A DNA stretch of 64,000 nucleotides from Candidatus Cloacimonadota bacterium (GTDB lineage Bacteria > Cloacimonadota > Cloacimonadia > Cloacimonadales > Cloacimonadaceae), in NCBI GenBank assembly GCA_029561955.1, contig JAKQWO010000021.1:1-64000 (forward strand), written 5' to 3'. The translations under genes were made by a program, and so were the position numbers. This document shows, piece by piece, positions 1 through 64,000 of the stretch (positions within the stretch are counted from its first letter, which is position 1; each line of letters begins with the position of its first letter). The notes under the pieces are model-generated. The model saw only the letters and a program-made list of their open reading frames with translations, was not told the origin of the DNA and made no database searches.

Positions 1-40
1 ACCCATCTACACCGTCTGCGCAGCAACTCACATCTATCTC

Positions 41-58
41 GGCGGTTCGGCGACCGCC
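41..58. repeat. Short hairpin repeat (covarying family)
   Basis: Arms GGCGGT and ACCGCC enclose the six-base loop TCGGCG, followed by CGTAC. It belongs to the short-hairpin family found in most larger intergenic gaps of this window. A second small hairpin, GCGAC-gaa-GTCGC, follows at 73-85. Function unknown. Confidence 0.6.
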
Positions 59-104
59 CGTACTACACAACTGCGACGAAGTCGCCCCCCTCTCACCAAA
101 TATG

Positions 105-133
105 TTGACAAAAAAAGCCCCTCCAAAACAATG
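105..133 (+). promoter_or_regulatory. Putative promoter of tRNA-Arg
   Basis: A perfect TTGACA (105-110) is followed by an A-tract and GCC, the extended -35 pattern seen repeatedly in this window. The -10 region is weak; AACAAT (127-132) sits 16 bases downstream and the same word occurs at this distance at 31728. The tRNA starts at 145. Confidence 0.4.
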
Positions 134-144
134 TCCCTTACCGT

Positions 145-221
145 GCGCCCTTAGCTCAATTGGATAGAGCATCTGACTACGGATCAGAAGGTTAGGGGTT
201 CGACTCCCTTAGGGCGTGCCA
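145..221 (+). tRNA. tRNA-Arg (anticodon ACG)
   Basis: A 77-nt cloverleaf with an acceptor stem GCGCCCT/AGGGCGT (one G-U pair), D-stem GCTC, anticodon stem TCTGA/TCAGA around loop CTACGGA (anticodon ACG), T-loop GTTCGAC and an encoded CCA end. ACG normally becomes ICG after deamination and reads CGU, CGC and CGA. It stands alone between a TTGACA promoter and a terminator. Confidence 0.95.
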
Positions 222-231
222 CATTTTCCTT

Positions 232-254
232 GCCAGCAAATGCTGGCTTTTTTT
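232..254 (+). terminator. Rho-independent terminator after tRNA-Arg
   Basis: The stem GCCAGC/GCTGGC around a short AAAT loop is followed directly by seven T residues, a canonical intrinsic terminator 11 bases after the tRNA CCA end. Confidence 0.85.
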
Positions 255-267
255 ATTTGTCTTCAAT

Positions 268-2181
268 ATGATAGATAAAACTGATTTCAAAAGAAAGACC
301 AACCTCGGCCTGCTCTGGCGCATGATGTCCAGATACTGGTATTATGGCCTGGCGGGACTCGTGACGATGTTGCTTTATGCCCTGTTTAGCGGCATTAGCA
401 TCACGCTGGTGATTCCTTTGTTTGATTTTGTGTTCAAAGGACGCAGCCATCCTGTCATCTATGATACCTGGCATGGCTTTATTGCTGCGGCTTGGGATGA
501 GGTTCTGCTATTTTTCCAGCAGCATCAGGTCACCTTTAGCCCGAGCAGCTTCGAACCTCTATGGATCAAATTGCAGGACTTGATGAGGCTCACCGATCCC
601 TTAGCCCTGCTCTACAGCATCTGCGTCTTTGTTTTCTTCACAATTTTGCTCAAAAACGTCTTTTTCTACGTCAACCGCATGTTTTTTGTCGTCTTGCGTG
701 GGCGCACTATCCGAGACCTGCGCAAGCATATGTTTGGCAGATATTTATCCCAGAGCATGGAGTTTTACAATCAACATCAGGTAGGCGACGCCATCGTGCG
801 GATGGTCAACGATGTGGACACGGTTTCCAACCAGTTTATCTTTTCGGTTTTCAATTCCATCCGGGATTTCAGCACCATCATCGTCTACATGGTGATTGCG
901 ATCATGCTCAACGGCAGGCTATTTCTTTATTCCATCATCGTTTTGCCTCTGTTTTCGATGACGATGAGCCTTATGGGACGCAAGATTAAGAAGTATTCCC
1001 GCCGCATCCAAAGCCAGCTTTCCACCATGTTTTCCGTGGTGGAAGAGGTGCTCAACAGCATGAAGGTGGTGAAGGCTTTCCGCAAGGAAGCCGCTGAAGA
1101 AGAGGCTTTCAACAAGATCAACCGCAAGCACCTGAAGATGTGGCAGCGCTCGATGGCCTATTCCTCCTTGAATGTGCCGATTTCAGAGATGAATTCCACC
1201 ATCACCGGCATTCTGGTGATCATCTTAGGTGGCAGCCTGATCCTGGATCCCAAGGGCCACTTCAGCCTGGGCAATTTTACCGCCTTCCTCTTTGCCCTCT
1301 TTTCCATGCTGCATCCGCTCAAGACGGTTACCCAAATGTATTCCGAGATCAAAAAAGCCACCGTTTCTTTGGATAGAATCGCCCTGGTTTTAAACCAACA
1401 ATCCCAAGTGGTGGACACACCCGATGCCATGGCCAAGAAATCCCTGGATTCCGCTATCACCCTGGAAAACGTCTGCTTCAGCTACAAGGCTGACAAGGAA
1501 GTATTGCAAAACGTGAATCTTGAGATCAAAAGGGGCGAAAAGATAGCCATCGTAGGCTCCAGCGGCAGCGGCAAAACCACGCTCGCCAACCTGCTCAACC
1601 GCATGTATGACGTCACCAAGGGCAGCATCAAGATGGATGGCATCGACATCCGCAAAATCAAGCTGGATGACCTGCGCGGCCTCTTCGGCATCGTGGGCCA
1701 AGATTCCATCCTCTTCACGCGCAGCATCAAAGAAAACATCGCCTACGGTGCTTTTGGCGAAGTGAGCGATGCAGACATCAAAACCGCCGCCGAAGTGGCC
1801 CTGGCGGATGAATTTATCCAAGAGCTGCCCAATGGATATGACCAGATTCTTGAGACCAAGGGCTCAAACCTCTCAGGTGGACAGAGACAGCGGCTCTGCA
1901 TCGCTCGCGCCATCGTGGGAAATCCACCCATCCTGATCTTTGACGAAGCCACCAGCGCCCTCGACAACATCAGCGAGCGCAAGGTGCAAGACGCCATCGA
2001 TGCCGCCATGCTGGATCGCACGGTGATCATCATCGCCCACAGGCTTTCCACCGTGGTTTCCTGTGATCGCATCGTAGTGTTGGAACAGGGACAGGTGCAA
2101 TGTGTGGGCACTCATAACGAGCTGTTGGAAAATTGTAAATACTATCAGGAACTACATCTGCATAAAGGAGAATTTGACTGA
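268..2181 (+). CDS. ABC exporter, MsbA-like half-transporter
   Basis: A 637-residue fused permease-ATPase of the MsbA/lipid-flippase class that should work as an inner-membrane homodimer. The N-terminal half (to about 345) holds the membrane helices. The nucleotide-binding domain has Walker A GSSGSGKTT (about 430), signature LSGGQRQR (about 534), Walker B ILIFDEATSALD (about 554) and the H-loop IIAHR (about 588). No clear ribosome binding site precedes the ATG, only 14 bases after the tRNA terminator. It overlaps tagD by one base and leads an operon of polymer-decoration genes, so export of a lipid-linked glycan or phospho-polymer intermediate is a plausible role. The substrate is inferred from context only. 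Confidence 0.9.
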   Translation: MIDKTDFKRKTNLGLLWRMMSRYWYYGLAGLVTMLLYALFSGISITLVIPLFDFVFKGRSHPVIYDTWHGFIAAAWDEVLLFFQQHQVTFSPSSFEPLWIKLQDLMRLTDPLALLYSICVFVFFTILLKNVFFYVNRMFFVVLRGRTIRDLRKHMFGRYLSQSMEFYNQHQVGDAIVRMVNDVDTVSNQFIFSVFNSIRDFSTIIVYMVIAIMLNGRLFLYSIIVLPLFSMTMSLMGRKIKKYSRRIQSQLSTMFSVVEEVLNSMKVVKAFRKEAAEEEAFNKINRKHLKMWQRSMAYSSLNVPISEMNSTITGILVIILGGSLILDPKGHFSLGNFTAFLFALFSMLHPLKTVTQMYSEIKKATVSLDRIALVLNQQSQVVDTPDAMAKKSLDSAITLENVCFSYKADKEVLQNVNLEIKRGEKIAIVGSSGSGKTTLANLLNRMYDVTKGSIKMDGIDIRKIKLDDLRGLFGIVGQDSILFTRSIKENIAYGAFGEVSDADIKTAAEVALADEFIQELPNGYDQILETKGSNLSGGQRQRLCIARAIVGNPPILIFDEATSALDNISERKVQDAIDAAMLDRTVIIIAHRLSTVVSCDRIVVLEQGQVQCVGTHNELLENCKYYQELHLHKGEFD

Positions 2182-2582
2182 TGAAAACGGTAATCACTTA
2201 TGGCACCTACGACCTCTTCCACTATGGGCACCTGTGTCTGCTGAAAAGGGCTAAAGCATTGGGAGACTATCTGATAGTAGCCGTCTCCACAGATGAGTTT
2301 AACGAGATCAAACACAAGAAATGCGTCTATCCTTACGAGGAGCGCGCCGCCATCGTAAAGGCGATCAAATATGTGGACGAAGTGATCCCGGAAAGCTCTT
2401 GGGATCAGAAAGTTAGCGATGTGCTGGATCATCACGTGGATATCTTTGTGATGGGAGACGATTGGCGCGGCGATTTTGACTTTCTTGGCGAGCATTGCGA
2501 AGTTGTTTACCTGCCCCGCACTCCCGATATTTCTTCCACTGAGATCAAGGACGACATCCGCGGCGGCAAAGGCATAATTTAA
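2181..2582 (+). CDS. tagD: Glycerol-3-phosphate cytidylyltransferase-like (TagD family)
   Basis: A 133-residue single-domain nucleotidyltransferase. It carries the HxGH signature as HYGH (residues 14-17) and an ISSTEIK segment near residue 118, equivalent to the second nucleotide-binding motif (RTxGISTT) of the family. Known family members join CTP and glycerol-3-phosphate to give CDP-glycerol and pyrophosphate. The length matches TagD. The start codon overlaps the stop of the ABC exporter (TGATG), so the two are translationally coupled. CDP-glycerol would feed the two TagB/F-like transferases downstream. A different phospho-alcohol substrate cannot be excluded. Confidence 0.85.
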   Translation: MKTVITYGTYDLFHYGHLCLLKRAKALGDYLIVAVSTDEFNEIKHKKCVYPYEERAAIVKAIKYVDEVIPESSWDQKVSDVLDHHVDIFVMGDDWRGDFDFLGEHCEVVYLPRTPDISSTEIKDDIRGGKGII

Positions 2583-2592
2583 AAGCCCCGAT

Positions 2593-3636
2593 ATGAAGTA
2601 TCTCTTCTATTTGGCCAAGCGATATTCCATCTCCATCGTGCAACCTTTGGTGGAGTTGCTGCAAGCGGAAGACAGAGACTACGCCTTCTATGTTTCCGAG
2701 CGCGTGTATCACAGGCTGCCCGCATATCTCAAGCAAAAGCCCATCTTCCGCACTTTGAAGGACGCCATCAACTACCAGCCAGACTACGTCATCGTCCCCG
2801 GCAACTTTGTGGATCACCGCATCCCCGGCGTCAAGGTGCAAATCTTCCACGGTTTGGGTGTGGAAAAGGCTTCGCATTACAAAATCCGCCACTTCTTTGA
2901 TGTCTATCTCACCAGCGGGCCCTATGTTACCCAGCGCTACGAGCAGATGCGGCCAAAAAAACCCTATTTTGAAGTGATAGAAACGGGCTGGCTCAAGATT
3001 GACGCCATCCTCAGCGCCCCCGAGCAGGATCTCAGGCAGCATTACCACATCCCGGAGGGTAAAAAGGTAATCCTCTACGCACCCACCTTCAGCAGCAAAA
3101 TGGAATCCTCTTCTCAGCTTATACACGTGATCCCGTCTATCATAGCCGAGGATGAATTTTGGCTCTTCAAATTCCATGCCCTCATGCCCAACGAACTGAT
3201 CCTGCCTTTCCTCAGTTTATCACCCGATCAAGCCCTCATCGTGCAGGAAGACGACATCACACCCGCGCTGCACCTAGCGGACTTGATGATTTCGGATACC
3301 TCCAGCGTGGTCTATGAGTTTTTTGCGCTGGACAAACCCGTGATCACCTTCAATGCCATCGGCAATCGCGATAAAACGCTAAATATCAGCCGTGCCGACC
3401 AGCTTAGAGCCGCTATAGATAGAAGCTTGCAAGCTCCTGATGAATTTGCCACTCAGCGCCACCAAGCCATGCAAGCGGTGAATCCCTATCTGAACGGCGA
3501 CATCGCCCGGCGCACCTTAGCGGCACTCGATAGTTTAGACCCCAAGAGCTTCCCACGTAAAGGCAAGCCGCTCAACCTCTTCCGCAAAGCACAAGTGCTT
3601 TGGCACAGCATCACCAAAAAAGGATATCTACGCTAA
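2593..3636 (+). CDS. CDP-glycerol glycerophosphotransferase family protein (TagB/TagF-like)
   Basis: A 347-residue protein of the CDP-glycerol:poly(glycerophosphate) transferase family, a GT-B-like fold that moves glycerol-phosphate onto a lipid-linked or glycan acceptor at the cytoplasmic face. Visible signatures are FHGLG (about 87), the catalytic-type His loop, and SDTSSVVYEFFALDKPV (about 234), the nucleotide-phosphate binding segment. It lies 10 bases after tagD, and its stop shares an A with the next start (TAATG). The C-terminus is basic, as in membrane-peripheral members. Confidence 0.8.
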   Translation: MKYLFYLAKRYSISIVQPLVELLQAEDRDYAFYVSERVYHRLPAYLKQKPIFRTLKDAINYQPDYVIVPGNFVDHRIPGVKVQIFHGLGVEKASHYKIRHFFDVYLTSGPYVTQRYEQMRPKKPYFEVIETGWLKIDAILSAPEQDLRQHYHIPEGKKVILYAPTFSSKMESSSQLIHVIPSIIAEDEFWLFKFHALMPNELILPFLSLSPDQALIVQEDDITPALHLADLMISDTSSVVYEFFALDKPVITFNAIGNRDKTLNISRADQLRAAIDRSLQAPDEFATQRHQAMQAVNPYLNGDIARRTLAALDSLDPKSFPRKGKPLNLFRKAQVLWHSITKKGYLR

Positions 3637-4244
3637 TGGCTGGAAGTAAAAAACTCGAAGGTAAACACTTACAAGATGCACTCAAACTGCTCAACACCAT
3701 CGGCGATATCTTGGATGAAATCGGCATCAGATACAGCTTGGATGCGGGCACACTCTTAGGCGTGATGAGAGAAAACCGCCTCCTGCCTTGGGATACGGAC
3801 ATGGATTTGGCTATCTCGGCTGAGTATGTGAACAAAATCCCAGCTTTAATAAAGAAAATCAGAAAAGCCGGCTACATCACCCGCCTCAGAAAAACCGCTC
3901 ATAATATATCTTGCATCACCAAAGGCAGCCCCAGATTGATCAAAATCTACACCAAGCGTTGGGGCTTCTTCAAAGACGAACGTGTCATGGATATCTTCAT
4001 CAAATACAAGCAGGATGGGTTTTACTATTGGGCGGTTGATGCCAAGCAACACATCCTGCAATCTTGCCCGCAGGATGTACTTGATGAGCTCATCCCACAT
4101 GAGTTTAACCACCACAGGCATTGGATACCCAAGGCTTGGGACGCGTATCTCCAAAGACACTATGGAGATTGGCGTGTGGTGAGAAAAGAGTGGGATTGGC
4201 ACAAAGATGACCTCTGCAACCTGAATAAGGAAACCGAGGCATGA
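3636..4244 (+). CDS. LicD family phosphotransferase
   Basis: A 202-residue LicD-family protein. The diagnostic stretch SLDAGTLLGVMRE (about 34-46) is followed by LLPWDTDMDLA (about 49-59), with the Asp residues that bind metal in the nucleotidyltransferase-like fold. LicD enzymes transfer phosphocholine or a related phospho-alcohol from a CDP-activated donor to surface glycans. An open frame extends upstream to 3600, but the ATG at 3636 overlaps the previous stop (TAATG) and is the natural coupled start. With tagD and the TagB/F proteins it suggests CDP-alcohol-dependent decoration of a surface polymer. Confidence 0.8.
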   Translation: MAGSKKLEGKHLQDALKLLNTIGDILDEIGIRYSLDAGTLLGVMRENRLLPWDTDMDLAISAEYVNKIPALIKKIRKAGYITRLRKTAHNISCITKGSPRLIKIYTKRWGFFKDERVMDIFIKYKQDGFYYWAVDAKQHILQSCPQDVLDELIPHEFNHHRHWIPKAWDAYLQRHYGDWRVVRKEWDWHKDDLCNLNKETEA

Positions 4245-5290
4245 AGAGCAAGGATTTGCTGCTGATTTGCTCTGAACCCGGCTTTTGGGGTCAGGAACGC
4301 AAACCTTGGGTAAGTATAGACCTCCGGCTTTTCCAAAGTGAGCTCGAGAGTCATGGACTAAAGCCCCAGCTCACAGATATTCAATCCGTAGCCCTGGATG
4401 CCGCCCAGATTGAGGACAAGTGCATCTTCTACGCCTTCAGCCAAAGAATTCACCTGCGCCAGTATATCAAGGATCTGCTTACCTTTTTAGCACAGCAAAA
4501 CACGCTTATCCCCTCGCTGGAGCTGCTTTTATCCCATGAAAACAAAGGCTACGCCCAGCTCTACAGCCAAAGACTGGGCCTGTCCAAGCCCCAAGGCTGG
4601 TATCTTACGGATATAGAACAGCTTAAACAGCTCAAGCTCAGCTACCCCATCGTGCTCAAAAGCATCAGCGGCACCAATGCCAAAACGGTGTGGCTCTGCC
4701 ACAATGAAGCCGAAATCAGATCAAAACTGAAACGCATGGCAAAAAGCCCAAACTCTCTGGTAAAGCTGGACTACCTCAGACGTAAGCTTTTTAGAAAAAA
4801 CCGCAGCTATGCCGGCTACCCACGTTTTGAGCCCCGGCAGGATGCACAGGACTGGCTCACCTACATGACGCCCGGCGCCAACTTCCTCCTACAGGAATAC
4901 ATCCCCAATCTGGATTGTGACTACAGAGTCATCGCCGTGGGCAAGCGCTTTTACCTGATGCAACGCTTGGTCAATAAAGGTGATTTCCGAGCCAGCGGCA
5001 CCAAGAAGTTTGTCTTTGATATCACGCCTCCGGAGGGTCTGCTGGACTTCGCCCAAGATGTCTTTCAGCGCTTCGATGCACCCTATCTATCTATGGATAT
5101 AGGGCATAAGGAGGGCCAGAACTACCTCTTTGAATTTCAAGCCATGCACTTTGGCACGGCTGCCATCGTGAGATCACAGGGCTTTTGGCTCAATGAAACC
5201 GGCCAGTGGCAATTCCAAGAGGGAGCTTCAAGCTTGGAATCCACCCTGGCACTTGGTTTGGCACAATATCTGGAAGGCAGGCAGTGGTAG
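4241..5290 (+). CDS. ATP-grasp domain protein
   Basis: A 349-residue protein with RimK-type ATP-grasp features: PIVLKSISGTNAK (about 137), the lysine and glycine-rich loop; LLQEYIPNLDCDYRV (about 217); and YLFEFQAMH near residue 297 in place of the usual metal-binding D/E-x-N. These enzymes ligate a carboxylate to an amine or thiol through an acyl-phosphate. The substrate is unknown. It overlaps LicD by four bases and the next gene by seven. In this operon it may add an amino acid or peptide-like group to the surface polymer. The N-terminal 110 residues match nothing I recognise. Confidence 0.65.
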   Translation: MKSKDLLLICSEPGFWGQERKPWVSIDLRLFQSELESHGLKPQLTDIQSVALDAAQIEDKCIFYAFSQRIHLRQYIKDLLTFLAQQNTLIPSLELLLSHENKGYAQLYSQRLGLSKPQGWYLTDIEQLKQLKLSYPIVLKSISGTNAKTVWLCHNEAEIRSKLKRMAKSPNSLVKLDYLRRKLFRKNRSYAGYPRFEPRQDAQDWLTYMTPGANFLLQEYIPNLDCDYRVIAVGKRFYLMQRLVNKGDFRASGTKKFVFDITPPEGLLDFAQDVFQRFDAPYLSMDIGHKEGQNYLFEFQAMHFGTAAIVRSQGFWLNETGQWQFQEGASSLESTLALGLAQYLEGRQW

Positions 5291-6339
5291 TCTCAGAAAT
5301 CTTTTACCGCCCCATCTACCGGCTCTTCTGGTATGGTAGCAAGGCACTTTCCGCCACCCTGCCTCTGGCTTTCTATGCACCGGAAGAGATCGACTTCATC
5401 GGCTTCCAATCAGTCGCCAAACACCTGCCGCCCCTCTGCTACATTACGCAGAATAAAGACGTTAAAGCCGCTGTACAAAAACAGGGTCTCAAATCCAAAC
5501 CGCTGTTTTCCTTCCCCGAAGTGCTGATCACCAGCCGTCACGCCATGCACAGATTTCCCGCTTCCAAGATCATCTCCATCGGTATGCGCCACGGGCCCTA
5601 TCACTTCAAACGCATGACCCGAGCGGCCAACTACAACCGCTTTGACCTCTATCTTTTCAGCTCCGAAGCCGACCTCGCCGCGGCGGAAGAGATAGGCGTC
5701 AAGGTGGGCAAGGCTATCGGCTTCCCCGCTCTGGATGCCGCTTTTGATGGCAGCATTACTCCCGCTGACCTGCAAGCCCTGAGCGCGAAATACAGCCTGC
5801 AGCGGGATAAACCTTCCCTGCTCTTCACCGCCACTTGGGACAAGGCAAATATGAGCGCCATTGACAACTGGCTGCCACATCTGCCCAAACTGGCAGAGCG
5901 CTACAACATCATGGTAACGCTACACCCTTGGGTGAGCCCTGCTTATTGGAAAGCTTTGGCAGCCATGCCTTGCGTGCATCTGGTTGCCCCGCCAGATTTG
6001 ATCAAAAGCGTGACGCTTGCCGAGGTCTGCATCGGAGACCAAAGCTCGGTCTTGGCCTATTGTTCCGCCTTGGATAAGCCCATGATCACCTTTGCTTTAC
6101 CGCCTGCAGCCAGATCGCTGCCCGAGATAGACACGCTGATCAAAAGCTTTTCCCTCAGTATAGAAAGTTACCAAGAACTGGAAGCCGCCATCCAAGACTG
6201 TTTAAAAAACCCTACAGAGCTGCATCAAGCCCGCATGGAGGCTAATAAGCTGATGTTTGACGCTCTGGATGGTCAAGCCGGTCTGCGCGCTGCAAATGCA
6301 ATCAAAGAACTGCTTTTTTCACGAGGAATCAAGTGCTAA
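5284..6339 (+). CDS. Second CDP-glycerol glycerophosphotransferase-like protein
   Basis: A 351-residue TagB/SpsB-like protein, distantly related to the one at 2593. It shows HGPYHFKR (about 103), the catalytic His segment, and GDQSSVLAYCSALDKPM (about 251), the phosphate-binding segment. An open frame reaches back to 5206, but that part overlaps the ATP-grasp gene. GTG at 5284, seven bases before the previous stop, gives a start consistent with tight coupling. A second transferase in one operon suggests priming and extension steps, or two different acceptors. Confidence 0.72.
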   Translation: MVVSEIFYRPIYRLFWYGSKALSATLPLAFYAPEEIDFIGFQSVAKHLPPLCYITQNKDVKAAVQKQGLKSKPLFSFPEVLITSRHAMHRFPASKIISIGMRHGPYHFKRMTRAANYNRFDLYLFSSEADLAAAEEIGVKVGKAIGFPALDAAFDGSITPADLQALSAKYSLQRDKPSLLFTATWDKANMSAIDNWLPHLPKLAERYNIMVTLHPWVSPAYWKALAAMPCVHLVAPPDLIKSVTLAEVCIGDQSSVLAYCSALDKPMITFALPPAARSLPEIDTLIKSFSLSIESYQELEAAIQDCLKNPTELHQARMEANKLMFDALDGQAGLRAANAIKELLFSRGIKC

Positions 6340-7067
6340 TCGACGCCCATTGCCACCTGGCAAACCTCAGCTCCAAGTATCTGCTCTCCACGCTCTTGGA
6401 TGAAGCGCAACTCTATGGTATCGAAGCTTATCTCTCCAACGCCCTTACCAAAGAGGAAGCACGCATCTACCAAGAGCTGAACGATAAAAGAATCAAATTC
6501 AGCGCCGGTGTGCATCCCAATTTTGACGAATGTGACCTCGAGGTGGAAGATGTAGTCCGCTTGGCTGAACAAAAGCAAATCTGGGCGGTGGGAGAAATAG
6601 GAGTGGATCGCTATGGCCCACCGTTCCCCCAACAGCAAGCCCTCTTTGAAGCGCAGCTCAAAATCGCCTCAGATTTCGGGCTCCCAGTAGTCCTGCACAT
6701 CGTAGGCTTTCAGACCGAAGCCTGGCAGATCATGCGCAAATTCCCGCTGCGCTATCTGATCCATGGTTACGCCGGCAGCTTGCCAGCTTTTGAGCTCTTT
6801 GCCAAGCAGGACAACATCTGGTTCACTATCAGCGAACGCATCCTGAGGCTGGATAAAACCGAGCTCCTTCAGGCCACGATCGACTCCGGAAAATACCTCT
6901 TTGAGACTGACATCACCGCTCAATATGCCCAGGCAAAAGAGCTGAATCCGCTGCTGAGGCTGGTGGTGCTGCTCTCCCGTGTGGAGCGATTCTCCCGCAT
7001 CCCTCACTCTGAACTGCTTCAAGTGCAAGCGGATAACTATCAGCAACTCTTGGATTTCAGCTTATGA
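6333..7067 (+). CDS. TatD family metal-dependent hydrolase
   Basis: A 244-residue TIM-barrel amidohydrolase of the TatD/YcfH type. Metal ligands are visible as DAHCHL (4-9), GEIGVD (about 87-92), LHIVG (about 121), IHGY (about 143) and FETD (about 191). TatD proteins act as 3'-5' exonucleases or related phosphodiesterases. The GTG start overlaps the previous stop by seven bases, and its own stop overlaps the next ATG by four. The gene looks like a housekeeping passenger at the end of the polymer operon. Confidence 0.8.
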   Translation: MLIDAHCHLANLSSKYLLSTLLDEAQLYGIEAYLSNALTKEEARIYQELNDKRIKFSAGVHPNFDECDLEVEDVVRLAEQKQIWAVGEIGVDRYGPPFPQQQALFEAQLKIASDFGLPVVLHIVGFQTEAWQIMRKFPLRYLIHGYAGSLPAFELFAKQDNIWFTISERILRLDKTELLQATIDSGKYLFETDITAQYAQAKELNPLLRLVVLLSRVERFSRIPHSELLQVQADNYQQLLDFSL

Positions 7068-7819
7068 GCTTAGATTGGCTAAACCGCAGTGAAATGCTGC
7101 TGGGCGAAGATACCGTCCAAAAGCTGCAGCAGTGCCGAGTCTGCATCATCGGCTTGGGCGGAGTGGGCTCTTATGCCACGGAAGCACTTGTGAGAGCAGG
7201 GATTGGCCGCTTTGTGCTCATCGACTTTGACGAGGTGGGCATCACCAACCTCAACCGACAAATCATCGCCCTGCAATCCACCCTCGGCCAAGCCAAGACA
7301 GAAGTGATGAAAGAGCGCATCCTAGCCATCAACCCCGAGGCGGAAGTGACCTGCCATCAAGTGTTTCTAGACAAAGAGAACAGGCATATCTTTCTGCAGG
7401 ATTGCGACTATTACATCGATGCCATCGACAGCCTCGGCCCCAAGATCGGCCTGCTGGAATACGCTATCCGCAATGGCCTCAAGATCATCACCGTGATGGG
7501 TGCCGGCAACAGGATGGACCCCAGTCAGATCAAGCTCGGCTCACTCAACCAGAGCATCAACTGCCCCCTGGCCCGCAGAGCCAGAAAAGCCCTCAGAAGA
7601 AACGGCCTCAAGCCAGACATCCCCGCCGTCTACTCCACCGAACTGCCCCTGCTCCCCACCCCAAACGAAGACGACAGCCTCGATGAACTCATCCTCAAAA
7701 GAGGCCGCCAAAGACAGCCTATTGGCTCCATCAGCTACATGCCTGCCATTATGGGCATGGTGGCTGCAAGTTGGATCGTACGGACGCTGGCTTCAGTGTC
7801 CTGTACGGGCGCTCGCTGA
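7064..7819 (+). CDS. tcdA: tRNA threonylcarbamoyladenosine dehydratase (TcdA/CsdL, E1-like)
   Basis: A 251-residue ThiF/E1-superfamily protein. It has a Rossmann nucleotide loop GLGGVGS (30-36), the DFDEVGITNLNRQ segment (about 55-67) and the family's CPLARRARKALRR stretch (about 168). TcdA uses ATP to dehydrate t6A37 to its cyclic form in tRNAs reading ANN codons. Oddly, the last ten or so codons run into an intergenic hairpin repeat: the TGA stop lies inside the loop of the element at 7808-7825. The C-terminal tail is therefore probably acquired from the repeat. Confidence 0.85.
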   Translation: MSLDWLNRSEMLLGEDTVQKLQQCRVCIIGLGGVGSYATEALVRAGIGRFVLIDFDEVGITNLNRQIIALQSTLGQAKTEVMKERILAINPEAEVTCHQVFLDKENRHIFLQDCDYYIDAIDSLGPKIGLLEYAIRNGLKIITVMGAGNRMDPSQIKLGSLNQSINCPLARRARKALRRNGLKPDIPAVYSTELPLLPTPNEDDSLDELILKRGRQRQPIGSISYMPAIMGMVAASWIVRTLASVSCTGAR

Positions 7820-7858
7820 AGCGCCGCAGTGTATGGTCGCTTCGGCGAGCGACCGTAC
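7803..7858. repeat. Paired short hairpin repeats bounded by GTACGG/CCGTAC
   Basis: Two hairpins lie head to head. The first, 7808-7825, has arms GGCGCT/AGCGCC. The second, 7835-7854, has arms GGTCGCT/AGCGACC and extends to 11 pairs with GTAT/GTAC. GTACGG at 7803 and CCGTAC at 7853 bound the whole unit. The two are inverted copies whose arms differ by compensating changes. A third member follows at 7882-7901 (GGTCGGT-ccggcg-ACCGACC). Confidence 0.65.
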
Positions 7859-7910
7859 AAGTGTTCAAATGTTGTCAGCTTGGTCGGTCCGGCGACCGAC
7901 CCTACTCCTT

Positions 7911-7995
7911 CCTTGCTTAGCCTCCCGGTGATTACTCGGAGCCACTCGGGAAAAACCCGAGTATCACCACGGCATCACCCTGCGGGTAAGCAAGG
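7911..7995 (+). repeat. 85-bp palindromic element, copy A
   Basis: The ends CCTTGCTTA and TAAGCAAGG are perfect inverted repeats. Inside, GGTGATtACTCGG pairs with CCGAGTATCACC, and CTCGGG-aaaaa-CCCGAG forms an alternative inner hairpin. It is nearly identical (about one difference) to the inverted copy at 34552-34636. Homology with that copy continues about 40 bases past the right end. No open frame of its own; it resembles a MITE or REP-type element. Confidence 0.75.
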
Positions 7996-8201
7996 GCGAA
8001 GTGGGTAACTAAGGAAAAAGCTCCGCTTAGGGACGGTGTTACTGTGGCTATACACCATACTGTATCCCGTCCCATGATGGATCAATAAAACCTCCACCCA
8101 CTCTAATTGAACATGAGACAATGATAACAAGCTGAGACTGCTTATCATGCGGCTTTGAGGCAATCCTGAGAAAAACAAGGCGAGATAGACAAAATTAGAT
8201 G

Positions 8202-8229
8202 TTGACAAAAACAAGCCCGTCATTATAGG
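8202..8229 (+). promoter_or_regulatory. Putative promoter of the 8281 secreted protein
   Basis: TTGACA (8202-8207), then an A-tract and GCC, and TATAGG (8224-8229) after 16 bases. It lies about 50 bases before the ATG at 8281, which has a GGAGG ribosome binding site. Between 7996 and 8200 I see only the degenerate right flank of the 85-bp repeat and AT-rich sequence. Confidence 0.5.
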
Positions 8230-8280
8230 TGGGCAGCAAGTCACAAAGATGCAAATGTATATAATTCGATTGGAGGAATT

Positions 8281-9237
8281 ATGAAAAAGACGTTTTTGTT
8301 TGTTATTCTAATGCTTACGCTGGCAACCAGCTTTGCGCAAACGCCACTTGAAGCTCCAGTTAAGGGATCAATATGCGGAATCCAGCGTTCGGATGAACAG
8401 CATTCCCTACATATCGTATCCGACCCCATCGGTGCCAGCATCTACAAAAATGGCATGAACACAGGTTTTGTTACACCTATGATGTTCGAAGGTATGACCA
8501 CCAACATCGCTGGTGTCTATCATGTGGTCATGAGTGGATACACATTTGATCCTGTAAACTACAGCTACGATGGTACTACCGACGCAGTTGTTAACTTTAT
8601 CGGCACCGTAGTCGACCTAAATGACCCACCTGTGGAGATAACTGAATTTTCTGCCACACTCACTCAGTACCACTATGTACAGCTCACCTGGACATCTCAG
8701 TACGAAAGCAACCTCTTGGGCTATAACGTCTACCGCAGCACCAGCTATGATCTGAGCTCAGCCATCCAGATAAGCGAGCTGATCGATGGAACCAACACCT
8801 CGTCGCCGCACACCTACACCTATCTGGATCAGGAACTGGAACAGAGCGGAACTTACTACTACTGGCTGCAAGCTATTGATATGTATGGAAGTGTCTATTT
8901 CTTTGGTCCCGTATCCATAATCCTTGTAGATAACGACTCGGACTGCATCGCCACTCCCTTTGTTACCAATTTGGAAGGCGCCTATCCCAATCCCTTCAAT
9001 CCTACCACCAACATTCGCTATCAGCTTGATGGACGTGGAGAAGTAAAGATAGATATCTACAATACCAGAGGCCAGTTGGTGCGCAGCTTTAGCCGCTACC
9101 ATGATGCGGCAGGAAGTTATAATATCCTCTGGGATGGACGCGACAGCTCGGGTAGAGCTCTGGCTTCCGGTGTTTATCTCTACAAGATGACAAGCGGTAG
9201 CTATAGTTGTGGTAAGAAGCTGGTTTTACAGAAATAG
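8281..9237 (+). CDS. Secreted protein with fibronectin-like domain and FlgD-like sorting domain
   Basis: A 318-residue protein that opens with a signal peptide (lysines, hydrophobic core, cleavage near ATSFA-Q). Residues 40-110 include a PEGA-like stretch (IVSDPIGASIYKNG). Residues 125-225 look like a fibronectin type III domain (VQLTWTS, LLGYNVYRS). The C-terminus starts AYPNPFNPTTNIRYQL (about 234), continues with IYNTRGQLVRSF and WDGRDSSGRALASGVYLYKM, and ends KLVLQK. That is the FlgD-Ig/type IX secretion sorting domain of FCB bacteria. Likely surface attached or released. Monocistronic, with its own promoter and terminator. Confidence 0.8.
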   Translation: MKKTFLFVILMLTLATSFAQTPLEAPVKGSICGIQRSDEQHSLHIVSDPIGASIYKNGMNTGFVTPMMFEGMTTNIAGVYHVVMSGYTFDPVNYSYDGTTDAVVNFIGTVVDLNDPPVEITEFSATLTQYHYVQLTWTSQYESNLLGYNVYRSTSYDLSSAIQISELIDGTNTSSPHTYTYLDQELEQSGTYYYWLQAIDMYGSVYFFGPVSIILVDNDSDCIATPFVTNLEGAYPNPFNPTTNIRYQLDGRGEVKIDIYNTRGQLVRSFSRYHDAAGSYNILWDGRDSSGRALASGVYLYKMTSGSYSCGKKLVLQK

Positions 9238-9255
9238 ACTCATTTGAACAAACAT

Positions 9256-9287
9256 AAGCCTCGAGAACATCTCGGGGCTTTTTCTTT
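9256..9287 (+). terminator. Rho-independent terminator
   Basis: A ten-pair stem AAGCCTCGAG/CTCGGGGCTT (one G-T pair) with loop AACAT, followed by TTTCTTTTTC. It lies 18 bases after the stop of the secreted protein at 8281. Confidence 0.85.
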
Positions 9288-9368
9288 TTCTGTCTTGTCA
9301 TAGTCTACATTTTCATTATCATTTAGTTAAAAAAGGGAAGCCCAAGGGCTTACAAAAGGAGTATCCAT

Positions 9369-9905
9369 ATGGAAAATACAGAAGTAAAAAAAGAGAGTAA
9401 GATCAGCGGTAAGACCAAGTTTTGGGGCATCGTGATCATCGTTGCTTTGGTGGTTTTGGCGGTGTGGATCTTTGTGGTTCCGCGCATCAAGGCCAGTATC
9501 GCTGCAAAAAGGGCCAAGGAGATAATGACGGCCGTAGAATCATTGAAGCAGGAAGTGGATGATTATTGGAAAGAGCATGATGGAGGCGGTGGATTTGTGA
9601 TGAGCGAAGCCCTTAGCGCCGCTAAAATCAAGAAAGACCTGCAGGAGAAATGGCAGTTTGTGGTTGCTTGGAAACCCACCGACATCTACACTAAGGAGAT
9701 GATGGACAAGCTCAACGATTTAAGCGATGGAAAGTATGTGTACGTGGCACCTTACAAGATGATCCTGGCGGTAGCCAAGGACAAAAATCCCTTGCAAACG
9801 GGTGTTAAACTGTGGTATAATGCCAACACCAACAAGTATCATGGCTTTGGCGTGGACAAGATGGTGGAACCTGATTGGAGTGAGATTTTTACGGACCCGA
9901 AATAG
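9369..9905 (+). CDS. Hypothetical single-pass membrane protein
   Basis: A 178-residue protein I do not recognise. A charged start of about 17 residues is followed by one strong membrane segment (about 20-38, FWGIVIIVALVVLAVWIF), then a basic helix with AAKRAKEIM and a soluble domain rich in W, Y and K. The layout (N-terminal helix, then TAVESLKQEVDDYW) recalls type IV pilin-like or pseudopilin proteins, but no prepilin peptidase site (G-F-x4-E) is visible, so that is only a resemblance. A GGAG ribosome binding site precedes the ATG. Confidence 0.7.
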   Translation: MENTEVKKESKISGKTKFWGIVIIVALVVLAVWIFVVPRIKASIAAKRAKEIMTAVESLKQEVDDYWKEHDGGGGFVMSEALSAAKIKKDLQEKWQFVVAWKPTDIYTKEMMDKLNDLSDGKYVYVAPYKMILAVAKDKNPLQTGVKLWYNANTNKYHGFGVDKMVEPDWSEIFTDPK

Positions 9906-9918
9906 TTAGTTGTGAGAG

Positions 9919-10368
9919 GTGAGTTGTGAGTTGTGAGTGCTGGCGCAGCTCTCGGAGGTTTGTGTGCTCCTTGCCGCAATCCGCACAGCTCCAGAGCTCT
10001 CTGTGATGCCCACGAATTGCACGAATTTTCACGAATTAGGGGAGCCAGCTTCCGCTGGCTTAACTTTCCCCGGATTGATACGGATGTTCACGGATGAGGC
10101 CAGCAGAGTTATCTACTTTTCTCCCAGCTAAATGACTCACCACTTGCAAGAGCAACTCGCTGCTCACTCCCAGATCCACTCGCATCCCACACCACGAGTA
10201 CACGTATCTCTAAAGCCCGCACAGCAACTCACAACTCACTACTCACTACTCGCAAATGCAAGAGCAACTCGCTGCTCACTCCCAGAACCATTTGCATCCC
10301 AGATCACGAGTACACGTATCTCTGAAGCCCGCACAGCAACTCACAACTCACAACTCACTACTCGCAAG
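9919..10368. repeat. Non-coding repeat region: tandem duplication and inverted repeat
   Basis: The 590-base gap 9906-10492 has no credible gene. It holds a perfect 20-base inverted repeat (9919-9938 against 10339-10358), three CACGAATT words (10011-10037), a perfect seven-pair hairpin AGCCAGC-ttcc-GCTGGCT (10043-10060), CGGAT repeats (10071-10097), and a 112-bp direct duplication (10145-10256 and 10257-10368) with about 90 percent identity by eye. The spacing rules out a CRISPR array. Confidence 0.75.
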
Positions 10369-10432
10369 TGTAGGCACAGCTTGCCTTTCCACTCTTTTGG
10401 CTTAACTAATTAGCGGTTCAGCTACTTTTTGC

Positions 10433-10460
10433 TTGACTTTTTTGCCACCTCTATTGGACT
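10433..10460 (+). promoter_or_regulatory. Putative promoter of the hydrogenase cluster
   Basis: TTGACT (10433-10438), five T residues, then GCC matches the extended -35 pattern used elsewhere in this window. It is the only such site before the first hydrogenase-cluster gene (start 10493). No convincing -10 hexamer is seen. Confidence 0.35.
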
Positions 10461-10492
10461 GTCGCTTCAGTACTATAGAAGGTGTGGTGCGA

Positions 10493-10840
10493 ATGACCTT
10501 AAATGAAATAAAAACTCTTTTGGACGGTGAGGTTTTAAACCTCGGACCGGGGCTTGATGCTTTGGTTCCCTGTGCTATTGCGTCGGATATGATCAGCGAC
10601 ATCTTGATGAGTTGCAGGGAGCCCAGTCTGCTGCTTACAGGGCTTACAAACAATCAGGTGATCCGTCTTTCGGACATGGTCGATCTGGTTGGCATTGTGT
10701 TTGTGCGCAGCAAGCGTCCACTTGACGACATAGTCGAAATGGCAAGAGAAAGAAACTTGCCTTTGATCGTAACTTCCAAGACCTTATATACCGCCAGCGG
10801 CCTGCTTTACAACGCAGGTTTGCGCAGTAGCGACATCTAA
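10493..10840 (+). CDS. DRTGG-domain protein, hydrogenase cluster
   Basis: A 115-residue protein resembling the DRTGG domain, a small adenosine-binding-like fold often encoded beside [FeFe] hydrogenases: GEVLNLGPGLDALVPCAIASDMISDILM, then a TGLTNNQVIR turn and IVFVRSKRPLDDIV. The frame is open from 10433, but the ATG at 10493 starts the conserved part. A related copy lies at 12647. It begins a chain of closely packed sensory genes. Exact role unknown; a regulatory ligand-binding function is inferred. Confidence 0.7.
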   Translation: MTLNEIKTLLDGEVLNLGPGLDALVPCAIASDMISDILMSCREPSLLLTGLTNNQVIRLSDMVDLVGIVFVRSKRPLDDIVEMARERNLPLIVTSKTLYTASGLLYNAGLRSSDI

Positions 10841-10841
10841 C

Positions 10842-11339
10842 ATGGGCGAATACTGGAACATTAAACCTGAGCTTGAGGACAGCGTTAAGCAACACTTCTC
10901 AGCCCCGCCTGAGGCAGAAGTGGAGCTGGAATTTGAGGTTCCGGAGAAAGATTTTAATACGGCTGGCAGAGGTTCCAGCGAAGTAAAGGACTTACTCAAG
11001 CGTCTGGGTGTGGATTCCGAAACCCTGCGCAGGATTGCCGTCGCTTCCTATGAAGCCGAGATCAATCTGGCGGCACATTCCAAGGGTGGTGTGATGAGTT
11101 GTATGATCTACGACGATCTCATCCACCTCCGTTTTTTGGATAAAGGACCCGGCATTGAAGACATCACGCAAGCCATGATTCCGGGCTATTCAACGGCAGA
11201 TGAGTTGGTGCGTGAATTTGGGTTTGGCGCAGGCTTAGGTTTGCCCAACATCCAAAAGAACTCAGACGCGTTGCACATCCAATCCGCCAAAGGTAGTTCC
11301 ACATTATTGGAGCTGCTGATCTTCTTTTCAGCACCATGA
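10842..11339 (+). CDS. RsbT/anti-sigma-type ATP-binding protein
   Basis: A 165-residue GHKL ATPase fold without a dimerisation or histidine domain. The N-box is YEAEINLAAHS (about 70), the G1 box DKGPGI (about 100) and the G2 box GFGAGLGLPN (about 127). Proteins of this size act as serine kinases or anti-sigma-like switches. The gene starts one base after the DRTGG stop and overlaps the sensory hydrogenase gene by four bases (ATGA). Its position suggests it passes on a redox or H2 signal sensed by the next protein. Confidence 0.8.
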   Translation: MGEYWNIKPELEDSVKQHFSAPPEAEVELEFEVPEKDFNTAGRGSSEVKDLLKRLGVDSETLRRIAVASYEAEINLAAHSKGGVMSCMIYDDLIHLRFLDKGPGIEDITQAMIPGYSTADELVREFGFGAGLGLPNIQKNSDALHIQSAKGSSTLLELLIFFSAP

Positions 11340-12622
11340 GCAAGCAAAAGGCACATTACTTTCATGCTATCCAGATTTTGGGTGACAACTGCACCGGATG
11401 CACTTCCTGCGTGAGGGTCTGCCCCACGGAAGCCATCAGGGTGCGAAACCGCAAGGCAATTATAGACCCCACACGCTGCATAGACTGTGGTAACTGCGTG
11501 ACAGTGTGTCACTTTCATGCCATCATCCCCCGCAGCGATTCCATGAAGATCCTGGAGGATTACAAATATAAGGTGGCGATACTTCCAGCAGCTTATTTTG
11601 GCCAATTCACCGAAGATGTATCCTATGAAGTGGCCAAGGCTGCGGTCTTGAAGATTGGTTTTGATGAGGTTGCAGAAGAAGCTGTGATCACCGAGTTTAT
11701 GGTAAAAGTGATCCGTCAATATATCCGCAACAACCGCGATAAGCGCCCCATCCTCTCCAGCAACTGTCCTGCGGTAGTGCGCTTGATCCAGGTAAAATAT
11801 CCCTCACTCTTGCCCAGTGTCTTTCATCAAGAAGCGCCGATGAGCATCCTTACACGCTACTTGAGGGAGATCATCGAGGAAGAAAAGGGGATCAAAGACG
11901 AGGATTTGGGTATCTTCCTGATAGCACCCTGCGTAGCTCATGTAACGGCTGTTCACCAACCCGAAGGAGCTCACACTCACCTTCAGGATGGAGCATTTTC
12001 GGTGAGCATGATCTACGGCAAGGCGAGAGAACACATCAAAGAATTGCAAAATAACCCTCCCAAGATCGATACCTATCCCAAAGGGCTTACCTGGGCTCTC
12101 AGTGGCGTGCAGGCAGAGCTGGTGGATTGTGAAGACATCCGCACCCTGAGCGTCAATGGCATCGAAAACGTGATGGAAATCCTCTCTCGCGTGGAAGATC
12201 ACTACCTGGATCAATATGACTACATCGTACTGCGTAGCTGCACCAACGGCTGTGTGGGCGGATGTTTGAATGTGGAAAACCCCTTTGTGGCAATGAGCAG
12301 ACTCAAGAAGATGATCAAAGAGGGGAAGCCCAACGAGATTAACCTGGAAGGTATTGACAAGCTGTATAATAGTGGTGAATTTGACGTGGTTCCCTTGGCG
12401 CCGCGACCCATCATGGAACTGGATAAGGACATAAAGAGTGCCATCAAAAAGATGAAGCGGATCAACGAGTTTCTCACCATGCTGCCGGGACTCAATTGCG
12501 GTGCCTGCGGTTCACCCTCCTGCTATGCTCTGGCAGAAGACATCGTGCAGGATAGAGCCTCTTTGGATGATTGTGTGGTGCTGCTCAAGCGTCACTCCAA
12601 AGAAGAAGAAGATAATTATTAA
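11336..12622 (+). CDS. hydS: Sensory-type [FeFe] hydrogenase (HydS-like)
   Basis: A 428-residue protein. Two 4Fe-4S motifs, CTGCTSCVRVCP (about 19) and CIDCGNCVTVCH (about 49), precede an H-cluster domain. Its first motif reads NCPAVVRLI (about 142), so it lacks the TSC(C/S)PGW motif of catalytic enzymes. The second reads APCVAH (about 197), where catalytic enzymes have PCxxK. The third is CTNGCVGGC (about 302). A C-terminal NCGACGSPSC module (about 385) would bind another cluster. These are hallmarks of group C/D sensory hydrogenases, thought to sense H2 or redox state. It replaces the PAS-containing tail of some family members with the short Fe-S module only. Flanked by HATPase and DRTGG genes. 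Confidence 0.85.
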   Translation: MSKQKAHYFHAIQILGDNCTGCTSCVRVCPTEAIRVRNRKAIIDPTRCIDCGNCVTVCHFHAIIPRSDSMKILEDYKYKVAILPAAYFGQFTEDVSYEVAKAAVLKIGFDEVAEEAVITEFMVKVIRQYIRNNRDKRPILSSNCPAVVRLIQVKYPSLLPSVFHQEAPMSILTRYLREIIEEEKGIKDEDLGIFLIAPCVAHVTAVHQPEGAHTHLQDGAFSVSMIYGKAREHIKELQNNPPKIDTYPKGLTWALSGVQAELVDCEDIRTLSVNGIENVMEILSRVEDHYLDQYDYIVLRSCTNGCVGGCLNVENPFVAMSRLKKMIKEGKPNEINLEGIDKLYNSGEFDVVPLAPRPIMELDKDIKSAIKKMKRINEFLTMLPGLNCGACGSPSCYALAEDIVQDRASLDDCVVLLKRHSKEEEDNY

Positions 12623-12646
12623 AAAAACATATAGAGGATGTAAGCA

Positions 12647-12988
12647 ATGACCAAGTTACAAACTTTGATCCCCCTCATCCAAGCCACAAACCACACCCCC
12701 GGTCTTGACCCCGGAAAGGTGGAATTCAGCGGCGCTTACGTGAGCGATTTGCTCAGCGACGTGATGGGCTCAGCAAGCTCCGGACAGGTCTGGGTCACCA
12801 TCATGAGGCATCTGAACGTGGTTGCGGTGGCTTCCATGACCGGTATCACAGCGATCATCTTTGCCAAAGGCGTAGTTCCAGATGCCGATGTGATCGAAAA
12901 AGCCACAGAAGAAGGCATCCTGCTGCTCAGCAGCCCCATGGAAACCTTCAATGTAAGCGGGATTATCTACCAGACTCTGAATGACTAA
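12647..12988 (+). CDS. Second DRTGG-domain protein
   Basis: A 113-residue paralogue of the protein at 10493. It has GAYVSDLLSDVMGSASSG near residues 30-47 and ITAIIFAKGVVPDADVI near 68. Such single-domain DRTGG proteins recur next to sensory hydrogenases. An AGAGGATG ribosome binding site precedes the ATG. Ligand and partners are unknown. Confidence 0.72.
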   Translation: MTKLQTLIPLIQATNHTPGLDPGKVEFSGAYVSDLLSDVMGSASSGQVWVTIMRHLNVVAVASMTGITAIIFAKGVVPDADVIEKATEEGILLLSSPMETFNVSGIIYQTLND

Positions 12989-12999
12989 AGCTGCCTTTT

Positions 13000-13737
13000 A
13001 TGCAATGGTATACAGCCGACCTTCATATCCATTCAGTGCTCTCTCCCTGCGGAGGCTTGGAGATGGGGCCGCAGGATTTGATGCAAAGACTGATCGACTT
13101 GCATATCAATTGGCTGGCCATTACAGACCACAATACCTTGGCAAATTGCCCCGCCTATGCCAACGTGGCTCAGGCTATGGGGTTGGAGTTTAGCTGGGGC
13201 GTGGAAGTGCAGACTGCTGAGGAAATACATCTCTTGGTTTATTTTGATGATCCAGAAGCTGCTATGTGCTTTGATACAGAGCTTTACGCTGCTTTGCCAG
13301 ATATCGCCAACGACCCAGATTTTTTTGGAGATCAAGTTGTTATTGACGAAAAAGGTAACATTTTGAAACTGGAACCCAAAGCCTTATCCAACTCAGTGAT
13401 CTGGGATCTCTCACAAACGGTGGAGGTGGCTAAAAGCTACGGTGGATACTGCGTTCCGGCTCATGTAGATGCCTCGGTCAACAGCATTATCTCCCAGCTC
13501 GGCTTTTTGCCAACTGAGCCGGAGTTTGAGCTCTTTGGCATCACTGCGAAGCTAAAGCTGGCGCAGTGGCTGCAGCAGCATCCAGAGTTTGAAGGTAAAG
13601 CTTTTTTGCGTGCTTCAGATGCCCATTATCTGTCCGATTTAGGCATGGGAGCCACACGCCTCAGGCTGGAGAAAGCGTCCATTGCGGATCTTTTCAAAGC
13701 TGTGCGAGGCGAAAACCGAACCGAAATGATAGTATGA
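13000..13737 (+). CDS. PHP-domain metal-dependent phosphoesterase
   Basis: A 245-residue protein with PHP metal ligands DLHIHS (7-12), TDHN (about 42-45), PAHVD (about 158) and the late DAH (about 207). The family hydrolyses phosphoesters with a trinuclear metal site. In hydrogenase clusters of anaerobes a PHP gene commonly follows DRTGG and HydS genes, but the substrate is not known. It starts 11 bases after the DRTGG stop. The overlapping frame at 12981 is a shadow. Confidence 0.8.
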   Translation: MQWYTADLHIHSVLSPCGGLEMGPQDLMQRLIDLHINWLAITDHNTLANCPAYANVAQAMGLEFSWGVEVQTAEEIHLLVYFDDPEAAMCFDTELYAALPDIANDPDFFGDQVVIDEKGNILKLEPKALSNSVIWDLSQTVEVAKSYGGYCVPAHVDASVNSIISQLGFLPTEPEFELFGITAKLKLAQWLQQHPEFEGKAFLRASDAHYLSDLGMGATRLRLEKASIADLFKAVRGENRTEMIV

Positions 13738-13762
13738 AAAAAAGATATAGAAAGGAGGAGTA

Positions 13763-14242
13763 ATGTCTCCCGATACCCAGTTACAGCAACCTTACAAGAG
13801 GCTCAAGCAAGTGATTGAGGAGAAGAAGGATCTGCGCAATCCGCTGATCGAGATTCTCCGTATCGCTCAAGAGATCTTTGGTTATCTACCCATCGAGGTA
13901 CAAGAGTTTATCGCTGCCGAGATGAACATCCCCGTGAGTAAAATCTATGGAGTGGTTACTTTTTACAACTTCTTCTCCATGAAACCACGTGGCAAATACA
14001 CCCTCAATATCTGCATGGGCACCGCCTGCTATGTGAAAGGTGCGCCCAAGCTGGCTCAGATGATTTCAGACGTGTTGGGCACTCCCATGGGTGAGACCTC
14101 CGAAGACGGTCGCTTCACTTTGAGCGCAGTTCGCTGCGTGGGAGCTTGTTCTCTTGCGCCGGTGTTTGTGATCGGCGAAGACACATTTGGCCGTATTGAG
14201 ACCAAAGACCAAGTAGAAAAGATCTTGGCCCAATACAACTAA
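13763..14242 (+). CDS. NuoE/HydC-like [2Fe-2S] thioredoxin-fold protein (first copy)
   Basis: A 159-residue NuoE-family subunit. The four cluster cysteines are intact: CMGTAC (about 83-88) and CVGAC (about 125-129). GVVTFYNFFSMKPRGKYTLNIC is typical of the family. NuoE-type subunits carry one [2Fe-2S] cluster next to the flavin subunit. This copy sits in the sensory half of the cluster, apart from the catalytic HydB-HydC pair, so it may serve the sensory complex. Strong ribosome binding site AAGGAGG before the ATG. Confidence 0.85.
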   Translation: MSPDTQLQQPYKRLKQVIEEKKDLRNPLIEILRIAQEIFGYLPIEVQEFIAAEMNIPVSKIYGVVTFYNFFSMKPRGKYTLNICMGTACYVKGAPKLAQMISDVLGTPMGETSEDGRFTLSAVRCVGACSLAPVFVIGEDTFGRIETKDQVEKILAQYN

Positions 14243-14256
14243 TCCGGTCTACACAA

Positions 14257-14826
14257 ATGCAAGATATATCCCTACATCTACTTGATACGATTGAGAACTC
14301 CGTGCGAGCGGAGGCGCGTAATATCAAGGTGCGTGTGATAACGGATGTCTCCAAAAACCGCCTCCGGATAATCGTGGAAGACGACGGCGTGGGCATGGAC
14401 GCCCATACCTTGGAAATGGCCCAAAATCCCTTTTATACCAGCAAATTGGAGCGGGTGAAAAAGGTGGGGTTGGGCATCCCCTTGTTCAAGCAAAACGCAG
14501 AGCTCACAGGTGGCTGTTTCAAGATGGCAAGCGAGCCGGGCTTTGGCACCGTGCTCACCGTGGATTTTGGGCTTGATCACATCGACAGGATGCCACTTGG
14601 AAACCTCAAAGACACGCTGTTAGGCTGTATCGTTGGTCATCCGGAAGTGGATTTTAACATCAACCTAAGCTACTCAGAACGTGGTAGGGAACAGAGTTTT
14701 CACTTCGACACGGCTGCGATCAAGGAAGAGCTGGGCGACATCCCGCTCACCTATCCAGACGTGATCGAATATATCGACCAATCATTAAATCAAGGAATCA
14801 AAAATACAAATATGGAGGATGTCTGA
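14257..14826 (+). CDS. Histidine-kinase-like ATP-binding protein
   Basis: A 189-residue GHKL fold: N-box LDTIENSVRAEA (about 8-19), G1 box DDGVGM (about 42) and G2 box KVGLGIPL (about 70). No phospho-accepting histidine domain is seen, so it is probably a stand-alone ATPase or kinase module. The C-terminal 70 residues are an extra domain I do not recognise. Its TGA overlaps the next ATG (TGATG). It pairs with the other HATPase at 10842 in a two-kinase sensory module. Confidence 0.78.
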   Translation: MQDISLHLLDTIENSVRAEARNIKVRVITDVSKNRLRIIVEDDGVGMDAHTLEMAQNPFYTSKLERVKKVGLGIPLFKQNAELTGGCFKMASEPGFGTVLTVDFGLDHIDRMPLGNLKDTLLGCIVGHPEVDFNINLSYSERGREQSFHFDTAAIKEELGDIPLTYPDVIEYIDQSLNQGIKNTNMEDV

Positions 14827-15191
14827 TGAAGACACTTGCCGACCTTAAGAAGATCCGTGAGAAAGCTCAGGAAGAGATGAAGCTGCGCGGATCAGATGCA
14901 CGTATCAAAATCGTTGTCGGAATGGGAACTTCCGGAATCGCCATGGGCGCCCGCGAAGTGATGAGAACATTCCTGGAAGAAATCGCAAATCGTAATCTCA
15001 CAGACGTTATCGTAACGCAAACTGGAGAGAAAGGGCTTTCCTCCCTGGAGCCAGTGGTTGATCTCATGGAAGAAGGCAAAGAGACAGTTACCTATGGAAA
15101 CATGACCCCAGACAAGGTCAAGAAGGTGGTAGTCGAGCATATCGTCAACGGAAGAATTGTCTCCGACTATGTAGTGTCGACGGGCAATTAA
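14826..15191 (+). CDS. Cysteine-free (2Fe-2S) ferredoxin-like protein
   Basis: A 121-residue protein with the thioredoxin-like ferredoxin fold usual in HydB-type operons, recognisable from RIKIVVGMGTSGIAMGAREV and VTYGNMTPDKVKKVVVEHI. The cluster ligands are gone: TSG stands where TCG is expected, and TGEKGLSSLEP where the family has TGCxGxC. The protein contains no cysteine at all. It cannot bind a [2Fe-2S] cluster in the usual way and may be a structural or regulatory subunit. Its reading frame is intact and its neighbours are coupled, so decay alone is unlikely. Confidence 0.75.
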   Translation: MKTLADLKKIREKAQEEMKLRGSDARIKIVVGMGTSGIAMGAREVMRTFLEEIANRNLTDVIVTQTGEKGLSSLEPVVDLMEEGKETVTYGNMTPDKVKKVVVEHIVNGRIVSDYVVSTGN

Positions 15192-15205
15192 AGAGGAGGA
15201 TGATA

Positions 15206-17062
15206 ATGTCTCTGAAAAGAATTGATCTGCTGATCTGCTGCGGTTCGAGCTGTATATCAGCAGGTGCATTGAAAATCAAAGAAGCTTTCCACAGGGCAAT
15301 AGAAGACAAAGGGCTCACTCACGAGATCAACATCATCGAAACAGGATGTATGGGCCCCTGTGATTATGGCCCAGTATTGGTGATCTACCCCGAGGGAATC
15401 TTCTATAAACATGTAGCTATTGAAGACGTAGAAGAAATTGTATCAGAACACTTTATCAAAGGACGCCCCGTGACTCGTCTGATGTTGCAGGATGAAGAGA
15501 AGACCATCAGAATGCAAAAAGAGGTGCCCTTTTACCAGAAACAGATCAAGGTGGCATTGGAAAATTGCGGCTACATCAACCCCGAAAGTATGGACGAATA
15601 CATCGCCACCGGCGGTTATGAGGCATTGGGAATGGCTCTCACTACTATGGACCCCCAAGACGCCATCAATATCGTCAAAGCCTCCGGTTTGAGGGGACGC
15701 GGCGGTGGTGGATTCCCCACTCACATCAAATGGCAGATGGTGCACGACAGGCAAGAAAAAGAAAAGTATATCATCTGCAACGGTGACGAAGGTGACCCCG
15801 GTGCCTTTATGGACCGTTCCCTGCTCGAAGGTGATCCACACAGAGTGTTGGAAGGCATGATGATCGCTGCCTACAGCATCGGAGCCAGCCAGGGCTTCTT
15901 CTACATCCGTGCAGAATATCCTTTGGCTATCAAACGCATCCGCCAAGCGATCGAACAAGCCCGCAGCATAGGACTGATGGGACAAAACATCTTTGGCACA
16001 GATTTCTGCTTTGAAGCGGAAGTGCGCACCGGCGCAGGCGCCTTTGTGTGTGGTGAAGAAATGGCGCTCATCCACTCCATCGAAGGCGAACGTGGAAACC
16101 CCACACCCAAACCACCATATCCAGCAGTTCAAGGCCTCTGGGGCAAACCCACCGTGGTCAACAACGTGGAAACCTTTGCCAATATCCCCAGCATCTTTGT
16201 GAAAGGAGCCGATTGGTTTGCCAACATGGGAACCGAGACATCCAAGGGAACCAAAGTGTTTGCCCTCACAGGTGATGTGCGCAATACCGGTCTCGTGGAA
16301 GTGCCCATGGGCATCACGCTCAGAGAGTTGATCTTTGAAGTGGGTGGCGGCATTATCAACGACCGCAAATTTAAAGCTGTGCAACTGGGCGGCCCCTCTG
16401 GTGGTTGTTTGACCGCAGAACACCTGGACGTGGGCGTTGACTATGAAAGCCTCAAAGCACGTGGAGCCATGATGGGTTCCGGTGGTGTGATCGTGATGGA
16501 CGAGCGTAAGTGCATGGTGAACGTAGCAAAGTTCTTCATCGAATTCTGCGTGGAAGAATCCTGCGGAAAATGCTCACCCTGCCGCATCGGACTCAAGCAG
16601 ATGCACCACATCATGGAACGCATCACCTCCGGAAACGGTCGTGAAGGCGACATCGATGAATTGCTACGCTTGGGCGAAAGCGTGCGCAACCTCTCACTCT
16701 GCGGCCTCGGTCAAACCGCTCCCAACCCTGTGCTTTCTACCATCCGCTATTTCCGCGATGAGTATGAAACACATATCCGTGATAAGTCCTGTCATGCAAA
16801 TGTATGCCTCGATCTTATGCACTTTCAGATTGATAAAGACCGCTGCATCGGTTGTTCACTCTGCTCACGCAAGTGCCCTGCAACCTGCATCAGCGGCTCA
16901 AGGGAAGAAAAATACACCATTCATCAGGTTGAATGCATCAAATGCGGAAACTGCTTTGACGTCTGCCCTGTAAAAGCCATTGAAAAGATTCCTGGAGTCC
17001 CTGAAGAAGTAGCTGCCCACAAAGCCCGTAAAGCAGCACAAAAATCTGATGATCTGTTCTAA
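15206..17062 (+). CDS. hydB: Electron-bifurcating hydrogenase flavin subunit HydB (HndC type)
   Basis: A 618-residue diaphorase subunit. The N-terminal thioredoxin-like [2Fe-2S] domain has CCGSSC (11-16) and CMGPC (about 48). The NuoF core has GRGGGGFP (about 165), NGDEGDPGAFMDR, and 4Fe-4S ligands ESCGKCSPC (about 451). Two C-terminal 4Fe-4S motifs are CIGCSLCSRKCP (about 548) and CIKCGNCFDVCP (about 578). It binds FMN and NAD(P)H and splits electrons between the nicotinamide and ferredoxin branches. An ATG at 15200 directly abuts the AGGAGG ribosome binding site, so ATG 15206 (six-base spacing) is preferred. Confidence 0.9.
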   Translation: MSLKRIDLLICCGSSCISAGALKIKEAFHRAIEDKGLTHEINIIETGCMGPCDYGPVLVIYPEGIFYKHVAIEDVEEIVSEHFIKGRPVTRLMLQDEEKTIRMQKEVPFYQKQIKVALENCGYINPESMDEYIATGGYEALGMALTTMDPQDAINIVKASGLRGRGGGGFPTHIKWQMVHDRQEKEKYIICNGDEGDPGAFMDRSLLEGDPHRVLEGMMIAAYSIGASQGFFYIRAEYPLAIKRIRQAIEQARSIGLMGQNIFGTDFCFEAEVRTGAGAFVCGEEMALIHSIEGERGNPTPKPPYPAVQGLWGKPTVVNNVETFANIPSIFVKGADWFANMGTETSKGTKVFALTGDVRNTGLVEVPMGITLRELIFEVGGGIINDRKFKAVQLGGPSGGCLTAEHLDVGVDYESLKARGAMMGSGGVIVMDERKCMVNVAKFFIEFCVEESCGKCSPCRIGLKQMHHIMERITSGNGREGDIDELLRLGESVRNLSLCGLGQTAPNPVLSTIRYFRDEYETHIRDKSCHANVCLDLMHFQIDKDRCIGCSLCSRKCPATCISGSREEKYTIHQVECIKCGNCFDVCPVKAIEKIPGVPEEVAAHKARKAAQKSDDLF

Positions 17063-17080
17063 CGATAAAGGAGATCCTTT

Positions 17081-17536
17081 ATGTACAAAGAAATATTCTC
17101 CAAGTATGAACCCACCAAGGATAACCTGATCTACATCCTGCATGAGATTCAGGATAAACATCCTCAGCACTATATATCAGAAGACGCGGTGGATAAGGTT
17201 GCCGAATACCTGAAAGTGCCGGCAAACCACATTTATGGCGTGCTCACATTTTACACGATGTATAGCACCACACCGCGTGGGAAAAACATCATCCGCCTTT
17301 GCGAATCCCCACCTTGCTATATCAAGGGCACGGTAAACATCCTCAGAAAGCTCAAAGCTCTACTGGATGTGGAAATAGGTGAAACCACCAAAGATGGCCA
17401 CTTTACCTTGGAACTCTGCGCATGCCTGGGTGTGTGTGGAAACGCCCCCGTGATGATGATCAATGAAGATGTCTATGGCGACCTCACCGAAGAGAAAGTG
17501 GAAGACATCATCGAAAAATACAGGAGGGCAAAATGA
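17081..17536 (+). CDS. hydC: Hydrogenase [2Fe-2S] subunit HydC (NuoE-like)
   Basis: A 151-residue NuoE-family protein. The ligands CESPPC (about 74-79) and CACLGVC (about 113) give the expected C-x4-C and C-x3-C pattern. HIYGVLTFYTMYSTTPRGK is family typical. It bridges electrons between flavin subunit and HydA. It is only moderately similar to the copy at 13763. Overlaps the next gene by four bases (ATGA). Confidence 0.88.
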   Translation: MYKEIFSKYEPTKDNLIYILHEIQDKHPQHYISEDAVDKVAEYLKVPANHIYGVLTFYTMYSTTPRGKNIIRLCESPPCYIKGTVNILRKLKALLDVEIGETTKDGHFTLELCACLGVCGNAPVMMINEDVYGDLTEEKVEDIIEKYRRAK

Positions 17537-19095
17537 AGTTCTATCGCAGTCATGTCCTTGTAAGTGTCAGCGACACATCCGTTTTGGCTGGTGTGCATGA
17601 TTTTATCAAAGCATTGCGTAGTGAACTCGCCAAACAAAAGCTCTCGGATGAGATAAACGTATTGGAAACCGGCCCGCTTGGCTTTTTTGGCCGTGGGATA
17701 TGCCTCAGCGTATATCCTGAACACGTCAACTACCAAGACCTCAAGATCGAAGACATCGGCGAGCTGGTGGAAGAACACTTCCTCAAAGGACGTCCCGTCC
17801 GCCGTCTGATGCTGGATTCATTTGGTAAGTTTAGCCCCAAATTCAACTATGAAAACCGCATTGTCTTGCGCAATTCTGGCGTCATCGACCCCGAAAGCAT
17901 AGATGAATATCTCGGCACCGGTGGTTATGAAGCCTGGGAAAAAGCACTCACCGAGATGCAGCCCATGCAGATCGTGGAAGAAGTGAAAGCTTCCGGCCTC
18001 AATGGCCGCGGTGGAGCTGGCTTCCCCGCAGGCGTGAAATGGAGCTTTACCGCAAATCTGGAAGCAGACCAAAAGTATGTGGTGGTAAATGCTGACGAAG
18101 GTGAGCCGGGAACCTTTAAAGACCGTCTCATCATGGAAGGCGATCCGCATCAGCTTATCGAAGGCTTGATGATCTGCGCCAGAGCCGTGGGTGCCACCAA
18201 AGCTTACATCTACATCCGTGGCGAATACAAGCTCTGCATCCAACGCTTGGAAAAAGCTCTCGCTCAATGCCGTGAATATGGCCTCTTGGGCAAGAACATC
18301 CTGGATAGCGGCTTTGATCTGGATATAGATATCAAGATCGGTGCGGGAGCGTATGTGTGCGGCGAAGAAACGGCACTGATAGAATCCCTGGAAGGAAACC
18401 GTGGTAACCCCAGATGGAAACCTCCCTTCCCCGGCGTGGAAGGTCTCTGGAAAAAACCCACCGTGGTCAACAACGTCGAGACCCTTGCCAACGTGCCCTT
18501 CATCATCAAAAATGGTGCTGCCGCATTCCGCAAATTTGGCACCGAAAAGTGCCCGGGAACGAAGGTATACACCATCCTGGGTGATGTAGCCCATCCCGGA
18601 CTCTGTGAAGTGGATATGGGCACCACCCTGCGCACCATCATCGACGACTACGCTGGCGGCATGAAACAAGGCTTCCTCTTTAAGGCAGCTCTTGTAGGCG
18701 GCGCAGCAGGCGTGATTATCAGCGAGAAATATCTGGACGTCAAAATGGATTTTGCCAGCCTCAATGAATATGCCGCAGTGCTGGGCTCAGGCGCAATCCT
18801 TGTCCTCAACGAGAAAGAAAGCATTGTGGACATCCTGTGGTCTATAATTCGCTTCTTCCGCCACGAATCATGCGGACAGTGTTCGCCTTGTCGCAACGGC
18901 TGCCAATCACTCTACAACCTGATCACCAAGATCAGAAAAGGTGACGGTACCATGGACGACGTGGAAATGATGATCACCATAGCCGAAACAATGTTTGGCA
19001 CAAGCTTCTGCGCTCTGGGCCAATCACCCATCATGGCGATCCGCTCCGCCGTCGAAAACTTCAAAGATGAATTCATCGCAATAACAAATAAGTAA
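17533..19095 (+). CDS. Second NuoF-type flavin subunit
   Basis: A 520-residue NuoF homologue distinct from HydB. The core is complete-I-like: GRGGAGFP (about 158), NADEGEPGTFKDR, CGEETALIESLEG, and ESCGQCSPC (about 445). Two parts differ from HydB. The N-terminal thioredoxin-like domain has lost its cluster ligands (VSVSDTSV and ETGPLGFFGRG replace the cysteine motifs), and there is no C-terminal ferredoxin extension. It should still bind FMN, NADH and one 4Fe-4S. Two unlike flavin subunits beside one HydA suggest either a four-subunit complex or alternative assemblies. Confidence 0.85.
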   Translation: MKFYRSHVLVSVSDTSVLAGVHDFIKALRSELAKQKLSDEINVLETGPLGFFGRGICLSVYPEHVNYQDLKIEDIGELVEEHFLKGRPVRRLMLDSFGKFSPKFNYENRIVLRNSGVIDPESIDEYLGTGGYEAWEKALTEMQPMQIVEEVKASGLNGRGGAGFPAGVKWSFTANLEADQKYVVVNADEGEPGTFKDRLIMEGDPHQLIEGLMICARAVGATKAYIYIRGEYKLCIQRLEKALAQCREYGLLGKNILDSGFDLDIDIKIGAGAYVCGEETALIESLEGNRGNPRWKPPFPGVEGLWKKPTVVNNVETLANVPFIIKNGAAAFRKFGTEKCPGTKVYTILGDVAHPGLCEVDMGTTLRTIIDDYAGGMKQGFLFKAALVGGAAGVIISEKYLDVKMDFASLNEYAAVLGSGAILVLNEKESIVDILWSIIRFFRHESCGQCSPCRNGCQSLYNLITKIRKGDGTMDDVEMMITIAETMFGTSFCALGQSPIMAIRSAVENFKDEFIAITNK

Positions 19096-19115
19096 GATAA
19101 AGAGGAAAGATAATT

Positions 19116-20897
19116 ATGGCAAAATTAGTCAACGTCTGGATCGATGGCCATCACCTGGAAGTTCCCAGTGACATGACCATCATTGAGGCTGCTGATAAAC
19201 ACGGCCTTTACATCCCCCGTTTATGCTACCATCCGGATCTGCCACCCACCGCCAACTGCGGCGTCTGTGTGGTCGAAATCGAAAAAATGCCCGTCCCCAA
19301 ACGTGCTTGCTGCACACCTGTTGCCGAAGGTATGAAAGTCACCACCAACAGCAAGAAATTGCGTGCCTATAGAAAAACACTGGTGGAAATGATTCTCTCA
19401 AACCACGATGTCGTCTGCCCCACCTGCGTGGCAAACAACAAATGCGAGCTGCAAACACTATCCAACAACTTGGGCATCGAAGCTGACACCTTACCCAAAA
19501 TCCTGGCCAAGAAACCAGTCGATGCCAGCTCCCCCTCAATCGTCAGAGACCCCAATAAGTGCATAGGTTGCGGCAGATGCATTACCGTCTGCAACGAAGT
19601 GCAGACCGTCTATGCTCTCACCATGACCGAGCGCGGCTTTGAAGCATACCCTTCGGTGGCTTTCGAGCATGGAATGGGCACCAGCTCCTGCGTAAACTGC
19701 GGTCAATGCACAGTTTACTGCCCCACCGGCGCCCTGCGTGAGAATAGCGAAATTGAAGCCGTCTGGGATGCCATCCTGGATCCTGAAAAACACGTCATCG
19801 TTCAGGAAGCCCCCTCCATCCGCGTGTCTTTGGGTGAAGAATTCGGCATGCCCTTAGGCTCCGTCACTCCCAAGAAGATGTACGCCGCTCTGCGTAAGAT
19901 TGGCTTTGACAGCGTGATGGATACAAACTTCACCGCCGACCTTACCATCATGGAAGAGGGAAGCGAATGCGTTGCCAAGCTCAAATCCGGCAGCAAACGT
20001 CCCCTGATCACCTCCTGCTCCCCCGGTTGGGTCAAGTTTATGGAAACCTACTATCCTGATCTGGCAGATTGCGTCTCCACGGCAAAATCTCCCATGAGCA
20101 TGTTTGGTGCGCTTTCCAAGACCTACTATGCCGAGCAAAATGGCATCGACCCCGCCAAGATCGTAAGCGTGGCGATCATGCCCTGCACCGCAAAGAAGTT
20201 TGAAGCCAGACGCCCCGAGCTCAACGACTCCGGCTATCAGGATACAGACTACGTGCTCACCACACGTGAATTTATCCGCATGATCAAAGAAGCCGGTATC
20301 GACTTTGCCAACATCCCGGAAGAAGAACCAGATGAAGGAATGAGCTTCTACACCGGCGCTGGAACCATCTTCGGCGCTACCGGTGGCGTGATGGAAGCCG
20401 CCATCCGCTCTGCCTGGTTCTTGGTAACCGGCACCGAGCTGGAAGACATGGAAGTCAAAGCAGTGCGTGGCTTGCAAGGCGTGAAAGAGGCCACTCTCGA
20501 TGTCCCCGGTTTTGGCAAACTGAGCGTGGCTGTGGCTCACGGACTCTCCAATGCCCGCATTGTGATGGATCGTGTGCGCGATAGCCTCGCTACCACAGGC
20601 GAATCTCCCTGGCACTTCATCGAAATAATGGCCTGCCCCGGTGGATGCGTGGGCGGCGGTGGACAACCCTATGGAAACGACATCGCCTCCAGAGCACGCA
20701 GAGGACTGGCTCTCTATGAAGAAGACAGAGACCTGCCTCTGCGCAGATCCCACCAGAACCCTGAAGTAGCCAAAATCTACAAAGACTACTTGGGCGCCCC
20801 GCTCTCCGAGAAAGCACTCAAATTGCTCCACACCTTCTATTTCGAACGCTCTAAGTATACCGGAAAAGTGGTGAAGGAAGCAACTCACAAACACTGA
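19116..20897 (+). CDS. hydA: [FeFe] hydrogenase catalytic subunit HydA
   Basis: A 593-residue enzyme with modular N-terminus: plant-type [2Fe-2S] (RLCYHP, NCGVC, RACC at about 36-70), His-Cys 4Fe-4S (HDVVCPTCVANNKC, about 97), and two 4Fe-4S motifs (CIGCGRCITVC, about 149; CVNCGQCTVYC, about 192). H-cluster motifs are TSCSPGW (about 298), MPCTAKKFE (about 355) and MACPGGCVGGGGQP (about 506). The C-terminal 50 residues match the small-subunit domain. It evolves or oxidises H2 using electrons from the HydB/HydC partners. The first motif has Ser where many monomeric enzymes have a second Cys. A terminator follows 27 bases downstream. Confidence 0.93.
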   Translation: MAKLVNVWIDGHHLEVPSDMTIIEAADKHGLYIPRLCYHPDLPPTANCGVCVVEIEKMPVPKRACCTPVAEGMKVTTNSKKLRAYRKTLVEMILSNHDVVCPTCVANNKCELQTLSNNLGIEADTLPKILAKKPVDASSPSIVRDPNKCIGCGRCITVCNEVQTVYALTMTERGFEAYPSVAFEHGMGTSSCVNCGQCTVYCPTGALRENSEIEAVWDAILDPEKHVIVQEAPSIRVSLGEEFGMPLGSVTPKKMYAALRKIGFDSVMDTNFTADLTIMEEGSECVAKLKSGSKRPLITSCSPGWVKFMETYYPDLADCVSTAKSPMSMFGALSKTYYAEQNGIDPAKIVSVAIMPCTAKKFEARRPELNDSGYQDTDYVLTTREFIRMIKEAGIDFANIPEEEPDEGMSFYTGAGTIFGATGGVMEAAIRSAWFLVTGTELEDMEVKAVRGLQGVKEATLDVPGFGKLSVAVAHGLSNARIVMDRVRDSLATTGESPWHFIEIMACPGGCVGGGGQPYGNDIASRARRGLALYEEDRDLPLRRSHQNPEVAKIYKDYLGAPLSEKALKLLHTFYFERSKYTGKVVKEATHKH

Positions 20898-20923
20898 TAG
20901 CTCAAAGCTATTTGAAGATAATC

Positions 20924-20956
20924 AAGCCCTGGATCGGAATGATCTGGGGCTTTTTT
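20924..20956 (+). terminator. Rho-independent terminator of the hydrogenase cluster
   Basis: A twelve-pair stem AAGCCCTGGATC/GATCTGGGGCTT (two G-T pairs) with loop GGAAT, ending in a run of T residues, 27 bases after the hydA stop. Confidence 0.9.
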
Positions 20957-20989
20957 GATGTCTTTGGTTGCCTCTACTTGTTTACTTAT

Positions 20990-21300
20990 GCTCAAGTTCA
21001 ATTAAAGTGGATAGAAGCAAAGACACAAGAATCGTTCAAACACCTACTATTTTAGTAGGAGTTCATTTCCGAGCACGGGTGTCGGGAAAAAGCAGGTCTT
21101 CCTGAAATATTTGACTGTCGTACGGGAAAAAGTAACAGGAAACTGCCGTTTTTGATACCTCTCAAAGCCGCTGTTTATGCGGCGTCCCTGCACCGCCCCT
21201 GCTCGGCTCCTCCTCCATCGAGCAGGAATGGCATAGGATTGCAATAGGTTACACGTTTGGGCGGAGAAGGCGCTCAGAAAGAGGTGAACCTTTTCAAAAA
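20990..21300. other. Intergenic stretch with several small hairpins, no gene seen
   Basis: No credible reading frame. Small inverted repeats are CCTACT-att(t)-AGTAGG near 21043, GCCGC-tgtttat-GCGGC near 21171, and CTGCTCG/CGAGCAG near 21205-21232. The phrase CGGGAAAAAG is repeated (21080s and 21120s). A short structured RNA is possible, but I see no promoter-terminator pair to support it. Confidence 0.3.
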
Positions 21301-21366
21301 GTCAAATGTTTCGATATATTCTCGGTTTTACAGGGGTGATTAAGGTTCAAAATGGTCCCTTGTACG

Positions 21367-21527
21367 GGCGCTCGCTGAAGCGCCGGTTTTCAGCTTTCAT
21401 TCGTGTCTTTTCCTCTGTACAATTGCGGTATGGCAACCGACCGTACCTGATACACGCCGCAGGCACCCCGAAACGAGCGTCAGCGACTGACTACTGACCA
21501 CTCGGGAAGCGGCGGTTCAGCGACCGC
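21367..21527. repeat. Short hairpin repeats upstream of buk
   Basis: GGCGCT-cgctga-AGCGCC lies at 21367-21384 within a larger unit bounded by GTACGG (21362) and CCGTAC (21441). A second, degenerate hairpin GCGGT-tcagcg-ACCGC lies at 21512-21527. They belong to the same family as those at 7803-7901. Confidence 0.6.
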
Positions 21528-21623
21528 TCCTTTATGCACAACAGTTTTCGCGGCATTATGTGGGTTTATGACAGGATTCACTGTGTTATCTGGGCTAAAT
21601 CTTAAGGACAGTCACTTTTCTCA

Positions 21624-21652
21624 TTGACAAAACAGCCTTGATTGCAAGCCTT
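21624..21652 (+). promoter_or_regulatory. Putative promoter of butyrate kinase
   Basis: TTGACA (21624-21629) followed by five bases and GCC, the common extended -35 pattern. The -10 is unclear. The buk ATG lies 60 bases downstream. Confidence 0.4.
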
Positions 21653-21688
21653 GCTTAAACTATATAAATTGAATCCTAAGGAGGATTT

Positions 21689-22762
21689 ATGTCTTATCGC
21701 GTTCTCGCTATCAACCCTGGATCCACATCCACGAAGATTGCCGTCTATGATTCGGAAACACCGGTCTTTGAAGAGGTTTTACGTCACACTCCGGAAGAGC
21801 TGGCTCCCTTTGCTGGCATCATCGAACAGTATGACTTTCGTAAGGATTTGGTGTTAAACGCCATGGCCTCGCACAATGTGCCTTTGGACAGCCTGGATTG
21901 TGTGGTGGGTCGGGGTGGATTGGTGCGTCCGGTTCCTGGTGGCACCTGGAAAATCACGCCTCAGATGCTGGAAGATTTGAAGGATCCAACGCGTTGGGGA
22001 CGTATTCACGCCTCAAACCTGGGTGCCTTCATCGCCGACGCCATCAGAAAAGAGCTCAATATCCCCGCTTTTATCGTAGACCCCGTGGTAGTGGATGAAT
22101 TTGACGACATCGCCCGCATTTCCGGTATTCCAGAGATCGAACGCAAATCCCTGATGCACGCGCTAAACCTGCGTTACATCGCCAGACTCTGTGCCAAAGA
22201 TTTAGGCAAACCCCTCGAACACACCAACCAGATCGGTGTGCATATGGGCGGCGGCATCTCGGTGGCAGCTATCCTGAATGGCCGCATCGTGGACGTCAAT
22301 AACGCCCTCTTGGGCATGGGTTCCTTCTCACCTCAAAGAGCTGGGGCTCTGCCTATCGGCGACCTGCTGGACCTCGCTTACAGCGGCAATTATACCAAGG
22401 CAGAGCTCACTCACCACCTCAGCAAAACCGCTGGTTGGATGGCTTATTTGGGCACGGATGACGGCATCGAGGTAAGCAGACGCATCCAAGCAGGCGACGC
22501 CAAAGCCAAACTCATCCAAGACGCCATGTGCTATCAGGTGGCAAAAGAAGTCGGAGCCTGCGCCACGGTGCTCAAAGGAAAGGTAGATTGCATCAGCATG
22601 AGCGGCGGTTTGGTCTACAACGATCTCATCGTGCAGACCCTGCGCGAAAGAGTGGAATTCATCGCTCCCATCAAGCTCTTCCCCGGCGAAAAAGAGATGG
22701 AAGCACTCGCCATGGGCGGCGTGCGCGTGCTCGAAGGCCTGGAAGAAGCCAAAGACTATTAA
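21689..22762 (+). CDS. buk: Butyrate kinase
   Basis: A 357-residue ASKHA-fold kinase. The N-terminal AINPGSTSTKIAVYD (7-21) is the acetate/butyrate kinase phosphate-1 loop. VGRGGLVRPVPGG, GVHMGGGISVAAI and SMSGGLVYNDLI are family signatures. It converts butyryl-phosphate (or another short acyl-phosphate) and ADP to the acid and ATP, so it can give substrate-level ATP. No phosphotransbutyrylase gene is adjacent. Strong AAGGAGG ribosome binding site. The length is normal for Buk. Confidence 0.93.
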   Translation: MSYRVLAINPGSTSTKIAVYDSETPVFEEVLRHTPEELAPFAGIIEQYDFRKDLVLNAMASHNVPLDSLDCVVGRGGLVRPVPGGTWKITPQMLEDLKDPTRWGRIHASNLGAFIADAIRKELNIPAFIVDPVVVDEFDDIARISGIPEIERKSLMHALNLRYIARLCAKDLGKPLEHTNQIGVHMGGGISVAAILNGRIVDVNNALLGMGSFSPQRAGALPIGDLLDLAYSGNYTKAELTHHLSKTAGWMAYLGTDDGIEVSRRIQAGDAKAKLIQDAMCYQVAKEVGACATVLKGKVDCISMSGGLVYNDLIVQTLRERVEFIAPIKLFPGEKEMEALAMGGVRVLEGLEEAKDY

Positions 22763-22776
22763 ACCCTTATCCCAAT

Positions 22777-24522
22777 ATGTCTTATCCCAGTTTGAAAAGC
22801 AAGCCAGGCATGCTCGCTTGGCTGCTTTTCCTTTTTGCCCTGCATCTGGGTGCAAATACTACAGAAAGCTGGACGGTGCTGGTCTACATCGCCGGCGATA
22901 ACAACCTTTCTGAAGCGGCCATCCAAAACATCAACGATATGGAAGCTGCCGCTTTGCCCGCCAATCTGACCTTGGTGGTGCAGAGCGATCTGCCGGCAGA
23001 TTCAGCCTATCCGGGCGGTCAAAGACGCCTGATCAGAGCGGATAATTCACCTCAGATCACCTCGCCTCTGATCCAAAATCTGGGCCCCATCAATAGCGGT
23101 GATCAACGCACTCTCTACGATTTTGCCACTTGGGGCTTCAAGCGCTATCCCTCAGATAGAAGGGCACTTATCATCTGGGGACATGGCAATAATTGGTTCA
23201 AAGACGGCAGCGGGAAGTGGATCTGTCCCGATGACGGAGCCCAGAGCCAGCTCAGCGTCTCCAATGGCCAGCTCAAAGGTGCGCTTACCGGCCTGCCTCA
23301 GATAGATATCCTGATCCTCGATGCCTGCAGTATGCAGAGCGTGGAAGTGCTCACCGAGCTGAAAAACGTAGCGGATTATATCATTGGCTCCGAAGATGAG
23401 GTGCCCTACACCGGCTTCCCCTATCAGCATATGATGGCTTTTTTTGATGGCATCTTGACACCGGAAAACGTCTGCAGTCAGATCGTGGATGCCTATCTCG
23501 AATCCTATGATACCCATGGCAGCCAAAATCCGCAGGACTATCCCCTGCCGGTCACCTGCTCGGCGGTGAGGATGCAGCCTTTTGAAGCCTTTTTGCAAGA
23601 GCTGAAACGCTTTAGCCTCAAGCATCGCTATCGTGCACCGGAGCTGCTGACTCTCAGAGCGGGTTGTTATGAGATGAATCACGGCTTTTGCGATGTGGAT
23701 ATCTATGAATACTTTGGCAAAGTGAACACGAATCCGGCGAACGTATTGATGCAGGAAGATGCCGGGGCGGTGCTGGCAGCCTGGGAAGCTGTAGTCGTCC
23801 ACAAAGGTAACCTCACCCATGCAGCAGATATAGGTGGAGCAGCGATCTGGTTCCCTTGGGATTGGCAGTATTTTGAGGCATTCTGGACTCTGTATCTGAA
23901 GCTGGATTTTTCCCAATATCGTTGGATCAGCACGCTTTACAATGCCTTCCCACGGGAAGACTGTGTGCCGCTGCAGCCGCCCGCTTTGGTCTCGACAAAC
24001 TATTCACTGGGTTCTGTGTTGGCAAAGCTCAACCTGCCTCCTTATCCGGATGACACCACTCTGGAGGTAAGCATTGAATATGACGATGTGATTCGCCAAC
24101 ACTTATATCCATTGGAATGGCTGCAGGAGCAGGTCTCCATCCGCATACCCCTCAAAGATGATGCCCTGATTAGGATCCACAGAGTAAGCTACAAGAGCCC
24201 TTATTCCTCTTCTGTAGAGTTTGAGATTGAAGCTCCCAAAGCTGGCTTGAGTATCCAATCACACCCCAATCCGGTGCGGAACAGAGATACGGCGATGCTG
24301 CGTTGGTATGTCCCTGAAGACCTCGCAGGTGCGGCCAAGCTGGAACTCTATAACCTAAAAGGGCAGAAACTGGGCAGTTATGACCTGGGAAACGTGGCTG
24401 AATTTGAAGGAAGCCTGCCTTTTGCCAGTTGGTCGCTGCTGGGAAAAGTGCCTCGCGGTGTCTACCAAATCCGCCTCAAAATCAAGGGTCGGAATTGTAA
24501 AGAAAAGCTTACAATTCTATGA
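22777..24522 (+). CDS. Secreted clostripain-family (C11) cysteine protease
   Basis: A 581-residue precursor. A hydrophobic signal segment (MLAWLLFLFALHLGA) begins about 11 residues in. The C11 fold shows WTVLVYIAGDNNLSEAA, the catalytic His in IIWGHGNNW (about 134) and the catalytic Cys in ILDACSMQ (about 183). The C-terminus (HPNPVRNRDTAML, LELYNLKGQKLGSYD, GVYQIRLKIKG) is a FlgD-like/type IX sorting domain. Likely cleaves after basic residues at or outside the cell surface. The frame is open further upstream inside buk, but ATG 22777, 15 bases after buk, is the likely start, although its ribosome binding site is weak. Confidence 0.87.
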   Translation: MSYPSLKSKPGMLAWLLFLFALHLGANTTESWTVLVYIAGDNNLSEAAIQNINDMEAAALPANLTLVVQSDLPADSAYPGGQRRLIRADNSPQITSPLIQNLGPINSGDQRTLYDFATWGFKRYPSDRRALIIWGHGNNWFKDGSGKWICPDDGAQSQLSVSNGQLKGALTGLPQIDILILDACSMQSVEVLTELKNVADYIIGSEDEVPYTGFPYQHMMAFFDGILTPENVCSQIVDAYLESYDTHGSQNPQDYPLPVTCSAVRMQPFEAFLQELKRFSLKHRYRAPELLTLRAGCYEMNHGFCDVDIYEYFGKVNTNPANVLMQEDAGAVLAAWEAVVVHKGNLTHAADIGGAAIWFPWDWQYFEAFWTLYLKLDFSQYRWISTLYNAFPREDCVPLQPPALVSTNYSLGSVLAKLNLPPYPDDTTLEVSIEYDDVIRQHLYPLEWLQEQVSIRIPLKDDALIRIHRVSYKSPYSSSVEFEIEAPKAGLSIQSHPNPVRNRDTAMLRWYVPEDLAGAAKLELYNLKGQKLGSYDLGNVAEFEGSLPFASWSLLGKVPRGVYQIRLKIKGRNCKEKLTIL

Positions 24523-24543
24523 GCAATCAAGCATTAACGCTCT

Positions 24544-24650
24544 TGTGGATAAGCTGTGGATAACTTTTTGGCTAACTTAAGGTGCTTTTGTAACATGCTG
24601 ATATATAAAGAAGTTACAAAGGCAGCTTTGTCCACAGTTTGTGTGGATAA
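24544..24650. other. Cluster of DnaA boxes
   Basis: Three perfect TGTGGATAA words (24544-24552, 24555-24563, 24642-24650) and one inverted near match TTGTCCACA (24628-24636) lie within 107 bases. The stretch between them is AT-rich (with ATATATAAAG near 24601). The whole 170-base gap 24523-24692 is non-coding. This is the arrangement of a replication origin or a DnaA-titrating/regulatory site. No dnaA, dnaN or gyr gene is near, so origin status is open. Confidence 0.65.
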
Positions 24651-24692
24651 CTTTGTAGATATCTGAAAGAATAAGAGCTTAGGGAATCAAGA

Positions 24693-25436
24693 ATGAATAG
24701 TGTTTTTTTGAGCAAAAACAGGGTGCAAACCTTGGCCTCCCTCAAGGACAAAAAAGAGCGTGAACAATCCGGTCAGGTGATCCTGGAAGGGCTGCGCCTG
24801 ATGAATCAATTGGCGATTTATGGCGTCTATCCATCTGAGATCTATCATGTGGCAGCCTTTGATCTGGGAAACCTTTCAATGGCGGATGATATAGTCGCTT
24901 ATGAATGCAAGGACTTCCAGCTCAAGCGTTTTTGTGATACGGATAGCCCTCCCAAAGTAGCTGGCTTGTATGCTTTGCCAAAGGAATCCAAAGTAGCCTT
25001 CCGCAAGGCTTTCTATCTGGATAGGATTGCCGATCCGGGCAACCTGGGCACCATCTTCCGCCTCAGCGAAGCCTTTGGTATGGATGCCATCCTGCTCAGT
25101 GAAGCCTGCGCTGAAATCAGCTCACCGAAAGTGATCCGCGCCTCTCTGGGAGCGGTGTATAGCCTGCCTTTTTGCCACGCTTCTCCCAATGAACTTGAGG
25201 TAGACAATTGGCGCATCGTGGGCACGGAAGCCTCAGCAGAACTCAAGCTGCGGGACTTCAGCTTTTCCCAAAATGAGAGCACACTCATCGTACTGGGTTC
25301 TGAAGCACATGGCATCAATAACGAGATCAAAAAGCTCTGCCATCAGACAGTTAGCATCGAGATGAAACCGGAAAGTGAATCCATCAATGTGTCGGTTGCA
25401 GCAGGCATAATCGCCCATTACTTGTATGGCTTGTGA
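24693..25436 (+). CDS. SpoU/TrmH-family RNA 2'-O-methyltransferase
   Basis: A 247-residue protein. The N-terminal substrate-binding part (LASLKDKKEREQSGQVILEGLRL) is followed by the SPOUT knot with DRIADPGNLGTIFR (about 110), IVLGSEAHGI (about 199) and SINVSVAAGI (about 230). It uses SAM to methylate a ribose 2'-OH in rRNA or tRNA. The target cannot be told from sequence. It follows directly after the DnaA-box cluster. Confidence 0.87.
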   Translation: MNSVFLSKNRVQTLASLKDKKEREQSGQVILEGLRLMNQLAIYGVYPSEIYHVAAFDLGNLSMADDIVAYECKDFQLKRFCDTDSPPKVAGLYALPKESKVAFRKAFYLDRIADPGNLGTIFRLSEAFGMDAILLSEACAEISSPKVIRASLGAVYSLPFCHASPNELEVDNWRIVGTEASAELKLRDFSFSQNESTLIVLGSEAHGINNEIKKLCHQTVSIEMKPESESINVSVAAGIIAHYLYGL

Positions 25437-25476
25437 CCTCACCCTCAAAATAGAAGCCCAGGTCAATGAATTCTGT

Positions 25477-25504
25477 TTGACAAAAACAGCCTCTTAAATA
25501 GCAT
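25477..25504 (+). promoter_or_regulatory. Putative promoter of tdk operon
   Basis: TTGACA (25477-25482), an A-tract, then GCC, matching the shared extended -35 pattern. TAGCAT lies 16 bases downstream. It precedes tdk, YggT, divIVA and PNP, which are closely packed. Confidence 0.42.
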
Positions 25505-25541
25505 TGCAATCTGCATTAAATTGATAAAGTGAGAGACGATT

Positions 25542-26102
25542 TTGAACATAATAAACCAAAAGACGGGCTGGATTGAGGTGATCTGTGGCAGCATGTTTAG
25601 CGGCAAGACGGAAGAGCTAATACGCAGAATCCGCAGGGCTGAATATGCCAGGCAGAAGGTGTTGGTTTTCAAGCCAGCCATAGATGACCGTTACGATGTA
25701 AACAGCATCGTGAGCCATTCCCAGATGAAGGCTGCGTCGATCTGCATCAATGACCCTGAGGAGATTTTTGAGCATTTGGACGAGGACGTGAAGATCGTCG
25801 CCATAGACGAAGCTCAGTTCTTTCCACCCTCGATCGTGAGCGTGGTAAACAGATTGGCGGACAAGGGATACAGAGTGATCGTTGCCGGTCTGGATCAGGA
25901 CTACCGGGGCGAACCCTTTGGCAGCATCCCTCAGCTCATGGCCGTGGCGGAATATGTGACCAAAAACCTGGCCATCTGCGTCAAATGCGGCAATCCGGCC
26001 AATAGAACCCAGCGCACCATCGCCAAAGGTGAGCAAATTTTAGTGGGCAGCACCGAGGCTTATGAAGCCCGCTGCCGTAACTGTCATGAGGTTTTGGATT
26101 AG
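25542..26102 (+). CDS. tdk: Thymidine kinase (type II)
   Basis: A 186-residue type II thymidine kinase. It has the P-loop [10 protein letters not shown] (about 15-24), the Walker B-like AIDEAQFF (about 87-94), a lasso with structural zinc ligands CVKCG (about 147) and CRNCHE (about 179). It phosphorylates thymidine for salvage. TTG start at 25542 with a GAGAG ribosome binding site. Its stop is one base before the YggT start. Confidence 0.92.
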
Positions 26103-26103
26103 G

Positions 26104-26367
26104 ATGTATTACGCACCTTTTCAAGTGATAGTCATTTTTATCATCAGGCTGATCGAGGTCTATTACTGGATCCTGCTGCTCAGGGTCTTGCTGAGTTGGT
26201 TTATCCAAAACCCCGACAACAAGTTTTATCATTTTCTCTATAGCATTACCGAACCGCTCTTGGCGCCTATCCGCAGGATTCTGCCTTCCATGGGCCTGGA
26301 CATCTCGCCCATCATCCTTTTCCTTTTGCTCAGGCTCATCAGCGGCTTATTATACGGTTTAATCTAA
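26104..26367 (+). CDS. YggT family membrane protein
   Basis: An 87-residue integral membrane protein with two hydrophobic segments separated by LLSWFIQNPDNKFYHFLYSITEPLLAPIRR, the YggT signature. The frame opens inside tdk at 26062, but ATG 26104 immediately follows its stop. YggT genes often neighbour divIVA in Gram-positives and cyanobacteria, as here. Role proposed in division or osmotic response; not certain. Confidence 0.82.
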   Translation: MYYAPFQVIVIFIIRLIEVYYWILLLRVLLSWFIQNPDNKFYHFLYSITEPLLAPIRRILPSMGLDISPIILFLLLRLISGLLYGLI

Positions 26368-26384
26368 TTTAAGGGAGGTTACAT

Positions 26385-26966
26385 ATGGCTTTAACACCAT
26401 TAGACGTTCGTCATCAGGAATTTAGCGGCTCATTTGGCGGCTACAAAAAGAAGGAAGTGCGGGCTTTTTTGGATCAACTTGCCACCGAGATGGAAGATGC
26501 CCAAAAAGCGCAGGCACGTGAGATTGCCCGCCGGGAACAGATGCAAAATGAAGTAAGACAGGAAGCGGTTCAGGCCAGCTCTGCGGTGGAAGACCTCAAG
26601 CGCCGGGAAGAGCTGATCAGTCGCACCCTCGTCTTTGCGGAAAAGACCAAGGCAGACATCATCGCCAATGCTCGCAAGGAAGCGGAAAACATCATCCATG
26701 AAGCCGAGCTCAAGGCCAAGCGCGCCATCCAGGAAGCCAAACAATACCTGGGCGCCATGGAACAACAATACCTGCATCTCAAGGAGCAGAAGCGTCAGTT
26801 TTTGATGCAGTTCAGCGCTGAATTGCAGACCTTCCAAGAGCGCATCAGCAGAGACCCGCTGCTCACTACCGACACCGAAAGGGTCTTGGATAGCGAATTT
26901 AAGCAGATCAAGGAAGAAATCAACCCCAACAAGGCGGAAGCGCAGCCTGAAAACCGCAAAGAGTAA
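26385..26966 (+). CDS. DivIVA-like coiled-coil protein
   Basis: A 193-residue protein. The N-terminal LTPLDVRHQEFSGSFGGYKKKEVRAFL is the DivIVA membrane-binding motif (F and basic residues at a turn), followed by a long coiled coil rich in E, K, A and Q (residues 30-170). In other bacteria DivIVA proteins mark curved membrane at poles and septa. Neighbouring YggT supports the call. A strong GGGAGG ribosome binding site precedes the ATG. Confidence 0.82.
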   Translation: MALTPLDVRHQEFSGSFGGYKKKEVRAFLDQLATEMEDAQKAQAREIARREQMQNEVRQEAVQASSAVEDLKRREELISRTLVFAEKTKADIIANARKEAENIIHEAELKAKRAIQEAKQYLGAMEQQYLHLKEQKRQFLMQFSAELQTFQERISRDPLLTTDTERVLDSEFKQIKEEINPNKAEAQPENRKE

Positions 26967-26972
26967 ACAAAG

Positions 26973-27785
26973 ATGCAAGCAGATTTCACCCAGACAGCCG
27001 CTTGGCTCAAGGATAAACTCCAGCGCCAACCTGTAGCCGGCTTGATCCTTGGAACGGGACTCAGCAGCTTCACGGATGACATGGAAGTGCTGGCCACCAT
27101 CCCCTATTCCGAAGTGCCAGGCTTTGTCCAGAGCACCGCCCCCTCTCACAGAGGTAATGTGGTGCTGGCTATCTTGAACGGCAAACCCGTGCTCGTGATG
27201 CAGGGACGCTTCCACTTTTATGAAGGCCATCCCATGCACGCCGTGGTCTTCCCCACCCGTGTGATGAGTCAGATGGGCATCCCCAACCTGATCGTGACCA
27301 ATGCAGCCGGCAGTTTGCGCAAAGAATTGGCCCCCGGTGCCTTGGTGCAGATCTACGACCACATCAACCACATGGGCACCAATCCCCTGATCGGCCAAAA
27401 CATCAATGAATTAGGCGAGAGATTCCCCTCCATGAACCTGGCCTATGATCCCGGCTTCATCCAGCGCTGCCAAGAGATCGCCCGGGCAGGAAACATCACC
27501 CTGCATCAGGGAATCTATTTAGCGGTAACCGGCCCCAGCTTGGAAACCAAGGCCGAATGCGCCGCTTTTGCCTCTTGGGGAGCAGACTTGGTGGGCATGT
27601 CAACCGTCCCTGAGGTGATCGCCGCCCGTCATGCCGGCTTGAGAGTGGCTGCTTTTTCCATTGTGACAAACTACAGCAACCTCTTTCACGATGAGCAGCA
27701 TTCGCAAGCGGAAATACAGGCCAATGCAGCTAAATCATCCGTCCACCTCAAGACGATTTTACACCATTTAGTGAGCGATTTGTGA
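26973..27785 (+). CDS. Purine nucleoside phosphorylase
   Basis: A 270-residue trimeric-type PNP. It shows LILGTGLSSF (about 24-33, phosphate loop), MQGRFHFYEGHP (about 76), VTNAAGSL (about 109), GVVTGPS-like AVTGPSLETKAE (about 187) and the signature VGMSTVPEVIAARH (about 207). It splits inosine or guanosine (and deoxy forms) with phosphate. It starts six bases after divIVA and belongs with tdk in nucleoside salvage. Confidence 0.92.
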   Translation: MQADFTQTAAWLKDKLQRQPVAGLILGTGLSSFTDDMEVLATIPYSEVPGFVQSTAPSHRGNVVLAILNGKPVLVMQGRFHFYEGHPMHAVVFPTRVMSQMGIPNLIVTNAAGSLRKELAPGALVQIYDHINHMGTNPLIGQNINELGERFPSMNLAYDPGFIQRCQEIARAGNITLHQGIYLAVTGPSLETKAECAAFASWGADLVGMSTVPEVIAARHAGLRVAAFSIVTNYSNLFHDEQHSQAEIQANAAKSSVHLKTILHHLVSDL

Positions 27786-27803
27786 ACTTAACAATCTTTT
27801 TTG

Positions 27804-27831
27804 TTGACACCGATGCCCCCTGTTTTTTAGG
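27804..27831 (+). promoter_or_regulatory. Putative promoter before the DksA-like gene
   Basis: TTGACA (27804-27809), then GCC five bases on, and TTTAGG 16 bases downstream. The sequence TTTAGGTGGC resembles TATAGGTGGG at the same spacing in the 8202 promoter. Confidence 0.45.
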
Positions 27832-27870
27832 TGGCTTAAACAGAAAAATGTGATAGCCAAGGAGTGCGAA

Positions 27871-28272
27871 ATGGCCAAAAAGAAGTACTCAGAAGAGAAG
27901 CTCAAATACTTTGAAGAGCTTATCCAAAAAGAACTTAAAGAAAGCATCGCCTATCTGGAGGACATCAGCAACACCCAGAGCAAAGGTGCGCGGGAGAATA
28001 GCGGCGATCTTTCGAGTTATGCCTTCCATCAGGCAGACCAAGGTTCTGACACCAACCAGATGGAGCAAAACGTGATGCTCATGGAAGAGGAGCGCAAGAA
28101 GATCCGCAAGCTCAATGACGCATTGCGCCGCCTTTACGATGGTCACTATGGAAATTGTGAAATGTGTGGAGAGCTGATCTCCGAAGCCCGCTTGGAGATG
28201 CTTCCCTATTCGACTTATTGCATAGACTGCAAAGAGAAGATGGAAGACAAGAAACGTCGTCAGAGACGCTAA
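27871..28272 (+). CDS. DksA/TraR-type zinc-finger protein
   Basis: A 133-residue protein. A long coiled coil (residues 5-90) ends in a C4 zinc finger, CEMC (about 97-100) and CIDC (about 118-121). The length and finger spacing match the DksA/YteA group that binds in the RNA polymerase secondary channel. The segment DLSSYAFHQADQGSD is typical of the YteA-like (TIGR02890) branch. An in-frame codon at 27850 is possible, but ATG 27871 has AAGGAG at six bases. Confidence 0.85.
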   Translation: MAKKKYSEEKLKYFEELIQKELKESIAYLEDISNTQSKGARENSGDLSSYAFHQADQGSDTNQMEQNVMLMEEERKKIRKLNDALRRLYDGHYGNCEMCGELISEARLEMLPYSTYCIDCKEKMEDKKRRQRR

Positions 28273-28287
28273 GAGGATCATCCACTC

Positions 28288-28857
28288 TTGAAGAAGAAGA
28301 TTAGCACCCTCCCTGCCTGGATCACCATGATCGTGATCATCGGCTTGGATCAGTTGACCAAGAGTCTCATCCGCAGTCACCTGTATCCATATCAGTCCAT
28401 CGACATTTGGGGCAGCTTTTTACGCTTTACTCACCTGCAAAACACGGGCGCTGCCTTCAGCCTGTCTTTACCCAATGACAGCTACAACCGCATCTTCTTC
28501 ATTGCCACCTCGCTCTTGGCTACAGTCTTGATCATCTATCTGCTCCACAAAGCCTTTCACAAGATTCAGGTCTGGGGTCTGGGTCTCGTCTTGGGCGGCG
28601 CTTTGGGCAATCTGATAGACAGGATCATCCGAGGCGGGGTCACAGACTTTTTGGATTTTGACATCCCAGATATGTTTGGCATGCAACGCTTTCCCGTGTT
28701 CAACGTGGCCGATAGTGCCATCTTCATCGGCATGGTGTTGCTGATCATAGATACGATTTTAGTGAGTGGAAAGCAGAAAGCTCCGCTCGAGAGCGAGGAG
28801 ACGCCCAGCGATGTCCCCGCTGCTTCCCAAAAACAAGAACCCAACCATCAAAATTGA
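28288..28857 (+). CDS. lspA: Prolipoprotein signal peptidase (signal peptidase II)
   Basis: A 189-residue inner-membrane aspartic protease with four hydrophobic segments. Catalytic Asp residues sit in GNLIDR (about 111-115) and FNVADSAI (about 138-144); QNTGAAFS (about 51) is also diagnostic. It cleaves signal peptides of diacylglyceryl-modified lipoproteins. TTG start. The adjacent DksA-like and lspA order is a common bacterial pairing. A hydrophilic tail of about 25 residues is longer than usual. Confidence 0.92.
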   Translation: MKKKISTLPAWITMIVIIGLDQLTKSLIRSHLYPYQSIDIWGSFLRFTHLQNTGAAFSLSLPNDSYNRIFFIATSLLATVLIIYLLHKAFHKIQVWGLGLVLGGALGNLIDRIIRGGVTDFLDFDIPDMFGMQRFPVFNVADSAIFIGMVLLIIDTILVSGKQKAPLESEETPSDVPAASQKQEPNHQN

Positions 28858-28873
28858 TTACAAGGAGTTATAG

Positions 28874-30328
28874 ATGAAAAAGTCCCTTCTCATAGCAATC
28901 TCTCTTTTGCTGCTGACGGGCTTGACGGCACAGGTGCTCACCTGTAGAGATATCCAAGAAACAACCAACACCAACGGCGATTCGAACTATAAAGACCAAA
29001 CCGTGACCGTGCAGGGTGTCGTAGTGGCAGAAAGATTCTGGTCAAGCAGCAACGAAAACTACGTCGGCTACATGATCAGCGACCCGGAAGGCGGCCCCTG
29101 GAGCGGACTTTATATATTTGACAACCGCAACGTTCCCTCCAGAGGAGACTTGGTGCAGATGAACGGCAAAGTCACGGAGTATTACGGTTTTACCGAGCTG
29201 ACCAGTGTCTCAAACTTTCAAATACTCTCCAGCAACCATCCGATGCCTCCGGTCAGCGTCATCACCACCGATCAACTGACCTTAGCCAATGGAGAAATGT
29301 GGGAAAGCGTATTTGTCCAAGTGGAAGATGTCATTGTGACCACATTACCCGATGGTGACAATGAGTTTTACGTAAACAACAGCACCGCTCCCTGCCAGAT
29401 AGACGATCAATGCTTTAGACCCGGCAGCTTCACCTGGCCGACGATGACGATAGGCCAGACTGTTGCCAGATTCCGGGGCGTGGTGGATTATGGACGTGGA
29501 AACTCAAACAAACCAAACGAATTTGGCTTGAACCCCAGGGACATGCAGGACATGATATTTCAAGATAACGTTGCCAATTCCGCCATTTCCATCCCCGTGA
29601 TCAATGCTGAATTCGGCAGCTTGGTGGATGTGCCCGTCAACACCACCCGCCTGAAACCCAATTGGTATGTCTCAAGCTACAAAGCGGAAATCTCCTTTGA
29701 CAGCAGCAAGCTACTCCTCCAAGGCATCAAAACGGACGACAGCACCATCACACCCATGAACCCGGATTTCACCCTTTCGGCTTCCGGAGACAAGGTCACC
29801 ATCGAGTATCTGTCCCAAGAGCCCATCACTTCGTCCGACAATGACTTGCCGCTCTTTTATCTGATGTTTGAAACCAAAGATTATGGCGAAGCCTTCATCA
29901 ATATCAATAGCTTCCGCTATGATAATACCGATATCCTTTCCCTATTCCACGGCAAGATTCTCACCAAGATCACCAAAAAGATCGCTCACCTGAGCATCGG
30001 AACTGACACCGGCAGCAAAAACACCTTCGACCCCAGCATGAACGAAAAGATCAACATCGAATACGGCTGCAAATCCGGCCCCACGGGCATCAATACCAGA
30101 GCCGTGGTGCGCATCTACGATGGACAGGGACGCCTGGTCGCCACACCTGTAAACACCAATATCTCCAGCTCCTTAGGAATCGAAAAGATCAGTTGGGATG
30201 GACGTGACACCAATATGAGACTGCTACCCGTTGGCCTGTATTATTGCCATCTGGAGCTGATAGATAGAGCCGGTAGCGGCACCCTCAAAGCCGTTCAACC
30301 CATCGTGATCAAATCCAAGCTCAAATAA
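28874..30328 (+). CDS. Secreted protein with OB-fold, cohesin-like and sorting domains
   Basis: A 484-residue precursor. Signal peptide (1-19, LLLLTGLTA-Q). Residues 25-215 resemble an OB-fold of the YhcR/nuclease-associated kind (TVTVQGVVVAERFW, GLYIFDNRNVPSRGDLVQMNGKV). Residues 225-370 look like a cohesin-type beta domain (VSSYKAEISFDSSKLLLQGI, LPLFYLMFET). The tail (RAVVRIYDGQGRLV, WDGRDTNMRLLPVGLYYCHLEL) is a FlgD-like sorting domain. Function unknown; the OB part suggests binding of nucleic acid or another polyanion. It sits beside a PorV-like gene. Confidence 0.72.
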   Translation: MKKSLLIAISLLLLTGLTAQVLTCRDIQETTNTNGDSNYKDQTVTVQGVVVAERFWSSSNENYVGYMISDPEGGPWSGLYIFDNRNVPSRGDLVQMNGKVTEYYGFTELTSVSNFQILSSNHPMPPVSVITTDQLTLANGEMWESVFVQVEDVIVTTLPDGDNEFYVNNSTAPCQIDDQCFRPGSFTWPTMTIGQTVARFRGVVDYGRGNSNKPNEFGLNPRDMQDMIFQDNVANSAISIPVINAEFGSLVDVPVNTTRLKPNWYVSSYKAEISFDSSKLLLQGIKTDDSTITPMNPDFTLSASGDKVTIEYLSQEPITSSDNDLPLFYLMFETKDYGEAFININSFRYDNTDILSLFHGKILTKITKKIAHLSIGTDTGSKNTFDPSMNEKINIEYGCKSGPTGINTRAVVRIYDGQGRLVATPVNTNISSSLGIEKISWDGRDTNMRLLPVGLYYCHLELIDRAGSGTLKAVQPIVIKSKLK

Positions 30329-30343
30329 GCGGAGTAAAGAACC

Positions 30344-31189
30344 ATGAAAAAATACATCATTATCACCATCCTATTCCTGCAGGCAGCTCTTTTGTGCGCT
30401 GTGTTTGATGACTACATCCCCTCTGCCCGGGCCAGAGGCATGGGTGGAGCTTTTACCGCTGTGGCCGATGATGCCAGCTCCATCTTCTTCAACCCCGCAG
30501 GCTTGGCACAAAGCGACAACCATCTGCAGATCGGCTTTGCCCAGCTCTACAGCCAGAAATTTGCCGAACACGGCACCGCCGCCGCAGCGATCAAACTACC
30601 CGAAAAATGGGGAAGCATGGGCTTTGGAGCCCGCTTCTTCGGCGTCACTTTTGAAGACGTGGATCTGATGAAAGAGCAGACCTTTAGCTTTAGCCATGGC
30701 TTTGTGCTGCAACACGATATCCATTCCACCATCAGCTTGGGATACACCGGAAACTTCCATCACCTCGCCTTCGATGATGAAGATGACACAGACAAAGCTC
30801 TTTCGCTGGACCTGGGCGCCAGCGCCATCCTGCATGGACGCACCCGCTTTGGCTTTACCGTGGCCAATCTCTTCAAAGCTCGCATGGGCAATGAAAATCA
30901 ACACGATCTCCCCTCCAAACTCGCCTTGGGCATCGCCTATCAACCTTATGACGGTGTAACCACCTCCATCGAGCTGAAGAAGGATTTTGCCAAAGAAACC
31001 GAGTTTATGGGCGGCGTGGAAGCCAGAATCTTCGAGCCCCTCACCCTGCGCGCCGGCATCCATCACAACCCCGCTCTTTACAACCTCGGCCTTGGCCTCA
31101 ATTTCCGTGGCGTAGAGATAGACTATTCCTACAGCTTTCACAATGTTCTGCCCTCAACCTCCCATGTCAACGTGGGATACAAATTCTAA
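30344..31189 (+). CDS. PorV/PorQ-like outer-membrane beta-barrel protein
   Basis: A 281-residue protein. Signal peptide (1-19), then SARARGMGGAFTAVADDASSIFFNPAGLA (about 25-53), the hallmark of the PorV/UPF0164 family of FadL-like barrels. Alternating hydrophobic strands fill the rest, and it ends in the aromatic NVGYKF expected of outer-membrane proteins. In type IX systems PorV shuttles cargo that bears C-terminal sorting domains, and such cargo is encoded at 8281, 22777, 28874 and 43858. It lies 15 bases after the 28874 gene. Confidence 0.78.
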   Translation: MKKYIIITILFLQAALLCAVFDDYIPSARARGMGGAFTAVADDASSIFFNPAGLAQSDNHLQIGFAQLYSQKFAEHGTAAAAIKLPEKWGSMGFGARFFGVTFEDVDLMKEQTFSFSHGFVLQHDIHSTISLGYTGNFHHLAFDDEDDTDKALSLDLGASAILHGRTRFGFTVANLFKARMGNENQHDLPSKLALGIAYQPYDGVTTSIELKKDFAKETEFMGGVEARIFEPLTLRAGIHHNPALYNLGLGLNFRGVEIDYSYSFHNVLPSTSHVNVGYKF

Positions 31190-31203
31190 TAAGGAGCAAA
31201 AGC

Positions 31204-31485
31204 ATGGCAAGCAAATTCAATCGCTTTATCCCCACCTTTATCCCGTTAATATTTGAAGTATTACGCCACTTCAGACGCGACTCTGCCCACGATAGAAACA
31301 TCAAGAAGTTTGATAAAAGCCGGGAGCAGCTTTCCACCATCGAACACCTGATGGTAAAACTGGAAAAGAACGTCAAAGACCAAAGAGAAAACACCCGCCG
31401 CTTCCAACTGAAGCTCTTGTGGTGGCTGGCTATCAATTCCGCCATCCTCATCGCCATCGCGGTAAAGCTCTTCTTCTTTATGTAA
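31204..31485 (+). CDS. Small coiled-coil membrane protein, unknown
   Basis: A 93-residue protein I do not recognise. An amphipathic N-terminus (FIPTFIPLIFEVLRHFRR) is followed by a charged coiled coil (residues 30-67) and one C-terminal membrane helix (LLWWLAINSAILIAIAVKLFFF). An AAGGAG ribosome binding site and a terminator 60 bases downstream support a real gene that ends the operon. Confidence 0.7.
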   Translation: MASKFNRFIPTFIPLIFEVLRHFRRDSAHDRNIKKFDKSREQLSTIEHLMVKLEKNVKDQRENTRRFQLKLLWWLAINSAILIAIAVKLFFFM

Positions 31486-31547
31486 ACTTTGTTTTCATGA
31501 TCCATCTCCTCAAACGAGGCTCGAACTGCTGAGCGAGCCTTGTCAAG

Positions 31548-31580
31548 AAGGGTGCAGACTCCTATGCACCCTTTCTTTTT
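31548..31580 (+). terminator. Rho-independent terminator
   Basis: A perfect nine-pair stem AAGGGTGCA/TGCACCCTT with loop GACTCCTA, then TCTTTTT. It closes the operon ending at 31485. Confidence 0.87.
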
Positions 31581-31727
31581 CCCCTTATATTTTTGGCGGC
31601 TCACCCCCATCCTCACTCCCAGATTTAGCACTTCTTTATAAAAACTTAACAATTCTCAAAACGCCCTAAACCCTGATCACCACTGCCTTTGCCGCCTCTC
31701 GACCACCGGAAAACGCTCCGAAAAGCC

Positions 31728-31755
31728 TTGACAGGATAGCTCTATAAAAAACAAT
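31728..31755 (+). promoter_or_regulatory. Putative promoter of Na/Pi cotransporter gene
   Basis: TTGACA (31728-31733), GCT five bases on, and AACAAT 16 bases downstream, as before tRNA-Arg. A leader of about 180 bases follows, with an imperfect inverted repeat ATCTGCA/TGCAGAT at 31862-31886. Nothing else is seen in the gap 31581-31939. Confidence 0.38.
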
Positions 31756-31939
31756 GCGATCGTCACTCAAGACTTTATATCAAGTTTGATCAACACATGA
31801 CCCTTAGATTGCGCTTAACTACTATGATTACAAGATACTGGCACCTTTTCCGGCCTCATGGATCTGCATTGCATCACATTGCAGATGGGCGCTGTCGTCA
31901 CCTGTTAACCCCCTCAAAAACCCTGTTATTGGAGTTATT

Positions 31940-33634
31940 TTGAATTTCTTAGACATCATCAACTTCATCGGAGGCTTGGCGCTCTTTGTCTTTGGCATGA
32001 ACAAGATGAGCAACAACATCCAATTGGTTGCTGGAGCTCAGATGCGTCGTATTCTCAGGCGGCTCACCCACACACCTTTGCGCGGTGTAATCGTAGGTTT
32101 GGGTATCACCGCCCTGATCCAAAGTAGTTCTGCCACCACCGTGATGTTGGTAGGTTTTGTCAATGCAGGTTTATTGACCCTCAAACAAGCTGTGGGTGTG
32201 GTGATGGGCGCCAATATCGGCACCACCGTAACCGCCCAGTTGATTGCCTTCAACATCGGTGATTTTGCCCTGTTATTTGTGATCATCGGTATGGTCATGC
32301 TGCTCTTTGGCAAAAGCAGAGCCATGGAAAACTGGAGTATGATCCTGATCGGTTTTGGTGTGCTTTTCTTGGGATTAACCATCATGTCCGACTCCGTGAC
32401 CGGACTCAAGAATTCCGCCTACGCCCGGGATATATTGGCCAAACTCTCCACCAATCCCTTCTTAGCCATCTTAGCTGGAACCATTTTCACCATGCTCATC
32501 CAGAGCTCCTCAGCCTCCGTGGGCATAGTGATGGTCTTGGCGGCAAACGGCCTCATCACCTTTGAAGGAGCTCTGTTTCTGGTCTATGGAGACAATATCG
32601 GCACCACCATCACCGCCTGGCTGGCTTGCCTCAATTCTGGTAGTGCCGCCAGGCAAGTAGCGCTCGTACACACTCTCTTCAATACCATCGGCACCATCTT
32701 TATCGGCATCTTGACCTATCTGGGCATTTACACCCGCTTTATAAATATGATCACAGCCGGTGACGTCTTCAATGGCGAAAACGTGGCACGCCATATCGCC
32801 AACGGTCACACCCTCTTCAACGTGTTTAATACCATCGCTTTCCTACCTTTCAGTGGCTATCTGGCCAAATTGGCCACCAAAATCATCCCGGATGATAAAG
32901 ACGATGAAGCCAGCATGGGCGAGCCTAAACACCTAAATTACACCATGGTGGGCGATTCTTACCTGGCCATCAAACAGAGCATCAAAGAGATGAAGGAAAT
33001 GTTGCGCCTGGTGCAACTGGGACAGACCATATCCTACGAGGCTTTCAAGGATAGAAACTACAAAAAGCAGGTGCGCGTCTCACGCGTCGAATCCGCCATC
33101 GACCAACTGCAGAAAGAGATCACCGTCTACCTGGTCGCCGTCAATGAAAAGACCAATTCCGAAGACATCATCATCAAGATTCCCGCACTGCTGCACACCG
33201 TGAACGACATTGAGAAGCTGGGCGACTACACCTTGGAGATCAACCAAATCCTCAACTACCAGATCATGGATCAGGGCGCCCCGTTGTCAGATGACTTTAA
33301 AGACACCATCACCGCCATGCACAACCAACTGCAGAAGATGATAGAACTGGCTCTGGTCTATCTGGATCATCTCGACCCTGATATCGCTACGGAGATTGTT
33401 CAGCTTGAGGCCGTATTTATGGATGATTATGAGAGGCTGCGTCAGGGCATTCTCACCCAGATCCAAAACGGAGAATGCGATGCAGCAGGTGGCTTGAATA
33501 CCATCGACTACCTAGACGTAGTGGAATTGGCTGCCGCCAAGATCATCAACATCACCGAAGCGGGAAGCCAGAAGTTTGTCTACACCTACGAAAAACACCA
33601 CTACAACCCACCCGCCAAAGCACAGAGTATGTAA
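31940..33634 (+). CDS. Na+/Pi cotransporter family protein with PhoU-like domain
   Basis: A 564-residue NptA/YjbB-type protein. Two inverted halves each carry the QSSS motif: ALIQSSSATTV (about 57-67) and MLIQSSSASVGI (about 184-195). A second repeat pair is GANIGTTVTAQL and GDNIGTTITAWL. Residues about 350-550 are PhoU-like helices. It should take up phosphate with sodium, or export it as YjbB does. TTG start with GGAG five bases upstream. Followed by its own terminator. Confidence 0.9.
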   Translation: MNFLDIINFIGGLALFVFGMNKMSNNIQLVAGAQMRRILRRLTHTPLRGVIVGLGITALIQSSSATTVMLVGFVNAGLLTLKQAVGVVMGANIGTTVTAQLIAFNIGDFALLFVIIGMVMLLFGKSRAMENWSMILIGFGVLFLGLTIMSDSVTGLKNSAYARDILAKLSTNPFLAILAGTIFTMLIQSSSASVGIVMVLAANGLITFEGALFLVYGDNIGTTITAWLACLNSGSAARQVALVHTLFNTIGTIFIGILTYLGIYTRFINMITAGDVFNGENVARHIANGHTLFNVFNTIAFLPFSGYLAKLATKIIPDDKDDEASMGEPKHLNYTMVGDSYLAIKQSIKEMKEMLRLVQLGQTISYEAFKDRNYKKQVRVSRVESAIDQLQKEITVYLVAVNEKTNSEDIIIKIPALLHTVNDIEKLGDYTLEINQILNYQIMDQGAPLSDDFKDTITAMHNQLQKMIELALVYLDHLDPDIATEIVQLEAVFMDDYERLRQGILTQIQNGECDAAGGLNTIDYLDVVELAAAKIINITEAGSQKFVYTYEKHHYNPPAKAQSM

Positions 33635-33650
33635 TCTTTTCAGCTATGAG

Positions 33651-33683
33651 AAGACGGCCCCATATTCGAGGCCGTCTTTTATT
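33651..33683 (+). terminator. Rho-independent terminator
   Basis: A nine-pair stem AAGACGGCC/GGCCGTCTT with a ten-base loop, followed by TTA. It separates the plus-strand Na/Pi gene from the minus-strand hydrolase. Confidence 0.83.
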
Positions 33684-33711
33684 ATAATCTGTTAGTCTAT
33701 GGAGCGTTAGC

Positions 33712-34389
33712 CTACCAGGTAATGCTCTCCCCCGGCTTGAGGATCATGGAATCTATACCCAACTGCTTCACCTTCTCCACATACTCCTTTGGCTCTGCAT
33801 TGATCAGATCAAAGGTGTCGTAGTGCATGGGAATAGCATATCTGGGCTGCACCAGTTCCGCCGCTTTCACGCCATCCGTGATGTCCATGGTAAAGTAGCC
33901 ACCGATGGGAACAAACATATAGTCGATCTTATTCATCTCGCCGATCAGCTTCATATCGTAGAAAAGACCGGTGTCGCCAGGGTGATAGATGGTCTTGCCT
34001 TCAATGGTCAAAACCACTCCCGAAGCCAAACCGGCATATTGACCATCCGGCGTGGCACTGCCATGTAGAGCCATGACAAACTTGAGCCTGCCAAATTCAA
34101 AGTTATAGGCACCGCCGATCTGCATCGCCTCAGTCCGGTAGCCTTTCTTGGCCAAAATGTGAGCCAGCTCCAACACTGTGATGATCAGAGTCTTTTCCTT
34201 GTCCGCTATCTGGAGCGTATCGCCCAAATGGTCGTCATGACCATGAGTGACGATGATATAATCCGCCTTTAGATCCTCAACCTTGACCGGAGAAAGACGG
34301 TTTTTGCTGATAAAGGGATCGATCAGGATGCGCACGCCATCCTTGGTCTCAAGGCCAAAAGCGGCGTGTCCGAAAAAAGTAAGTTTCAT
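33712..34389 (-). CDS. UPF0173 metal-dependent hydrolase (metallo-beta-lactamase fold)
   Basis: A 225-residue protein. The metal site THGHDDHLGD lies at about 49-58, with a further His in MALHGSATPD (about 109) and Asp in YHPGDTGLF (about 138); the late MHYDTF (about 193) completes the set. This matches the UPF0173/UlaG-like group. The substrate is unknown. It is a lone minus-strand gene between plus-strand genes. A GAGAGGTGAAG ribosome binding region precedes the ATG. Confidence 0.85.
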   Translation of the reverse strand: MKLTFFGHAAFGLETKDGVRILIDPFISKNRLSPVKVEDLKADYIIVTHGHDDHLGDTLQIADKEKTLIITVLELAHILAKKGYRTEAMQIGGAYNFEFGRLKFVMALHGSATPDGQYAGLASGVVLTIEGKTIYHPGDTGLFYDMKLIGEMNKIDYMFVPIGGYFTMDITDGVKAAELVQPRYAIPMHYDTFDLINAEPKEYVEKVKQLGIDSMILKPGESITW

Positions 34390-34551
34390 TTCTTCACCTC
34401 TCAGTAGTTTTAAGATATTCTAAGCAGGATCAGCTTGGAGTCAAGAAGTTTCTGTCTTTGGGCCGGTGTTTTTACTGAATTCATTCAGTTTATCCCACCT
34501 AATGCAATAGGCTCTCTAAGGTTGAGCTTTTTGCCTCGTCACCCCCTTCTT

Positions 34552-34636
34552 CCTTGCTTACCCGCAGGGAGATGCCGTGGTGATACTCGGGTTTTTCCCG
34601 AGTGGCTCCGAGTAATCACCGGGAGGCTAAGCAAGG
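34552..34636 (-). repeat. 85-bp palindromic element, copy B (inverted)
   Basis: Ends CCTTGCTTA/TAAGCAAGG. It matches copy A (7911-7995) on the opposite strand with about one difference. The left flank AGGTTGAGCTTTTTGCCTC (from about 34519) also occurs left of copy C, although the inner palindrome is in the other orientation there. Confidence 0.78.
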
Positions 34637-34656
34637 AAGGAGCAGGGGCACTCGCT

Positions 34657-34684
34657 GTACGGTCGCTCGCCGAAGCGACCATAC
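34657..34684. repeat. Short hairpin repeat
   Basis: GGTCGCT-cgccga-AGCGACC (34661-34680) with flanks GTAC/ATAC. The 28 bases are the exact reverse complement of 7831-7858, although the two sites are 27 kb apart. Confidence 0.7.
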
Positions 34685-34759
34685 CAAGAAATCCCTTGAC
34701 TCATATCCCCCGTCCAGAAACAATCGCTGCACGCAGATTTCGATAAATAAGGAGTTCAC

Positions 34760-35887
34760 ATGACGAAATTACGATTCCCGTTTATGGCGCTTATCGGTCA
34801 GGACGACCTGAGTCTGGCCTTGATCCTGAATCTGGTCAATCCCCGCATCGGCGGCGTTTTGATTCGTGGAACCAAGGGAACCGGCAAGAGCACAGCCGTT
34901 TACGGTCTGCCTCAGATTGCGCCTCTGATCCGGGTGCATGAGGGTTGCAGTTACAATTGTTCCCCAGACGAACCCCAGAGCTGGTGTTCATTTTGCCGCT
35001 CACACCAGAGCCCTGCCTTGATGGAAAGAGAGGTGGAGGTGGTTAATCTGCCCCTGAACATCTCCGAAGAGAATCTCTCTGGCAGGATTGACGTGGAAAA
35101 GCTGCTCAAGACGGGTGAAAAGCTCTTCACACCGGGTCTTTTAGCCAAAGCGCATCGCCAGATACTCTACATCGACGAAATCAATCTGATTCCGGATCAC
35201 ATCACCGACAGCCTGCTGGATGTGGTGGCTTCGGGCGTCAATATCGTTGAGCGTGAGGGCTTTTCCGTGGAACACCCCTCCAGATCGTTGCTCATCGGCA
35301 CCATGAATAGCGAAGAAGGCGAGCTCCGGCCTCAGATTTTAGACCGTTTCCCGCTTTCTGTGACCATTCGCACCGTCAGCAACGTGGAGGACAGGCTGGA
35401 AATCATCCGCCGTAACTACGCTTTTGAAGATGATCCGGCGCAGTTTGTGGCCAGCTTCAGAGACGTGAGCGAGATGATGAAGCAATCCATCATCACCGCC
35501 CGTGAAAGGCTGCCTGAGACCAAGATCCCTGCGGGTTTGGTGAAGAGTGTGGTCGATTTCTGCGTCCACTATCAGGTTGATGGGCATAGACCGGAGATCG
35601 TAATCGTCAAAACTGCCATCGCTTACGCCGCTCTGGAATTGAAGCCCGAAGTGGAAGCCAAACACATCAAGATGGCGATGAAGCTTGCTTTGCTGCATCG
35701 CACGCGTGATGGTGGCTTGAAGAAAGCGGTGGAAGCCTCTGATATCGACAATTGGTTTGAGGGCATAACAGCAGACGCAGAGCCGGAGCAGGCATTTTCC
35801 ATGGAATATGATGTGCAGAATCTCAGCATTCTGAAAGGAGGGCACCTCTCCCCATCCAAAAAATCCGGGAAAGCCTCGCCGAGCTGA
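34760..35887 (+). CDS. AAA+ ATPase of magnesium-chelatase subunit I/MoxR type
   Basis: A 375-residue protein. Walker A is GTKGTGKST (about 37-45) and Walker B is ILYIDEINLI (about 135-144). GTMNSEEGELRPQILDRFPL is the ChlI/BchI sensor-1 and arginine-finger region. A cysteine cluster CSYNCSPDEPQSWCSFC (about 64-80) is typical of the insertion in this family. It should form hexamers that drive the VWA partner encoded next. In chelatases the pair serves metal insertion into a tetrapyrrole, but no large H/CobN subunit is present here, so another target is possible. Confidence 0.85.
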   Translation: MTKLRFPFMALIGQDDLSLALILNLVNPRIGGVLIRGTKGTGKSTAVYGLPQIAPLIRVHEGCSYNCSPDEPQSWCSFCRSHQSPALMEREVEVVNLPLNISEENLSGRIDVEKLLKTGEKLFTPGLLAKAHRQILYIDEINLIPDHITDSLLDVVASGVNIVEREGFSVEHPSRSLLIGTMNSEEGELRPQILDRFPLSVTIRTVSNVEDRLEIIRRNYAFEDDPAQFVASFRDVSEMMKQSIITARERLPETKIPAGLVKSVVDFCVHYQVDGHRPEIVIVKTAIAYAALELKPEVEAKHIKMAMKLALLHRTRDGGLKKAVEASDIDNWFEGITADAEPEQAFSMEYDVQNLSILKGGHLSPSKKSGKASPS

Positions 35888-35991
35888 GTTTATTCCTCAG
35901 CAGCGGGGCTCACGATGACTCGCCACCGGGGCGGAGTCTGGTCAAACTCATACTCAAACAGGTTCAGCATCAAGAGCTGACAGCCCAAGAA

Positions 35992-37227
35992 TTGGCTGAG
36001 CTCAAGAAATGGGACGAGATCTGGGAATATTTTGAGAAAAAGCCGGAAACGCTTGAGGCATTGCAGGGAATTTATGGCATCTACGCCAATCCTGATTTCA
36101 AGTTCATCAACTTCAATCTGGAAGAACGAATGATGGGAGGACTCGCACACGGCCTCCCCACGCCCTTTGATCGTCTGTTTGCCGATCCCTTGAGCCTCAG
36201 AGAGGCGATCAGAATCGCCTACAAATTCGTGCGAAAGAAACTGGTGGAAGAGCCTAAAGCCAAAACCCAGATCAAGGGAGTGACAAAGGAAGCCAAGCAG
36301 TCCGGCACCACCTTCGATGTCAAGCTGAGCACGCATGAGATCGGCAAAATCGGCTTCAAACGCAAGAAGATCACCAGTTTCAAACATAGTACAGGCATGA
36401 GCCCCATCACGGGACCCGTGGTAACCTGGACTTCAACCTGCTACAACAATGCAGCTTTGGGCACCTATCCCACCATCAAGGCGGCGATCACAGACGGAGC
36501 CTTCACACGTGCGCCCTTCAAAATCAACATCGCAGAGCGGCATTTCCGCTACCCCGTCTATCAATCCAAGCAGAGCTTCAACATCATGTTGGTGCTGGAC
36601 ATCAGCAATTCGGTGAAGTGGATCCTCAAATACATGGAGAAGATCATCTCGGTGCTCACCGCTCAAGCCAGCGCATCCAAAGATAAGCTTGGTCTGATCA
36701 TTTTCCAGGATGACCGCGCCCGCATCATGCACCATCCCACCATCAATGTGCGCCACGTGATCGGAACGATCAACACCCTGGTGCCCAAAGGGAAAACTCC
36801 CCTGGCGGATGGGCTCAAAATGGCTTTGCAGACGCTGGAACACAGCAGATTTCAGGTGACGGGCATGTCCAACGCCATCGTGCTGCTTTCAGATTGCTTT
36901 CCGGAGCCCATCACCGGTGAGTATGAGGATCAACTGGATGAACCCGCCTGTCAGAACATCCTGAGTGTCTGCGACAAAATCGCTGCCGCCAAGATCAAAT
37001 TCCTCATCATCAGCCCCGGCATCAGTGGCCTGAAAGGCTACCAAAATCACCTTGGCTACAGACTGGGCAAACTCGCAGCCGAGCGCGCCGAGGGGAACTA
37101 CCTCAACCTCTTGGCAGAACCTGGCCTCAGCTTCAATCTCGAAGGCGGGGAATATGTGCTTACGAAGCAGATTATGAAGCAGTTTGCGCAGGATATTAGC
37201 GATTTTATGCTGGGTGAACTCAGATAG
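35992..37227 (+). CDS. VWA-domain protein, partner of the AAA+ ATPase (ChlD-like)
   Basis: At least 411 residues. A von Willebrand A domain begins at about 200 with the MIDAS motif LDISNS, continues with GKTPLADG (about 267) and LLSDCFPEP (about 300). The pair with the upstream ATPase resembles ChlI-ChlD. The start is uncertain. Protein-like sequence continues in frame upstream to about 35845 (IQKIRESLAELSLFLSSGA), right after a strong AAAGGAGG at 35834-35841, yet no ATG, GTG or TTG lies between that site and TTG 35992. A non-canonical start (for instance AUC at 35854) or a base error is possible. Confidence 0.8.
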   Translation: MAELKKWDEIWEYFEKKPETLEALQGIYGIYANPDFKFINFNLEERMMGGLAHGLPTPFDRLFADPLSLREAIRIAYKFVRKKLVEEPKAKTQIKGVTKEAKQSGTTFDVKLSTHEIGKIGFKRKKITSFKHSTGMSPITGPVVTWTSTCYNNAALGTYPTIKAAITDGAFTRAPFKINIAERHFRYPVYQSKQSFNIMLVLDISNSVKWILKYMEKIISVLTAQASASKDKLGLIIFQDDRARIMHHPTINVRHVIGTINTLVPKGKTPLADGLKMALQTLEHSRFQVTGMSNAIVLLSDCFPEPITGEYEDQLDEPACQNILSVCDKIAAAKIKFLIISPGISGLKGYQNHLGYRLGKLAAERAEGNYLNLLAEPGLSFNLEGGEYVLTKQIMKQFAQDISDFMLGELR

Positions 37228-37241
37228 CTGGCGATCCCGGC

Positions 37242-38492
37242 CTACTTCTTATACTTCTCCGTCCACTTCAGCTCTGGTTTCTCCAAGGTGGAGTGCCAGA
37301 GGTATCTTTCCAGATTTTCACGCAGGGAGTCGTCTATGCCTTCCGCCACGGGATACATCTCCGCATTCAGCACTCTGCTAAGGATGGTTTTGGTGGCCAG
37401 ATAGACGTCCGTGAGTCCCTGTTCGCTGCAGTGTTTGGCAATGTCTTGATCGGTATGACCGTGATAGAGCGCTTTCCCACCCACTCTGGCCAAGTTGAGG
37501 GAGGGAATTTCATGCACGCTGAAGGGGATGCAGTCGCTGGAATAGAGGCTGAGTTTATCGCTGAAGAGCAGTCCCTCTTCTTTGAGGATGCCGCTGGCAT
37601 AGCCTTTCAGCTCTTTGGTGCCTAAGCAAAACAGGACGTTACGGCCGATGGGATCTCCCGCCAAGTCTACGTTGACAACCAGCTTGCAGCGCTTTTTCAG
37701 CTCTTCTTCGTGCTTTTCCACGTAGGCATAGCTGCCAAGTAAACCCAATTCCTCTCCGCTGAACCAGATCACGCGCAGGTCTCTGAGCGGCGGTTTTTTG
37801 CTGAATTGCTCGATTGCTTTGATCATGCAAACGCTGCCGGCGGCGTTGTCGCAAGAGCCATGCGAGCGCGCCACGGTGTCATAATGTCCCACTAACAGGG
37901 TAAGGGCGTCGTCTTTGCCGCTGCCTTTGATATCCAGCACAATGTTGTGTCCGATGCGCTTTTCCACCTTTTGCCTGATGGTGAGGCTCACGGTTTTGCC
38001 CGCCAGCTTGATCAGCTTTTCTGCATCGTCATAGCGCACCATGGCGATGGGGAAGCTCTCCTCGGCGGGTAGATTCTGCCGGTGTGAATAGGAATAGGCC
38101 GATTTGTAGGGAGCAGAAATGCCGATAAATGCCTTCACTTTGGCCAGTTTACTCAAAGTGTAGAGACGGCTATCGCTATGATAAAACAGTATGATAGCAT
38201 CATCGTAAGCACCGGGATTATACTTGATGGCGTCCAGATTTTCCAAGTAAATCAGCTTGCCGGAAACGCTGACGTCGGGGCAGAGTCCGTAGGGTGTGGC
38301 TTCAAAGCTCTTTTCGCCGTCGGAGATGGTAGCCGTGCCAGGATCAAAACCTTCAAATTCAAAGGGTTCTACTTCGGGTGTAAAGCCCATTTGCTGCAGA
38401 TGATTCATGATCACCTGTCTACCTTTCTCTTCGCCAGTCGTGCCGGTCATCCTCTCAAAATCGAGGGACTTTAACATGGGATAAAGCTTCAT
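37242..38492 (-). CDS. M28 family zinc aminopeptidase/carboxypeptidase-like protein
   Basis: A 416-residue cytoplasmic-looking protein (no signal peptide). The zinc ligands can be followed: GHYDTV (about 202), DNAAGS (about 217), SGEELGLLGS (about 246), NVDLAGD (about 277) and GHTDQD (about 350). A PA-like insertion (residues 75-180) sits between the strands. It removes amino acids from peptides; specificity is unclear. An AGGAG ribosome binding site precedes the ATG. It converges with the VWA gene, with 14 bases between the stops. Confidence 0.86.
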   Translation of the reverse strand: MKLYPMLKSLDFERMTGTTGEEKGRQVIMNHLQQMGFTPEVEPFEFEGFDPGTATISDGEKSFEATPYGLCPDVSVSGKLIYLENLDAIKYNPGAYDDAIILFYHSDSRLYTLSKLAKVKAFIGISAPYKSAYSYSHRQNLPAEESFPIAMVRYDDAEKLIKLAGKTVSLTIRQKVEKRIGHNIVLDIKGSGKDDALTLLVGHYDTVARSHGSCDNAAGSVCMIKAIEQFSKKPPLRDLRVIWFSGEELGLLGSYAYVEKHEEELKKRCKLVVNVDLAGDPIGRNVLFCLGTKELKGYASGILKEEGLLFSDKLSLYSSDCIPFSVHEIPSLNLARVGGKALYHGHTDQDIAKHCSEQGLTDVYLATKTILSRVLNAEMYPVAEGIDDSLRENLERYLWHSTLEKPELKWTEKYKK

Positions 38493-38504
38493 GTGTAGCT
38501 CCTT

Positions 38505-41500
38505 TTAGTATTCAAATAGTGCCTTTATGTCTTCGGTGCTGAGCGAACTGAGCACCTGTCTGTCACCGGAAACGATGCTTTCAAACATGGCAAGCTTGTT
38601 CTGCTGCAGCGCCACGATCTTCTCTTCCACCGTGCCTTTGGAGATGAGCCTAACTACCTGCACTTTATTGGTTTGGCCAATGCGGTGAGCGCGGTCTATC
38701 GCCTGGTTTTCCACCATGGGATTCCACCAGGGATCAAAGAGGATCACGGTATCCGCCACGGTGAGGTTGAGGCCGGTGCCGCCCGCTTTGAGGCTGATCA
38801 GGAAGATGCGTTTATCCGGATTGTGCTCAAATTCATTCACTACCTGCATGCGGTTTTTGGTGCGTCCATCAAGGTAGCAGTAATCCCAGCCGCAATCTTC
38901 GATAGCCCGGCGGATGATGGTGAGCATCTGCACAAATTGCGAGAAAACCAACACTTTGTGACCGCCTTCCAAGGATTCCTCCAACAGGTGCAAGAGCTGT
39001 TCCAGCTTGGAACTGGAGGCTGGTTCCGGCTTGATGTCCGGATTGATCAGGTGAGGATGGTTGCAGATCTGGCGCAGCTTGGTGAGCGCAGAAAGGATGT
39101 GCATATAGCTGATGGCGCCGCTGCTTTCTGCGGGGAAGAGCTGCTTCTTGACGTTTTCCAGCACCTGTAGATAGGCCTTTTCCTGCACCGTGCCCAGCTT
39201 GCACCAGGAGATCTGTTCCTGTTTATCCGGCAGCTCCAAGAGCACTTCCTTCTTGATCCTGCGCAGGATGAAGGGTGCCACCATGCGCTGCAGACGCTGT
39301 TGTGCCAGCTCTTGGTCTTCCGCCTTTTCGTAGGTGTCTTTAAAGCTTTTCAGGTTTCTGAGGTAGCCCGGCATGAGGAAGTCAAAGAGGCTCCAAAGCT
39401 CGGTGAGCCTGTTCTCCATCGGCGTTCCGGAGAGAGCCAAGCGGTTTTCACTCTTCAGCTTCTTGATGGCTGCGGTGCGTTGTGCGGAGGTGTTTTTGAT
39501 GTTTTGCGCTTCGTCTAAGACGATGTAGTAAAAATTGAAATCCTTGAGCAGTTCAAGATCGTTTAAAACGAGGCTATAAGAGATGAGCAGCAGCTTTACG
39601 TTGGGCTGGCTGAGCAGCTCCTCGCGGGTGAGTTTGTCGCCTTCCACCACCAGATGCGGGATGTTGGTGTGAAACTTGTCGATCTCCGCCACCCAGTTGT
39701 AGAGCAGGGTTTTGGGACAGATAAGCAGTGAGATTCGGCCTTCAGGGGTGGCTTGCAACACGCTGAGTGCCTGGATGGTCTTTCCCAAGCCCATTTCGTC
39801 TGCCAAAATGCCGTTGAGCCCATAATGACTGAGCATCTGTAGCCAGGCCACGCCTGCTTTTTGATAGCCGCGCAAGATGCTTTGCAGGTTTGCAGTCAAG
39901 ACAGCCGGCTGGCCCAAGTGACGCCGCTGTAGATCGATAGAGAGCTGATTGAGCCATTCGTCCTGCATGAGCTGTATGGCTGGGTTTTGCCGCATCAGCT
40001 TCTGATAGTAGGGCAGCTCGTTCAGCCGGGCAGAATAGACTCCGTCCTTATGCGCTTCACTGCGCTCGATCAGGCGCTGCGTCTCATCATAAATCTGAGG
40101 ATTGCTGATGAAGATCAGGCGCCCGTCCTCGGTATGCAGAAACTCCTCTTGAGATTTGAAAAACTTCTGTAGCTCCTCATGCGTAAAGCTCAAGTCCTGA
40201 TAGCTATAGCTCACGGTGTAGCTAAACCAATCCTGCTGTTCACCTTGGCGAGCTTCGATCACCACCCGCAGCGGCACTTTTTGGACAAAGAGATGTCCCA
40301 GATCATCGGCAATGATCAGCTCCCAATCCTCATCTCCCATGGCAAAGACACGCTCCCGCAGCTTGGCTAACACATCCTCGCCGCTAAAGCTGATCTGTGA
40401 ATACTGCTGCACCCTGTTTCTATCCGCATCAGGAAAGAGCTCCAAGAGCTTCTCCACAGCAGAAAAGACCCGTGGCGGCAGATAGAACCAGGCATTGCCA
40501 CTCACGCCGTCCAGTTCGTAGTCACAGCGCACAAGCGAGCAGTTGAAGCGCGTCACGAAGAGCGGGATGGTGTGTCCGGTGGGATACTTGAGCGTTCCTT
40601 CGATCAGGTATATATCGTCCAAGCGCTTAAGCTCCAAGCGAACCTTGGGATCGTCATCCAGGATTTGCGGCAGAGCGATGTCAGGATCAAAATCCAGGTA
40701 GATATCCTGCTTTCTCAGCGCCTTATGCACTACCGTGCGGTAATAGACCAGGTCTTTTTGAGCGATGATCAGGTTGTGCCGCATCAGGTTAGCGATCACA
40801 TCATCCGCCAAGGGTAGGTGCACCTGATAGACATCATTGCGGAAGAAAAGCCAAAGCGGAAAGCCCACCACGTAGGTAGAAAGCTCTTCCACGATCACTG
40901 GCTTGACCACAAAGTTGCTTCTGCCAGCTCTTTCGATGCGCAGGCTCATGGGATAGGGTCTACTATGGAAGAACAGCAGCTCACCGCTTTCTTTGATGCG
41001 CACGAAGTCTTCACATCTGGCGATATACTGCATCAGCTCAGGCAGCAAGACTTTATCCACAGAGAAAAACTTGTTTACCGTGCTCTGAGCGGCTCGGTTT
41101 CTGCTCAGCCACAACAGAAGCTGAATCTTGGGTAGGCTGAGCGCATCCCGATTCTGGGCATATAAATCCATGTCCTTGTGTGGCTTCTCGGGTTCTTGCT
41201 TGAGTTGATTGATGAGCTGGTTGATGTTTAGAAAGGAGAAATCATTGTAGTAGAGCCGCACCTTATCCGCTTTGGGATCGTAAAGCCCCTCCATATCCAG
41301 CTTGGCTTCCTTCAGCGACTTGCTCCAATTATCACTGGCTCTAAGGTCGTGGCGCACAAGTGTTTCCACGGCGGGAACATCGAAGTCGTCCGTATTGAGG
41401 TGATGGTAGGCATAGCGCAGCACGGAGAGATAATGACGGCAATCCTCCGAAGTGCCGCATTCCGAGCAGTCATGCTCCAACACACGCTCAGCTTTGGGAT

Positions 41501-41693
41501 CAAAAACCACGTCCAAACGATCAGAAAAATGGCTACGCATCGCCTCGATAGGGAAAAAGCGGATGTGATAGTTTCCCTTCTCATCCACCGAGTGCCAAAA
41601 CTCCAAGTTTCCGGCTTCCAAGGCGATGATCGCATGATTGAAGTACCAAGACGTCGAGCGTTCATGGTAGTCCTTACTGAAGAGTCGAGCCAT
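38505..41693 (-). CDS. SNF2-family helicase with SWIM zinc finger
   Basis: A 1,062-residue protein. An N-terminal SWIM-type finger (CSECGTSEDCRHYL, about 75-88) is followed by a long regulatory region, then the SNF2 core: DEMGLGKTIQ (about 631), DEAQNIKN (about 727), SGTPMENR (about 755), and the helicase C lobe with VFSQFVQM (about 923), KAGGTGLNLT (about 968) and DRAHRIGQ (about 1000). It is an ATP-driven DNA translocase, probably acting on protein-DNA complexes or transcription. The stop is 12 bases before the M28 start, so they form an operon. Confidence 0.92.
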   Translation of the reverse strand: MARLFSKDYHERSTSWYFNHAIIALEAGNLEFWHSVDEKGNYHIRFFPIEAMRSHFSDRLDVVFDPKAERVLEHDCSECGTSEDCRHYLSVLRYAYHHLNTDDFDVPAVETLVRHDLRASDNWSKSLKEAKLDMEGLYDPKADKVRLYYNDFSFLNINQLINQLKQEPEKPHKDMDLYAQNRDALSLPKIQLLLWLSRNRAAQSTVNKFFSVDKVLLPELMQYIARCEDFVRIKESGELLFFHSRPYPMSLRIERAGRSNFVVKPVIVEELSTYVVGFPLWLFFRNDVYQVHLPLADDVIANLMRHNLIIAQKDLVYYRTVVHKALRKQDIYLDFDPDIALPQILDDDPKVRLELKRLDDIYLIEGTLKYPTGHTIPLFVTRFNCSLVRCDYELDGVSGNAWFYLPPRVFSAVEKLLELFPDADRNRVQQYSQISFSGEDVLAKLRERVFAMGDEDWELIIADDLGHLFVQKVPLRVVIEARQGEQQDWFSYTVSYSYQDLSFTHEELQKFFKSQEEFLHTEDGRLIFISNPQIYDETQRLIERSEAHKDGVYSARLNELPYYQKLMRQNPAIQLMQDEWLNQLSIDLQRRHLGQPAVLTANLQSILRGYQKAGVAWLQMLSHYGLNGILADEMGLGKTIQALSVLQATPEGRISLLICPKTLLYNWVAEIDKFHTNIPHLVVEGDKLTREELLSQPNVKLLLISYSLVLNDLELLKDFNFYYIVLDEAQNIKNTSAQRTAAIKKLKSENRLALSGTPMENRLTELWSLFDFLMPGYLRNLKSFKDTYEKAEDQELAQQRLQRMVAPFILRRIKKEVLLELPDKQEQISWCKLGTVQEKAYLQVLENVKKQLFPAESSGAISYMHILSALTKLRQICNHPHLINPDIKPEPASSSKLEQLLHLLEESLEGGHKVLVFSQFVQMLTIIRRAIEDCGWDYCYLDGRTKNRMQVVNEFEHNPDKRIFLISLKAGGTGLNLTVADTVILFDPWWNPMVENQAIDRAHRIGQTNKVQVVRLISKGTVEEKIVALQQNKLAMFESIVSGDRQVLSSLSTEDIKALFEY

Positions 41694-41762
41694 TTTACCT
41701 CGTGTTATTTAGATAATTATTCACACCACTCACGGATTGGGATTTCTGTCAACTACAAAAAG

Positions 41763-41822
41763 TATAAAAATGAGCAAGCAGAAGCCCGAACTCACGTAAT
41801 GAGTTGAAGTTCCGCTGCTTGC
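41763..41822 (-). terminator. Putative terminator of the deacetylase-methyltransferase gene
   Basis: On the minus strand, GCAAGCAG and CTGCTTGC (41822-41815 and 41781-41774) form a perfect eight-pair stem, an inner stem AACTCA/TGAGTT lies in its loop, and TTTTT follows. It lies about 30 bases after the stop at 41853. Confidence 0.7.
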
Positions 41823-41852
41823 AAATATCTCTATGAGTGGATTGGCTGCCCT

Positions 41853-43343
41853 TTAGACCCGTTCCATGGTCACAAAGTAGTCCCGATCACAATTCTTGAT
41901 CTGATATTTCCAGCCCGGATAGCCAGAGAAGAGCTTGTGCACCTGAGCATCGCTGTATAAGTATAAGGGACATCTGAGCTTATATCTAAGCTTCCTCTGC
42001 CAGGCCAGGAAGCCATCGGATTTTGGGAAGCTGAACATCGCCTTTTCCTTTGTCAGCTCCAACGCCTTGGCAATCACCAGCTCAGGCTCCTTGATGTAGT
42101 CCATAAATCCCATACAGATCATATAGTTGTACTGTTTGTCGTCCTTGTAGGTCAAAAAGTCTGCCACCTCAAAGCTGCATTGATCTTGCACCTGCGCCTT
42201 GGCCACGTTTTCCTTGGCCAAATCTATCATCAGTGGCGCAAAATCCAGACCGTGAATATGCCCCAAACCTTTCTGCGCCAGAGCCACCATATACTGTCCC
42301 GGCCCGCAACCCACATCCAGAGCCGTTTTATCCGCTCCAGCCTCGCAGGCATTGATCACATCCTGAAAGCGATAGAGCATGGCTTTACGAAAATGCTTGT
42401 TGATAAAGCGCCAGAAGGCATTGTTTTTGGAACCATAGATGGAATCGAAGCCCTCGGCATAGCCATCGAAGAAGCCGGCAGTCTTGTCCTCGCTGAATAG
42501 CTGCTCCTTGTCGGTTTCATATAAGTGCATGTATTCTCCGCAGGTTACGAAGCTGTTTTGCGAGAGGATAGCCCTGATCTTGCTCTCCACGGTATCGAGG
42601 TTGACATAGGAGCGGAAGTAGTTGACCGGCTGCATCTTAAAGCGAGGATGCTTAGGGTCTATCTCACGGGGATGGATGTAGAAAAGTGGCGTCTGATGCT
42701 GACTTTCCAGCCTGTCCACCATCTTCAGGATCAGTTTCTGCGGGAAAAGCCGCAAATATCCACCGCCGAAAAAGCAGATATTCTTGCCCATCACAGGCGT
42801 GACGGAGATGGGAATCTCAAACAGCTTACCATTGGTAGTCTTGATCCAATGGGGATTGAGCTCATCACTCTCGACTCCGCTGTCAAACCTGAGGCCGGGG
42901 AAGACGGAGGAATCATATTTAAAGCCCTGATCATAAAGCACATCCATCATCCAGTTCATATCTTCCGAGTGGGAAAAGCCCGGGCTGCGAAAGCCGATCA
43001 CTTCCTTGCCACAGATGCCTTCCAAAAGCGCCTTGCTGGCGGCCACATCCTCGGCAAACTCTTCACGCGTCATCTCAGATACCTTTTTGTGATACATCCC
43101 ATGTGAAGCCACTTCATGACCCCGAGCGTCGATCTCTTTGACCAGTTCGGGATGATGTTGAGCCACATAACCCAAGATAAAAAACGTGGCTTTCACACCA
43201 TAGTCATCCAAAATACGCAAGAGTTTTTGCGTGTTTTTCACCACCCGGTGATCCAGATCATCCCACTCTTCACGCGTGGGCACGTTCGGGCCTTCCACAG
43301 TGTGGAAATAGTCCTCTACATCAATTGTGAATATTGCTTTCAT
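41853..43343 (-). CDS. Polysaccharide deacetylase fused to SAM methyltransferase
   Basis: A 496-residue two-domain protein. Residues 1-285 form a NodB-type deacetylase close to the exosortase/PEP-CTERM-locus and DUF3473 branch: TIDVEDYFH (6-14), SHGMYHKKV (about 78), FRSPGFS (about 116) and HPREIDP. Residues about 295-496 form a class I methyltransferase with DVGCGPGQY (about 342). The known deacetylase branch modifies exported polysaccharide. The added methylase suggests N-deacetylation and methylation of one sugar or lipid-linked substrate. An AGGAGGT ribosome binding site seven bases before the ATG fixes the start. Confidence 0.82.
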   Translation of the reverse strand: MKAIFTIDVEDYFHTVEGPNVPTREEWDDLDHRVVKNTQKLLRILDDYGVKATFFILGYVAQHHPELVKEIDARGHEVASHGMYHKKVSEMTREEFAEDVAASKALLEGICGKEVIGFRSPGFSHSEDMNWMMDVLYDQGFKYDSSVFPGLRFDSGVESDELNPHWIKTTNGKLFEIPISVTPVMGKNICFFGGGYLRLFPQKLILKMVDRLESQHQTPLFYIHPREIDPKHPRFKMQPVNYFRSYVNLDTVESKIRAILSQNSFVTCGEYMHLYETDKEQLFSEDKTAGFFDGYAEGFDSIYGSKNNAFWRFINKHFRKAMLYRFQDVINACEAGADKTALDVGCGPGQYMVALAQKGLGHIHGLDFAPLMIDLAKENVAKAQVQDQCSFEVADFLTYKDDKQYNYMICMGFMDYIKEPELVIAKALELTKEKAMFSFPKSDGFLAWQRKLRYKLRCPLYLYSDAQVHKLFSGYPGWKYQIKNCDRDYFVTMERV

Positions 43344-43447
43344 CTCTCAGACCTCCTGAGGCGTTATTTTAAATTATAATAAGCGGATAGACACCGCAGG
43401 ATAACGATGCTATCCACTCAGGCCACCCTAAACAAGTGCCCAAATAC

Positions 43448-43843
43448 GTCAATTCATTTTTAAAATGGAGAGACCGTCCATTTAAATGGCACCCTTGGTC
43501 GCGACCAAGCAGTCTCCCCATATTTGATTAGCTACAATATGCTATGGTCAGGATCTACAGACAGCAAAAAACGTCAACGAAATTGTAAAAGAACGGGGAG
43601 CCCGTCAAAAGGAGAAGGCAACCTAACCGCAACTGTTGCACGATTAAGGTAATGAAAAGTGCCTATTAAACCGGGCTCCCCTTCTTAGTTAGCCTCGGGG
43701 CCAAGTCTAAAACAAGGCAAAATAAGTCAACCAATTTGTGAAAAACGGGGAGACTGTATTAAGGAGCCAGGCCACCCCTCACGCCTGTATCACACGTAAG
43801 AGGCAATCATGAGGCCTTTTTTGTTAGAACCATTGTCTCCCCG
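43448..43843 (-). repeat. Array of three inverted-repeat units (candidate small RNAs)
   Basis: Three units are bounded by near-identical inverted repeats: 43466-43474/43512-43520, 43595-43604/43672-43681, and 43746-43754/43835-43843. On the minus strand each ends with CTCCCCG (or CTCTCCA) and a T-rich run, then a shared ACAATTTnGTTGAC core (TTGAC at 43730, 43577 and 43452). Unit 1 also contains two perfect palindromes, CCATTTAAATGG (43478-43489) and CTTGGTCGCGACCAAG (43494-43509). No open frame is credible in the 514-base gap. Confidence 0.6.
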
Positions 43844-43857
43844 CATATTCATAAAGT

Positions 43858-45096
43858 TTACATGACGATAAACTTACCCGATTTGATTCGGTCTCTTTGT
43901 TGCACTTTATACAGATACATGCCCGAACTCAAGCCCTTGCCGGCCAAATCCAGCGACACATTGCCGCTCAGGCTCTCGGTTTCCAAGACCTTGCGTCCTT
44001 TGATGTCGTAGACGCTCACCTTCATGGTTGCTTTGGCCTCGCTTTCAAAGTTCAGGATGCCGTTTTTGAGCGCGGGATTGGGATAGACGTTCATCTTCGG
44101 CTGCAGCACCAGGTCGTCATTGCTGGTGGGCGGGATGTAAAACTTCAGATCTGAACTCGCATGACCCAAGGTGTATTGCGCTTTGGGAGTCAGGTCGTAG
44201 TTTCTCAGGTAGAGGATGGAGTTGTCTCCCCAATTCTGCTTGAGCAGCGCAATTTCCTCGCTGTTTCCATCCACGGTATAAGCGCCTGGCTGCAAGAGAT
44301 TTGTGTAGCCATTGATCACCTGATAGCTATCCGCCATATACAGATAATAGCCCAATCCCAAACCGTTTCCGACCAGTGCTCTTTCATCGTCAGCGATCCA
44401 GATACCGCCCGGTTGACCGCCCAAGTCTACCGAGGCTTCGATCTGCAAAGTGGCAATGTCGATCACCTGCACTTTTCCAGCGATGTTACCCCAATTGCCC
44501 GTGCAGGATACATGAAGTTTATCCCCGTGCACGATCACAAATTGCGGATTTGTCCACAGGTCCATGGTGGTTTGCAGGCTGAAGTCGTTCAGATTGATCA
44601 CACTGAGGCTGGAGCCGACAAAGTCGTTTTGATAGCCGCCGGTATTGGTGACGAAGAGGTAGTTCCCATCTGTCGCCAAGCCCTGTGGTGCAGAGCCCAC
44701 GGTCAGAGAGGCTACCACACTGCCGCTTACCAAACTGATCTTGTAGACCTTATCCGAAAAAAGACCTGTCACATAGAGGTAGTCGCCTATTTTGAGGACG
44801 TCATAGGGATTTGAAGAGGCTTCCACGTTGATGTAGCGGATTTGGGCACCGGTGTGACGGTCGAGTTCCAAGATGGCGTTGTCTCCACTGCAAACCACCC
44901 AGATATGATCCTCATCGAGGTCCATCAGGTTGGCGGTGAGCCCCAATTGGGCAAAGTTGTTGTTCACTTCGTTTGTTTCGGTGTCGATCCGCGAAAGGGT
45001 GCGTGACTCCGAATTGATCACATAAATGTAGGCAGCAGCGAGCTGGAGCATCAAAAACATGCTCAACAGCGTGAGTAAAAGTCTTTTGTTTTTCAT
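43858..45096 (-). CDS. Secreted beta-propeller protein under B12 riboswitch control (BtuG-like candidate)
   Basis: A 412-residue precursor. Signal peptide (1-21, LLTLLSMFLMLQLAAA). Residues 25-320 are YVTN/YncE-like beta-propeller repeats (IWVVCSGDNAILELD, LYVTGLFSDKVYKI, LFVTNTGG, VQVIDIATLQ). The tail NVYPNPALKNGILNF, VSVYDIKGRKVLETE, SSGMYLYKVQ is a type IX-like sorting domain. ATG 45096 (GGAGA upstream) is preferred over the open frame from 45156. A cobalamin riboswitch lies 85 bases upstream. Bacteroides BtuG, a surface propeller that binds cobalamin very tightly, is the obvious analogue. B12 binding is inferred from control plus fold, not shown. Confidence 0.8.
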   Translation of the reverse strand: MKNKRLLLTLLSMFLMLQLAAAYIYVINSESRTLSRIDTETNEVNNNFAQLGLTANLMDLDEDHIWVVCSGDNAILELDRHTGAQIRYINVEASSNPYDVLKIGDYLYVTGLFSDKVYKISLVSGSVVASLTVGSAPQGLATDGNYLFVTNTGGYQNDFVGSSLSVINLNDFSLQTTMDLWTNPQFVIVHGDKLHVSCTGNWGNIAGKVQVIDIATLQIEASVDLGGQPGGIWIADDERALVGNGLGLGYYLYMADSYQVINGYTNLLQPGAYTVDGNSEEIALLKQNWGDNSILYLRNYDLTPKAQYTLGHASSDLKFYIPPTSNDDLVLQPKMNVYPNPALKNGILNFESEAKATMKVSVYDIKGRKVLETESLSGNVSLDLAGKGLSSGMYLYKVQQRDRIKSGKFIVM

Positions 45097-45181
45097 GACT
45101 TTAAGTTCTCCTTGAATTGTGTTTTTTCTCAGGGGAACTACTTCGCCTTCAGCCACATAAACCGTATGGCATCAGAAAGCT

Positions 45182-45341
45182 TTGGTGGCAGGTTTCCTGG
45201 CTCGCGACGGCCTTTTACCGACCCAGTCTTCCCAAACCTGAACAGCTCAGTGACAGGATCAAGCCCTGAAATGTCGCTTACAGTGGCGGTTACCGCTCTC
45301 GCTTCTCACGAGATTCCCTTTTACCTATTTAGTAGCACCAA
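45182..45341 (-). ncRNA. Cobalamin (B12) riboswitch
   Basis: Read on the minus strand it opens with TTGGTG, which pairs with CACCAA at the 3' end (P1). It continues with AAAGGGAA, GGTAACCGCCACTGTAA (CCGCCACTG at 45289-45281), CACTG, GGGAAG, and the near-invariant B12 box AGCCAGGAAACCTGCC (45202-45187). Order and spacing fit the AdoCbl-type riboswitch. It controls the propeller gene starting at 45096; when ligand is bound, expression is expected to fall. Confidence 0.93.
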
Positions 45342-45426
45342 CTGTTTGAATGCCACTATAATAATGTCTGCAATGCTGTCAATGAGAAAAGCTAAAAACA
45401 CTCTTTTCTGGTTCGTGATGCCCCTT

Positions 45427-47094
45427 TTACTCGTTGAGCAGCTTCAGTTTTGCATCTTTGATCTGGTAAACCACGTCAGCGATCGCTCGCGTCTCCTGCT
45501 TGTGGGAAATGATGACCACGATCCGATCCGGTGCCAGTGTCTTAACTGTCTGGTAGATCAATTGTTCGCTATGTGGATCCACGTTGGATACCGGCTCATC
45601 CAAGATCAGCAGCTTGGGATTTCTGAGTATGCAGCGAGCTAAAGCGATACGCTGTTTTTGCCCTGTGGAGAGCGTGATGCCGTCGCCACCCAACTTGGTT
45701 TGATAGCCATCGGTCAGTTTGACGACAAACTCATCCACATAGGCACTTTTCGCCGCCTGCATCACCTCCTCCTCGCCGGCTTTCCTGTTGCCAAGCAGGA
45801 TGTTGTTGTAGATGGTATCGTGCATCATGACGGGTTCTTGCTCCACGTAGGCGCTCTGTGCCCGGATGGATTCAATCCTGCTATCCTCCATCTCGATCCC
45901 GTCAAAGGTGACCTTTCCGCTCTGAGGACGGTTTATCCCCAACAGAAGCGAGGCAATGGTGGTCTTGCCGCTTCCGGATGAGCCACTGAGCAGGTTAATC
46001 TTGCCCACCTCAAAATCCACGGATACATCATCCAGGATCACGCTATCCTCGCTGTAGGCAAAGCTCACGTTACAGAGCGAAACGCAGCTCTCAAAAGAGA
46101 CGCTCTCTCTGGGCTCCAGAGCATACTCCGTGGGCGCATTCAGCATCTCGTTTATCCTGCCATAGACGGGCAAGTTTTTCTTGAAACTGATGATGCTCTC
46201 CACCAGTTCCAGAGCGGGTGCATTGAGGATCTCATAGTAGGCCAAAAAGGCAAACAGCGAGCCGATGGTAAACTTGCCCCGGATGATCCAGATACCGCCA
46301 ATCAGCATGATCAGGGTGCGGCAGAAGGTCTGCAATCCGGAATTAACGAAGCTGCCGGCATAGTGCCAATTGAGCGATTTACAGCCAAGCCGGTAGTATT
46401 TTCTGAAGCTGCTCACGATGGCTTGATTTATCCAGCGGTAGAGATTGAAGATCTTTACCATAAAGGTATGTTTGATAGTGGATTGGATAGTACTGTTATG
46501 AACGGTATAAGTCTCGATGATCGGCTCTTGAAGACGCGCCAAAATCCTGCCAAAATATTGAGAAATAAAGATGTTGAGGCCGATGATAGCCAGCACCACC
46601 AGGCTCAGATACACATTCAAAACCAGGATGCACACCGTGCCAAAGATGATGAGGGTTGTATTTTGGATCATCCTGATTGCGGTGGTGATAAAGGATTCAT
46701 GAATGAAAAGCGTGTCTTGTATGGTCCGGTTGAAGAGGTATTCTTCCGTATACTGCTGAAATTTGAGCCAGGGCATCCTGTGGATACGGGACACGACGTC
46801 CTTCCGCATCTTCATAATCACAATAAAATTGAGTTTCCAGAGGATGCGTCCATACCAGATAGGTATCAGTCTTACCAAAGCAGAAAGCAAAAAGTAAGCC
46901 ACCAAAACCCAGATAACCATGGATATGGTATTGGAGGGCAGAGCTTTATCTATATAATACTTGGTGGTGTAGGGAACGATGAGGCTCACCGCTGAGGAAA
47001 GCAGCATGAGCAACAACACAAAGACAACCTGCTTCCGGTACCGCCGGAAATACCTGTTGATTATGGAAAAAATGAGGCGAATATCCTTCTTCAT
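45427..47094 (-). CDS. ABC exporter (fused permease-ATPase)
   Basis: A 555-residue half-transporter of the lipid/peptide exporter type. Six membrane helices occupy residues 20-300. The ATPase has GSSGSGKTT (about 371), LSTGQKQR (about 480), KLLILDEPVSNVD (about 502) and VVIISHKQE as H-loop. No peptidase domain is present. A TTG at 47100 is too close to the GGGAG site; ATG 47094 has eight-base spacing. The Asp following Walker B Glu is Pro-Val-Ser rather than Ala-Thr-Ser. It has its own promoter and is separated from the riboswitch by about 85 bases. Substrate unknown. Confidence 0.88.
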   Translation of the reverse strand: MKKDIRLIFSIINRYFRRYRKQVVFVLLLMLLSSAVSLIVPYTTKYYIDKALPSNTISMVIWVLVAYFLLSALVRLIPIWYGRILWKLNFIVIMKMRKDVVSRIHRMPWLKFQQYTEEYLFNRTIQDTLFIHESFITTAIRMIQNTTLIIFGTVCILVLNVYLSLVVLAIIGLNIFISQYFGRILARLQEPIIETYTVHNSTIQSTIKHTFMVKIFNLYRWINQAIVSSFRKYYRLGCKSLNWHYAGSFVNSGLQTFCRTLIMLIGGIWIIRGKFTIGSLFAFLAYYEILNAPALELVESIISFKKNLPVYGRINEMLNAPTEYALEPRESVSFESCVSLCNVSFAYSEDSVILDDVSVDFEVGKINLLSGSSGSGKTTIASLLLGINRPQSGKVTFDGIEMEDSRIESIRAQSAYVEQEPVMMHDTIYNNILLGNRKAGEEEVMQAAKSAYVDEFVVKLTDGYQTKLGGDGITLSTGQKQRIALARCILRNPKLLILDEPVSNVDPHSEQLIYQTVKTLAPDRIVVIISHKQETRAIADVVYQIKDAKLKLLNE

Positions 47095-47207
47095 AAGCAA
47101 ATCTCCCGGAGCTATAGACGCTCCAAGTCCTTATTTCTCAGATTAGTAAGCTGCATTGTTCTCATCCTTGTTTCTTCAAAATCAGGTTTGGCGCAAGACC
47201 GACGGCA

Positions 47208-47235
47208 TTGTTACCAAACATTGATTTTCTGTCAA
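47208..47235 (-). promoter_or_regulatory. Putative promoter of the ABC exporter gene
   Basis: On the minus strand TTGACA (47235-47230), 16 bases, then TAACAA (47213-47208). It lies about 115 bases before the ATG at 47094. Here no GCC follows the -35. Confidence 0.42.
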
Positions 47236-47310
47236 ATGGTATTTCAACTCAAGTGTTGCGATAGACTCTTTCTATAGAGGTTGAGTTTTTGCCTCACTAC
47301 CTGCTTCGTC

Positions 47311-47394
47311 CCTACTTAGCCGCCCGGTGATTACTCGGTGCCTCCCGGGAAAATCCCGAGTATCACCGTGGCATCGCCCTGCGGGTAAGTAAGG
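47311..47394 (+). repeat. Palindromic element, copy C
   Basis: An 84-base relative of copy A with the same GGTGATTACTCGG and CCGAGTATCACC pairing arms. Ends are CCTACTTAG and TAAGTAAGG. Its left flank (about 47278-47296) matches the left flank of copy B. Short hairpins follow at 47407-47424 (GGCGGT-tgccat-ACCGCC) and 47524-47543 (GGTCGGT-ccggcg-ACCGACC). Confidence 0.7.
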
Positions 47395-47406
47395 AAGAAG
47401 GTAGCC

Positions 47407-47543
47407 GGCGGTTGCCATACCGCCGCCAGCAGGCGCAGCCTGATTTCCTAGCCAGCTCCAAAACTAACCATTTCCGCACAACCTGCGCACCAAAGAGAGC
47501 TGCTTCGCCGCATTTGAAGGCCTGGTCGGTCCGGCGACCGACC
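47407..47543. repeat. Two short hairpin repeats
   Basis: 47407-47424 has arms GGCGGT/ACCGCC and loop TGCCAT. 47524-47543 has arms GGTCGGT/ACCGACC and loop CCGGCG and is identical over 20 bases to 7882-7901. They lie just downstream of the ABC ATPase stop (47552 on the minus strand). Confidence 0.6.
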
Positions 47544-47551
47544 CCACAACC

Positions 47552-48220
47552 TTACTCTTCCTGAACTATCCGTCCATCGTGGAGTTTGATAATCCTCTGG
47601 GCATAGCTTGCGTATTTATCGTCATGGGTGACCATTACGATAGTTCTACCTTCCGCATTCAAGTCCTGAAAGATCCTCATCACCTCTTCTCCATTGAGAG
47701 AATCGAGGTTCCCGGTGGGCTCGTCCGCCAGGATCAGCATGGGATCGGTGATAATGCACCTGGCGACCGCAACCCGCTGCTGCTGTCCACCCGAAAGTTG
47801 GTAAGGATAGTGGTTCTTACGGTTGCTTATCTCCAGCCTTTCCAACACCTTCTGAATCCTGTCTTTCCTCTGGGCGGGTGAAACTCCCATGTAAATCAAG
47901 GGCAGCTCTATATTCTCATAGACCGATAAAGAGTCGATCAGATTGAATTTTTGAAAGACAAAGCCGATCGTGTTTCTTCTGAGGCGGTCACGTTCAGTAA
48001 TACTGAGGGACTCTGTCTGGGTTCCATTGAGAACGTAGCTTCCCTCGGTAGGCGTATCCATCAGGCCCAAGATATGGAGCAGGGTGGATTTTCCACATCC
48101 AGAAGGCCCCTTTACGGCAACAAAAGAGCCCTTTTCAATACTGAGATTCAGCCTGTCCAAGGCTGTCGTTTCGACTGTATCTGTGGTGTAAACTTTGCTA
48201 AGATCACTAATGGTTATCAT
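47552..48220 (-). CDS. ABC transporter ATPase, MacB/LolD family
   Basis: About 222 residues. Walker A is GPSGCGKST, signature LSGGQQQR, Walker [14 protein letters not shown], and H-loop VMVTHD. The GNLDS ending is diagnostic of the MacB/LolD (FtsE-like) class. An ATG at 48235 would overlap the permease stop by four bases but has no ribosome binding site. AAGGAG lies inside that extension, six bases before ATG 48220, so the shorter start is preferred. It powers the permease encoded just upstream in an exporter or efflux complex. Confidence 0.9.
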
Positions 48221-48231
48221 GATATTCTCCT

Positions 48232-50622
48232 TCATTCAGATTGTAAGTATTTGATTGGATCGGCTTTCCAGGCCTTGCGACTGTTCAGATACAAGGGCAG
48301 GAAAACCACGATAAACAAAACTATCACGGACAGCGGCAATACCCACCACGGGTAGGCAACCGAGAGAGCAAACCTGGCGAAAAACAGCTTTGTCAGGTAA
48401 TAGGAACCGATAAATCCGACCAAGCCCGCCACGCAAAACAGCCATATATAGCTCTTGAGCAGCAAGGCCAGTATATGACGGAATTCCGCACCACAAGCCT
48501 TCCTGATGGCGATGTCCTTCAACTGCCGGTAAAACTGTTGTGCACTCACGGCATAGACGCCCATGATGCTCACCACGCAGATGATGATGGCAAACAAGAT
48601 GGTAAGCGTCACATAAACTCTGTCCGGCTGGTAAAAACGGCTGAACTCCTCAGCCACATCCAGCGAGCGGAACCCCAATACTCCATTGCTGCTGACGTCC
48701 TCGAACAGCTTATCAAGCTTGCTCCACACTTCATATTTCTGCCCCGGTTGATAGCTTATCTGGAAAAACTGAAGCTGCCCCGGATTGACCACATAGATCA
48801 TAGGAATCATCTGGATATGTGCCGGGAAAAACCAGGCATCATTCGCCACCGCAGCGATTTCGAAGAATAGACCTTCTTCGCCGCCCAATGGCCTGATCGT
48901 CTTTCCCAAAGGTGAATCAGCTTGGGAATAACGCTCCACAAAGCTCTGGTTCACGACTACTGCGTTCATCTTATCAGCAGTGGGCAACGATCCGCTTAAA
49001 ATCTTAACCTTTCGCTTGGTAAAGAAATCTGCGCTGGCTCCAACCATATACGCCATAATTTGCTGAGGACCTTTTGTGCTTCCCAATTCCAGGTAGGCTT
49101 CGAAAAAGCCAGAATTCATATCCAACCTATCGGTAACAACGCTGTAATTCGTAGCAGATTCAAGCGTTACTCCCGGGATTGCCCTGATCCTCTCCCGCAA
49201 GGCATTGCTTTCATAAAACATCGGATGCTCGATTCCTTCCAACGTAACATACTTGTATTGGAAAGTGTTATCTGCCTCAAAGCCAGGATCACGATTCAGG
49301 ATCGAGGAGTAACCCACACCGATCACACCGGCAAGGGAAATAAACAGGAAACCGATCGCCAATTCGGCATACAAAATAGCCTTAATCCCTACGGCACGCT
49401 TCTTGTGGCGCTCCTCTACTGTGCTCAGCATACCTCTGGAGAAGTGTCCCGCAGAGAGGAAGCCGGATATAAAGACCACCAAAATCATGCCCAACACAGC
49501 AACTAATGTCTGGACAAGAGTGGGATTAGTGTAAAAGCCCACCAGATTGTAGAAAACCTTGGCTACCAAGAGATACAACAAACCGCTCAGCAGTATTGCG
49601 ATCAAGAAATAGCTGATATACTCGGTCAGCAATTGTGCGAAGATATTCTGCCGCAGTGCGCCAACTGACCTCCTGACGGCAAACTCATCCCTGCGTTGCT
49701 GCCAGGATAGAGCTACGATGTTGATAAAATTGAAGATAGCCGCCAGCAGCATCAATGCTCCGATCACCATCACGGCATTTACACTCATGAGATTCACGGT
49801 GGGCTGATCTTCTTCCAGCTTGCCCATAAAGTGAATCTTGCTTATCGGGTCAAGACTTACGGTCTTCCTGCCGCCAGGGTTGCTCAGCTCCGCATTGCTG
49901 GCTAACATCTTATTGATGGCTGCTTCAACCTTTGGGACGTCCTGGGGATTGGGAATTCTCACCCGGATATGCCCCGTCAACAGGTAATCATCCCCTTCGG
50001 TAATACTGGTGAGTGAGCTGGGAATCAGGGTATAAATATCGGATCGCAGATGCAGATTCTGGGGCAAATCCTCAAATACACCTGAGATCACATAACGGGG
50101 TCTGTCTCTCACCATTATCTGCTTGCCGACCGGATTCTCATTCCCGAAGTACTTCTGCGAAAAGCTCTTGCTGATGATCATGCTTGATTTGTCCACCAGC
50201 AACGAATCCCTGTTCCCATAGATAATGCGCATCTTATAGTGCTCAGGCAGATTGGCGGTAACCCTGCATTCGTCATTGATGGCGATTCTCTTGCCATCGC
50301 ACTTCAGGCTGATATCCAGAATGTTGTTGTGCATGATCACATGGTCTTTTATCTGCGGTAGCTCGCCTATGATCATACCGGCCGTCTGCAGATAAAACCC
50401 GCTTTCATGCACTTCGATGCCTTCAAAAGAATGGCTCAACCTCAGCCGATACCATTCGCTTTGATTGGAAACGGATTTGTCGTGATTCCAGTAAAATAGG
50501 CAATAGGATAGAATCAGGGCACTTGCCACTAAGCTGAGCGCTAACCCGATGATAGCGATGCCAAGGCTTACCCTGTTCTTCCTGAACGTTTTCAACGCAA
50601 AAAGGACGTTTTTAAATAGCAT
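48232..50622 (-). CDS. FtsX/MacB-like ABC permease
   Basis: A 796-residue permease with two FtsX-type halves. An N-terminal helix (21-43) precedes a MacB-type periplasmic core. Three helices lie at about 280-390 (ALMLLAAIFNFINIVALSWQQRRDEFAVRRS), another begins at about 410, a second periplasmic domain follows, and the last three helices lie at about 670-785 (KDIAIRKACGAEFRHILALLLKSY). The two RRSVGA- and RKACGA-type motifs are the coupling segments. The architecture matches Bacteroidetes-type FtsX permeases of eight helices. Partners are the adjacent ATPase and adaptor. Confidence 0.87.
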   Translation of the reverse strand: MLFKNVLFALKTFRKNRVSLGIAIIGLALSLVASALILSYCLFYWNHDKSVSNQSEWYRLRLSHSFEGIEVHESGFYLQTAGMIIGELPQIKDHVIMHNNILDISLKCDGKRIAINDECRVTANLPEHYKMRIIYGNRDSLLVDKSSMIISKSFSQKYFGNENPVGKQIMVRDRPRYVISGVFEDLPQNLHLRSDIYTLIPSSLTSITEGDDYLLTGHIRVRIPNPQDVPKVEAAINKMLASNAELSNPGGRKTVSLDPISKIHFMGKLEEDQPTVNLMSVNAVMVIGALMLLAAIFNFINIVALSWQQRRDEFAVRRSVGALRQNIFAQLLTEYISYFLIAILLSGLLYLLVAKVFYNLVGFYTNPTLVQTLVAVLGMILVVFISGFLSAGHFSRGMLSTVEERHKKRAVGIKAILYAELAIGFLFISLAGVIGVGYSSILNRDPGFEADNTFQYKYVTLEGIEHPMFYESNALRERIRAIPGVTLESATNYSVVTDRLDMNSGFFEAYLELGSTKGPQQIMAYMVGASADFFTKRKVKILSGSLPTADKMNAVVVNQSFVERYSQADSPLGKTIRPLGGEEGLFFEIAAVANDAWFFPAHIQMIPMIYVVNPGQLQFFQISYQPGQKYEVWSKLDKLFEDVSSNGVLGFRSLDVAEEFSRFYQPDRVYVTLTILFAIIICVVSIMGVYAVSAQQFYRQLKDIAIRKACGAEFRHILALLLKSYIWLFCVAGLVGFIGSYYLTKLFFARFALSVAYPWWVLPLSVIVLFIVVFLPLYLNSRKAWKADPIKYLQSE

Positions 50623-50632
50623 AGCTCTCTCC

Positions 50633-51883
50633 TTATTTGATGATAATATAGTCTTTCTTTAGCCAATCCTTGTATGATGAAGTGATCACCTTCTCACCCG
50701 CCTTCAAGCCGGATAAAACCTCTATATCGCGGATGTTCTTGAAGCCAAAGGTGACCTCCCTTCTGCTGGCTTTCTTTCCGGATTTGTCCAAAACAAAAAC
50801 CCAACGCTCTGCACTGTCCACCAGATACTGTCCCTGTGGCAGAATGAGCGTATCCGCCCGCTTGTCAGATAGCAGCTCCACCGAGACAAATTGCCCCGAC
50901 CTGAAGCTTTTGGGTATCTCACCCATCAGATTCACCTGGATGTAATCACCTGTAAGCTTGGGATTTATCCTGTCCACCCTCAGTGAAATCTCCTCATTGC
51001 CCGCATAAAAACGGGCTTCTTGCCCAACATTGAGCCTCGGTAGATAAAACTGGCTCACCTGCGCCTGGATATAGTGAGCCGAAGTTGCCTCCAGAGAAGC
51101 CAAGGTCGTTCCTGTGGAGACGATCTGCCCTTGATTGACGTTCAGTTCGGTGATAACCCCATCAATCGGTGCTTTTATCTCCAGATCATTCAGCTTGGCC
51201 CGAATCTGATCCAGGCCAAGGCGGATGGTATTGATGGACTGGCGCAACTGCTTGATCTGCTGGTCTCTAAACAACGAATCAGACACCGCCTCTTCCACTC
51301 TGGCACGATAGCTGAAACCTGCCAGCTCGTATTCCTCTTTTGAGGTCAGGTATTCTTCCTGGGAAATATGTTCATTCTGCCAGAGCAGTGTATTGGCGTT
51401 GTATGAACGCTCGGCCCGATTCAGTCTCTTCTTTGCTTCCTCTATCTGAAGCTGTTTCGTCAATCGACTCTGGTTGCCGGCAATGATCGCATTGTTCAGA
51501 TTGTTGGTCTGCTCGGTGATGGCCGTCTCCTGCGAAAGCACATTCAGCCGCAGGTCATCATTGCTGAGCTTCAGGATCACGTCACCTGCAGAAACACTAT
51601 CTCCCACCGCATGATACAGCATTTCTACCTTGCCAGCGACAGATGCTTCAATCTGATACACGTGCACGGGAACCACCTTCCCCTCAGCTTTGAAGCTCCC
51701 TTCCATGACGCCATGCTCCACAGCACTGACCTGTATGTCCTCAAGCTTGACCGTTGCCCTCTTGATCGATCGCAAAACACAAAACCTGATGGATAAAAGC
51801 ACTACAATTATGGCAGCAATGATAACGCCATACCTTGCTATCTTCTTTTTAATCGGGTGCTTTCTCTCGATTTCTCTGTCCAT
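50633..51883 (-). CDS. Periplasmic adaptor (HlyD/MacA-like membrane-fusion protein)
   Basis: A 416-residue protein. One N-terminal membrane helix (about 14-34) is followed by a barrel-lipoyl half motif (YQIEASVAGKVEMLYHAVGDSVSAGDVILKL). A coiled-coil hairpin (about 105-220) follows, then the second lipoyl half (LEIKAPIDGVITELNVNQGQIVSTG) and a beta-barrel. ATG 51883 has GGAG at six bases and is preferred over ATG 51895. It should connect the FtsX permease to an outer-membrane channel. No TolC-like gene is in the window. Confidence 0.88.
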   Translation of the reverse strand: MDREIERKHPIKKKIARYGVIIAAIIVVLLSIRFCVLRSIKRATVKLEDIQVSAVEHGVMEGSFKAEGKVVPVHVYQIEASVAGKVEMLYHAVGDSVSAGDVILKLSNDDLRLNVLSQETAITEQTNNLNNAIIAGNQSRLTKQLQIEEAKKRLNRAERSYNANTLLWQNEHISQEEYLTSKEEYELAGFSYRARVEEAVSDSLFRDQQIKQLRQSINTIRLGLDQIRAKLNDLEIKAPIDGVITELNVNQGQIVSTGTTLASLEATSAHYIQAQVSQFYLPRLNVGQEARFYAGNEEISLRVDRINPKLTGDYIQVNLMGEIPKSFRSGQFVSVELLSDKRADTLILPQGQYLVDSAERWVFVLDKSGKKASRREVTFGFKNIRDIEVLSGLKAGEKVITSSYKDWLKKDYIIIK

Positions 51884-52011
51884 TTTATACTCCATTATAG
51901 TCTTGTGCGTCTCTCAAGCTGGGGTAAACCACAGATTCGGACTGCATATTTGTTTAAAGCATTTATTGTTCCACTTTATCAATTATTCCCGTGTAGCCGG
52001 CACTCTGTACG

Positions 52012-52146
52012 GGCGGTCGCCGAACCGCCGCAGTACGGTCACTCGCCGAAGCGACCACAAAAACTGCAGCCTGCACATGAATCAAGCTGCGCTTGATGGC
52101 GGCGCTACAGCGAGCGCCGGCTACAAGGTCGCTTGCCATAACGACC
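52012..52146. repeat. Cluster of four short hairpin repeats
   Basis: 52012-52029 GGCGGT-cgccga-ACCGCC; 52037-52056 GGTCACT-cgccga-AGCGACC (one mismatch); 52101-52118 GGCGCT-acagcg-AGCGCC; 52127-52146 GGTCG/CGACC with TGCCAT in the loop. They lie between the 3' end of the radical SAM gene (stop at 52147) and the adaptor gene, and fill most of the 263-base gap. Confidence 0.62.
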
Positions 52147-54597
52147 CTACCACACAAACCCAGTCCGGATCAACTTACCCCCAAACAACTCCTCTTTCTC
52201 ACAGCCCAGCAGCTCAGCCAGAATATCCCAGATGGACGGCCCTTCCAAGCCTTTTTGGATGTTCAAGCCCTGCTCATCCCAGCTAAACTGCTCGATAATG
52301 CTTTTTAGCTCATAGGTTTTACTGCGCTCAGGTGTAGTCTTCTCCATCTGCCAGGTGTCCGTAGCGGCAAATCTTTCCACTGCAGCGATGGCCTGTGCTT
52401 TCAGCTCATCGGAAACATCGAAATGATAGACCTCCCCCTTGGGAAGCTTGGCTTTTGCTTCTAAAGGCTGTACCTTATTGATCTTAAAGCCGGGTATCTT
52501 GTTGAGCCCCAGTGATTCAGTGATCAGCTCCCTCTGATACTGAGTATAAAAGGAGAGATCAAAATACTCATCCTCCCCTTGCACCCCAAGCGGTAAGGGC
52601 GGCGAAAGGCTCACCTTCGGACGCGGGCTGAAACCCCGTGTATACACGGTTTCCAGCTCTAATTTGGAGATGATCCGATACAGCATCCGCATCCAATCCA
52701 GATGTGAGATAAAGCGCAGCGCATCCAGCTTTTGATAGAATACCCGATACTTATACAGCGGTGCATGCAAAGAGGGTTGTTCTTTAGGCTTAAATTCAGC
52801 CATCTGAATCGCCTGCTTGAGCGGCTCCGCTCTTACGGTGTGCAGCTCTGCGTTGCAGATGCCACATTGGGTGCAAGTCTCACGGCAATCAGCCGTAGTT
52901 TCTGCCCTGAGTGCCTTGTCATACTCTCCTTTCAGCCACTCCCTACAAATGCCCAGATCGACAAAATCCCAAGGCAGAGCCTGCTCTTCATCTATCGCCC
53001 CCAACATCTCATCCTGATTGATGCCCAGAGCTTGCATCGCATCCTGCCAGGCACCAAAATCAAAAACCTCATGCCAGCCATCCAAGCGCGCCCCACGCTT
53101 CCAAGCCTCATAAATCAGCTCGCCGATACGCTCATCTCCTCTGGTGATCAGGGCTTCCAGGGTGGAGTTTTCGATGTCGTGATACTTGATCTTGATATTG
53201 CGGTTTCGGCTAAAGGCACTCTTGATGTGATTTGCCTTTTGAAAAAGCAACTCGGGGTCTTCAAAAGCGCAGCGTTCAAAGGGTGTAAACGGCTTGGGAA
53301 CAAAGGGAGACAGGCTCACGTTGATCTGCATCCTGCCTTTGCTCAGGGAGTTGATGTATTTGATCAATTGGATGCTGGCCTCGATATCCTCCCAGGTCTC
53401 CGTGGGAAGCCCCAACATAAAGTAGAGCTTAATCCTCTGCCAGCCAAGTTGTTGTGCGATTCCAACTCCGCTGGTGATGTCTGTTTCGGTGATGTTTTTG
53501 TTGATCACATCCCTGAGCCGTTGGGAACCCGCTTCCACGGCGATGGTCAGCCCTTCGCGTCCCAAGTCTTTGAGCAGGCCCACCAAGTCTTTATCCAAGC
53601 TGTCCACACGGAGCGAAGGCAGAGAAACGCTGGTCTTCGCCGCATCCAAAGAAGCAAGCAGCGCAAAGAGCAGCTCCTTGATGCAGGAGTAATCGCTGGA
53701 AGATAGCGACATCAATCCCGCTTCATCCCAACCGCTAAGTGCCACCTCTTCCAAGAGCTTAGCCAAGATGTCATCCGGATTTCGCTCCCGCACCGGCCGG
53801 TAGATATAGCCCGCCTGGCAAAAACGACAACCACGCGTACAGCCCCGCATGATCTCCGCCACATAGCGGTTGTGCGTAGCCAATTGCCAGGAAAGCAGTT
53901 GCGGTGTATGCAGCTTCTTATTAGTGTGGAAGCCAGTATACTTGCGTACCTTGATCTTGAAAGCGGGATCAGCACTCATCATAGCATCATGCACTGCAGG
54001 CACATAGCAGCCTTCAATCTGCGCCAAAGCCCGGATTCGCTCTGCCCTACCCGACACCGTAGCGATCACCTCTGCAATCTCTAGGATACCCTCTTCTGCT
54101 TCCCCGATGAAAAATACGTCTACAAAAGGCTTTAGCGGCACCGGATTCACCGCACAAGGCCCACCCGCCATCACTATCGGGTCACTCTCTCCTCTTTCAT
54201 CCGCCAACACAGGTATCTGTGCTATGTCTATGAGCTCCAGCACGTTAGTGAAGGTGAGCTCACTTTGCAGAGTGACGGCCAAGACGTCGAAGCACTTTAC
54301 CGCCAGGGAGCTTTCCAGCGCAAACAGCGGGATTTCACGCTCTCTGAGGATGTCAATGAGGTCTATCCAAGGCAGATAGACACGATCCGCCATCGCATCT
54401 TGGCTATCATTGAGGATGCTATAGAGGATTTTGAGCCCCAGATGCGAGACACCCAGCTCATAGACATCCGGAAAAGCCAGACAAAAGCGAGCCTGATACT
54501 GTTCCGGATCCCGCTTAGCCGCATTGATTTCGTTATCTATATAGCGGGAGGGTTTATTCACTAAAGGCAAAAACTTGCCGATATCTATATACTGCAC
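52147..54597 (-). CDS. Radical SAM protein (TIGR03960 type) fused to DUF2344
   Basis: An 816-residue protein. An N-terminal domain (to about 200, FPDVYELGVSHLGLKILYSILN) has the B12-binding-like fold of this family. The radical SAM core carries CTRGCRFC (about 253-260, CxxxCxxC) and AGLMSLSSSDYS. Residues about 615-816 are DUF2344 (RVFYQKLDALRFISHLDWMR, RGFSPRPKVSLSPPLPLG). The two parts are often separate adjacent genes; here they are fused. CREWLKGEYDKAL and a CRETCTQCGIC cluster (about 577) may bind another Fe-S. The reaction is unknown; tRNA or ribosomal modification has been suggested for the family. GTG start. Confidence 0.85.
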   Translation of the reverse strand: MQYIDIGKFLPLVNKPSRYIDNEINAAKRDPEQYQARFCLAFPDVYELGVSHLGLKILYSILNDSQDAMADRVYLPWIDLIDILREREIPLFALESSLAVKCFDVLAVTLQSELTFTNVLELIDIAQIPVLADERGESDPIVMAGGPCAVNPVPLKPFVDVFFIGEAEEGILEIAEVIATVSGRAERIRALAQIEGCYVPAVHDAMMSADPAFKIKVRKYTGFHTNKKLHTPQLLSWQLATHNRYVAEIMRGCTRGCRFCQAGYIYRPVRERNPDDILAKLLEEVALSGWDEAGLMSLSSSDYSCIKELLFALLASLDAAKTSVSLPSLRVDSLDKDLVGLLKDLGREGLTIAVEAGSQRLRDVINKNITETDITSGVGIAQQLGWQRIKLYFMLGLPTETWEDIEASIQLIKYINSLSKGRMQINVSLSPFVPKPFTPFERCAFEDPELLFQKANHIKSAFSRNRNIKIKYHDIENSTLEALITRGDERIGELIYEAWKRGARLDGWHEVFDFGAWQDAMQALGINQDEMLGAIDEEQALPWDFVDLGICREWLKGEYDKALRAETTADCRETCTQCGICNAELHTVRAEPLKQAIQMAEFKPKEQPSLHAPLYKYRVFYQKLDALRFISHLDWMRMLYRIISKLELETVYTRGFSPRPKVSLSPPLPLGVQGEDEYFDLSFYTQYQRELITESLGLNKIPGFKINKVQPLEAKAKLPKGEVYHFDVSDELKAQAIAAVERFAATDTWQMEKTTPERSKTYELKSIIEQFSWDEQGLNIQKGLEGPSIWDILAELLGCEKEELFGGKLIRTGFVW

Positions 54598-54609
54598 GGC
54601 ACCAAGGGG

Positions 54610-55326
54610 TTATAAGGTTCTCAGCCTAACCTTTATATCGTGTTTATCCGCCCAGTTTAAAAGGTGCTGACACTGCGGCAGCTCGTCCAAGTGAAGATGC
54701 TCGCCTCCTTCATAATTGGGTAAGCTCAGATCAGCCAAGGTCTTCTCATAGCGGCATTGCTGCAAGTAAAACCTATCCCCCGGTTTGAGCGCCTCCTGTA
54801 TGCCCTCAATATCCTCCCAGGTGAGCAGACTGTCAAAAAAGGTGGTGCGAAACTCATATTCCTTGCCGCTTCTGCGGATGGCATCCATGCTTTTTTGCAG
54901 GGAAGATGCCGGCACATCGCTTTGTGTGATAAGAAGATAGAGGTGCCAAGGAGCTTTGATATCCATCGCCCAATAATCCACCAGATTCTCACTCACCAAG
55001 CGTTCGATCACCTCGGGATTTGAGCCATTGCTATCCATTTTCACCAAAAAACCCAGCTCCTTAATGCGTCTGACAAACTCCGGCAAATTGGCATGTAAAG
55101 TTGGCTCTCCTCCCGTGATCACCACTGCCCCGAGCTTGCCGATGCGCCCTCTCAGGAAAGCGAGGACAGACTCCTCGGGAATGGTCTCTGTATAGCGTTC
55201 CGGCTCTACCAGCTCAGGATTGTGACAGTAGGGACAACGGAAGTTGCACCCCTGAGTAAAGACGATAGCTGCTAACTGGCCTGGATAATCCAGCAGTGAA
55301 AACTTCTGGAATCCGCCAATTTTCAT
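54610..55326 (-). CDS. nrdG: Anaerobic ribonucleotide reductase activating protein
   Basis: A 238-residue radical SAM activase. CNFRCPYC (about 29-36) is the CxxxCxxC cluster. FSLLDYPGQLAAIVFTQGC and VVITGGEPTLH match the NrdG2 (TIGR02495) branch. It makes the glycyl radical on NrdD. The frame is open 67 codons further upstream inside nrdD; ATG 55326, two bases after the nrdD stop, is the coupled start. Confidence 0.92.
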   Translation of the reverse strand: MKIGGFQKFSLLDYPGQLAAIVFTQGCNFRCPYCHNPELVEPERYTETIPEESVLAFLRGRIGKLGAVVITGGEPTLHANLPEFVRRIKELGFLVKMDSNGSNPEVIERLVSENLVDYWAMDIKAPWHLYLLITQSDVPASSLQKSMDAIRRSGKEYEFRTTFFDSLLTWEDIEGIQEALKPGDRFYLQQCRYEKTLADLSLPNYEGGEHLHLDELPQCQHLLNWADKHDIKVRLRTL

Positions 55327-55328
55327 GA

Positions 55329-57440
55329 TTACGCTTGCCTTTTGAGCGTTGGCTGGTTGTGGTTGATGGTATCGAAAGTGGTGCGCATCCTGAATTCCGC
55401 CTGCTTTCCCTTGTTCCACTGGGACACGGGACGCAGGTAACCTACAATGCGGGAATACACTTCCGTCGTCTTGGTACAGATGGGGCAAATGGGCTGTTCG
55501 CCCACCAAATAACCGTGATTGGTGCAAATGCTGAAGGTGGGTGAAAAGGTGAAGTAGGGCAGGTGATAGTTTTCACAAACGCTTCTCACAAGTTTCAGAA
55601 TGCTGCTGCCGTGTTCAACTCTTTCTCCGCCAAAGATATGCAGCACTGTGCCACCCGTGTATTTGGTCTGCAGCTCATCCTGTAAATCCAGCACTTCAAA
55701 GACGTCATCTGAATAGTTGACCGGAAGCTGGGTGCTGTTGGTATAGAAGGGAGCATCATCGGAACTGTTTGCACACACGATATTTCTATATTTCTGCCTG
55801 TCAATGAGCGCCAGACGATAGCTGGTTCCCTCTGCGGGTGTGGCTTCCAGGTTGTAGTTGTTGCCCGTTTCTTCCTGGAATTCAATCAGCTTATCACGCA
55901 GGTAGTCCATGACCTTGAGGGAAAACTCTTGTCCCTGTTCGGTTGCGATACTGCAGCCCAGGAAGTTTTCACAGGCTTCGTTCATGCCGATAATGCCGAT
56001 GGTGGAAAAGTGGTTTTTCCAATACTGATCAAAGCGGCTGTAGATGTCTTTGAGGTAAAACTTGGTGTAGGGATACAAACCGCCAGTGGTGTATTTTTCC
56101 AAGACCTTACGCTTGATCTCAAGGCTGTTTTTGGCCATGTTGACCACCATTTCCAGCCTTTGGAAAAACTCCTCTTCGCTGCTGGAAAGATAGCCGATTC
56201 TGGGCAGATTGATGGTGACCACACCGATGGAACCGGTGAGCGGATTAGCGCCAAACAGCCCTCCACCTCTGGCTTCCAGCTTGCGGGTGTCCAAGCGCAG
56301 ACGGCAACACATGGAACGCGCATCATTGGGATCCATATCCGAATTGACAAAGTTGGAAAAGTAAGGAATGCCATATTTTGCAGTCGCTTCCCAGAGATAA
56401 TCCAGCTTGGGGTCGTCCCAATCAAAATCCTTGGTGACATTGTAGGTAGGGATGGGAAATGTGAAGACACGTCCTTTGGCATCGCCTCCGATCATCACTT
56501 CCAAAAAGGCACGGTTGATCATATCCATTTCACGGCTAAATTCGCTATAGGTCTTATCCTGCGGTTCACCACCGATGACAGCAGGCTGATCTTTATACAT
56601 ATCAGGCACTTGCAGATCCATAGTGATATTGGTGAAGGGCGTCTGAAATCCCACCCGCGTAGGCACATTGATGTTGAAGACAAATTCCTGCAAAGCCTGC
56701 TTCACTTCTTCGTAAGTCAATTGATCATAATAGATAAAGGGAGCCAGGAGGGTGTCAAAACTGGAGAAGGCCTGCGCCCCTGCAGCCTCACCCTGAAGCG
56801 TGTAAAAGAAATTGACGATCTGCCCCAGAGCACTCCTAAAGTGCCGTGCCGGTGAACTTTCCACCTTGCCTTCCGCACCGGAAAAGCCCTTGTTGAGCAA
56901 ATCCATCAGGTCCCAGCCCACGCAATAGACTGACAGTTGACCCAGATCATGGATGTGCATATCGCCATCCACATGCGCACTGCGGATCTCCGGCGGATAT
57001 ATCTTGCTGAGCCAGTAGGTTTTACTCACTTCTGCAGCGATGTAGTTATTTAATCCCTGCAGGGAAAACGCCATGTTTGAATTTTCATTTACCTGCCAAT
57101 CAAGCTTTTGCAGATATTGGTCGATCAACCGCACGCCCGCCGTGGAAACCAGCTCTCGAATCTTGGAATGCTGATCTCTATAGATAATAAAGGCTTTGGC
57201 AGATTTCTTGTAGGGAGATGCAAGCAGCACTTCCTCCACAATGTCCTGAATCATCTCCACTTCCGGAATCCCAGTGGGAATGAGCTGATAGGCCAGATTC
57301 AACACCCTCAAAGTGAGAGTGCCGGCGATATCATCTCCATATTCGCCAGTGGCTTGGCCAGCTTTCAATATGGCCTGCGTTATCTTGTCTTTGTCAAAGG
57401 CAACAATCTGCCCGCTGCGCTTGCGGATCTTGGTAAACAT
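55329..57440 (-). CDS. nrdD: Anaerobic ribonucleoside-triphosphate reductase (class III)
   Basis: A 703-residue enzyme. An N-terminal ATP-cone (about 3-95, RKRSGQIVAFDKDKITQAI) senses dATP/ATP. The ten-stranded barrel holds MCCRLRLD with the active Cys. A C-terminal zinc site (CTNHGY and CPIC, about 635-653) precedes the glycyl radical loop RIVGYLRPVSQWNKGKQAEF (about 659). It reduces NTPs using formate under strict anoxia. ATG 57440 has AGGAG at five bases; the longer frame from 57497 lacks one. Confidence 0.95.
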   Translation of the reverse strand: MFTKIRKRSGQIVAFDKDKITQAILKAGQATGEYGDDIAGTLTLRVLNLAYQLIPTGIPEVEMIQDIVEEVLLASPYKKSAKAFIIYRDQHSKIRELVSTAGVRLIDQYLQKLDWQVNENSNMAFSLQGLNNYIAAEVSKTYWLSKIYPPEIRSAHVDGDMHIHDLGQLSVYCVGWDLMDLLNKGFSGAEGKVESSPARHFRSALGQIVNFFYTLQGEAAGAQAFSSFDTLLAPFIYYDQLTYEEVKQALQEFVFNINVPTRVGFQTPFTNITMDLQVPDMYKDQPAVIGGEPQDKTYSEFSREMDMINRAFLEVMIGGDAKGRVFTFPIPTYNVTKDFDWDDPKLDYLWEATAKYGIPYFSNFVNSDMDPNDARSMCCRLRLDTRKLEARGGGLFGANPLTGSIGVVTINLPRIGYLSSSEEEFFQRLEMVVNMAKNSLEIKRKVLEKYTTGGLYPYTKFYLKDIYSRFDQYWKNHFSTIGIIGMNEACENFLGCSIATEQGQEFSLKVMDYLRDKLIEFQEETGNNYNLEATPAEGTSYRLALIDRQKYRNIVCANSSDDAPFYTNSTQLPVNYSDDVFEVLDLQDELQTKYTGGTVLHIFGGERVEHGSSILKLVRSVCENYHLPYFTFSPTFSICTNHGYLVGEQPICPICTKTTEVYSRIVGYLRPVSQWNKGKQAEFRMRTTFDTINHNQPTLKRQA

Positions 57441-57552
57441 GGTGTCTCCTATATCTATTGGGTCAGTCGTAATTGGTATTTCGTTGCTTCTCCACAACTT
57501 ACAGTCAAATGTGCGAATTTCCTGAAAGCGAGAAGAGACTCGATAGTTTCAC

Positions 57553-57579
57553 TGTTTAAAAGAGTTACCATTCTGTCAA
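57553..57579 (-). promoter_or_regulatory. Putative nrdDG promoter
   Basis: On the minus strand TTGACA (57579-57574), 15 bases, then TAAACA (57558-57553). The -35 overlaps a perfect palindrome TGTCAATGACA (57574-57584), which could bind a regulator. No NrdR-box pair is evident by eye. The rest of 57585-57733 shows nothing else clear. Confidence 0.35.
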
Positions 57580-57733
57580 TGACAAATAAGGTTTTCTTGA
57601 TACAAGCAGATGGAATTTATTCAACAGCAAAGAGGTAATAAAGAGTCACGCATACAGATAGGCAGACAATGTGAACGAGACTTTTTTATTTTATATCTTG
57701 ACTTTTTTGCCGCATCTCAGAGATCATGCCTAC

Positions 57734-58867
57734 ATGAAGAACCAAGAAAAACTAAACCTGATTAAAAACAGCCTAACTGCTGCATTGCAGAGCTTTTGCA
57801 AGTTTGAAAGCTTGCAAGCGCATTTGTCTAAACTTCCTCAAGGGCAAGACATAGCCCTCTTAGCCATAGGCAAAGATGCCGGCCGGATGCTGGATGCGGC
57901 CATGAAAACCATAAGTCCCGCCGCTGGTAACGCAATCTGCCTAACCAAATACGGCTACTATCAGCCTGAGGATAAAAGAATTATCTTCATGGAGGCAGGG
58001 CATCCCGTCCCGGATGAGAACACTATCAAGCATAGCCTTACCATCATCAATTGGCTCAAATCCTTGCCCCAAGAGATGGATCTGGTTGTTTTGCTCAGCG
58101 GAGGCGGCTCTGCCCTCTTTGAAGCACCCAAAGCCCCCTATAATCTGGCAGACATTATCCGAATCAATAAAGAGCTACTCACTAAGGGCTTGGATATCAA
58201 AGAGATGAATCGGGTGAGAGCCACCTTTTCTGAGGTGAAAGCCGGAGCGGCAGCCAAGCACTTTAAAGGCAAACACCTCCGAGTCTACGCTTTATCCGAT
58301 GTGGAAAACGATGACCCCCGCGTGATTTCCAGCGGCCCCTTTACCAGAGCAGACGTGGAATATCACATCATCGGCAACAACTACAGCTTTCGCCAAATCC
58401 TGAAAGCTGAGCTGGAACAGCGCGGCTTTGATGTCATCAATTTACAAGCCTTTATGAGCAGCGATGTTACGGCTTTGATCAACGGACTCAAGCAGACTTT
58501 GGCTGCCAACTCCCAGAGCCCTGCCTGCTCTATTATCCTCAGCGGCGGCGAAGTCCCCATCCAAGTGACGGGCAAGGGATTAGGCGGACGCTGCACCCAT
58601 CTGGCCTTGAGCATGGCGCCCATATTGGAAAACTATGAAAATGCCCTGTTTCTGGCTTTTGCCACGGATGGCAGCGACAATCTCTATGGTGTGGCGGGTG
58701 CCTGGGTGGATTCCCAGACCGCTAAAAAACTGAAATCCAGAGGGATAGATATAGACGAAGCATTGCAAAACTCAGACAGCTACACGGCTCTGAACTCTAT
58801 CGGCCAAATCTTGGAAACGGGAGAATTCCATGCCAATGTCAACGACGTCTATATACTCTCACTCTGA
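57734..58867 (+). CDS. Glycerate 2-kinase (MOFRL/DUF4147 family)
   Basis: A 377-residue kinase. LLAIGKDAGRM (about 38), GHPVPDENT (about 87) and VLLSGGGSALFEAP (about 117) are the family's N-terminal signatures. ILSGGEVPIQVTGKGLGGRCTH (about 275) is the MOFRL part and ends FATDGSDNLYGVAGAWVD. It makes 2-phosphoglycerate from glycerate and ATP. The frame is open from GTG 57671, but ATG 57734 starts the conserved part. It is slightly shorter than most members. Confidence 0.88.
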   Translation: MKNQEKLNLIKNSLTAALQSFCKFESLQAHLSKLPQGQDIALLAIGKDAGRMLDAAMKTISPAAGNAICLTKYGYYQPEDKRIIFMEAGHPVPDENTIKHSLTIINWLKSLPQEMDLVVLLSGGGSALFEAPKAPYNLADIIRINKELLTKGLDIKEMNRVRATFSEVKAGAAAKHFKGKHLRVYALSDVENDDPRVISSGPFTRADVEYHIIGNNYSFRQILKAELEQRGFDVINLQAFMSSDVTALINGLKQTLAANSQSPACSIILSGGEVPIQVTGKGLGGRCTHLALSMAPILENYENALFLAFATDGSDNLYGVAGAWVDSQTAKKLKSRGIDIDEALQNSDSYTALNSIGQILETGEFHANVNDVYILSL

Positions 58868-58916
58868 AATCGCCCCCAAAAAGACAGTCGCCCCAGTGTG
58901 CTCTTTCCTGCCTCTT

Positions 58917-59001
58917 CCATGCTTAGCCGCCCGGTGATTACTCGGTGATACTCGGGAAAAACCCGAGTATATCCACGGCATCACCCTGCGGGTAAGTAAG
59001 G
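58917..59001 (+). repeat. 85-bp palindromic element, copy D
   Basis: The same element as copies A-C, with arms GGTGATTACTCGG and ACCCGAGTAT. One change breaks the outer stem (ATATCC for ATCACC). It lies 50 bases after the glycerate kinase stop. The next 390 bases (59002-59393) are AT-rich and show no clear gene. Confidence 0.72.
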
Positions 59002-59393
59002 TAGGGGGTGGTTTCCAAACGGCTCCTACCTTGCAACTGCCAGCTTGCTAACATCTTATCTAGAAATGATTAGCTATTGGTTTGGTAGGTTTTACTTTCC
59101 CAGCATCAAACTGTCTGACATTTCGGCCGGGAGGCGATCTATCTGAACAGGATTCAGAAAAAGAATGGTGTTTCACCACAGGCATACTAACACACTTAAT
59201 ATAATATGGTTAGACAGTGCATCATTATATAAAAACGCAGTGTTTATAAAAATAGTTCTTGACAGATTACCTGTGGTGAATAAGATAGCCCTATCGACCG
59301 TTGATATTCCTAAAGATCCTGTTTACGAAATGCTTTTGGCCGTGTTGGTCGTGCAACTTCTACAAAGACTATTTCGATATACAAGGAGACATC

Positions 59394-60021
59394 ATGAATT
59401 TCAAGAGCAGCACCGCTCTGGAAACCAGACCCTTCAGGGCTTTCGGCCCTGCAGGGGAGATGTCCCTATTTGCCTCAGCCCCCCCCCCGAGAATATTACT
59501 ATAATACTGTTTTACTGACACACATATTGGTCATCTCAGCCTCCACCCACAGGAAGAGGCGAATTCTTAGGCATGTTGTGCTCAAGAGCAATCATCCACC
59601 CTGTATAGAGCAGGTTTACCTGCAGATCAGGGATCTATTCTACCGTGCAAGGTCATCAATACCTGATCCTTATATTCAAACTGGCCTTACCCATCTTTTC
59701 CACAATACAAGCAAAGCCGCTGAGCTTTTTGAATTCCCGGGCAATACTCTTGTCCCAAACACAGAAATCCTGAAAGGGCATCTATTATTTCTACTGCTGC
59801 TGCGCATTTTCAGACAGAGCTATACAATCACCGTTCAAATACGTAACGGAGCTACTACCGACTATTATCCCTTCTCCTGTTGGGCTGACTCTGCCGGTTC
59901 TTCATTCCCTCCTTTTATTGGTACGCCCATGTCTGAGAATCAACCTTATATGACCAATACCCGGCCTGACCGGCTTTGCGCAAGAGAACTAATCATTAAA
60001 CAAATAGAGGTAAAATCATGA
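59394..60021 (+). pseudogene. Open frame split by a C10 tract, unknown function
   Basis: ATG 59394 has a strong AAGGAG at five bases (59383-59388). Its frame runs to a C10 tract (59479-59488) and then stops within 16 bases. One base fewer in the tract (C9) would join it to the frame that continues to 60021, giving 208 residues. That frame ends in ATGA, overlapping the next start by four bases as a coupled gene would. The protein is not recognised; it contains a hydrophobic LLFLLLLRIF patch. It may be a phase-variable gene, a sequencing error or decay. Confidence 0.45.
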
Positions 60022-63000
60022 AACGCTTTTTATCTTTTGGCGCAGTGATTGCGCTGGGGCTCGTCTTTGGGCTCTACGCTTTCACAGTTACCATAGGCGA
60101 AACCACGGAAGAAGTTTCCTACTTCCCGATTTACACTTACGGTGGCTACAACTACACCCAGCAAATCTACACTCAGGCTCAGATCAATTACCAAGGCGAA
60201 ATCACCATGATCAAGTTTTTCCGTATTGGCTACGGTAATTTTACAAACAGCCACAATTGGATGATTTACATGGGGCATACTACCCGCACTTCTTTCTCAT
60301 CTACCTCAGACTGGGAACCTGGCACCAACCTCACGCAGGTGTTCGCCGGTAGCGTGCTCGCCAACTTCCCTAATCCCGAAGAGTGGATGGAGATCACCTT
60401 GGACACCCCCTTTATCTACAACAACGCCGAAAATTTAGTCGTTGCCATTCATGAATATACACCCGGTAATGGTGCTTGCGTAAGATGGGGCGGCTTTACC
60501 AGTGACAATCACATGGGTATATCTTACCACAATAACGTAACCAATCCAGATGTCAACAACCCGCCTTCTGCCAATTCGATAGCCAACCAGATCGCTGCCA
60601 TCCGACTGGAGTTTACGGATATTGAAGCCCCCCTGGCACCTGTGCTGGTTTTCCCCGAAAACAATGCCACCATCGCGAATGGTCAGTCTCTGCGCTGGAC
60701 TTTACCGCAAGGTAGCCAAGGTTCAAATGGTTATGATGTGTATATTGATAGTGTTCTTGTGAGCACCTTCCAGCCTGGAACTCAATATGTGGTCAGCGGT
60801 TTGGATCTTGGGCCTCACACCTGGCATGTGGTAGCTTGCAACGACGTGGGTGAATCTCCACCCTCCGAAACGGGAAACTTTAACATTGCTCCGAGTGTGC
60901 AAATAGGGGATGGCACGGCGCAAAACGCGCTGCCTGTCAATCCAAATTTCAGATACAGCTACAGCCAAAGTATCTTTTTGCAGCCTGAGATCAATATCAG
61001 CAATCAACGCATTGAGGGTTTATGCTATTACTGGAATGGTGGAGGTATCGGAACCAACACCAGCGATTGGATAGTGTATATGGGTCACGTGCAGAGGAAT
61101 GGATTTAACGGTAACAGGGATTGGGTTCCCGTGGATGAAATGATGCAGGTCTTCAATGGGCAACTGGATATCCCCGCTGAAGCTGGCTGGATAGAGATAC
61201 CCTTGGATACACCTTTTACCTATAACAATGTGGATAACCTGGTGATCGCTGTCGATGAAAACACGCCCGCCTCCGATGGCAGCAGCCAATTCTTTTACAA
61301 CACGTCCACCCCGGGCCAAAATCGCAGCATCCGTTATCAACACAACAGCACCAATCCCGACCCCAACTCACCTCCCAGTGGAGTTCGGGTGACTGCATAT
61401 CCCAATATCCTGATGCGTTTTGGAGATTTGCCCACTACTCCTATTTTGGTGTTTTTACCCGCAGCATTGAATTTTGGCACGGTGCGGTATGGTCAGCCCA
61501 GTGGTCCGCTTACCGTAGTGGCTCACAACACAGGTAGTGGGACCCTTCATCTCACCGCAGCGGATATCAGCATCATAGGCATCCATGCGAACGAGTTTTC
61601 CTTTGATACTTCAAACCTGCCTGCAGCCCTCGCTCCCGGGCAGTATGTGCAGATCCCGGTGACTGTGACAGGGATTACCGCAGGTGAGATTACCGCCACA
61701 CTACGCGTGGTTTACAATGGGGAAAACTGTGATGTAGCCCTGGCTGCCAACGTTTTACCTGCGGGTGCCATCATAATAGGGGACAGCACGCGCACGCAAA
61801 GATGGCCTTTTGGCACAACTTATGGTTTTGAACGTTCCGCAGCTCTCTACACGGCGAATCAGATTGGCATGGCTGGCGATCTCAATCTCAGTATGATAGC
61901 TTGGGATTGTGCCAACACTACCGACATCACCATCCCCTATAGGATTTGGGCCAAAAACACCAATGATGTCGCCTTGACAACCCAAACCTGGCAGGAATTG
62001 ACTACTGGTGCGACCCTGGTCAAGGAGGGCACTTTTGTGCCCAACACCTTGGGCTGGAATATGTTCCAATTGGATACGCTCTTTGTCTATGCCGGCTCAA
62101 GCCTGATCATCGGAGTGGAAACCAACTATGGTGGCTCAGGTGAAGGAAGTGGTCACACATTTAGCTGCACCAACCTGGGCCAACAGCGGCACCAATATTG
62201 GATTCAAAACGACAGTGCACCTACCGGCAACGGAACCTTGCATACTTATAGTCCCAATATCATGATGATACTAAACGTGGATGTCGAGAATGACCTCGGT
62301 GCCGGAAGCATCAACGGTAATCTCACGCCCACGGTTGGGATAGAAACCAGCCACACCGTGAGGATCAGAAACAATGGCAGCAACGATCAAAACAACTATC
62401 AGGTAAAACTGATGGGGCCGGACAACGTGGAACTTGCCAGCGTGGCAGGGCCTCCCATAAGCAGCCAGCAAGTCGTGGAAGTGGAGATCCCCTGGATACC
62501 TGCCACTCAGGGCGACTGCACCATTTACGGAAAGGTGGAACTCACCGGTGATCAAATCTGGTTCAACAACGTGACTCTACCCATAGACCTCGTGGTCAAT
62601 CCTCCAGGAGCGATTACTTTCACTGTGGGTGATGGCAGCCAAGCCGCACGTATACCTGTGGATATGTGGCGGAAACACTCCCTCTTTGAAACCCTTTACT
62701 TTCCGGATGAGATGGATGGATTCTTCTTCGGGCAGATCACAGGTGTCAAATTCTACAATCAATTCGAAACCAACCTGCCGCAAATGCCTGTCTCCATCTG
62801 GTTGGGCACCACCACACAAACCAGCTTGGCTGCTGGATACATCCCCTCCACAGAACTCACCCTGGTTTACGATGGACTGGTGGACTTCCCCAGCGGAGAA
62901 AACATCATCAGCATCAGTTTCAACGAGCCATATTCTTACTTGGATGGCAACAACCTGGTGATGATGGTACGTAAAGCAGATACCGCCAACAACTCACCCA

Positions 63001-64000
63001 GTGACTGCTTCAAGGCTCAGACTGTGGGAACCAACCGCAGCATAAACTTTACTTCAGATTCTACTTATACGATTGACCCCGCGGCTCCACCTATAGCAAA
63101 CCCTTCCGGTCAATTCCCTCGGACCACCTTTATGATGATCCCAGCCGGCCATATCTCAGGAACCGTAACGGGCGCAAATAACCAAGCCCTCAGCGGTGTG
63201 ACTGTGAGCCTCAACAATGGCGCACACACAAACACCAACGATAATGGACAATACCAACTGATCAATGTTTTGCCGGATACTTACACCCTCGCCTTCAACG
63301 TGTACGGCTATCATGAGCATACTCAGACCGTCGTAATCGAACCAAGCACTGAGCTTACCCTTGATGTGACCCTGCAACCCCTACCTCAAGTGAGCGTGAT
63401 GGGTACCATCCTAGCCAGCGATACCGGAGCCGGTATTGCCGGTGCGGCTGTCACCTTCAGCGGTTATGAACCCTACATCGCAACTACAAATGCTGCCGGT
63501 ATGTTCTCCATTTCAAACGTGTTTGGTGACAACGTCTATAACTACAACATTAGAGCTGCCGGATACGCATCTCAGAATGGGCAGATAAACGTCACCGGCA
63601 CCGACTACGATCTGGGCACCATCATCCTCAATGAAGTGGCTTATGACCCCGCAGAGGTCTCTGCCGCAGCCAATGATGCCGATACCGAGGTTACCATCAC
63701 CTGGCTGGTTCCAGAGCCCAGTTACATTGAGGTCACCGAGGGCTTTGAGAGTACAACCTTCCCGCCTGCGGGTTGGACGCAAGAGATTACAAACAACGAC
63801 CCACCCGACGCCCTGGGAATCTATCCCACCTGGTGCAGGATTGGTGCAGTCACCTTCGCCGATGGACAACACATTAGCCCTACAGAAGGTAGCTCCCAGG
63901 CTGCTATCGCCTGGTCTTATAATCACCAGGATGAGTGGCTGCTCACTCCCAGGTTTATTTGCCCATCTGATGCCTACCTGAGCTTTGACAGTCACGTTTT
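60018..64000 (+). CDS. Large secreted adhesin-like protein (runs off window)
   Basis: The first 1,327 codons of an incomplete gene with no stop in the window. Signal peptide (1-21, FGAVIALGLVFGLYA). Two similar beta-sandwich units follow (QQIYTQAQINYQGEITMIKFF, then YSQSIFLQPEINISNQRIEGL), each with WMIYMGH/WIVYMGH and DTPFIYNNAENLV/DTPFTYNNVDNLV. A fibronectin-like part (about 200-300), an Abnormal-spindle-like domain near 480-570, further repeats, two carboxypeptidase-regulatory-like modules (ISGTVTGANNQALSGVTV; VMGTILASDTGAGIAGAAV), then a cleaved-adhesin domain start (ITEGFESTTFPPAGWT). It probably ends in a sorting domain beyond the window. Confidence 0.85.
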   Translation, partial: MKRFLSFGAVIALGLVFGLYAFTVTIGETTEEVSYFPIYTYGGYNYTQQIYTQAQINYQGEITMIKFFRIGYGNFTNSHNWMIYMGHTTRTSFSSTSDWEPGTNLTQVFAGSVLANFPNPEEWMEITLDTPFIYNNAENLVVAIHEYTPGNGACVRWGGFTSDNHMGISYHNNVTNPDVNNPPSANSIANQIAAIRLEFTDIEAPLAPVLVFPENNATIANGQSLRWTLPQGSQGSNGYDVYIDSVLVSTFQPGTQYVVSGLDLGPHTWHVVACNDVGESPPSETGNFNIAPSVQIGDGTAQNALPVNPNFRYSYSQSIFLQPEINISNQRIEGLCYYWNGGGIGTNTSDWIVYMGHVQRNGFNGNRDWVPVDEMMQVFNGQLDIPAEAGWIEIPLDTPFTYNNVDNLVIAVDENTPASDGSSQFFYNTSTPGQNRSIRYQHNSTNPDPNSPPSGVRVTAYPNILMRFGDLPTTPILVFLPAALNFGTVRYGQPSGPLTVVAHNTGSGTLHLTAADISIIGIHANEFSFDTSNLPAALAPGQYVQIPVTVTGITAGEITATLRVVYNGENCDVALAANVLPAGAIIIGDSTRTQRWPFGTTYGFERSAALYTANQIGMAGDLNLSMIAWDCANTTDITIPYRIWAKNTNDVALTTQTWQELTTGATLVKEGTFVPNTLGWNMFQLDTLFVYAGSSLIIGVETNYGGSGEGSGHTFSCTNLGQQRHQYWIQNDSAPTGNGTLHTYSPNIMMILNVDVENDLGAGSINGNLTPTVGIETSHTVRIRNNGSNDQNNYQVKLMGPDNVELASVAGPPISSQQVVEVEIPWIPATQGDCTIYGKVELTGDQIWFNNVTLPIDLVVNPPGAITFTVGDGSQAARIPVDMWRKHSLFETLYFPDEMDGFFFGQITGVKFYNQFETNLPQMPVSIWLGTTTQTSLAAGYIPSTELTLVYDGLVDFPSGENIISISFNEPYSYLDGNNLVMMVRKADTANNSPSDCFKAQTVGTNRSINFTSDSTYTIDPAAPPIANPSGQFPRTTFMMIPAGHISGTVTGANNQALSGVTVSLNNGAHTNTNDNGQYQLINVLPDTYTLAFNVYGYHEHTQTVVIEPSTELTLDVTLQPLPQVSVMGTILASDTGAGIAGAAVTFSGYEPYIATTNAAGMFSISNVFGDNVYNYNIRAAGYASQNGQINVTGTDYDLGTIILNEVAYDPAEVSAAANDADTEVTITWLVPEPSYIEVTEGFESTTFPPAGWTQEITNNDPPDALGIYPTWCRIGAVTFADGQHISPTEGSSQAAIAWSYNHQDEWLLTPRFICPSDAYLSFDSHV

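What the first reader, a model, noticed from the sequence alone, without database searches (positions are those of the whole stretch)
10493..14826. Complete sensory module attached to a bifurcating hydrogenase
In one run: DRTGG, GHKL ATPase, HydS-like sensory hydrogenase, DRTGG, PHP phosphoesterase, NuoE-like subunit, second GHKL ATPase. HydS has non-catalytic H-cluster motifs (NCPAVVR, APCVAH). Such sets are known as conserved neighbours in anaerobes, but their signalling logic is not described. Two HATPases and two DRTGG proteins suggest a two-arm switch reading H2 or redox state, perhaps acting through a PHP-cleaved nucleotide.
Basis: partly seen in the sequence, partly recalled or inferred. 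Interest (0 to 1): 0.55.

Follow-up and report, generated by a model that had tools for sequence, protein, structure and literature searches.

The report
Swappable-sensor kinase module beside hydrogenase
Next to a hydrogen-making enzyme sits a set of six regulatory genes that many oxygen-avoiding bacteria keep together, with the sensor part sometimes swapped for a different one, so it looks like a general and so far undescribed switch for balancing electrons.

Summary
The gene list is right. The window (a Cloacimonadota genome) carries DRTGG1-HATP1-HydS-DRTGG2-PHP, then NuoE and HATP2, at the head of a HydBC/HydA operon. The unit is six genes: both DRTGG proteins, both GHKL ATPases, HydS and PHP; NuoE belongs to the hydrogenase. 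It is not tied to hydrogenase: it stands alone in Parabacteroides and some Bacillota, and precedes Rnf or NuoEF-Rex-Nfn in others. Elsewhere HydS is absent and HATP1 carries two CBS domains instead, before HydABC, Rnf or NuoEF/HdrA-like genes. Natural fusions join DRTGG1~HATP1, HATP1~HydS, HydS~DRTGG2 and PHP~HATP2. Catalytic residues of HATP1 (SpoIIAB-like) and PHP are invariant; each DRTGG protein has one invariant serine at a helix start. Best reading: a redox/energy input drives a serine-kinase switch on the DRTGG proteins, which PHP and HATP2 oppose or relay. HydS keeps its cluster cysteines, but in this phylum almost always lacks a lysine near the diiron site that most Bacillota homologues keep, and one Bacillota clade has HydS without detected maturases or hydrogenase; it may sense redox state, not only H2. 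Phosphorylation and target are inferred.

The parts
10493..10840 (+). DRTGG1, 115 aa, DRTGG-fold protein with invariant Ser35
   Evidence: Pfam; AlphaFold pLDDT 91.8, Foldseek best 2ioj DRTGG; S35 in 100% of 101 nr85 sequences
10842..11339 (+). HATP1, 165 aa, GHKL ATPase of SpoIIAB/RsbT type (candidate serine kinase)
   Evidence: spIIAB 1.2e-10 below cut-off; best PDB match anti-sigma F factor SpoIIAB; E71, N75, D100, G102, G104, G127, G129, G131, G133, N136 100% in 117
11336..12622 (+). HydS, 428 aa, group D-like [FeFe]-hydrogenase homologue without PAS domain
   Evidence: C388-x2-C391-x4-C396-x16-C413; all FeS cysteines kept; C299N, M353A, K358H, M497R in CpI numbering
12647..12988 (+). DRTGG2, 113 aa, DRTGG-fold protein with invariant D34 and S37
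   Evidence: 100% of 119 nr85 sequences
13000..13737 (+). PHP-family metal-dependent phosphoesterase, 245 aa
   Evidence: PF02811; H9, H11, D43, H44, E69, H77, H155, D207, H209 100% in 112; PDB neighbours 5'-3' exoribonuclease and PHP phosphoesterases
13763..14242 (+). NuoE/HydC-like 2Fe-2S subunit (hydrogenase side, not regulatory)
   Evidence: PF01257 2e-46; absent from stand-alone modules
14257..14826 (+). HATP2, 189 aa, second GHKL ATPase, no DHp domain
   Evidence: PF02518 5e-13; in stand-alone modules and fused to PHP in L118, L138, L139, L148; D10, N14, D42, G44, G46 100% in 78
14826..15191 (+). Thioredoxin-like ferredoxin homologue, 121 aa, without cysteines here
   Evidence: fdxn_Clost 1e-10 below cut-off; ligand Cys in 96% of 52 relatives are S36, E68, S72 here
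15200..17062 (+). HydB1 (NuoF-like, FMN, C-terminal 2x4Fe4S)
17081..17536 (+). second NuoE
17533..19095 (+). HydB2, second NuoF-like subunit, without C-terminal ferredoxin domain
19116..20897 (+). HydA, catalytic [FeFe]-hydrogenase
   Evidence: NF040763 group A6, 800.5 bits, cut-off 765
20924..20952 (+). terminator-like hairpin after hydA
   Evidence: 13-pair stem with T tail (consensus match only)

Best explanation
The genes form a six-part regulatory module (DRTGG1, HATP1, HydS, DRTGG2, PHP, HATP2) that tunes low-potential redox enzymes (HydABC, Rnf, NuoEF/HdrA-like, Nfn). Shown by comparison: the unit, its fixed order, its independence of hydrogenase, and that the input is exchangeable (HydS, or two CBS domains fused to the kinase). 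Inferred: HydS reports H2 or electron pressure through its Fe-S clusters by direct contact with HATP1 and DRTGG2. HATP1, a SpoIIAB/RsbT-type kinase, phosphorylates the invariant serine at the start of the second helix of DRTGG1 and/or DRTGG2. PHP (with HATP2) reverses or relays this. The DRTGG proteins, in one state, bind the neighbouring redox enzyme or a regulator and adjust activity or expression. It works like a partner switch with DRTGG proteins in place of STAS proteins.
For: Conserved unit and order; 158 of 161 HydS genomes have HATP1. Fusions DRTGG1~HATP1, HATP1~HydS, HydS~DRTGG2, PHP~HATP2. Sensor swap: CBS pair on HATP1 (Pfam for three proteins) with HydABC (L190), Rnf (L162, L164) and NuoEF/HdrA-like genes (L181-L186, L188, L189, L196, L197); HydS with Rnf (L137) and with NuoEF-Rex-Nfn (L154). 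On the HATP1 tree the CBS state needs 4 changes, at least 2 forced by starred branches. Stand-alone modules L099, L109, L149, L150. Invariant catalytic and serine residues; DRTGG folds with the serine at a helix N-terminus. The serine aligns with Ala in the one canonical DRTGG protein compared, 2ioj.
Against: No phosphorylation, interaction or expression data. No STAS, PP2C phosphatase or sigma factor in the module; the output is unidentified. The invariant serine could be a helix cap or ligand site. HATP2 has Asp at the general-base position (position by recalled comparison) and no assigned role. Minimal copies keep only HydS-DRTGG2 (L134, L142, L144, L146), 2 of 64 roomy non-Cloacimonadota loci even less (L116, L151), and L191-L193 lack PHP, so not every part is always needed.
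Confidence: 0.5

Rival explanations
1. An assembly or repair factor set: HydS acts as an Fe-S scaffold or dummy catalytic subunit and the ATPases, DRTGG and PHP proteins help build or store HydABC-type complexes.
For: The genes lie inside enzyme operons; minimal copies keep HydS-DRTGG2 beside HydABC; HydS resembles the catalytic subunit.
Against: Stand-alone modules, and genomes without detected group A hydrogenase, HydG or HydF; replacement of HydS by CBS domains in the same hydrogenase operon (L190).
Confidence: 0.15
2. A dedicated H2 sensor acting on hydrogenase transcription (classical group C/D HydS view).
For: HydS usually neighbours HydABC; cubane cysteines kept; TamHydS binds H2 with raised affinity and is flanked by a kinase-like gene and an AraC regulator (PMC8163306 passages).
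Against: Lysine at the K358 position in only 1 of 72 Cloacimonadota HydS rows (2 of the 72 have a gap there); C355 is Ser in 8 of 72; clade G299/G421/G154/G505 has HydS with Gln there and no HydG (all candidates scored), no HydF over cut-off and no group A HydA; Rnf- and Nfn-linked modules; no DNA-binding protein in the module.
Confidence: 0.2
3. A nucleotide-messenger switch: DRTGG proteins bind a nucleotide, PHP hydrolyses it, GHKL ATPases are read-outs.
For: PHP active site invariant, relatives cleave nucleic acids or nucleotides; CBS pair in swapped versions, as in CBS-DRTGG pyrophosphatase.
Against: No synthase in the module; GHKL proteins are not known (recalled) to make messengers; the canonical DRTGG motif residues are not kept (by reading the sequences).
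Confidence: 0.12

Closest known systems
Group D (M2e) putatively sensory [FeFe]-hydrogenase, TamHydS of Thermoanaerobacter mathranii (PMC8163306, PMC13104023: passages read)
   Same: Domain order, Cx2Cx4Cx16C C-terminal cluster, no PAS, C299 lost, upstream of a trimeric bifurcating hydrogenase, kinase-like ATPase nearby; partners not identified in the 2026 paper
   Different: Window protein has Ala at M353 (Ser/Thr in M2e) and His at K358; TamHydS sequence not at hand here. The passages read do not mention DRTGG, PHP or sensor swapping
SpoIIAB/RsbW/RsbT partner-switching kinases
   Same: HATP1 fold family and catalytic residues; best PDB match SpoIIAB
   Different: No STAS antagonist, no PP2C phosphatase in the module; DRTGG proteins sit in their place
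CBS-DRTGG regulatory region of family II pyrophosphatase (3l31, 3l2b)
   Same: DRTGG fold and, in swapped modules, CBS pair nearby
   Different: Separate proteins, no pyrophosphatase, serine motif instead of canonical residues
Group C HydS with PAS and kinase/phosphatase domains (TmHydS, RaHydS, HfsB)
   Same: Presumed sensing role, H-domain relatives
   Different: Signalling by fused PAS; here a separate six-gene set. A homologue of group C length (570-aa frame) exists elsewhere in this genome (G000:C44)

Membership tests
Group D (M2e) [FeFe]-hydrogenase | H-domain plus two N-terminal 4Fe4S plus C-terminal Cx2Cx4Cx16C, no PAS | tested here: met
   C388, C391, C396, C413
Group D (M2e) [FeFe]-hydrogenase | C299 (CpI) not conserved | tested here: met
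   Asn143; A/S/N in 85 of 91 nr85
Group D (M2e) [FeFe]-hydrogenase | M353 replaced by Ser/Thr (called well conserved in PMC8163306) | tested here: not met
   Ala in window, Val in 67 of 72 Cloacimonadota rows; Ser/Thr in 67 of 91 nr85 overall
Group D (M2e) [FeFe]-hydrogenase | Phylogenetic placement with TamHydS | not tested
   TamHydS sequence not available through the calls made
STAS partner-switching system | GHKL serine kinase | tested here: met
   sequence only, catalytic Glu/Asn and glycine boxes invariant
STAS partner-switching system | STAS-domain antagonist | tested here: not met
   no STAS among module proteins; DRTGG folds instead
STAS partner-switching system | PP2C phosphatase | tested here: not met
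   none in the module; PHP instead
STAS partner-switching system | Kinase phosphorylates a serine of its partner | not testable with these tools
   invariant Ser in both DRTGG proteins is only consistent with it
DRTGG domain (PF07085) | Sequence over curated cut-off | tested here: not met
   22.2 and 22.4 bits against 25.2
DRTGG domain (PF07085) | DRTGG fold | tested here: met
   2ioj TM 0.84 and 0.82 of query
PHP phosphoesterase | Metal-binding His/Asp/Glu set | tested here: met
   nine residues 100% in 112; their role as metal ligands is recalled
NADH-dependent group A6 [FeFe]-hydrogenase (HydA) | NF040763 over cut-off | tested here: met
   800.5 vs 765 bits

The most novel reading that the evidence does not exclude
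A general signalling system of anaerobes with exchangeable sensors: an H-cluster-derived Fe-S protein or a CBS pair sets a SpoIIAB-type kinase that marks the invariant serine of two DRTGG proteins, a PHP enzyme removes the mark, and the DRTGG proteins steer ferredoxin/NADH enzymes (HydABC, Rnf, Nfn, HdrA-like): a STAS-free partner switch. In the window's phylum and one Bacillota clade the hydrogenase-like sensor no longer works as a typical H2 site and reads redox poise.
Probability: 0.3. Interest if true: 0.85.

Novelty: new variant of a known kind. Interest (0 to 1): 0.62.

Why it matters
How group C/D sensory hydrogenases pass on their signal is open; the 2026 TamHydS paper (PMC13104023, passages read) asks for the interaction partners and finds that the C-terminal cluster is not reduced by H2. 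The comparison here names likely partners by order and natural fusion (HATP1, DRTGG1, DRTGG2, PHP, HATP2) and shows that the input is exchangeable. It turns the question into simple kinase and pull-down tests and points to a regulator common to several classes of energy-conserving enzymes in fermenters. Of 398 sampled Bacillota genomes, 161 carry the HydS form.

Tried and rejected
Rejected: module specific to hydrogenase (stand-alone, Rnf and Nfn contexts); NuoE as a sensory part; HATP2 as a histidine kinase (no DHp domain matched); HydS as plainly non-catalytic.

Weak or abandoned: viral contigs gave no relative; PHROGs no match; a paper search for DRTGG with hydrogenase gave one unrelated paper; searches for locus tags and for the gene set gave only the 2012-2013 genome surveys and one stress paper seen as a listing. 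Absence of HydG is not proof of absence of an H-cluster: 36 of the 46 HydS genomes without HydG (E 1e-80) have a group A HydA over cut-off, and 34 of these 36 lack HydF over cut-off. In the wide HydG scan only three candidates a genome were scored; completeness of these genomes is not told. So that argument rests on the clade G299/G421/G154/G505, where all HydG candidates were scored (in G421 and G154 the only matches were about 375 aa and below cut-off, ThiH-like by recalled length). Lysine loss goes with HydG absence (5 of 18 vs 1 of 65, p 0.0015), but four of the five are one clade. Window-phylum genomes with HydS, where the lysine is nearly always lost, mostly do have HydG (52 of 66).

Sampling: 60 Bacillota regions were picked by hand with preference for odd lengths and low scores, so exceptions are over-represented; some species may occur in both genome collections. 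Rows dropped: L026 from A4, L032 from A5, near-identical rows at 85%, duplicate loci and 15 loci without room.
Full report
What is there. The window lies on contig C35 of a 2.1 Mb Cloacimonadota genome. From 10493 to 20897 twelve genes run on the + strand with small gaps or overlaps: DRTGG1, HATP1, HydS, DRTGG2, PHP, NuoE, HATP2, a 121-aa ferredoxin-like protein, HydB1, NuoE2, HydB2, HydA. A terminator-like hairpin follows hydA.

The unit. With profiles built from the window proteins and their relatives I read gene order in loci from Cloacimonadota, Bacillota and one Bacteroidota record. The order DRTGG1-HATP1-HydS-DRTGG2-PHP is exact in 133 of 152 loci with room, and two more differ only by a further HydS homologue upstream. 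All six genes including HATP2 are near HydS in 17 of 18 Cloacimonadota and 52 of 64 other loci with wide flanks. In clostridial loci L030-L032 the sensory genes face away from NuoE-HATP2-Fd-HydB-HydA; in L118, L138, L139 and L148 HATP2 is fused to PHP on the sensory side. In Parabacteroides distasonis (L099) and in L109, L149, L150 the six genes stand alone. So NuoE is a hydrogenase part and HATP2 a regulatory part.

Fusions. Single open frames join DRTGG1~HATP1 (L076, L078, L088, L090, L094, L122, L140; also L175), HATP1~HydS (L103), HydS~DRTGG2 (L101, L102) and PHP~HATP2 (L118, L138, L139, L148). This is indirect evidence for contact between neighbours. Minimal second copies keep only HydS and DRTGG2 (L134, L142, L144, L146).

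Sensor swap. In the 398 Bacillota genomes sampled, 161 have HydS (E 1e-50), 169 the HATP1 family proper (clear gap from SpoIIAB-like matches), 158 both, 11 only HATP1. Looking at the latter and at second copies: in several HATP1 carries two N-terminal CBS domains (Pfam E 1e-28 or better in the three proteins tested) and HydS is missing. L190 is the cleanest case: DRTGG1 - CBS-HATP1 - DRTGG2 - PHP - HATP2 - NuoE - Fd - HydB - HydA with a full H-domain in HydA. L162 and L164: DRTGG1 - CBS-HATP1 - Fd - RnfC... (contents read for L164). Ten Cloacimonadota loci: NuoE - Fd - NuoF - DRTGG1 - CBS-HATP1 - DRTGG2 - PHP - HATP2, some cut by a contig end, followed where visible by a ~1090-aa NuoG/HdrA-like protein. 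In the other direction, HydS modules precede RnfC-D-G-E-A in L137 and NuoEF-Rex-NfnAB in L154. DRTGG1-HATP1 without either sensor precedes Rex and NfnAB in L169; L170 has the same HATP1 context but was not read in full. On a tree of 117 HATP1 sequences the CBS state needs 4 changes, at least 2 forced by starred branches; support is patchy (26 of 114 inner branches starred) and L190 has a long end branch. In G430 and G513 the HydS locus has only DRTGG1-HATP1-HydS while a second, CBS locus carries DRTGG2, PHP and HATP2: perhaps two inputs share one output set.

Catalytic residues. HATP1: E71 and N75, aligned with the E/N of the SpoIIAB N-box (that this Glu is SpoIIAB's general base is recalled), and the glycine boxes are invariant in 117 sequences; PHP: nine metal-site residues invariant in 112; DRTGG1 S35 and DRTGG2 D34/S37 invariant in 101 and 119. 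AlphaFold models (pLDDT 91.8 and 96.6) match DRTGG structures and HPr kinase. The serine lies at the start of the second helix, after a strand, which recalls (from memory) the phosphoserine place in STAS antagonists; in the canonical DRTGG protein 2ioj the aligned residue is Ala.

HydS. Domain layout fits group D (M2e): C388-x2-C391-x4-C396-x16-C413, no PAS, C299 lost. Cubane ligands C144, C302, C306 are invariant in 91 and C199 in 87 of 91. Unlike M2e as described, M353 is not Ser/Thr here. The K358 position (a diiron-site contact, recalled) is His in 53, Gln in 13 and Lys in 1 of 72 Cloacimonadota rows. This genome has HydG, so it can build H-clusters for HydA. In Bacillota, 46 of 161 HydS genomes show no HydG at 1e-80, 44 of the 46 no HydF over cut-off, 9 of the 46 no group A HydA match. 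The firmest case is the clade G299/G421/G154/G505 with stand-alone modules (G505's contig is short) and Gln at K358. G349 (L209) looks the same: stand-alone, Gln. Against this reading, 36 of the 46 have HydA over cut-off, so missing HydG is not a safe sign (see Tried and rejected). In Cloacimonadota 14 of 66 HydS genomes lack HydG, among them G057 (100% complete) and G050 (99%).

Literature. Group D genes next to kinases and bifurcating hydrogenases are known (PMC3561251, PMC3608648, PMC8163306; passages). PMC13104023 (passages) reports that the C-terminal cluster is not reduced by H2 and calls for partner identification. Hydrogenedentota clusters whose C3 proteins carry fused PAS or kinase domains are in PMC11406978 (passages). 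I found no description of DRTGG/PHP/CBS in this setting (searches; open-licence papers only; Calusinska 2010 was not read).

Mechanism and limits. The module, its fusions, its sensor swap and its enzyme contexts are shown by sequence. Kinase activity, the serine as target, PHP as opposing enzyme, HATP2's role and the final target are inference. The range of enzymes (HydABC, Rnf, Nfn, NuoEF/HdrA-like) and of inputs (Fe-S/H-cluster protein; CBS pair, usually an adenylate sensor, recalled) points to electron and energy balance.

Noticed in passing
window 14826-15191 and 17533-19095: The 121-aa ferredoxin-like protein and the N-terminal domain of HydB2 lack the 2Fe-2S cysteines; in the first, relatives keep them in about 96% of 52. 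HydB/NuoE are doubled in this lineage.
   Followed up: partly
G000:C44:2202-2723: A second HydS-type homologue (570-aa frame, group C length) lies elsewhere in the same genome.
   Followed up: no
L204, L206, L210 and L111, L113-L115: The last gene of the operon is a low-scoring HydA-like protein (230-370 aa where the frame was printed), apparently without the H-domain, so the partner enzyme may not be a hydrogenase.
   Followed up: partly
G360 and 33 other Bacillota genomes: Group A HydA over cut-off without detectable HydG (1e-80) or HydF over cut-off; missed genes, incomplete genomes or another maturation route.
   Followed up: partly
L137, L154, L156, L164, L165, L169: A folC-type Mur-ligase gene and a small SPOR-like protein precede DRTGG1 in several clostridial lineages, as if the module sits at one old locus and the downstream enzyme changed (names by reading the sequence, not by a profile).
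   Followed up: no
L154, L156, L169, L112: A Rex-like redox repressor lies within a few kb downstream of the module (Pfam domains for L154, L156, L169; L112 by sequence only).
   Followed up: partly
L028, L033, L037, L038, L208: Ser replaces the cubane ligand at the C355 position of HydS, together with Gln at K358.
   Followed up: partly

Follow-up and report, generated by a model that had tools for sequence, protein, structure and literature searches.

BtuG proteins are the closest described counterparts of the protein analyzed here. They have been described as surface lipoproteins exclusive to Bacteroidetes, they bind B12 with femtomolar affinity, and BtuG2 is anchored by an N-terminal lipidated cysteine (PMC6143338). 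The corrinoid bound by BtuG2 sits on one face of the propeller, over its central cavity (PMC10404256). The type IX secretion system (T9SS) has already been mentioned in Cloacimonadota (PMC11285876). In our search of the full-text literature, with subscription papers and preprints outside its scope, neither a BtuG-like protein of Cloacimonadota nor a BtuG-like protein or other B12 receptor exported as T9SS cargo was described.

We analyzed a riboswitch-controlled gene in a stretch of 64,000 nucleotides of Cloacimonadota DNA (hereafter, the window). This gene very probably encodes a BtuG-like surface corrinoid receptor that is exported by the T9SS, is not lipid-anchored, and works with an unlinked BtuB (Table 1). 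The protein is homologous to BtuG and is predicted to work like it. Because the lipid anchor, one of the defining features of BtuG, is missing, and because corrinoid binding is a prediction, we regard the protein as a BtuG-like variant rather than as BtuG proper.

Table 1. Features of the riboswitch-propeller locus, in the order of transcription (positions in the window).
Feature	Position	Strand	Evidence
Sigma-70-like promoter TTGACA-N16-TATAGT, directly 5' of the aptamer	45355..45382	-	11/12 match
Cobalamin riboswitch aptamer (RF00174, full length)	45170..45354	-	88.3 bits, E 1.8e-20; single copy in genome
Putative expression platform: anti-Shine-Dalgarno element AGUUC(CCC), paired with (AAGG)AGAACU	45104..45139	-	MFE fold; pairing in relatives
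BtuG-like secreted propeller gene (predicted function), 412 aa; ATG start at 45096, stop at 43858; SD AAGGAG at 45113-45108	43858..45096	-	
Sec signal peptide, residues 1-22, without lipobox cysteine	45031..45096	-	sequence; lipobox scan of 61 orthologues
Seven-bladed beta-propeller, residues 23-325; N- and C-terminal strands close blade 7	44122..45030	-	AF2 pLDDT 94; Foldseek
Type IX C-terminal sorting domain (Por_Secre_tail), residues 337-412	43861..44088	-	PF18962, TIGR04183

The propeller gene is preceded by a complete cobalamin riboswitch. A sequence-only reading of this DNA had recognized a complete B12 riboswitch on the minus strand, and cmscan of the window confirmed it: the RF00174 match spans model positions 1-189, and its score is well above the gathering score of 31.5 bits. 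This copy is the sole match in the 2.13-Mb genome (99.5% completeness). The distance from riboswitch to gene had been put at 85 bases; measured from the end of the aptamer to the ATG, it is 73 nt. The 3' end of the promoter falls one base before the aptamer match, and RNA made from it would begin at the aptamer 5' end. In family-f1 relatives, TTGACA is equally placed in most and a good -10 match is present in some only. A GTG at 45156, taken from the list of open reading frames, is an unlikely start because of the AAGGAG at 45113-45108.

The domain order proposed by the same reading, a signal peptide followed by a YVTN-like propeller and a sorting tail, was found as described. The propeller is of the YVTN/YncE type (residues about 23-325), and the tail (residues 337-411) scored 46.3 bits with PF18962 (cut-off 27) and 49.3 bits with TIGR04183 (cut-off 23). 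Elsewhere on the minus strand of the window (41853-43343), one 496-aa frame encodes a fusion in which an XrtA-type polysaccharide deacetylase with DUF3473 (residues 1-272) is joined with a class I methyltransferase (about 320-450).

The predicted structure of the propeller resembles that of BtuG. Using Foldseek, we compared the AlphaFold model (mean pLDDT 94) with the PDB. The first match was 1l0q, followed by BtuG at ranks 2-17, so that 16 of the best 17 matches were BtuG, in line with the likeness suggested from sequence. The TM values of these matches reached 0.81 of the target, and for most the rmsd was about 3 A. A profile of 61 orthologues gave a single alignment to BtuG1, covering residues 27-327 (E 6e-24), and the alignment with BtuG includes a long GGY-type loop in blade 3, which 1l0q does not have. 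Because sequence identity between the model and BtuG is 14-18% and 1l0q outscores BtuG both in sequence and in the Foldseek ranking, the fold alone is no proof of function. With loops assigned from DSSP, the BC and DA loops, which share one face of a propeller, were more conserved than the AB and CD loops (p 1e-4).

The pairing of riboswitch and propeller recurs in other Cloacimonadota, as the sequence-only reading had anticipated. The propeller was present in 103 of 125 genomes and an RF00174 riboswitch in 101. In 38 of the 125 genomes, the riboswitch immediately preceded the propeller gene (gap 65-148 bp, median 78). Another 31 genomes had it 2-9 kb upstream, on the strand of the propeller, and there a TonB receptor gene lies between the two and adjoins the propeller. 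In the window's family, the pair was found in 36 of the 45 propeller-bearing genomes, again with a gap of 65-148 bp. Other families have long operons with the order riboswitch-BtuF-BtuC-(NifU/NifS/Rrf2 opposite)-BtuD-BtuB-propeller, in which the propeller comes last. The products are a periplasmic binding protein, a FecCD permease, an ABC ATPase, a TonB receptor and the propeller; the first four are named BtuF-, BtuC-, BtuD- and BtuB-like by Pfam and NCBIfam, with scores below the strict equivalog cut-offs. Within the window's own genus, the genomes G030 and G031 still have riboswitch, BtuB and propeller together. In 15 genomes, BtuB has a riboswitch directly upstream. The NifU/NifS/Rrf2 trio is found on the opposite strand, in or beside the B12 cluster, throughout the phylum (L075:9082-11355, L077:6892-9141, and others), and in the window's genome it is still beside BtuDB (L087:796-3041, minus strand).

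Some relatives have the propeller without the riboswitch. The sequence-only reading had held that such relatives would count against it, and they do exist: five genomes of one genus, which we take to be Cloacimonas (G001, G003, G004, G006 and G009), contain the propeller and no riboswitch, and no hidden riboswitch was found in them even with relaxed thresholds. A sixth genome of that genus (G008) has a riboswitch, cut by a contig edge, directly upstream of the propeller. Because sister lineages retain the riboswitch, its absence from the five genomes is best read as lineage loss. One of the five, G001, is complete-looking (a single contig of 2,246,820 bp) and has the propeller and BtuDB and no cobalamin riboswitch anywhere. 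In another relative (G005), genes that by eye resemble those for an ECF-type transporter are divergent from the riboswitch-propeller gene (L072:346-3783, minus strand) and are a possible alternative importer.

The linkage extends beyond the phylum. Our search for propeller homologues covered 290 genomes, and strong homologues were present in 19 non-Cloacimonadota genomes, some of which may be Bacteroidota. All 15 loci that we fetched from outside the phylum had RF00174, and in 14 of them a BtuB-like gene was close to the propeller. The ends of these propellers (L145-L159) varied: there were T9SS or FlgD-like tails, lipoprotein starts (L154, L157 and L159) and, by eye, dockerin-like ends (L151, L153 and L155). 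One dockerin-type member was placed with good support inside a tail-bearing clade, and the tree gave no well-supported number of changes in anchor type. At one riboswitch locus (L146:5425-10868, minus strand), a single BtuB-like gene is between two BtuG-like propeller genes.

The propeller could be a surface component of the B12 locus that has some other job, such as holding the loops of BtuB, binding a B12 carrier of the community, or serving as a structural lid, and bind no corrinoid. The evidence consists of fold, linkage and conservation, propellers of the YVTN type are generic, and 1l0q is as good a match as BtuG, all of which such a component would fit. We nevertheless consider it unlikely: femtomolar affinity for B12 is known for the closest characterized proteins, which occupy the same place in their operons (PMC6143338), one face of the propeller is selectively conserved, and where BtuB is no longer under a riboswitch the propeller still is.

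The C-terminal domain is predicted to direct export by the T9SS. The Por_Secre_tail was found in 59 of the 61 propeller orthologues and a lipobox-like motif in one of them; the window's protein has no lipobox. The genome encodes the T9SS translocon SprA/Sov (about 2100 aa; 475 bits in frame, cut-off 200), C25 peptidases (PorU-like and other C25 counted together) and about 98 tail-bearing proteins. The earlier proposal of a C-terminal sorting signal in place of a lipid anchor is supported by the Por_Secre domain of a protein without lipobox and by the SprA/Sov encoded in the same genome. The FlgD_ig model matches some homologues as well as or better than Por_Secre, as it might if the tail were a FlgD/Ig-like domain without a T9SS signal and the protein a periplasmic B12 reservoir or a carrier to BtuF. 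We regard this as very unlikely given the near-universal Por_Secre_tail of the orthologues, the translocon and the many tails genome-wide, and the lipoprotein homologues of the same propeller family elsewhere, which fit a surface role.

Genes for the other steps of B12 uptake are present elsewhere in the genome. B12 genes are scattered in the window's family, and in the window's own genome BtuD-BtuB is on contig C63 (L087) and BtuF-BtuC on contig C1 (L139). The permease of L139 is the only FecCD permease that was found in the genome, and the propeller is the sole B12 gene with a riboswitch. For the BtuB homologue (G000:C63; L087:7736-9865), the best NCBIfam model was TonB-B12, with a score below the equivalog cut-off, and the best 10 PDB matches of our model of this TonB receptor were all BtuB, those from BtuBG complexes first. 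The sequence-only statement that there is no adjacent btuB is true of the locus, and has to be qualified: a BtuB homologue is encoded elsewhere in the genome, and in most other lineages of Cloacimonadota btuB directly adjoins the propeller. That the riboswitch is left over from an operon that has decayed or moved, with the propeller beside it an unrelated passenger, as a single gene at a site from which BtuB and BtuFCD are gone might suggest, is scarcely credible and is refuted by the phylum-wide linkage, in which most propeller-bearing genomes of the family keep the pair and the propeller ends the B12 operons of other families.

The organism probably salvages corrinoids, since its genome encodes B12-dependent enzymes (methylmalonyl-CoA mutase and lysine 5,6-aminomutase) and has neither CbiC nor CbiD. 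Of these corrin-ring genes, CbiC was not found in 21 genomes and CbiD was not found in 50.

We propose the following for the BtuG-like receptor. When intracellular B12 is low, the riboswitch would leave the ribosome site open and the propeller would be made. It would pass the inner membrane via Sec and the outer membrane via the T9SS, using its C-terminal domain, and would be retained at the cell surface. Corrinoids would be bound on the conserved face of the seven-bladed propeller and handed to the BtuB-type TonB receptor, and then to BtuF and BtuCD, with these partners encoded at two other loci. When B12 is plentiful, the ligand-bound aptamer would lower expression, probably by hiding the Shine-Dalgarno site. 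Corrinoid binding, docking to BtuB, T9SS export and the direction of the switch are what we infer, the last from the riboswitch family. By propeller topology, blade 7 is the exit point of both the N-terminus and the tail, and a C-terminal anchor could therefore hold a lid from nearly the same corner as an N-terminal lipid. It is also possible, if rather improbable, that the propeller works apart from BtuB, as a free T9SS-exported corrinoid scavenger, made under the sole B12 riboswitch of the genome and either shed or widespread on the cell surface, which is later delivered to BtuB, with no one-to-one hinged lid.

The likeliest mode of control is translational repression by B12, as judged from Shine-Dalgarno pairing in relatives. 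Most of the 20 relatives compared show pairing of the Shine-Dalgarno region with a GUUC-type element that lies upstream of it: 78% of cells were paired, versus 37-45% in slid controls. In the window, the anti-Shine-Dalgarno hairpin is in the MFE fold and was no better than in shuffled sequences (z -0.85 to -1.2); the window's own genome weakly supports the switch mechanism. A pairing of 9-11 bp between the 5' leader and the anti-Shine-Dalgarno element was clear in seven relatives (G002, G005, G012, G014, G015, G042 and G046). At L052, L053, L046, L058, L059 and L060, the leader (GTGACTTGA) pairs over 9-11 bp with the flank of the element (TCAAGTCAC), which suggests an antisequestor in those relatives. 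There was no such pairing in the window's own genus, and we therefore do not claim an antisequestor for the window's gene.

If the protein is BtuG-like, then receptors of the BtuG type reach beyond Bacteroidetes into another phylum and further lineages. The propeller-BtuB pair would be kept while the anchor changes (lipid, T9SS tail or dockerin-like end), making the capture module separable from its anchor, and this bears on whether the BtuBG lid needs an N-terminal lipid hinge. Annotators would also gain a rule by which to name the B12 receptors of uncultured anaerobes relying on scavenged corrinoids.

We compared the locus with known systems. With BtuG1-3 of B. thetaiotaomicron (PDB 8bmy, 8ptd, 8okv and 8blw) it shares the seven-bladed propeller with a full-length profile match, the linkage to a B12 riboswitch and BtuB, and, as predicted here, a surface role in a corrinoid salvager. 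BtuG differs in being N-terminally lipidated with an LES, whereas the window's protein has a C-terminal T9SS sorting domain and no lipobox, is from another phylum, and is encoded away from btuB. The receptor model from the window's own genome is best matched by the BtuB of the BtuB-BtuG 'lid' complexes (PMC10404256), but the tether here would come from the C-terminus. Homologues of BtuB, BtuF, BtuC and BtuD are all present, as in E. coli BtuBFCD; E. coli has no propeller, and here the genes are spread over three loci that have one riboswitch between them. The archaeal S-layer YVTN propeller 1l0q belongs to the same repeat family and is the top single match in sequence and in Foldseek, but it lacks the long loop of blade 3 and has no B12 context. 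With the C-terminal domains of type A T9SS cargo (TIGR04183; PMC11285876), the protein shares a C-terminal beta-sandwich sorting domain that scores above the curated cut-off.
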